From assembly GCA_024278345.1 (NCBI GenBank), contig JAJRTK010000102.1, positions 1-20,065 on the forward strand: DNA of 20,065 bases, given 5' to 3'. Below, piece after piece: positions 1-20,065 of this stretch. Made by a program: the position numbers and the translations under genes. Within the stretch, counting starts at the first letter, position 1. Each line of letters opens with the position of its first letter. This DNA is from a bacterium (GTDB lineage Bacteria > CSSED10-310 > JAJRTK01). The notes under the pieces were generated by a model. The model saw only the letters and a program-made list of their open reading frames with translations, did not search any database and was not told the DNA's origin.

Positions 1-272
1 GGGAGTTACCTCAACTTCCCGTTGCAACGAAGGGCAACGGGAGCCCAGCCCACGTTTTTGTACGCTCCGCGTCTTTTTTGGGTTTTGTTGCGTGTGCCGG
101 CTTCGGTGGATACCCCCACCGGACTTCAACCTTCGCCACATAGAACCGCCAGAAAAAACTTTCCCCTCGCCTCGCGGTCTATTCTTTTTTGGGGTGGACG
201 GTGTCCCGCCTGGAGTTGATGAACCGGGCGTTTCCGCCCTCATACCGCGGCTTCCCCCGAAACAGCTACCCA
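1..272. other. Non-coding end of window with two small hairpins
   Basis: No convincing gene is seen here; the open frames have proline/arginine-rich shadow composition and no ribosome binding site. A perfect 9-bp inverted repeat lies at 17-25/34-42 (TCCCGTTGC and its complement, 8-nt loop), and a 6-bp one at 104-109/116-121. Neither is followed by a T-run in the direction of the minus-strand gene that ends at 273, so neither is a convincing terminator. Confidence 0.5.
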
Positions 273-1766
273 TCAAAAATCCCATCCATAGTAATAAAGC
301 CCGAAGTAAACCTGATCATCTTCCATGGCCATTCCCGGAGGCCCCGGCTGGGCAAACTGGTGGACCCAGTCCACGCGGAAACTCGCCGAGTTCGAGATGG
401 ACCATTCGGCTTCCAGAGTCAGTTTCACGGCCCAGGGATCCGGTGCCTCCAAGTCCCGGGCAAGCGCCAAGAAACGAGCACCCAATCCCAGGTTTTGCAA
501 CCCCGGAACCACCCACATCACCTGGGCCATCCCCCCCAACACCTCCCGCCACTGTCGGCCTCCAACCAATCCCATCTGAGAAGAGCAGGCCCCGGAGATT
601 CCTTCGGGCCAGACCGCATCAATCCCCTCCCAAGCCAAAGTCTCTTGGCCAGGTAGGGACGCCTCCAATCTAGCTCCCGCCCCCAGGCCTGAAGGCCTTG
701 CCACTCCCGCTCTCGCGCCGGCCGATCCGCCGGACCCCGCCAAGGCTGCCAGCGCACCGCCGACTTCGGGACAGCCCAATGGAAACGGCCCGTCCCGGCC
801 GAAAAAAACTTGCCCCGCAAACACCGTGTGAACCAGGTAACGGTAAAAAACATCCATCCCTGTCCGCCAACGGGTGCGAACCAGGTCGGTGAGCTTCCTC
901 TCCGCCATGAGCACCGGCAACCGCCCCACAGCCCCACTCACGCCAAGCTGGAAATCCCGGTAATTGGGACTCCCGAGCCTCCCGGAAAAAAGATAGCTCC
1001 CATTGCGGGCAGCACCGGGGCTGGGAAGATGAAACCCCTCCCCCGCCCCCAAAGTCGCAGCCACCACGTAGTCGAGCCGGCCCGCCGGTCCCTTCCATTC
1101 CACCCCCCAATCCCGCTTGAATCCCAAATCCTCCGCTTCCGCCGGAAGGAAGAAAAGCCCGCGCGGCGACAGAATCGGGTTGAGCCCATACGGCACTAAA
1201 AAGTGGCCCAACCTCACACTCATCCGACTGTTCCCCTCCGGCTGGAGCCGAACCCAGAAGTCTCCCGCCACCATCCGGAATCGCTCTTCGAGGTCCTGGG
1301 GCCGAGGATCATACACAGCTCGAAGATGCAAATCCATCGCCCGAAGACGCAGGGAGCCAAGACCCCAACGGGTGCGTTCGCCAAAAACATGGATCGTCTC
1401 GAAGCCCACCAGATTCTTCGGTGGCCGAGGCGTCGCCAAAAAGTGGTCTACCCCTTCGCTACCCTCCGGAATGCCTGGCATTCCCCGCCGAGAATAGAGG
1501 CCGATGAGCTGAGCCTCCAGCGCCCTGAACCAACGGCCTGTGGAATCCCTGGATCCCCTGGATTTCGACTTTTCCTGGCTCACGGGGGCCAAGATCGAGA
1601 ATGGCTCCCCAGCCTCGACCGCCACCACGTTGCCTGCTTCCACGCTCCAAGCCGGCGCCCCGAAAGCCAAGAACAAAAGAAAAACAAGTTCCAAGCTCCC
1701 CAACAGCCTGCAGAGCCAAAAACCTCTCCAAGAAGCTCCGGCCACGTTCGCGAGAGCCTTGTTCAC
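273..1766 (-). CDS. Predicted porin-like outer-membrane beta-barrel protein
   Basis: About 497 aa, probably an outer-membrane beta-barrel. With a GTG start at 1766 the product has a hydrophobic stretch at about residues 21-40 ending GAPAWS, which looks like a signal peptide. A segment RLGHFLVPYGLNP resembles the 'G-F-x-x-P-F/Y-G-L' signature of porin-like proteins. The chain ends YYYGWDF, with the terminal aromatic residue typical of BAM substrates. The frame stays open upstream to 2237, but that part is arginine/glycine-rich and overlaps the esterase gene, so it is excluded. The start is uncertain: no strong Shine-Dalgarno precedes 1766, and a purine-rich AGGAGG lies near paired GTG codons about 50 nt further upstream. 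Substrate is unknown. It lies downstream of the esterase on the same strand with a 280-nt gap, so co-transcription is not assured. Confidence 0.7.
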   Translation of the reverse strand: MNKALANVAGASWRGFWLCRLLGSLELVFLLFLAFGAPAWSVEAGNVVAVEAGEPFSILAPVSQEKSKSRGSRDSTGRWFRALEAQLIGLYSRRGMPGIPEGSEGVDHFLATPRPPKNLVGFETIHVFGERTRWGLGSLRLRAMDLHLRAVYDPRPQDLEERFRMVAGDFWVRLQPEGNSRMSVRLGHFLVPYGLNPILSPRGLFFLPAEAEDLGFKRDWGVEWKGPAGRLDYVVAATLGAGEGFHLPSPGAARNGSYLFSGRLGSPNYRDFQLGVSGAVGRLPVLMAERKLTDLVRTRWRTGMDVFYRYLVHTVFAGQVFFGRDGPFPLGCPEVGGALAALAGSGGSAGARAGVARPSGLGAGARLEASLPGQETLAWEGIDAVWPEGISGACSSQMGLVGGRQWREVLGGMAQVMWVVPGLQNLGLGARFLALARDLEAPDPWAVKLTLEAEWSISNSASFRVDWVHQFAQPGPPGMAMEDDQVYFGLYYYGWDF

Positions 1767-2046
1767 CTCATCGAGGCCACTGCAACATCGGCTTTTCCCT
1801 TCCACCACGCCTCCTCTTCCGGTCCTCGTCCATCCCGGATGTCCCATCAATCTTCCGCGGCCCCGGCTCCCCCCTTGCTGCCTTGCTGCCAGCGTCCTCG
1901 CCAATCGACCGTTGGAGCCCCGAGCAGGACCACGCCTCCCGTATGCCCCTCTCCCCGCCCTTGACGGCAAGGGCGCCGCCAAACTCCAGACCTTATCGGA
2001 AAACCTTCCCCGCCGTGGACCGACTTCAGTTTTATCGGGGCTGGAT
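1767..2046. other. Intergenic region with one GC hairpin
   Basis: No gene is supported here. A perfect 8-bp stem with a 4-nt loop (CGCCCTTG at 1956-1963, CAAGGGCG at 1968-1975) lies about 70 nt past the esterase stop. It has no T-run on the minus strand, so termination activity is speculative. The promoter of the porin-like gene, if it has its own, should be in this stretch, but I see no clear -35/-10 pair. Confidence 0.4.
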
Positions 2047-3078
2047 CTATCGGATGCAGGATTTGCCGAGAGGGTCTGTTGATGACCCCAACCGCTCCGA
2101 AATCTTGGCCAGCGAAACGTCATAGCGATAGCTGAGATTGCGATGCCCATCATCAAACTCTTCGTAGTGGTGGGAAATCCCCAACTTCTTGAGCCGCTCG
2201 ACGAAGACCCGTGTGCCCCACTGAAGCCTGTATTCATCCCTGCTACCGCAATCCAGATAGAGGTAGTTTAACCCGCGAAAGGCCTCGGCATGGCGCTCCA
2301 GCAGATTCACGGGATCATGCTCAAGCCAGCGCTGCCAGACTTTTTCAACAATCTCGCCAGTCCTTTCGTCAAACGGAAGCTCGAACCCCAACGGCAAGGA
2401 ATCACTGGGGGAATAGCATGCCGCCATGGCCAGGGTGGAGATGGCTTCCCACCAACCCTTGGACCGTGGAGGCGGGTGGGGAAACTCCCGGAGGAACTTT
2501 TCCGCTCCACCATATCCGGCCAAAGCTCCAAGGCAGATCCCGAAGTCGGGCTTGTACGCCAACTCGAAATAGTTGTCGCCACTGTGAGCCACAACAATGC
2601 CAAAAACATCCGGGTGGCGCATCCCCAGCACAAGAGCCCCGTATCCGCCGCTGCTCTTCCCCATGACCACTCGACGGGCGCGACGGGCATCTGTCCGGTA
2701 GCGTGAATCGATGAGCGGCACCAATTCCTGAATGAGGTGATCCTCATACCGCCCGGTGGCACGGGAATTGATGTATTGGCTTCCGCCATACCGCGTGAAG
2801 CAGTCGGGCATCACGACGATCATCTGGCGGATCGACCCCTGCCTGATAAGACGGTCCAGTCGCTGGGGCAAAGTCTCTTCCCAGGGAGATACGTTCAGCA
2901 TGGAAAGCCCACGCCCCGTGTAACCCGCCAAAAGATAGACTACCGGATAGCGAAGTTCCGATTCTTCATACCCTGCTGGAAGATAGACCGGCACCCGCCG
3001 AATGTGGGGGTCGCCCAAAGGATTGCCCAAGAGAACAGAGCTTTCCACCGTCTCGATGACGACCTGAGAAGGTTGCAC
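2047..3078 (-). CDS. Alpha/beta-hydrolase esterase (esterase D / PF00756-like)
   Basis: About 343 aa, a predicted serine hydrolase of the putative-esterase family that includes S-formylglutathione hydrolase and enterochelin esterase. The early strand VPVYLPAGYE and then YPVVYLLAGY (oxyanion-loop region) are typical. The nucleophile elbow is GKSSGG, placing the catalytic serine at residue 142. Asp281 in DCGSRDEY and His312 in FDDGHRNLSYRY are the likely remaining triad members. No signal peptide is visible, so it is probably cytoplasmic. I chose the GTG at 3078 because TCCTCCC at 3085-3091 gives a GGGAGGA Shine-Dalgarno 6 nt upstream; the open frame itself begins at a TTG at 3093 that overlaps that site. 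The natural ester is unknown, and a carbohydrate or carboxyl esterase role is equally possible. It is flanked by unrelated genes and is probably monocistronic. Confidence 0.88.
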   Translation of the reverse strand: MQPSQVVIETVESSVLLGNPLGDPHIRRVPVYLPAGYEESELRYPVVYLLAGYTGRGLSMLNVSPWEETLPQRLDRLIRQGSIRQMIVVMPDCFTRYGGSQYINSRATGRYEDHLIQELVPLIDSRYRTDARRARRVVMGKSSGGYGALVLGMRHPDVFGIVVAHSGDNYFELAYKPDFGICLGALAGYGGAEKFLREFPHPPPRSKGWWEAISTLAMAACYSPSDSLPLGFELPFDERTGEIVEKVWQRWLEHDPVNLLERHAEAFRGLNYLYLDCGSRDEYRLQWGTRVFVERLKKLGISHHYEEFDDGHRNLSYRYDVSLAKISERLGSSTDPLGKSCIR

Positions 3079-3408
3079 GTTCGTTCCTCCCAATCCCAGG
3101 GATCTCCAGTTTCAAGGTTCCCCCCGCACGTCTTGCCATTTGTCCAAACCATCTGGCCCGGGACCTCTTCCCGGTGGTGTTTCCCCAAGGCATGAAAAAC
3201 GCGTTTCTTCCTTTGGGTTGAGTCCTGAGCCATCCCCTCATTTTTTGATTGTGGGACGCATCTAGGTCAAAGACTCCGACAACTGCTTTTTTCTGCTGGT
3301 TGGGGTCCGGTCGGGTCGGCGGCAGTCCGTCCGCCGCCCCTCGCCTTTCCATGGGCCCTGGAGAAGAATCCGGCTCTGGAGGCGTAATACCGCCCTTCCC
3401 CGATTGGG
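3079..3408. other. Intergenic region upstream of the esterase gene
   Basis: About 330 nt without a gene. It holds the esterase ribosome binding site (3085-3091), a copy of the TTTGGGTTG dispersed repeat at 3203-3220, and a 6-bp CGGCGG/CCGCCG hairpin near 3318-3337. Long T-runs occur around 3240 and 3286. No open frame here has a ribosome binding site or family resemblance. Confidence 0.5.
3203..3220 (+). repeat. Dispersed repeat copy C (partial)
   Basis: GTTTC, then TTCC, then TTTGGGTTG. The same two blocks occur at 9486-9525 (opposite strand) with TCC between them, and at 17607-17620 with nothing between them. Similarity to the other copies stops after TTTGGGTTG, so this copy is partial or degenerate. 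Confidence 0.45.
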
Positions 3409-3948
3409 CTATGGGCCCAGTTGCTCCAACAAGCCGGCCAGATCGTCGGCGTGCTCCTCCTCCATTGCCAAAATGCCTTCCAGCATGCGGCGGGTTGTGG
3501 GGTCGTCATTGGCAAGATAGGCAATCATCTCACGGTAACTGTCGATGGCGATTCGTTCGGCGACAAGATCCTCCATGATCATCTCCATCAGGTTCTTTCC
3601 CTCCACATATTCCGCGTGGCTCCGCGTCAGCATTCCTTCCGGGGAAAGATTGGGTTCACCGCCCAGTTGAACGATGCGCCGGGCGATCTCATCGGCGTGC
3701 ATTTGCTCCTCGTTGGCGTGCTCGAGGAATTCTTGCGCGATGCTCTGAGCATTGATTCCCGTAGCCATGAAATAGTGCCGCTTGTACCGCAGAACGCAGA
3801 CGATTTCTGTAGCAAGCGCCTCGTTCAAAACGCGAATGACCGTCTCACGGTCGGCGGAATATCCCGGTGTCACGGCGCCTTGCTCGATATGCTGTCGGGC
3901 GCGTTCTCGCAGGGTTTTGATGTCAGTGAAAAATGGTTTGTCCGTCAT
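3409..3948 (-). CDS. Bacterioferritin-like diiron protein without the heme-ligand methionine
   Basis: 179 aa, a ferritin-like four-helix-bundle protein expected to bind a diiron centre and oxidise or store iron in the cytoplasm. Candidate ligands follow the bacterioferritin pattern: Glu48 in ALATEIV, Glu81-x-x-His84 in HANEEQMHADE, Glu131 in LVAERIAI, and Glu163-x-x-His166 in AMEEEHAD. The Glu48-to-Glu81 spacing (33) equals that of E. coli Bfr residues 18 and 51. Bfr has its heme-ligand methionine directly after the second glutamate; here that residue is Gln82, so a heme-free protein is likely. An N-terminal extension of about 30 residues precedes helix A. The ATG at 3948 is chosen for its very strong ribosome binding site (AAGGAGGAGC, complement of 3951-3960). 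The frame is open upstream to 4137 but lacks such support. It appears monocistronic. Confidence 0.9.
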   Translation of the reverse strand: MTDKPFFTDIKTLRERARQHIEQGAVTPGYSADRETVIRVLNEALATEIVCVLRYKRHYFMATGINAQSIAQEFLEHANEEQMHADEIARRIVQLGGEPNLSPEGMLTRSHAEYVEGKNLMEMIMEDLVAERIAIDSYREMIAYLANDDPTTRRMLEGILAMEEEHADDLAGLLEQLGP

Positions 3949-3950
3949 GG

Positions 3951-3960
3951 GCTCCTCCTT
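3951..3960 (-). promoter_or_regulatory. Strong ribosome binding site of the ferritin-like gene
   Basis: AAGGAGGAGC on the minus strand, directly upstream of the ATG at 3948. It is a near-perfect Shine-Dalgarno match and decides the start. Confidence 0.8.
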
Positions 3961-3977
3961 CGTTCGTCGGAAAAAAT

Positions 3978-4005
3978 AGTTTATCAGCTCACACGCTTCC
4001 TGCAA
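3978..4005 (-). promoter_or_regulatory. Possible sigma-70-type promoter of the ferritin-like gene
   Basis: On the minus strand, TTGCAG (complement of 4000-4005), 16 nt, then TAAACT (complement of 3978-3983), roughly 30 nt ahead of the start codon. The -10 matches four of six consensus positions and the -35 three of six. This is a weak, motif-only call. Confidence 0.3.
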
Positions 4006-4267
4006 CTGGCACACCTTGCCCAAATCTAGCGCCGAAATTGGAAAAGATCTGCCCTTTCCATCGCTTCGCATCAAGCGGTAGGAGAATCTCGACTCCATCA
4101 AACTTCGCGGCCATCCGAAGGCGGGACAGTTCGACAATTCTTTGCGCCGAGGCTATGGCCAGCGGCGATTACCTTTCAGTTTCGGCAAAGACGATACATC
4201 TTCGAGGCTCTGCCCCACCTTCGGCGCCCGGGTATCGGCCCTTGGGACTTGGTACCGAGCGTCTCCT

Positions 4268-5473
4268 CTAGGCGCTTGGCCCCTTTTGGTAAACAAATTG
4301 GAGCAGGCGATTCAGGTGGATGATCCTCTGTTTTGCGGCATCGGTCCCCAGAGCCTGGAAAGCTGCCTTGAGGTCGTGGAGCGTCCGCAAATGGGAAAAA
4401 AGCTCCACGTCAGACAGTTTTTCACCGCCCGTGAGCCGTGCGGCGGTTCTCTCCAGGTCTCGGACCAGCTCTTCGAAGTCGATCTCGGCGGTTCCGGGGC
4501 GCTCCGCGCCGGGATGCTCGGCGTAGTAGACTTCGAGCTCCGGTTCGACGATGGTCTGGATGAGATCCATCTGGTTCTTGTGGTTCCACACGTAGCGCAA
4601 GAAGGCCAGATCGGAGCGATTGACTTCGTGCCGGCCGTCAAGGAGAGCGCTGGCGGCGAAGACTTTCAGGAGCTTCACCACCCGCCGGTCACTGATCTGC
4701 ACGCCTTCGCTCCGCAGGCGCACGACAAGATCCTTGTAGAGTGCGACGAAGGGGGGTGGAAAGCCGTTGAAGTCGGCCAGCCGGCGATGAACCGCCCGAA
4801 GCTCATTGGCCGTAATTCGGGGCTTGAGGTTGTTTTCGCTTCCAGATATCCGACTTGTCTCACCGGCCCATCCCACGCGCAGGAGGCTCTGAAAGTGGAA
4901 GGAATCAAGGTTGGCTGCCTCGACCCTCAGCAAAAATCGGTCGAAGATCGCGGCGAGAGTCTCGTCGTTGGGCACTTCGTTGGAGGCGCCGAAAAGGCTG
5001 ATGAGCGGACACGGGAGCATCTGGCCTCCCATGGAATAGCGACGCTCGTTGAGGAGAGTGAGCAACGAATTGACGATGGCGCTGTTGGCCTTGAAGATTT
5101 CATCAAGGAATGCGATCTCCGCACTGGGCAGCATGCCCTCGGTCCTGCGCTCGTAAATGCCTTCCCGGAACTTCGCGATGTCCACGGGGCCGAAAAGCTC
5201 ATTTGGCTCGGTGAATCGCGTCAACAGGTAATCGAAGTAGCGGGCGTCCACAAGGCGTGCGAACTGCCTGAGCAAAGCCGATTTCGCGGTTCCCGGAGGT
5301 CCCACAAGCAAGACATGCTCGTGGGCAACGGCGGCGACCAAGAGCACTTGGATGACCTCGCTCCGCGCCACGAACCGGCGGCCAAGGAGTTCACGGATCT
5401 CCTCAAGCCCCTGAATTCCCCTTCTGAAATCCGCCTCTCCCGGGTCGTTGAGAACTGTCCTCGCTTCACTCAT
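4268..5473 (-). CDS. MoxR/RavA-type AAA+ ATPase
   Basis: 401 aa, an AAA+ ATPase of the MoxR clade with RavA-like features, expected to act as a hexameric chaperone remodelling a partner protein. Visible motifs: Walker A GPPGTAKS (58-65), Walker B IAFLDE ending at Asp124-Glu125, sensor-1 Asn165 in GASNEVP, an arginine-finger candidate Arg179 in FDRF, and a sensor-2 type SDRR at 261-264. The region after about 290 is helical and variable, as in RavA-like proteins. ATG 5473 is chosen over the GTG at 5497 because GAGGAG (complement of 5481-5486) sits 7 nt upstream. It is the last gene of a three-gene operon, 20 nt after the preceding stop. MoxR proteins usually neighbour a von Willebrand A gene; none is present here. 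Confidence 0.93.
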   Translation of the reverse strand: MSEARTVLNDPGEADFRRGIQGLEEIRELLGRRFVARSEVIQVLLVAAVAHEHVLLVGPPGTAKSALLRQFARLVDARYFDYLLTRFTEPNELFGPVDIAKFREGIYERRTEGMLPSAEIAFLDEIFKANSAIVNSLLTLLNERRYSMGGQMLPCPLISLFGASNEVPNDETLAAIFDRFLLRVEAANLDSFHFQSLLRVGWAGETSRISGSENNLKPRITANELRAVHRRLADFNGFPPPFVALYKDLVVRLRSEGVQISDRRVVKLLKVFAASALLDGRHEVNRSDLAFLRYVWNHKNQMDLIQTIVEPELEVYYAEHPGAERPGTAEIDFEELVRDLERTAARLTGGEKLSDVELFSHLRTLHDLKAAFQALGTDAAKQRIIHLNRLLQFVYQKGPSA

Positions 5474-5480
5474 CCACGGC

Positions 5481-5486
5481 CTCCTC
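5481..5486 (-). promoter_or_regulatory. Ribosome binding site deciding the MoxR start
   Basis: GAGGAG on the minus strand, 7 nt before ATG 5473. It lies inside the coding sequence if the alternative GTG at 5497 were used, so it argues for the shorter protein. Confidence 0.65.
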
Positions 5487-5493
5487 GATATGC

Positions 5494-6246
5494 TCACTCA
5501 GACTCTGCTCGTTTGCCGCTGAACCGCTCTCGGAGCCTATTGAGCTCATGGACAAGAGAAGATGCGGCACCGTGGTCAAACTGGCCCAGCTTCACGATGC
5601 GATGGATGACTTCCAGGACCTTCGGCAAGTGACGTTGGCCAACCTCCCTCTCCTTTCCCACGATGACATGAAGCGAATACCGAGCCAGATCCGGGTTTCT
5701 TAGAACCACCGCCAGCCCGTCGAATTGGACCCCTGCCAGCCGGTCCAGCCAGGAAAGGGCCGTGAGAGGGCTCCGGGAAACAAGCCGCTCCAGCTCGAGA
5801 TAGACATCGAAATAACTCCTGGCCCTGTCCAGGAAAGGCTCGAAGCGCTGGAGCAACGCATGGTAAACGATCGCTTCTCCCGCTGTCCTAGAGACGGGGA
5901 TCTGCTGGATAAGCTCCTGGGTCCATTGGTGGCAAAGACCGTAAGACCACCCCATCTTCCGGGCGATTGGATGGCAAAGATAGAGCAGGTTGTGCAAGAC
6001 GCAAAGCAACCAAACCTCAACGGTCCCAAATGGAAGAGTTGCCTGAGCCCGGGGCAAGAGCGCCCCTGCCCAGCTCCCCACCTGCTGCTCGATGAGTTCC
6101 ATGGGAAGCTCGATTTTATCGACGTTCCGCACCAACTCCTTGGAGAACAGAGGAAACCGGATCTGAACAACCCCGCCGCCGAAGAGGGAGCGGACAAACT
6201 CCTGCAAGATCCGGCGCTGTCCGGAAAACGTCCAGGGAAAGAGCAT
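5494..6246 (-). CDS. Unknown helical protein, middle gene of the MoxR operon
   Basis: 250 aa, not recognised. It is predicted mostly alpha-helical, with hydrophobic and aromatic stretches such as VEVWLLCVLHNLLYLCHPIA (about 77-96), which may be a buried helix or a membrane-associated segment. There is no signal peptide and no catalytic motif, and the C-terminus (about 230-250) is charged. ATG 6246 is only 4 nt after the preceding stop, with a purine-rich GGGAGGGG upstream. The MoxR gene follows after 20 nt. This tight arrangement says it works with both neighbours, possibly as an adaptor or client of the ATPase. The frame is open upstream to 6345 but overlaps the previous gene. It could be a lineage-specific part of a MoxR ternary system; that is inference from position only. 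Confidence 0.78.
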   Translation of the reverse strand: MLFPWTFSGQRRILQEFVRSLFGGGVVQIRFPLFSKELVRNVDKIELPMELIEQQVGSWAGALLPRAQATLPFGTVEVWLLCVLHNLLYLCHPIARKMGWSYGLCHQWTQELIQQIPVSRTAGEAIVYHALLQRFEPFLDRARSYFDVYLELERLVSRSPLTALSWLDRLAGVQFDGLAVVLRNPDLARYSLHVIVGKEREVGQRHLPKVLEVIHRIVKLGQFDHGAASSLVHELNRLRERFSGKRAESE

Positions 6247-6250
6247 CTTG

Positions 6251-7807
6251 TCACTTCCCCTCCCGAGGGTTTTCAAGGAGCAATCGCCGACCAATCCTCT
6301 GCCCAAGGGTCGGCACGAACTCCAACTGCTCCACGGACGGTTCACGGGGATGGGACAAAAGCTCGATCCGCTGGGAATAGAACTTGGCCACGGATAGGCG
6401 AGTCATGGGTAACAATGCCCGTTCAGGAAAGTGCCAGGCCCCCTCAAAGGTCATCACAACGATTTCGCTTCTCATGGGACCGCGGAACATCTTCGACAAA
6501 AGCGAAGGCGGAGGGGAAGGCACCAAGCGGCTTCCCACGGGAAGATAGAGCTTGTCGTCAAGCCGCTTGAGCAAGATTCCCACGGGTAGGCAGCGCAAAG
6601 AGTCACTATGCCCCAAGATCACGCACCGATCAGTTCCAGCCGCCAACCGACAGCTCCCCAATACAAACTCGGGAAGCCTCTGGAGCAATCTCCGCAACAG
6701 ATCGAAATCCCCGGCCTCCACAAGGCACCCGTCGGCGGGCTCTTTTCTTCCGTTGGTCACGATGGCCACGCGGATCCCGAGCGCCGGCGGAGGTTCCGCC
6801 AAAGCCTTCATGGACTCGGGTTCCCCGCAGTCTACCATATCGAAATCCGGCAGTAGAGGAAAGAACTCAGGTCCTGGCAACCGCTCGGCAATCCCCCCTT
6901 CCCGGGCCAAAACCAAGAGTCCAGCCTCCGGCGCCAATTCGGGCATCGCCACCAGCGGCAAGGGGTGCTGATACCCAAGGGGAACGAGAACCCTTGGCAA
7001 AGCTGGAACGAGGATTTCGACGCCTGGAATCCGTTCCAGAGTCTGGGCAGGCATTCCGTCGAGCTTCTCCACCTTGATGAGATGAAAACTGCCGCCCTCG
7101 CCACCACGACGTTCCAAAGCTCTGTAGGCAGCCGCTTCCCCCCCGATACCATGCCTCGTCAGATAACCGGCTACCGCCCGGTAAAGACCGGAAGGAAACA
7201 AGAGAAACGCCCCCTCCTCCAACTCTTCGTCCGAAACGCGGATCAAGGGCAGGGAAAAAACGAGCTCACTGAGCACGAGCTTCCGAACCCTGGGATAGCT
7301 CAAGACTCCTGAAGGACGAAGCAGAGTCAGTGCAAGACCAGAATCAACCGAACCGGCGAAATCGTATCCGAAAGGCGCCTCCTCATCCCGAAAAGCGACC
7401 AGGGCGCCATCCCTCCCCACCAAAGCCTGTCCCCTCGCCAATGTTGCGGCGCCCAGCAGCCTTTCAACGTCTCTCGAGCTTCCAATGGCCAGCCGCAAGG
7501 CGTAATCCAACTTTCCCCTCGCGCTACGGAGCGACAGGACTTCCAGCTCGGACAACGAAACCCCCAGTCCCCCTTCCCGGCTGAACTGAAGGCGCAAGAA
7601 ACCAAGAAGATCCTTTCGCCGCGGAAACCTCAGAAGACATTTCTCCCCCACCACGACGCTCCGTTCATCGCGGTGAAGCCACGGACAAACGAGATCGCCG
7701 TCCGCCGCCACGACCCGAAGACTACCTGTTCCACTCACCACGCCGCGAGACCTGCAATTGAGGTTTTCTAGAAAGCCCCTATTCTCTCCACCATCAGTAT
7801 CATCCAT
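6251..7807 (-). CDS. Unknown 518-aa protein, first gene of the MoxR operon
   Basis: About 518 aa with no family I can name confidently. It lacks a signal peptide and transmembrane helices, is rich in short beta-strand-like segments, and is strongly leucine/arginine/proline-biased. Motif-like turns recur: VLVPLGYQ (about 274-281), CLPVGILL (406-413) and LYLPVGSRLVP (420-430), hinting at repeated or related subdomains. The aspartate/glycine-rich first 25 residues look unstructured, and the real start may be a GTG pair near residue 23. ATG 7807 has only a distant purine tract (AAGGGG), so the start is uncertain. It is the promoter-proximal gene of the operon and is followed after 4 nt by the 250-aa gene. 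The large partner in described MoxR ternary systems is often a multi-strand beta (propeller-like) protein; a relationship is a hypothesis that needs a profile search. Confidence 0.75.
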   Translation of the reverse strand: MDDTDGGENRGFLENLNCRSRGVVSGTGSLRVVAADGDLVCPWLHRDERSVVVGEKCLLRFPRRKDLLGFLRLQFSREGGLGVSLSELEVLSLRSARGKLDYALRLAIGSSRDVERLLGAATLARGQALVGRDGALVAFRDEEAPFGYDFAGSVDSGLALTLLRPSGVLSYPRVRKLVLSELVFSLPLIRVSDEELEEGAFLLFPSGLYRAVAGYLTRHGIGGEAAAYRALERRGGEGGSFHLIKVEKLDGMPAQTLERIPGVEILVPALPRVLVPLGYQHPLPLVAMPELAPEAGLLVLAREGGIAERLPGPEFFPLLPDFDMVDCGEPESMKALAEPPPALGIRVAIVTNGRKEPADGCLVEAGDFDLLRRLLQRLPEFVLGSCRLAAGTDRCVILGHSDSLRCLPVGILLKRLDDKLYLPVGSRLVPSPPPSLLSKMFRGPMRSEIVVMTFEGAWHFPERALLPMTRLSVAKFYSQRIELLSHPREPSVEQLEFVPTLGQRIGRRLLLENPREGK

Positions 7808-7957
7808 TCGCCATCGCGAAGCAACCCCTTTATTCTCTTTGTGTTGCGTCCCGCTCCCATCGGGCGCCATCCGGCACCCGCTACTCGCCATTTCCCCCCC
7901 TCTCTCCATCCATGGCCGGAAGGCCGCGGAGCACCGTCCCGATTTGGGCACAGCATC
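7808..7957. promoter_or_regulatory. Divergent promoter region between the MoxR and TPR operons
   Basis: 150 nt between two diverging operons, so both promoters are expected here, although no clean -35/-10 pair stands out. A copy of the dispersed repeat (7838-7856) lies inside it. Confidence 0.5.
7838..7856 (+). repeat. Dispersed repeat copy D
   Basis: A 19-nt stretch matching 16 of 19 positions of the block at 17612-17630 (TTTGGGTTGCCTTCCGCTC), with T-rich sequence in front as in the other copies. It lies in the divergent intergenic region. Confidence 0.4.
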
Positions 7958-9400
7958 ATGTCAAAAACCCGCCGAACCCCACCATCTCTTGCCTTCGCGT
8001 CCTGGACCGCAGCGATCCTCCTGGGGGCCGTTGCCGTGGCACAATCTCCCACTTCCTCTGGCGAAAGCCTGCTGGCCGAGGGCATCCGGCGACTGGAGCA
8101 GGACCAACTGGTGGAAGCCCGGCAGAAACTCCAAGAAGCCGCCGAGCTCCTCCCCGATCAGCTGGAACCGCTCCTGGCCCTAAGCCGCCTTTTCGAGGCC
8201 CAGGGCGCCTGGCTCCAGGCAATCCGGACAAGCAGGAAGGCGGCCGAACTGGCGCCGGACGATCCTCGGCCGCACTTGATTCTGGGCATGGAACTGGGTC
8301 GCATTGGCGCGATCTCGGCCGCCCTGGCAGAGCTGGATCGGGCCAGAAAGCTGGCACCGGCCGAGCCGACAGGCTACCTGGCCGCCGCCCTCCTACTCCG
8401 GGACACCAACCGGCGGGAAGAAGCGATCCAGCTCTTGGAGACCGCCATGGGCAAAGGCCTCCGGCAAGCCGATCTCTACGAGCAACTCTGCCTCCTTGAG
8501 CTATCGGAAAACCGGCCCGCAAGCTGCCGCCAGATGGCGGCCGGGGGCCTTGAGATCCACGCCTCCTCCGCCTCCCTCCGGTTCGTATACGCCCTGGCCC
8601 TGGCCGCCGACCCCAAAAGGCGGGAAGAGGCTGTCTCCACCTTTCTCCGCGCCCTTGATCTTGGTTTCGAGCCGGCGGGCCGCCTTCACCTCGAGCTAGG
8701 CAATACCCTGCTGGAACTGCGGCGCCTTGACCAGGCAGTGGATCACCTCCGGCAGGCGGTTCTTTTGCTTGAGAATTCGGCGGAAGCCCACTACAAACTG
8801 GCCATGGCGCTCCGCCTGGCCGGCGATCTGGATGGAGCCGTTGAACATCTCCAGAAGTTCAAGACCCTGAGCCAGCGTGCGGACAGCCAAGACTGGGATC
8901 GAAAAAAAGTTGGCGCGGCCCTGAACGAAGCGGAAAAACTGGCGCTTCGCAATGACCTGAAAGGCGCCCTGAAACGGGTGGATGCCGCCCTTGAGGAACA
9001 GACAAGACTTCCGGCGGTTCACCTGCTTCGGGGCAAGATCCTCTTTTCCATGGGCCGCCCGGCGGAGGCTCTGGAAAGTATTGAAAAGGCCCGCGGGCTC
9101 TCTCCGGGAAGTGCGGAGGCTCACCTTTTGGCCGCCCTTTTCCTCACGCGCCTCCGCCGGTGGGAAGAGGGCGAGAAAGCCGCACTCCTGGCGCTGGCCA
9201 TCGATCCAACGCTTGGAGAGGCTCACGAGCGTCTGGGGACCATCGCCGCCAATCAGGGACGCTATGAAGAAGCGGTCACGCAATTCAAGAAGGCTCTCGA
9301 GCTCGGCATCAAGAGCTCGTCTCTTCGGCTCAACCTGGCCGCCGCCCTGGAGCGCACAGGGCAAGGGGAGGAAAGCCGCCGGCTGTTGGAGGAAGAATGA
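7958..9400 (+). CDS. Exported tetratricopeptide-repeat protein
   Basis: 480 aa. An N-terminal signal peptide is likely: basic MSKTRRT, then a hydrophobic segment ending AVAVAQS near residue 30. The rest is built of roughly 34-residue helical pairs with TPR signatures, for example AAELAPDDPRPHLILGMELG and the C-terminal LAIDPTLGEAHERLGTIAANQGRYEEAVTQFKKALEL. TPR arrays mediate protein-protein contact, so a periplasmic scaffold role is likely and no enzymatic domain is visible. The start ATG 7958 has a weak ribosome binding site; it was chosen because it gives a standard signal peptide. The stop overlaps the next start as ATGA, so translation is probably coupled. TPR genes next to FG-GAP/ASPIC genes are a familiar pairing in Acidobacteriota. 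Confidence 0.87.
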   Translation: MSKTRRTPPSLAFASWTAAILLGAVAVAQSPTSSGESLLAEGIRRLEQDQLVEARQKLQEAAELLPDQLEPLLALSRLFEAQGAWLQAIRTSRKAAELAPDDPRPHLILGMELGRIGAISAALAELDRARKLAPAEPTGYLAAALLLRDTNRREEAIQLLETAMGKGLRQADLYEQLCLLELSENRPASCRQMAAGGLEIHASSASLRFVYALALAADPKRREEAVSTFLRALDLGFEPAGRLHLELGNTLLELRRLDQAVDHLRQAVLLLENSAEAHYKLAMALRLAGDLDGAVEHLQKFKTLSQRADSQDWDRKKVGAALNEAEKLALRNDLKGALKRVDAALEEQTRLPAVHLLRGKILFSMGRPAEALESIEKARGLSPGSAEAHLLAALFLTRLRRWEEGEKAALLALAIDPTLGEAHERLGTIAANQGRYEEAVTQFKKALELGIKSSSLRLNLAAALERTGQGEESRRLLEEE

Positions 9401-11235
9401 GCGAAGTTGCCAAGAGTTCCAACGGCGCCCGAAACCGGGTGCCGGGAATCATTTTGGGTGATGAGAGGCGACCGGCGCGCAGCGGAGGCGAGCGACGTGA
9501 GCGGAAGACAACCCAAAGGAGAAACAGGCTGCCGGCTCTTTCTTTCAGTCTTCGCCCTGGAATGGTTCTGGCGCTTCTCCTTCTGGTTCAACTGGCGGCC
9601 GTTTCCCATGGAAAGACCCCGGTTTTTCAGGAACGAGCGGAGGAGCTGGGCGTGGTTTTCCGGTACCGGAACTTTGCCACCGGCAAGAAGCTTATGCCCG
9701 AGAATATGGGAGCAGGCGTGGTTCTTTTTGACGCCAACGGCGATACGCGGCTCGATATCTATTTTGTCCAAGGCGCTCCTATCGTCGGCGGCCACCAGGG
9801 GGCACGCCCGAAAAACCGTCTCTTTATCCAGCAACCGGACGGGCGGTTTGAAGACGAAACCGCCAAGGCAGGTGTCGGTGACGATGGCTACGGGATGGGG
9901 GCTGCTTACGGAGATGTGGACGGGGACGGGGATCTCGATCTCTATGTGGCCAATTTTGGGCCTAACGTGCTCTATCTCAATCGGGGCGGCGGGAAGTTCG
10001 AAAAGCAGCCTGACGCAGGGGGTGCAAACTGCCCTCTCTGGAGCGTGAGCGCGGGTTTTTTCGATGCAAACGGGGATGGTCACCTCGATCTTTACGTCGT
10101 GAACTACCTGGATTTTTCCCTGGACAACCAGAAGTGGTGTGGCGATGCCCGGCGGGGGCTTCGAGCCTATTGTCATCCCGATGTCTACGATGGTCAGCCG
10201 GACGCACTCTATTTTGGCGATGGGAAGGGTCATTTTACGCAGGCTGGACGAGAAGCCGGGATTCCGGCAACTTCCAATGACAAAGGACTCGGAGTCAACT
10301 TCGCGGACTTCGATGGCAACGGAACGCAGGACATTTACGTCGCCAATGATTCCACGATGAACTATCTGCTTCTTTCCGATGGAAAGGGCCGATTCACGGA
10401 GAACGCTCTTTTGGCCGGAGTCGGCTTCAACGGCCAGGGAAGGGCGGAAGCCAGCATGGGAACGGCGGTGGGCGATCTGGATGGCGACCTCGGGCTGGAT
10501 CTTTTCCTGACACACCTGGACGAGGAGACCAATACCCTTTACCATCAGGAGGTGCCCGGCCTTTTCGTGGACGCCACGGAACGTGCCGGCCTTGCGGCGC
10601 CCAGTCGGCCATGGGTGGGATTTGGTGTCGTCTTTTTGGACTACGACCAAGACGGGGACCTCGACATTTTCCTTACGAATGGGCATATTATTGATAACAT
10701 TAAACAATTCGACCCAAAGCGTGCTTACCGGCAGCCCAGTCAACTCTTCGAGAACCAGGGGAGCGGTAGGTTCGTGGAGCAGAGTGGCCTGTTGGGGATT
10801 GGGGATCGCCTCGTGGGCCGAGGCGTCGCCGGGGGCGACCTCGACGGCGATGGTGACATCGACCTGGTGATCACCCAGAATGTCGGGCCGGCGCTGGTTC
10901 TCCTCAACCGCCTGGATCCGAAAAGGGGAGGCTCGATCCTCGTCGATCTCCGGGGAACAAAAAGCAATCCTCACGGTTTCGGCGCACGATTGGTCCTGAC
11001 TTCGGGCAAGAAAAAACAGATCCGGGAAGGCGGGACTTGTTACACTTATGCTTCCCAGGGCGACTTGGCTCTCCACTTTGGGCTTGGCACCGAAAAACGG
11101 GCCGAATCTCTGGTCATACGCTGGCCGTCGGGACAAGTTGATGACCACGGGCCTCTCAAGGCCGGGTTCCGCTATGAATTCACGGAGGGTTCCCAAAAAT
11201 TCGGGCGCCGTCCCTTTAAGACCCCGAGCCGCTGA
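9397..11235 (+). CDS. FG-GAP/VCBS propeller protein with C-terminal ASPIC/UnbV domain
   Basis: 612 aa from ATG 9397, which overlaps the TPR stop as ATGA with GGAGG 4 nt upstream. Seven calcium-binding-type FG-GAP motifs (DxDGDGxxD form) start near residues 111, 172, 222, 303, 359, 414 and 480, consistent with a seven-bladed beta-propeller. A CRTAC1/UnbV_ASPIC domain follows at about 512-582 (HGFGARLVL, LHFGLG, LVIRWPSG). A signal-peptide-like hydrophobic stretch sits unusually late, at 56-72 (MVLALLLLVQLAAVSHG). The first 55 residues are very basic and contain an inverted copy of a dispersed intergenic repeat (9486-9525). Translation may therefore begin later, but the only ATG there (9562) lacks a ribosome binding site. 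Likely exported and involved in adhesion or binding; the ligand is unknown. Confidence 0.9.
   Translation: MSEVAKSSNGARNRVPGIILGDERRPARSGGERRERKTTQRRNRLPALSFSLRPGMVLALLLLVQLAAVSHGKTPVFQERAEELGVVFRYRNFATGKKLMPENMGAGVVLFDANGDTRLDIYFVQGAPIVGGHQGARPKNRLFIQQPDGRFEDETAKAGVGDDGYGMGAAYGDVDGDGDLDLYVANFGPNVLYLNRGGGKFEKQPDAGGANCPLWSVSAGFFDANGDGHLDLYVVNYLDFSLDNQKWCGDARRGLRAYCHPDVYDGQPDALYFGDGKGHFTQAGREAGIPATSNDKGLGVNFADFDGNGTQDIYVANDSTMNYLLLSDGKGRFTENALLAGVGFNGQGRAEASMGTAVGDLDGDLGLDLFLTHLDEETNTLYHQEVPGLFVDATERAGLAAPSRPWVGFGVVFLDYDQDGDLDIFLTNGHIIDNIKQFDPKRAYRQPSQLFENQGSGRFVEQSGLLGIGDRLVGRGVAGGDLDGDGDIDLVITQNVGPALVLLNRLDPKRGGSILVDLRGTKSNPHGFGARLVLTSGKKKQIREGGTCYTYASQGDLALHFGLGTEKRAESLVIRWPSGQVDDHGPLKAGFRYEFTEGSQKFGRRPFKTPSR
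9486..9525 (-). repeat. Dispersed repeat copy B, inside the FG-GAP gene 5' end
   Basis: On the minus strand: GTTTC, TCC, TTTGGGTTG, T, CTTCCGCTC, then ACGTCGCTCGCCT. Copy A at 17607-17687 has the same blocks in order but with 44 nt between CTTCCGCTC and ACGTCACTCGCCT. It is read in frame as residues about 30-43 (GERRERKTTQRRN) of the FG-GAP protein. Confidence 0.6.
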
Positions 11236-11265
11236 GCTCTGGTTCCTTCCAGGCTGGAAACTCCC

Positions 11266-12972
11266 ATGCAACGACGAGCGCTTATGTTACCGGCACAAAA
11301 AGACTGTTTCATGATCTTGGCGGCAACCTGTCTCTCATTCTCCGCGGCACCCTTGCAGGCTATCCCGGCCACGCCGCCGAAAAGCACGGCGACCGCTGCC
11401 CCACAGCCGCCCGCCGAGACCGGGCCTCTGACTCTGGAGGCCGAGCTGGCGGCGGCATCGGGCAAGCTCAGCGAGCTTCCGCCAGAAATCCTCGACCACC
11501 TGGATGCCATGACCTTTCGCTGGCTCCGGGAATATGTCCCCTACATCATCACCCCTCGGGAACGAGAGATTTTCATTTCCCTGGAAACAACCGCGCAACG
11601 GCTCCGGTTCATCGAGAGGTTCTGGAAGCGCCGCGACCCCACTCCCGGGACACCGATCAACGAGTTCCGCGACGAGCACGTCCGCCGATTCTCTTATGCC
11701 AATAGACGGTTCGGCGCCGGCAAGCCAGGCTGGAAAACCGATCGCGGACGCGTCTACATCATGCTTGGAGCGCCGCAGGGCCGCCAATCCAACCCCATGG
11801 GGCGGCAAGGCGGTGAACGCGCCTCGGAGGTCTGGTCCTACAACGGTGTGAAGAGCCGAACTCTCGAGTCCAGCTTCGATCTGTCATTTGTCGATTTCAA
11901 CGACACGGGCGATTACCAAATCGTGTCGAACCTTGAGCTGGCGGCGCCCATCCGGAGTTATGTGGGCTATATCGGCGACCCTCTCGATCTCATCTCCCGC
12001 TCCCTCCAGGCTGACAAGATCCTGAACCCTGAAGACACCTACTACCAGCGGGAGCTCTTCAAGGCGAATAACCTTGCTCTTGATCAGTTCGACCTGATGG
12101 ACGATCTCGTGGCTATCCGCCAAGCAGCTCAGGAGACCGACCTCCCCAAGACCGAAATCGAAACTCACGTCCAGTTTTCCAACTTCCCGCTGGAACTTTC
12201 CATCGCCTATTTCAAGGCGGGAGGAGGCTTGACCCGGGTCCAATTGACCTTCACCCTTGACTTCTCCCCCATGAAATCCAAACTTTACCAGGAGCTCTAC
12301 TACTTCCATGCGGAGCTCCTGAGCCGCTTACACCAGGGCGAAGAACAGGGACGCATCATCGACCAACTCCGAGAAGACATTCCCTTTCAAGTTCCGGAAA
12401 ACGAGCTGAGCTCCGTCTCTCAAACACCGTTGGTCTACCAATACGAGCACTACGCCAAACCTGGAATCTACTCGCTGGAGCTCTTGGTGCGCGATGCCGT
12501 GTCGAGCCGTATCTCCGTGACACGAAAAAAGCTCGTCGTTCCCAATTTGGGAAGCCAGGGGCTCGGGATGAGCACTCCTCTTCTCTGCGAATCGATCCAG
12601 CAGCTCAAAGGGCCAGTGCCCGGAAACGGGAAGTTCCAGATCGGGGATCTTCGCCTCCTTCCCAAGGTCTCTGGCACGTTCCGCTCAAGTGAAACGATGT
12701 GGGCCTACCTCCAGGTCTACGGCGCGGCCAACGATGCAAGCTCCCAAACCCACCTGGAGCTGGACTACCGGATTTGGACCAAGGAAGGAGCTCTGCTCCT
12801 AAGGACTCCCACTCAGCGGGCAGAAGGGGCTTCAGGCGACTCCGTGGCACTCTACAGCGGCATCTCCCTCAGCCGGCTTCAAGCCGGAGCTTACGAGCTG
12901 GAAGTTCTTGTAAAGGACACCGTCTCTAAAAACCGGATCGTCCGGCGGGTCTCCTTCCAGGTGGGCAACTAA
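11266..12972 (+). CDS. GWxTD domain-containing exported protein
   Basis: 568 aa. A signal peptide is likely (MILAATCLSFSAAPLQA, residues 16-32), followed by a proline/alanine-rich linker (33-55). The domain at about 85-215 carries the defining GWKTD motif at 155-159 within PGWKTDRGRVYIMLGAP, preceded by the conserved FIERFWKRRDPTPGTPINEF (115-134). That is the hallmark of GWxTD-domain proteins of Bacteroidota and Acidobacteriota, whose function is not established. The remaining C-terminal part is beta-rich. The start may instead be ATG 11284 or 11311; no strong ribosome binding site distinguishes them. It follows the FG-GAP gene by 30 nt and ends just before a terminator, so it closes the operon. 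Confidence 0.9.
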   Translation: MQRRALMLPAQKDCFMILAATCLSFSAAPLQAIPATPPKSTATAAPQPPAETGPLTLEAELAAASGKLSELPPEILDHLDAMTFRWLREYVPYIITPREREIFISLETTAQRLRFIERFWKRRDPTPGTPINEFRDEHVRRFSYANRRFGAGKPGWKTDRGRVYIMLGAPQGRQSNPMGRQGGERASEVWSYNGVKSRTLESSFDLSFVDFNDTGDYQIVSNLELAAPIRSYVGYIGDPLDLISRSLQADKILNPEDTYYQRELFKANNLALDQFDLMDDLVAIRQAAQETDLPKTEIETHVQFSNFPLELSIAYFKAGGGLTRVQLTFTLDFSPMKSKLYQELYYFHAELLSRLHQGEEQGRIIDQLREDIPFQVPENELSSVSQTPLVYQYEHYAKPGIYSLELLVRDAVSSRISVTRKKLVVPNLGSQGLGMSTPLLCESIQQLKGPVPGNGKFQIGDLRLLPKVSGTFRSSETMWAYLQVYGAANDASSQTHLELDYRIWTKEGALLLRTPTQRAEGASGDSVALYSGISLSRLQAGAYELEVLVKDTVSKNRIVRRVSFQVGN

Positions 12973-12988
12973 TCAACGCCAAGACGCG

Positions 12989-13018
12989 AAATGGACCTCC
13001 CCGGCGGGAGGCCCATTT
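12989..13018 (+). terminator. Terminator hairpin of the TPR/FG-GAP/GWxTD operon
   Basis: Stem AAATGG / CCATTT and CCTCCC / GGGAGG (12 pairs with one internal A-C mismatch) and a CGGC loop, followed by CTCATTTT. It starts 17 nt after the GWxTD stop codon. The T-tract is short and interrupted. Confidence 0.65.
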
Positions 13019-13079
13019 CTCATTTTCAGCCGCTATCCGACGTTCCATCGTTCACGGCCACAGTCCAAGCCCAGGGTGC

Positions 13080-16016
13080 CTAGAAAGAAACCCTTGCGCC
13101 AAACTGGAATTGCCGCTGATCCGTCACCTGCGAACAGGGAATCCCAAAGTTCTCATTGGCATTGCCGCTCCGGTCAAAGGGTTGGCTCTCCCGGAAACAA
13201 ACCGAGAAGCTGTTGGTGTTGAGAAGGTTGAACACCTCGCCGAACGCCTCGACCCGGAAATCCATGATGTCGAAGAACTTGGTGATGCGCATATCGACAT
13301 TGTAGATGCCTTCATCCCGAAAGCTGTTCTTATCGACAAGCTTGCCACCCACCACCGCCCGCGGCGTGGGGCCATTGCGACCGGGATAGTTCGAGAGGCG
13401 GGTGTCACCGGCAAGGGCCGTCCAGGGCGTGCCGGACTGCAGGCTGACGATACCGCTGAGCTTGAAGTCCAGAGGTAGCTCGGCCACACCGGTAAAGACA
13501 AACCGGTGCTTGATGTCACGATCCGACTGACCCCAATCGTAATCGGTGTTGATGATGGCATTCCGGTTGGCATCTCCCTGGGCGTCCGTCAGAGTAATCC
13601 CCGTGGCGCTCCGCTCGTTGCTGTCGGAATCCTTGTCCTCGGAATAGGTGTAATGGGCTTGGAACTGGAAACCATTAGACCAGCGTTTGTTGATCTTGAA
13701 GGTCGCCGCCCAGTAAGTGGAATCGGCCACGGAAGCGCGAACCAGGATCTGCTGCATGTCGCTTATGGGGCGAGTGCTGGAGTATACGGGCCGCCCGAAA
13801 TCATCGTAGTGATCCACGGTTCGGTTGACATCGACATTGGAGGTGAGGTCAAAGCCGCGAGCATAGACGAAATCGAAGCCGGCGGCCCAGTCGGGCATGA
13901 TCTCACGCTCGTAGCCCAAGTTGAAGCGCCAGGTGCCGGGATCCTGGAAATCGGGATCGACATAAGCCGTCGCGGGGATGATGTCGGGATCGGGGTTTTG
14001 GTTGTCGATGGAATCGCCTAACGGGACAAATCCGGTGTCTCCCGGAGAAACGTAAACACGGCCGAAATTGGGGAAGAGGCCATTCTCTTGCACCTGGCTG
14101 GCGAACAAGAGGGAAGGTGTCCGGCTGTAGAAGAGGCCAACACCGCCGCGAACGACATCGCGGCCATCGCCCATGGAATAGGCGAAGCCAAGGCGTGGAG
14201 AGATATTGTTCATGTCGTTGGGAATGTCTTCGCCTTCGGCGTAGATGTGCTTGAGGTTGCCGGGGTTGATGGTGGCATCCCACCGAAGACCCAGGTTGAC
14301 GGTCAAGTTCGACGTCGGTCTCCAGCTATCCTGCGCGTAGATGCCGAGAACCGTCTGGCTCTCGTCGTAGTTTGGGTAAGTAACGTTGCCCATGTAGATC
14401 CGGGCAACGCTTGGGTTGTCGGGAAAATCCTCCAAGGAACGGAAGTCATAGCGCCCGTCCTTGCTGCCGGCGAAAAGCTGCGCCAGGGAGTCGATTTGAG
14501 CATCGAAACCGATCTTAAAATCGTGGCTGCCAAACAGGTAGGAAAAATTGTCCTGGATTTGGATCTTCTCTTCTTGCACGAAAATGGGCAGGTAGTCGAA
14601 TTTTCCAACACTGTCGCGAGAGCCGAAGCGGAAGCGGATCTGCGCTTCAATCCGATTGCCCACGCGCTTGGAAAGCCTGTCCAGATTGTCCTTGGCATAC
14701 TGGAAGCGGAACTCGTTCACCGCTTTGTCGCCCAGGATCGAGGTCACTGAGCCCACGATAGAATGGGTAGTTTCAAGTTTTTGCGATTCCTCGTCTTCGT
14801 ACGCGCTCGTCCTATCGTAATCGGTATAGTTGTAGCGCAACGACAAAGAGTGGTTTTCCGTGAGCTGGTGATCGATCTTCCCAAACAAAATCAGGTTGTT
14901 CACCGAGCGGGTAAAATTCCCTTGCGCCGTTCCATCGTCAAGCCTTGTAAATCCTTTGAGCAGACTCTCATTGGAGGGAATCCCAAGAGAAGTTTCCCAA
15001 GCGGCGACGGCATCGTAAACACCCTCCGTTCGGATACTGCGGGTGAAGGGCTCATCGCGATTGGTGTGGTCGTATGACGCGAAAAAGTGAGTCTTGTTCT
15101 TGATGATGGGACCACCGACGGACGCTCCCCAATTCAGGCGTTGAAACTCGTCCACCGACAGATTCAAATCATCCTTCGTGAGGCCTTTTGCTTCATCCAA
15201 AGGAGAAATCACGAAATCACTCACGAGATTGTTGTCCCGGAAGAAAAAGAAAGCCGATCCTTTGAGAGTGTTGGTGCCACTCTTGGTGATGACGTTGATG
15301 TAGCCGCCACCGTTACGCCCGTACTCCGGAGCAAACCCGTTGGTAATGACCTGAAACTCTTTGACGGAATCCTGGGCCACCACAAGGCCATCGTTCTCCG
15401 TGGCTTCACCGCCACGGCCATAACCAAAGAAGGCACTCTTCCCCTCGGTTCCATCCAGAAGGAGGCCCGAGTTGATGCCCCGCTGCCCGCTCAGGCTCAC
15501 ACCGCCACGAACCGGTTCCGCCTTCACCGTCGGGGTCAGGATGGCAAAGTCCGTGAAGTCGCGACCGGAAATCGGCAGACTGACGATCTCTTCCTCGCTG
15601 ACATAGGTGGCCGCACTGGAGCGGCTAACCTCGATAATAGGAGCATCCGCGGTGACTGTAATGACTTCAGCCACGGTCTCAACGCCCATGGTCAAGTTGA
15701 TATCCAGGATCTGCCCCACCAAGACACGGATATTTTCTTGCCTCGTCGTCTGGAGGCCCTGCAAAGAGGCCTGGACAGAATAGAGTCCCGACGGCAGCAT
15801 TGCCGCACGATAAAAGCCATCCACATCCGTTAAGGCGGAGCGTTCAAGGCCCGTCTCAACGTTTGTTACAAGTACGCTGACTCCCGGCAATGGCGACCCA
15901 TTGTCATCCATAATCAGCCCTTCGAGAGTGCCTGTCGTCTGCGCCTGAACGTCTTGAATCACAAGACCCCCGACAAGAACGAAACAGAGTGCAAAAAAAA
16001 TTCTCAATCGCCTCAA
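13080..16016 (-). CDS. TonB-dependent receptor, Oar-like, with carboxypeptidase-regulatory domain
   Basis: About 978 aa, an outer-membrane receptor that would import large or scarce substrates using TonB energy. Order: signal peptide 1-25 (hydrophobic, ending VQA), a carboxypeptidase-regulatory-like domain at 27-110 (GTLEGLIMDDNGSPLPGVSV ... DVDGFYRAAMLPSGLYSV), VITVTADAP (a TonB-box-like stretch), a plug with DFAILTP and GYINVITKSGTN, then a beta-barrel ending QFQFGARVSF with the terminal Phe. The TTG at 16016 is chosen because GGGAGG lies exactly 8 nt upstream and gives a normal signal peptide. The open frame runs to 16253, but that extra part has no ribosome binding site or signal sequence. 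No SusD-like partner is adjacent, which fits the Oar type rather than a SusCD pair. Substrate is unknown. Confidence 0.93.
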   Translation of the reverse strand: MRRLRIFFALCFVLVGGLVIQDVQAQTTGTLEGLIMDDNGSPLPGVSVLVTNVETGLERSALTDVDGFYRAAMLPSGLYSVQASLQGLQTTRQENIRVLVGQILDINLTMGVETVAEVITVTADAPIIEVSRSSAATYVSEEEIVSLPISGRDFTDFAILTPTVKAEPVRGGVSLSGQRGINSGLLLDGTEGKSAFFGYGRGGEATENDGLVVAQDSVKEFQVITNGFAPEYGRNGGGYINVITKSGTNTLKGSAFFFFRDNNLVSDFVISPLDEAKGLTKDDLNLSVDEFQRLNWGASVGGPIIKNKTHFFASYDHTNRDEPFTRSIRTEGVYDAVAAWETSLGIPSNESLLKGFTRLDDGTAQGNFTRSVNNLILFGKIDHQLTENHSLSLRYNYTDYDRTSAYEDEESQKLETTHSIVGSVTSILGDKAVNEFRFQYAKDNLDRLSKRVGNRIEAQIRFRFGSRDSVGKFDYLPIFVQEEKIQIQDNFSYLFGSHDFKIGFDAQIDSLAQLFAGSKDGRYDFRSLEDFPDNPSVARIYMGNVTYPNYDESQTVLGIYAQDSWRPTSNLTVNLGLRWDATINPGNLKHIYAEGEDIPNDMNNISPRLGFAYSMGDGRDVVRGGVGLFYSRTPSLLFASQVQENGLFPNFGRVYVSPGDTGFVPLGDSIDNQNPDPDIIPATAYVDPDFQDPGTWRFNLGYEREIMPDWAAGFDFVYARGFDLTSNVDVNRTVDHYDDFGRPVYSSTRPISDMQQILVRASVADSTYWAATFKINKRWSNGFQFQAHYTYSEDKDSDSNERSATGITLTDAQGDANRNAIINTDYDWGQSDRDIKHRFVFTGVAELPLDFKLSGIVSLQSGTPWTALAGDTRLSNYPGRNGPTPRAVVGGKLVDKNSFRDEGIYNVDMRITKFFDIMDFRVEAFGEVFNLLNTNSFSVCFRESQPFDRSGNANENFGIPCSQVTDQRQFQFGARVSF

Positions 16017-16445
16017 AAGCTCATCCTCCCAAATCAGATTCACCTTTTGTCTAGATTCAGTGGCCACTGGAACCCAGCCGCCAGAACCATCGCGACACAT
16101 TAACCCTGATTCAGCACAGCATTCAATAGGTTTCAAGTGCCATAACGAAACACACGGTCTTCCCCTTCCTGGAAACACCTCCGCCAAGAGGTCCCGAAAG
16201 GAACACGCGTAAACCCATAACATCTTGCCGCATAAAGAGTCCAGCGGGATCAAATAGCAACGGATCTGTATGGGTCAACATGGCACATTTGGGCCCGGCT
16301 TTCCCACGAGCACCCCTGGGCGGCCTCGGTCATCCGTGGCCACTGCAAAGTCATGAATGCGAGTTGCGGTCGACAACTTAGCTTCTCGATGGCATTGATG
16401 AGGGGTGCCGGAAAAAATTCATCGACCCACGAGGTGAAGCTAAGG
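16017..16445. promoter_or_regulatory. Divergent intergenic region between TonB receptor and MscS genes
   Basis: 429 nt between diverging genes, so promoters for both must lie here. It holds GGGAGG (complement of 16025-16030) for the receptor and GAGGTGA (16431-16437) for the channel. Weak TTGAAA-like -35 candidates occur near 16130 on the minus strand without a good -10. I looked for cobalamin-type conserved boxes and found none. No small gene is supported. Confidence 0.45.
16025..16030 (-). promoter_or_regulatory. Ribosome binding site selecting a TTG start
   Basis: GGGAGG on the minus strand, 8 nt before TTG 16016. An out-of-frame ATG AGC TTT TGA mini-frame begins directly after it, too close to the site to be used efficiently. 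Confidence 0.6.
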
Positions 16446-17561
16446 ATGTACAAGTCATTCCTGGAGCTCTTTTCAACGCCGTGGTCACGGGCGGGCGTGC
16501 TGATGCTCGTTTCCCTCGGCCTGGCCTTTCTTTGCCGTGGCCCTCTCAGCCGGTTGTTCCTCTGGCTGAGCCGCGGCACCCAAAGCGATCTGGACGACCA
16601 AGTGGTCTCGGAGCTCCGAAGACCCATTTTTTCCAGCGTCGTGCTCCTGGGTGCCATGGCGAGTCTCTTTCACCTGGAGCTTTCTTCCACCGCCGCGTAC
16701 TGGTGCTTCAGCCTATTGAAGACCGGGCTGGTCCTCATCTGGATGGTCACCGGGATCCGGGTTATGGTGCTACTCCTTCGGTGGTTGAGCGAGCGGCCGG
16801 ATGTGCAGCTTGTCCAGCCGCGCTTGCTTCCGCTCTTGGACAATGTGGCTCGGGTGATTATGGTGGGTGGCGCCGCCTATTTGGTTCTCCTGAGCTGGCA
16901 CGTGGATGTGGCGGCGTGGCTGACGTCGGCGGGAATCGTGGGGATCGCCATCGGCTTCGCGGCCAAAGACACCCTGGCGAACCTCTTCGCCGGATTCTTC
17001 ATCCTCACCGACGCGCCTTACAAGGTTGGGGACTACATCAACCTCGACAGCGGCGAACGCGGCCAGGTCACCGACATCGGAATTCGGAGCACCCGTATTT
17101 TCACCCGGGATGACGTGGAAATCACCATCCCCAATTCCACCATCGCCAGCTCCAAGATCATCAACGAAAGCGGAGGAAAATGGGAGCGGGAACGGGTGCG
17201 AGTCACCGTGGAGGCCGCCTATGGATCAGATATTGACAAGGTTCGGGAAGTCCTTCTGAACGTTGGCCTCAACAATCCATCGCTCTACCAAGATCCCGAG
17301 CCGCGCGTGCGCTTCCGAAGTTTTGGCGCATCGGGGCTGGTCTTTCAGCTCATGGGCTGGATCGAGCGGCCCGAAAAGCGCGGACGCGTCCTGGACGCTC
17401 TCAACACCGAGGTCTACAAGGCATTCCAACAAGCCGGCATCGAGATCCCCTTTTCCCAGCACGATCTCTGGATCCGGGGCTGGCCACCCAAAAAACCGGA
17501 AACACCTCCGTCGGAAGGCGATGGACCCAATGTGAGCAATCCCGAAGAGGGCTCGGACTGA
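16446..17561 (+). CDS. MscS-family mechanosensitive ion channel
   Basis: 371 aa, an inner-membrane small-conductance mechanosensitive channel that would release solutes on osmotic downshock. Hydrophobic segments lie at about 15-40, 60-78, 88-112 and 133-152, followed by the pore helix region 155-190 (WLTSAGIVGIAIGFAAKDTL). The MscS beta-domain follows with FILTDAPYKVGDYI and the VTDIGIRSTRI and IPNSTIASSKIIN signatures (208-240), and then the cytoplasmic alpha/beta domain to about 345. A proline/acid-rich tail ends the protein. It is longer at the N-terminus than E. coli MscS (286 aa), with one or two extra helices. ATG 16446 has GAGGTGA 8 nt upstream. It is monocistronic, divergent from the TonB receptor and convergent with the next gene. 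Confidence 0.93.
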   Translation: MYKSFLELFSTPWSRAGVLMLVSLGLAFLCRGPLSRLFLWLSRGTQSDLDDQVVSELRRPIFSSVVLLGAMASLFHLELSSTAAYWCFSLLKTGLVLIWMVTGIRVMVLLLRWLSERPDVQLVQPRLLPLLDNVARVIMVGGAAYLVLLSWHVDVAAWLTSAGIVGIAIGFAAKDTLANLFAGFFILTDAPYKVGDYINLDSGERGQVTDIGIRSTRIFTRDDVEITIPNSTIASSKIINESGGKWERERVRVTVEAAYGSDIDKVREVLLNVGLNNPSLYQDPEPRVRFRSFGASGLVFQLMGWIERPEKRGRVLDALNTEVYKAFQQAGIEIPFSQHDLWIRGWPPKKPETPPSEGDGPNVSNPEEGSD

Positions 17562-17606
17562 CCCATGGTCGCGACCCTTCGGATCAGTTTCTGTCAAACC
17601 TCTTTT

Positions 17607-17687
17607 GTTTCTTTGGGTTGCCTTCCGCTCGCGCCGGCACGGCCCCCGCCTGCGGCGCGAGTTCCTCCCGTCCCACGTCACTCGCCT
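17607..17687 (+). repeat. Dispersed repeat copy A with hairpin insert
   Basis: GTTTC, TTTGGGTTG, C, CTTCCGCTC (17607-17630), then 44 nt of extra sequence (17631-17674), then ACGTCACTCGCCT (17675-17687). Copy B at 9486-9525 has the same flanks joined directly. Confidence 0.55.
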
Positions 17688-17694
17688 TTTTTTT
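17628..17694 (+). terminator. Possible terminator downstream of the MscS gene
   Basis: A perfect 9-bp stem (CTCGCGCCG 17628-17636, CGGCGCGAG 17653-17661) with a 16-nt loop, and a run of eight T at 17687-17694. The T-run is 25 nt past this stem, but an alternative GCGAG/CTCGC pairing (17657-17661/17681-17685) would place a weaker stem next to it. It overlaps repeat copy A, so it may be repeat structure rather than a dedicated terminator. Confidence 0.35.
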
Positions 17695-17755
17695 CGGGAC
17701 TCGGTTCCTGCCCACCAAAGAGCAATGGAGGCCACGATCCGGCTTTTAGAATGCG

Positions 17756-19072
17756 TCAATAGTAGGCGTAAAAGGCCAGGTAAAACGTGTCCGGAATGGC
17801 CCCGAACTCCGTCTTGATCCCGGGCGGCTCACTGCCTGCCGCGAAAACCGGCGAAGCTCCGAATGACAGGTAGCTCCCCACCTTGAAGAGCAGATCGTCC
17901 GTGACACTGTACTCGAACTCGGGGTTCAGCAGAAAAGATCCGTCGCCGAGGTTCACGAGAACTCCGCCGCGGAGGCTCAAATAACTTGTGGCCTGGAGTT
18001 GGGCGGCCGGCGCCAGATAGTGGCGGCCAAGGTAAAAAATCTGGCCGCGGCGGAAGGCGGGGCGGGCGGCGGTTTCGAGGTATCCATCGGGGTCGCTGCT
18101 CCCGAAACCGGAGTAATGATATTCCAGGCTGAGGATCGGTCCCGCCTGAAGTTTCCGTTCGATACCGGTGACGACGCGGACGAAAGAGTCTCCCGCCGGA
18201 CCGGCCGCCAGAGCGGACTCCAGGGTCCAGGCACTCTCCACCCACCAGCCCACGGGCCCAAGATCCCGGGCAAGATCGAGTCCCAACATCAGATCTTCGT
18301 CGATCACTTGGCCGCTCAACACCAGATCGGTGTCCATCAGGTGGGTCCGTATTCTTAGGGCAACAGCGCTCTCGGCTGGATGGAAATCGGGCCCGGCCAC
18401 CCATAGGAGATCGACCTCTGAAAGCTGCCCCACCGACGCAGTGAGCCGAACCGCGTCCACGCCCCTTTTTTCTTCCTGGTCGATGTCGAGGTAGCTCCAA
18501 GGGGAAATGAGGTCGGTGGGATTGACAAACCGGCCGCTGCCCCACGAAATGGCCTGGCGGCCAATTTTTACGGTCACTAGGCCCACGGGAAAGGTCGCGG
18601 AAAGCCGGTCCAGATCGTGGATGAAGCGGAAGCTCTCGGCGGGGCCGCCCCCGGCCAGGGTCGGAGAAAAATCCGCCACCCGGAACGGATGCCCCTCCAC
18701 GGGCGAGCCAAAACCGAAGGTGGACTGAGAAAAGGGGTCGTGGGAAACAGTCCGAGGCCGCAGCTCCCAATGGAGCTCCAGATCGACCGAAGCTGGGAGC
18801 CCCAAGAAGAGCTTGATCCGGAACCGCCCCAAGTTGGCCCCCTGCCAAGTCACGTGGGAAAACTCACTTCCCTGGCTGCCATCCGCCAGCGGATAAAGGC
18901 GTTCAGCCAAGAAGAAATCCTTGAAATAACCCTCCAGATCCAGGCTCACCCGATCCGTGGAAAAGATCCCTACCGCCGGGGCGGAGACGGGGAATCCCAA
19001 AAAGGGAATCACCAGGAGCAAAGGGAGGAGGCGGCCACCGGCTCTGACGGAGGCACCTGCACCACCAGGCAT
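17756..19072 (-). CDS. Predicted outer-membrane beta-barrel protein coupled to an ABC ATPase
   Basis: 438 aa from ATG 19072. A signal peptide is likely (hydrophobic LLPLLLVIPFLGFPVSAPA, about 15-33). The conserved stretch GRQAISWGSG...NPTDLISP at about 171-191 matches a signature I associate with DUF1302-like and other uncharacterised beta-barrel proteins. Alternating hydrophobic strands continue to an aromatic C-terminus (FYLAFYAYY). The ATG overlaps the stop of the ABC ATPase gene as TGATG, indicating translational coupling; a GTG one codon upstream (19075) is an alternative. The pairing suggests that the ABC system and this outer-membrane protein serve one envelope pathway, such as lipid or lipoprotein traffic. 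No permease or periplasmic component is visible, and these may lie beyond the window. Confidence 0.8.
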   Translation of the reverse strand: MPGGAGASVRAGGRLLPLLLVIPFLGFPVSAPAVGIFSTDRVSLDLEGYFKDFFLAERLYPLADGSQGSEFSHVTWQGANLGRFRIKLFLGLPASVDLELHWELRPRTVSHDPFSQSTFGFGSPVEGHPFRVADFSPTLAGGGPAESFRFIHDLDRLSATFPVGLVTVKIGRQAISWGSGRFVNPTDLISPWSYLDIDQEEKRGVDAVRLTASVGQLSEVDLLWVAGPDFHPAESAVALRIRTHLMDTDLVLSGQVIDEDLMLGLDLARDLGPVGWWVESAWTLESALAAGPAGDSFVRVVTGIERKLQAGPILSLEYHYSGFGSSDPDGYLETAARPAFRRGQIFYLGRHYLAPAAQLQATSYLSLRGGVLVNLGDGSFLLNPEFEYSVTDDLLFKVGSYLSFGASPVFAAGSEPPGIKTEFGAIPDTFYLAFYAYY

Positions 19073-19770
19073 CACGACGCATCCCGCCGGACATCGCTGG
19101 AGATCTGGCCATCTTTGAGAAGAACCAGGCGTCGGGCATAATCCATGATCATCTGATCGTGAGTGGAGAAGAGAAAGGTGACGCCTCGGCTTTCGTTGAG
19201 CTCCCCCATGGTCTGAAGAAGGGCTTCGCCGGTAGCGGAATCGAGGTTCGCCGTGGGCTCGTCAGCCAGGATGAGTTCCGGCTTGGTGACGATGGCCCGG
19301 GCGACGGCGACGCGCTGCTGTTGGCCTCCGGACAGTTCGGCGGGGCGGCGATCCTCCATGCCGGAAAGGCCGACCTCTTTCAGAACCTCGGCAACACGGC
19401 GACGGCGCTCCGCGAAGGAGACTCCCTGGAGGACCATGACATATTCGACATTCTCCGCAACCGTGAGAACCGGAACCAGATTGTAGGCCTGGAAGACAAA
19501 ACCGATGTGGTCGCGCCTGAGGTCGGAGCGCTGGGTCTCGCTGAGGCTGGCCAGAGGGCGGCCCTTCACTTCGACGGCGCCGCTGGTCGGAAGATCAAGG
19601 CCTCCGATGATGTGAAGCAAGGTGGTCTTCCCACTGCCGGACGGCCCGGCAAAAGCCGTAAACTCCCCTCTTTCGATCACCAGGTCCACGCCCCGCAACG
19701 CACGGACTTCCACCTCACCCGTACGGTAAGTTTTCTGGATCTTCTCAAGCTTGACAATCAGTCGATTCAT
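19072..19770 (-). CDS. LolD/MacB-type ABC transporter ATP-binding protein
   Basis: 232 aa, a cytoplasmic ABC ATPase of the subfamily that energises FtsX-like permeases (lipoprotein release, MacB-type export). Motifs: Walker A GPSGSGKT (42-49), Q-loop Gln94 in GFVFQAYNL, signature LSGGQ (146-150), Walker B LILADEP (166-172) with Glu171, and H-loop His204 in STHD. The length is typical of the family. ATG 19770 is chosen because GGGGA lies about 6 nt upstream and the LolD-like motif [15 protein letters not shown] begins there; a TTG at 19782 would add four residues. It overlaps the downstream outer-membrane gene. The cognate permease is not in the window on the upstream side, where at least 295 nt lack a minus-strand gene. 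Confidence 0.93.
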
Positions 19771-20065
19771 CTTCGTCCCCAAAAAAAGTCTGCTCCACCA
19801 CCCTCAGTCCATCTTTTCACCGGCATTCTCACCGCCCGCTCGCCGCTAAGAACTAGGAGCCTGTTGCGGCTATGCTGCCGAACATGAAATTCAGCGTTTT
19901 TGGTCGGCGCATGGCCCGACATACAGGGGACCTATCAGATCCGGTTGACAACATCACCGCTGGGGCAGGCCTCCTTCCCGGCTCCGTGCAGCCCGGAGGG
20001 CGCTACACCGGCAAGATGCCGGTGCCACCGTTTCGGCGAAGAAAATTGTAAAGCAAAAACACGAC
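19771..20065. other. Unassigned region upstream of the ABC operon, with a palindrome
   Basis: 295 nt to the window end. It should hold the ABC operon promoter. A 59-codon plus-strand frame (ATG 19872 to TAA 20051) exists but has no ribosome binding site, and its GRYTGKMPVPP stretch is simply the translation of the palindrome at 20006-20024; I do not call it as a gene. Confidence 0.45.
20006..20024. repeat. Perfect 8-bp palindrome, possible dispersed element
   Basis: CACCGGCA, AGA, TGCCGGTG: a perfect stem with a 3-nt loop. No T-run follows on either strand, so it is not an obvious terminator. I recall similar palindromes scattered through genomes of several phyla, where they yield spurious peptides containing GKMPVPP; that is recollection, not a search result. 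Confidence 0.5.

Follow-up and report, generated by a model that had tools for sequence, protein, structure and literature searches.

The window, i.e. the whole stretch of DNA that was analyzed, is the complete 20,065-base contig C20 of the draft genome G000. It carries three tightly packed genes on the minus strand, in the order X7, HEL and MoxR. The features are as follows:

6251..7807, minus strand: X7 gene, 518 aa, ATG at 7807 and stop at 6251
5494..6246, minus strand: HEL gene, 250 aa, ATG at 6246 and stop at 5494
4268..5497, minus strand: MoxR AAA+ ATPase gene, stop at 4268, start at GTG 5497 or ATG 5473
5479..5486, minus strand: Shine-Dalgarno-like AGGAGG, read from the sequence, about 6 nt ahead of ATG 5473

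The open reading frames exist as described in an earlier note on this DNA, with gaps of 4 nt and, when MoxR begins at ATG 5473, of 20 nt. This ATG is the likelier start because AGGAGG is found 6 nt before it; a start at GTG 5497 would overlap the HEL stop codon. The X7 start is uncertain; the true initiation codon may lie as many as about 28 codons further downstream. Residues 1–26 of X7 are predicted to be disordered in the AlphaFold model and the X7 orthologues start at about residue 28; the first 26 or so residues are probably outside of the folded protein. X7, HEL and MoxR are genuine genes and not chance open reading frames, since orthologues are found in the same order in tens of genomes.

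The neighboring genes on C20 are ordinary, i.e. those for a ferritin-like protein, an esterase, a TPR protein, FG-GAP/UnbV and GWxTD proteins, a TonB-type receptor, MscS and an ABC ATPase. A vWA profile has no match anywhere on the 20-kb contig, which bears out the absence of a local vWA gene remarked on earlier. The divergently transcribed TPR gene at positions 7841–9400 was considered as a TPR component of the system and rejected, as the TPR/HEAT profile described below has no match on C20.

MoxR matches the Pfam family bpMoxR (PF20030) with an E-value of 8.7e-77; this profile alone is not specific because it also has matches in E. coli and in archaea. The P-loop (Walker A) GPPGTAKS is at residues 66–73, and the Walker B sequence FLDE and the DRF motif are conserved. 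MoxR is up to 55% identical to Myxococcota orthologues over nearly its full length.

The 518 aa X7 protein matches the Pfam family fvmX7 (PF20005, "FtsH ternary system domain X7") with an E-value of 3.2e-10, scoring 40 bits where the cut-off is 24, and shows a weak match to Pfam bpX5 (E-value = 0.07). A profile made from the Myxococcota orthologues, with the window left out, finds the window X7 with an E-value of 8.6e-69. By these profile matches the 518 aa protein is a divergent fvmX7. Comparison of the C-terminal half of the X7 family with bpX2 proteins by hhalign gives a probability of 97.5 and an E-value of 8e-12, and on this alignment the C-terminal half is assigned as homologous to bpX2. 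The AlphaFold model of X7 (pLDDT 79) is of the alpha + beta type with ferredoxin-like modules. A PDB fold search with the model shows no convincing relative; the best Z, 7.6, pertains to a ferredoxin-like module only.

HEL has no match in a Pfam search. A direct genome scan with the 250 aa sequence also found nothing, and the family came to light through the MoxR scan. HEL matches the Myxococcota HEL proteins in phmmer with an E-value of 4e-6, and a HEL profile built without the window gives 1e-14. The AlphaFold model is all helix (pLDDT 88, pTM 0.86), and a PDB fold search with it shows no convincing relative (best Z 5.9). The hhalign alignment of HEL with bpX4 is colinear over about 200 columns and scores 28.5, compared with 17.1 or less in 60 shuffled decoys, at an HH probability of only 4%–17%. 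This is suggestive of a distant resemblance to bpX4, although the relationship is not established. A derivation of HEL from a detached N-terminal helical domain of the vWA protein found no support (hhalign P 0.53).

The AlphaFold models fit the earlier description of the two MoxR partners as beta-rich (518 aa) and helical (250 aa). That the partners are unrecognised holds for HEL, which is without a Pfam match, but not for the 518 aa protein. The proposed comparison with bpX-type families similarly gave a clear relative for X7, in bpX2, and only the low HH probability with bpX4 for HEL. A vWA fold in one of the two, which the earlier note would have counted against its own reading, is ruled out by the models of both.

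Three MoxR sequences were used to scan genomes, which yielded 80 loci. About 56 of these belong to Myxococcota (or are labelled Deltaproteobacteria), where MoxR is 47%–55% identical; the remaining loci are planctomycete, verrucomicrobial, Bacteroidota and Chloroflexota, with one Wallbacteria locus. In many Myxococcota loci MoxR is directly preceded by an X7 orthologue and by a helical protein about 380 aa long, and is followed by a vWA protein (~480 aa) and a TPR/HEAT protein (~590 aa). The neighborhood analysis suggested earlier thus gives a conserved Myxococcota operon with the order X7–HEL–MoxR–vWA–TPR/HEAT. The motif DxSxS is present in 21 of 25 Myxococcota vWA sequences. Among culturable hosts, the five genes are together in Nannocystis exedens, N. 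pusilla and Enhygromyxa salina, and scattered in Polyangium fumosum. By sequence similarity, X7, HEL and MoxR of the window are assigned as orthologues of the genes in this operon.

The genome of the window has one strong match to the vWA profile, at positions 24285–25688 of contig C236 (E-value = 2.1e-94). The encoded vWA protein is full length and its MIDAS motif DxSxS is intact (DSSAS, within DSSASM). The region matched by the profile reaches almost to the stop codon, leaving room for a short tail only, and the open reading frame has no Pfam propeller match. Three genes follow downstream in the same direction: one for a 135 aa helical protein, one for a TPR-Ser/Thr kinase, and one for a TPR protein whose J-like domain is degenerate, with PPD in place of HPD. 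This TPR gene may not be a strict orthologue of the Myxococcota TPR/HEAT gene, because it matches only part of that family (E-value = 2e-21) and has the J-like domain instead of HEAT repeats. The kinase was also considered as a regular partner; a Ser/Thr kinase motif is found within 3 kb of only 5 of 44 vWA loci, which is perhaps no more than chance in the kinase-rich myxobacteria. The draft assembly comprises 550 contigs, with a completeness of 88% and an estimated contamination of 2%, and the C20 and C236 loci would be at least about 11 kb apart if the two contigs abutted.

Co-inheritance was assessed in 189 genomes sampled evenly across a single phylum, to which genome G253 belongs; the relatives of G253 in the X7 tree place it in Myxococcota. 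X7 is present in 27 of the 189, and vWA (E-value below 1e-100) is present in exactly the same 27; random placement would give this coincidence once in 10^32.6, phylogeny being ignored. Five further genomes show only a weak vWA-profile match (E-values of 1e-21 to 1e-28). HEL is found in all 27 X7-bearing genomes. X7 and vWA are within 10 kb on one contig in 11 of the 27 and on different contigs in the other 16, e.g. in G511, a nearly complete genome of 5 contigs, where each gene is far inside a separate multi-megabase contig. Where the set is split, X7 and HEL are usually together and vWA and TPR often so, and MoxR joins either pair or stands alone. In genomes chosen through MoxR, vWA is found in 27 of 29 and X7 in 28 of 30.

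Pairwise distances of all five proteins correlate (r 0.93–0.98), which among related genomes partly reflects shared species history. Median identities among orthologues are 59% for MoxR, 43% for vWA, 40% for TPR, 33% for X7 and 23% for HEL, in agreement with the earlier expectation of rapidly diverging MoxR partners. Nearly all genomes have a single copy of the components, and fusions to hypervariable modules were not seen. In the X7 and vWA trees the window's genome is outside of the Myxococcota clade and in the MoxR tree it is at the base of the clade (these are quick trees with long branches). By its co-inheritance, correlated distances and deep tree positions, the set behaves like an old unit and not like a recent import.

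Given the orthology, the presence of vWA in trans and the strict co-inheritance of X7, HEL and vWA, the operon may be read as the ATPase/adaptor half of a two-locus machine. It is probable, on these comparisons, that X7–HEL–MoxR constitutes half of a five-component MoxR–vWA chaperone machine of which the vWA and TPR half is encoded at C236. By analogy with known MoxR–vWA pairs, whose general mechanism is taken from PMC7159879, MoxR would form an ATP-driven hexameric ring and the vWA protein would use its MIDAS site to capture a substrate peptide. The X7, HEL and TPR proteins may serve as adaptors or scaffolds, holding the substrate or coupling it to the ring, and ATP hydrolysis would then lead to remodelling or release of the substrate complex. 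More speculatively, the Ser/Thr kinase encoded beside the C236 vWA gene may regulate the machine in this organism.

The Pfam families fvmX7 and bpMoxR are named for the MoxR–vWA ternary systems, which combine a MoxR bearing the P-loop GxxxTAKS with a divergent vWA and with either a tandem-AAA FtsH or beta-propellers (Kaur et al. 2020, PMC7159879). Among the papers listed in a literature search by the Pfam family names, all were unrelated. The window shares the conserved ATPase motifs and the P-loop of the FtsH/beta-propeller branch (GPPGTAKS here). In the ternary systems the vWA gene is in the same cluster, whereas here the cognate vWA gene is at C236.

The beta-propeller system (bpX0–bpX4, bpMoxR; Kaur et al. 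2020) likewise has a MoxR with the GxxxTAKS P-loop and a small helical gene directly before MoxR (bpX4 there, HEL here). Its bpX2, encoded between MoxR and vWA, is the relative of the X7 C-terminal half, and its vWA domain is homologous to that found here (hhalign probability 97.9). However, no propeller is recognised after the vWA domain here, X7 is extended by a further N-terminal half, the place of the bpX3–TPR–propeller protein is taken by a separate TPR/HEAT protein, and the genes are split over two loci in the window's genome. The FtsH ternary system (fvmX7, ivWA; Kaur et al. 2020) is similar in that fvmX7 adjoins bpMoxR and a helical-N vWA protein (loci L019 and L020). It differs by its tandem FtsH-type AAA+ component, which was not found in the 88% complete genome of the window, where the best matches cover a single AAA core only (query residues 386–589).

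RavA–ViaA of Escherichia coli also pairs a MoxR with a vWA protein, and the window MoxR is of the RavA type (NCBIfam RavA, E-value = 1.5e-51). It does not reach the RavA equivalog cut-off, however, with 176 bits against 681. X7 and HEL are not known to be among the RavA–ViaA partners.

Judged by its families, the set is best called a MoxR–vWA ternary type in content, with vWA in trans, and is neither the FtsH nor the beta-propeller system. The earlier placement of the operon with the ternary systems stands, as do the RavA-like MoxR, the diverging partners and the absence of a local vWA gene. The proposed replacement of the vWA role does not, in view of the full-length vWA orthologue with DxSxS on C236 and its co-inheritance in Myxococcota even when unlinked. 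Nor is the set new in kind as a chaperone system, although it fits neither named subsystem exactly.

A self-sufficient MoxR system in which the 518 aa or 250 aa protein has taken over the vWA function would account for a contig that has no vWA gene and for a MoxR packed with X7 and HEL only. The orthologues of X7 and HEL, however, coexist with vWA in the Myxococcota operons, X7 is never without vWA in 27 genomes, neither model has the vWA fold, and a vWA orthologue is present in the same genome. This explanation is already largely refuted and is now highly improbable. Equally improbable is that C20 and C236 come from different organisms and that the vWA match is a contaminant; the number of contigs and the estimated contamination of the draft allow for it, but the GC contents of the contigs are equal (0.589 for C20 and 0.587 for C236), X7, vWA and MoxR of the genome are placed similarly deep in their three trees, and searches for fvmX7, HEL, vWA and MoxR gave no second copy of any part.

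With the two-locus machine as the preferred reading, the question becomes its role. A role in biological conflict was proposed for the ternary systems by Kaur et al. 2020 (PMC7159879), and an anti-phage or conflict role is compatible with the five-part composition. X7 and HEL would then be fast-diverging sensor or effector parts; they do diverge fastest, fvmX7 and bpMoxR are families common to the systems proposed to act in conflict, and the distribution across the phylum is patchy (27 of 189). On the other hand, no effector domain was found in the five conserved genes, and PADLOC has no match in the conserved parts, with only generic kinase models for the neighboring kinase. Also against it are the single copy in nearly all genomes and the lack of fusions to hypervariable modules; the neighbors in the window are ordinary genes and not a defence island, and the scattering of the genes is unlike a compact mobile cassette. 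A conflict role is thus a possibility but an unlikely one. The chances are about even, from the same analysis, that the set is a lineage-specific assembly chaperone like RavA–ViaA or NorQ–NorD, which would serve to mature a single dedicated complex of the cell and have nothing to do with conflict. This agrees with components that are single copy, co-inherited, effector-free and correlated in distance, and the known MoxR–vWA pairs are assembly factors (PMC7159879). Against it, the neighborhood offers no linked substrate, and the machine is missing from most of the genomes sampled in the phylum and so is not generally essential. The single copy, the lack of effectors and the scattered genes favor an ordinary complex as client over phage defence.

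We tentatively propose, at somewhat less than even chance, a distinct effector-free MoxR–vWA–X7–HEL–TPR assembly machine, retained as a co-inherited set of single-copy genes by some Myxococcota families and by one unrelated phylum even though these genes become separated on the chromosome. If this is true, part of what has been termed "MoxR–vWA ternary conflict systems" would be dedicated assembly chaperones. Gene neighborhood alone would lead to the reading of a vWA-less MoxR system, whereas whole-genome co-inheritance points to vWA at another locus; a part absent from an operon is therefore not to be taken as absent from the genome. The five co-inherited proteins constitute a clean set with which defence and assembly may be tested in this branch of the MoxR–vWA systems.

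Outside the X7-HEL-MoxR operon, the window encodes, among others, the following proteins.

276–2237, 654-aa protein, no Pfam match
7841–12972, three consecutive genes, for a TPR protein (divergently transcribed), an FG-GAP/UnbV-ASPIC protein and a GWxTD-domain protein
17759–19075, 439-aa protein, no Pfam match

The 654-aa and 439-aa proteins are outer-membrane-like in appearance. The divergent TPR gene of the window displays no match to the TPR part of the MoxR system, i.e. the TPR/HEAT protein of the Myxococcota operon.

A gene set adjoins the vWA gene on a second contig of the source genome.

L122 (G000:C236) 8150–13628, gene set adjoining the vWA gene

One gene of the set encodes a helical protein of 135 aa. 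Another encodes a Ser/Thr kinase that has N-terminal TPRs and in which both HRDLKPGN and DFG are intact. The TPR protein ends in a degenerate J domain, with PPD replacing HPD, and a VKOR/DsbA-like protein comes after it.

In Polyangiaceae-type Myxococcota the MoxR orthologue is solitary and its neighbours are unrelated, i.e. TsaB-like, dUTPase-like and peptidase M16 (loci L043, L044, L067, L080). X7 and vWA are present elsewhere in genomes of this type.

Genome G067 contains an FtsH ternary system.

L019 2786–10453, FtsH ternary system

Its divergent vWA protein carries a fused FGE-sulfatase domain, and the other components are an FtsH-type AAA protein, MoxR and fvmX7. The nearest relative of this MoxR is a Chloroflexota MoxR.
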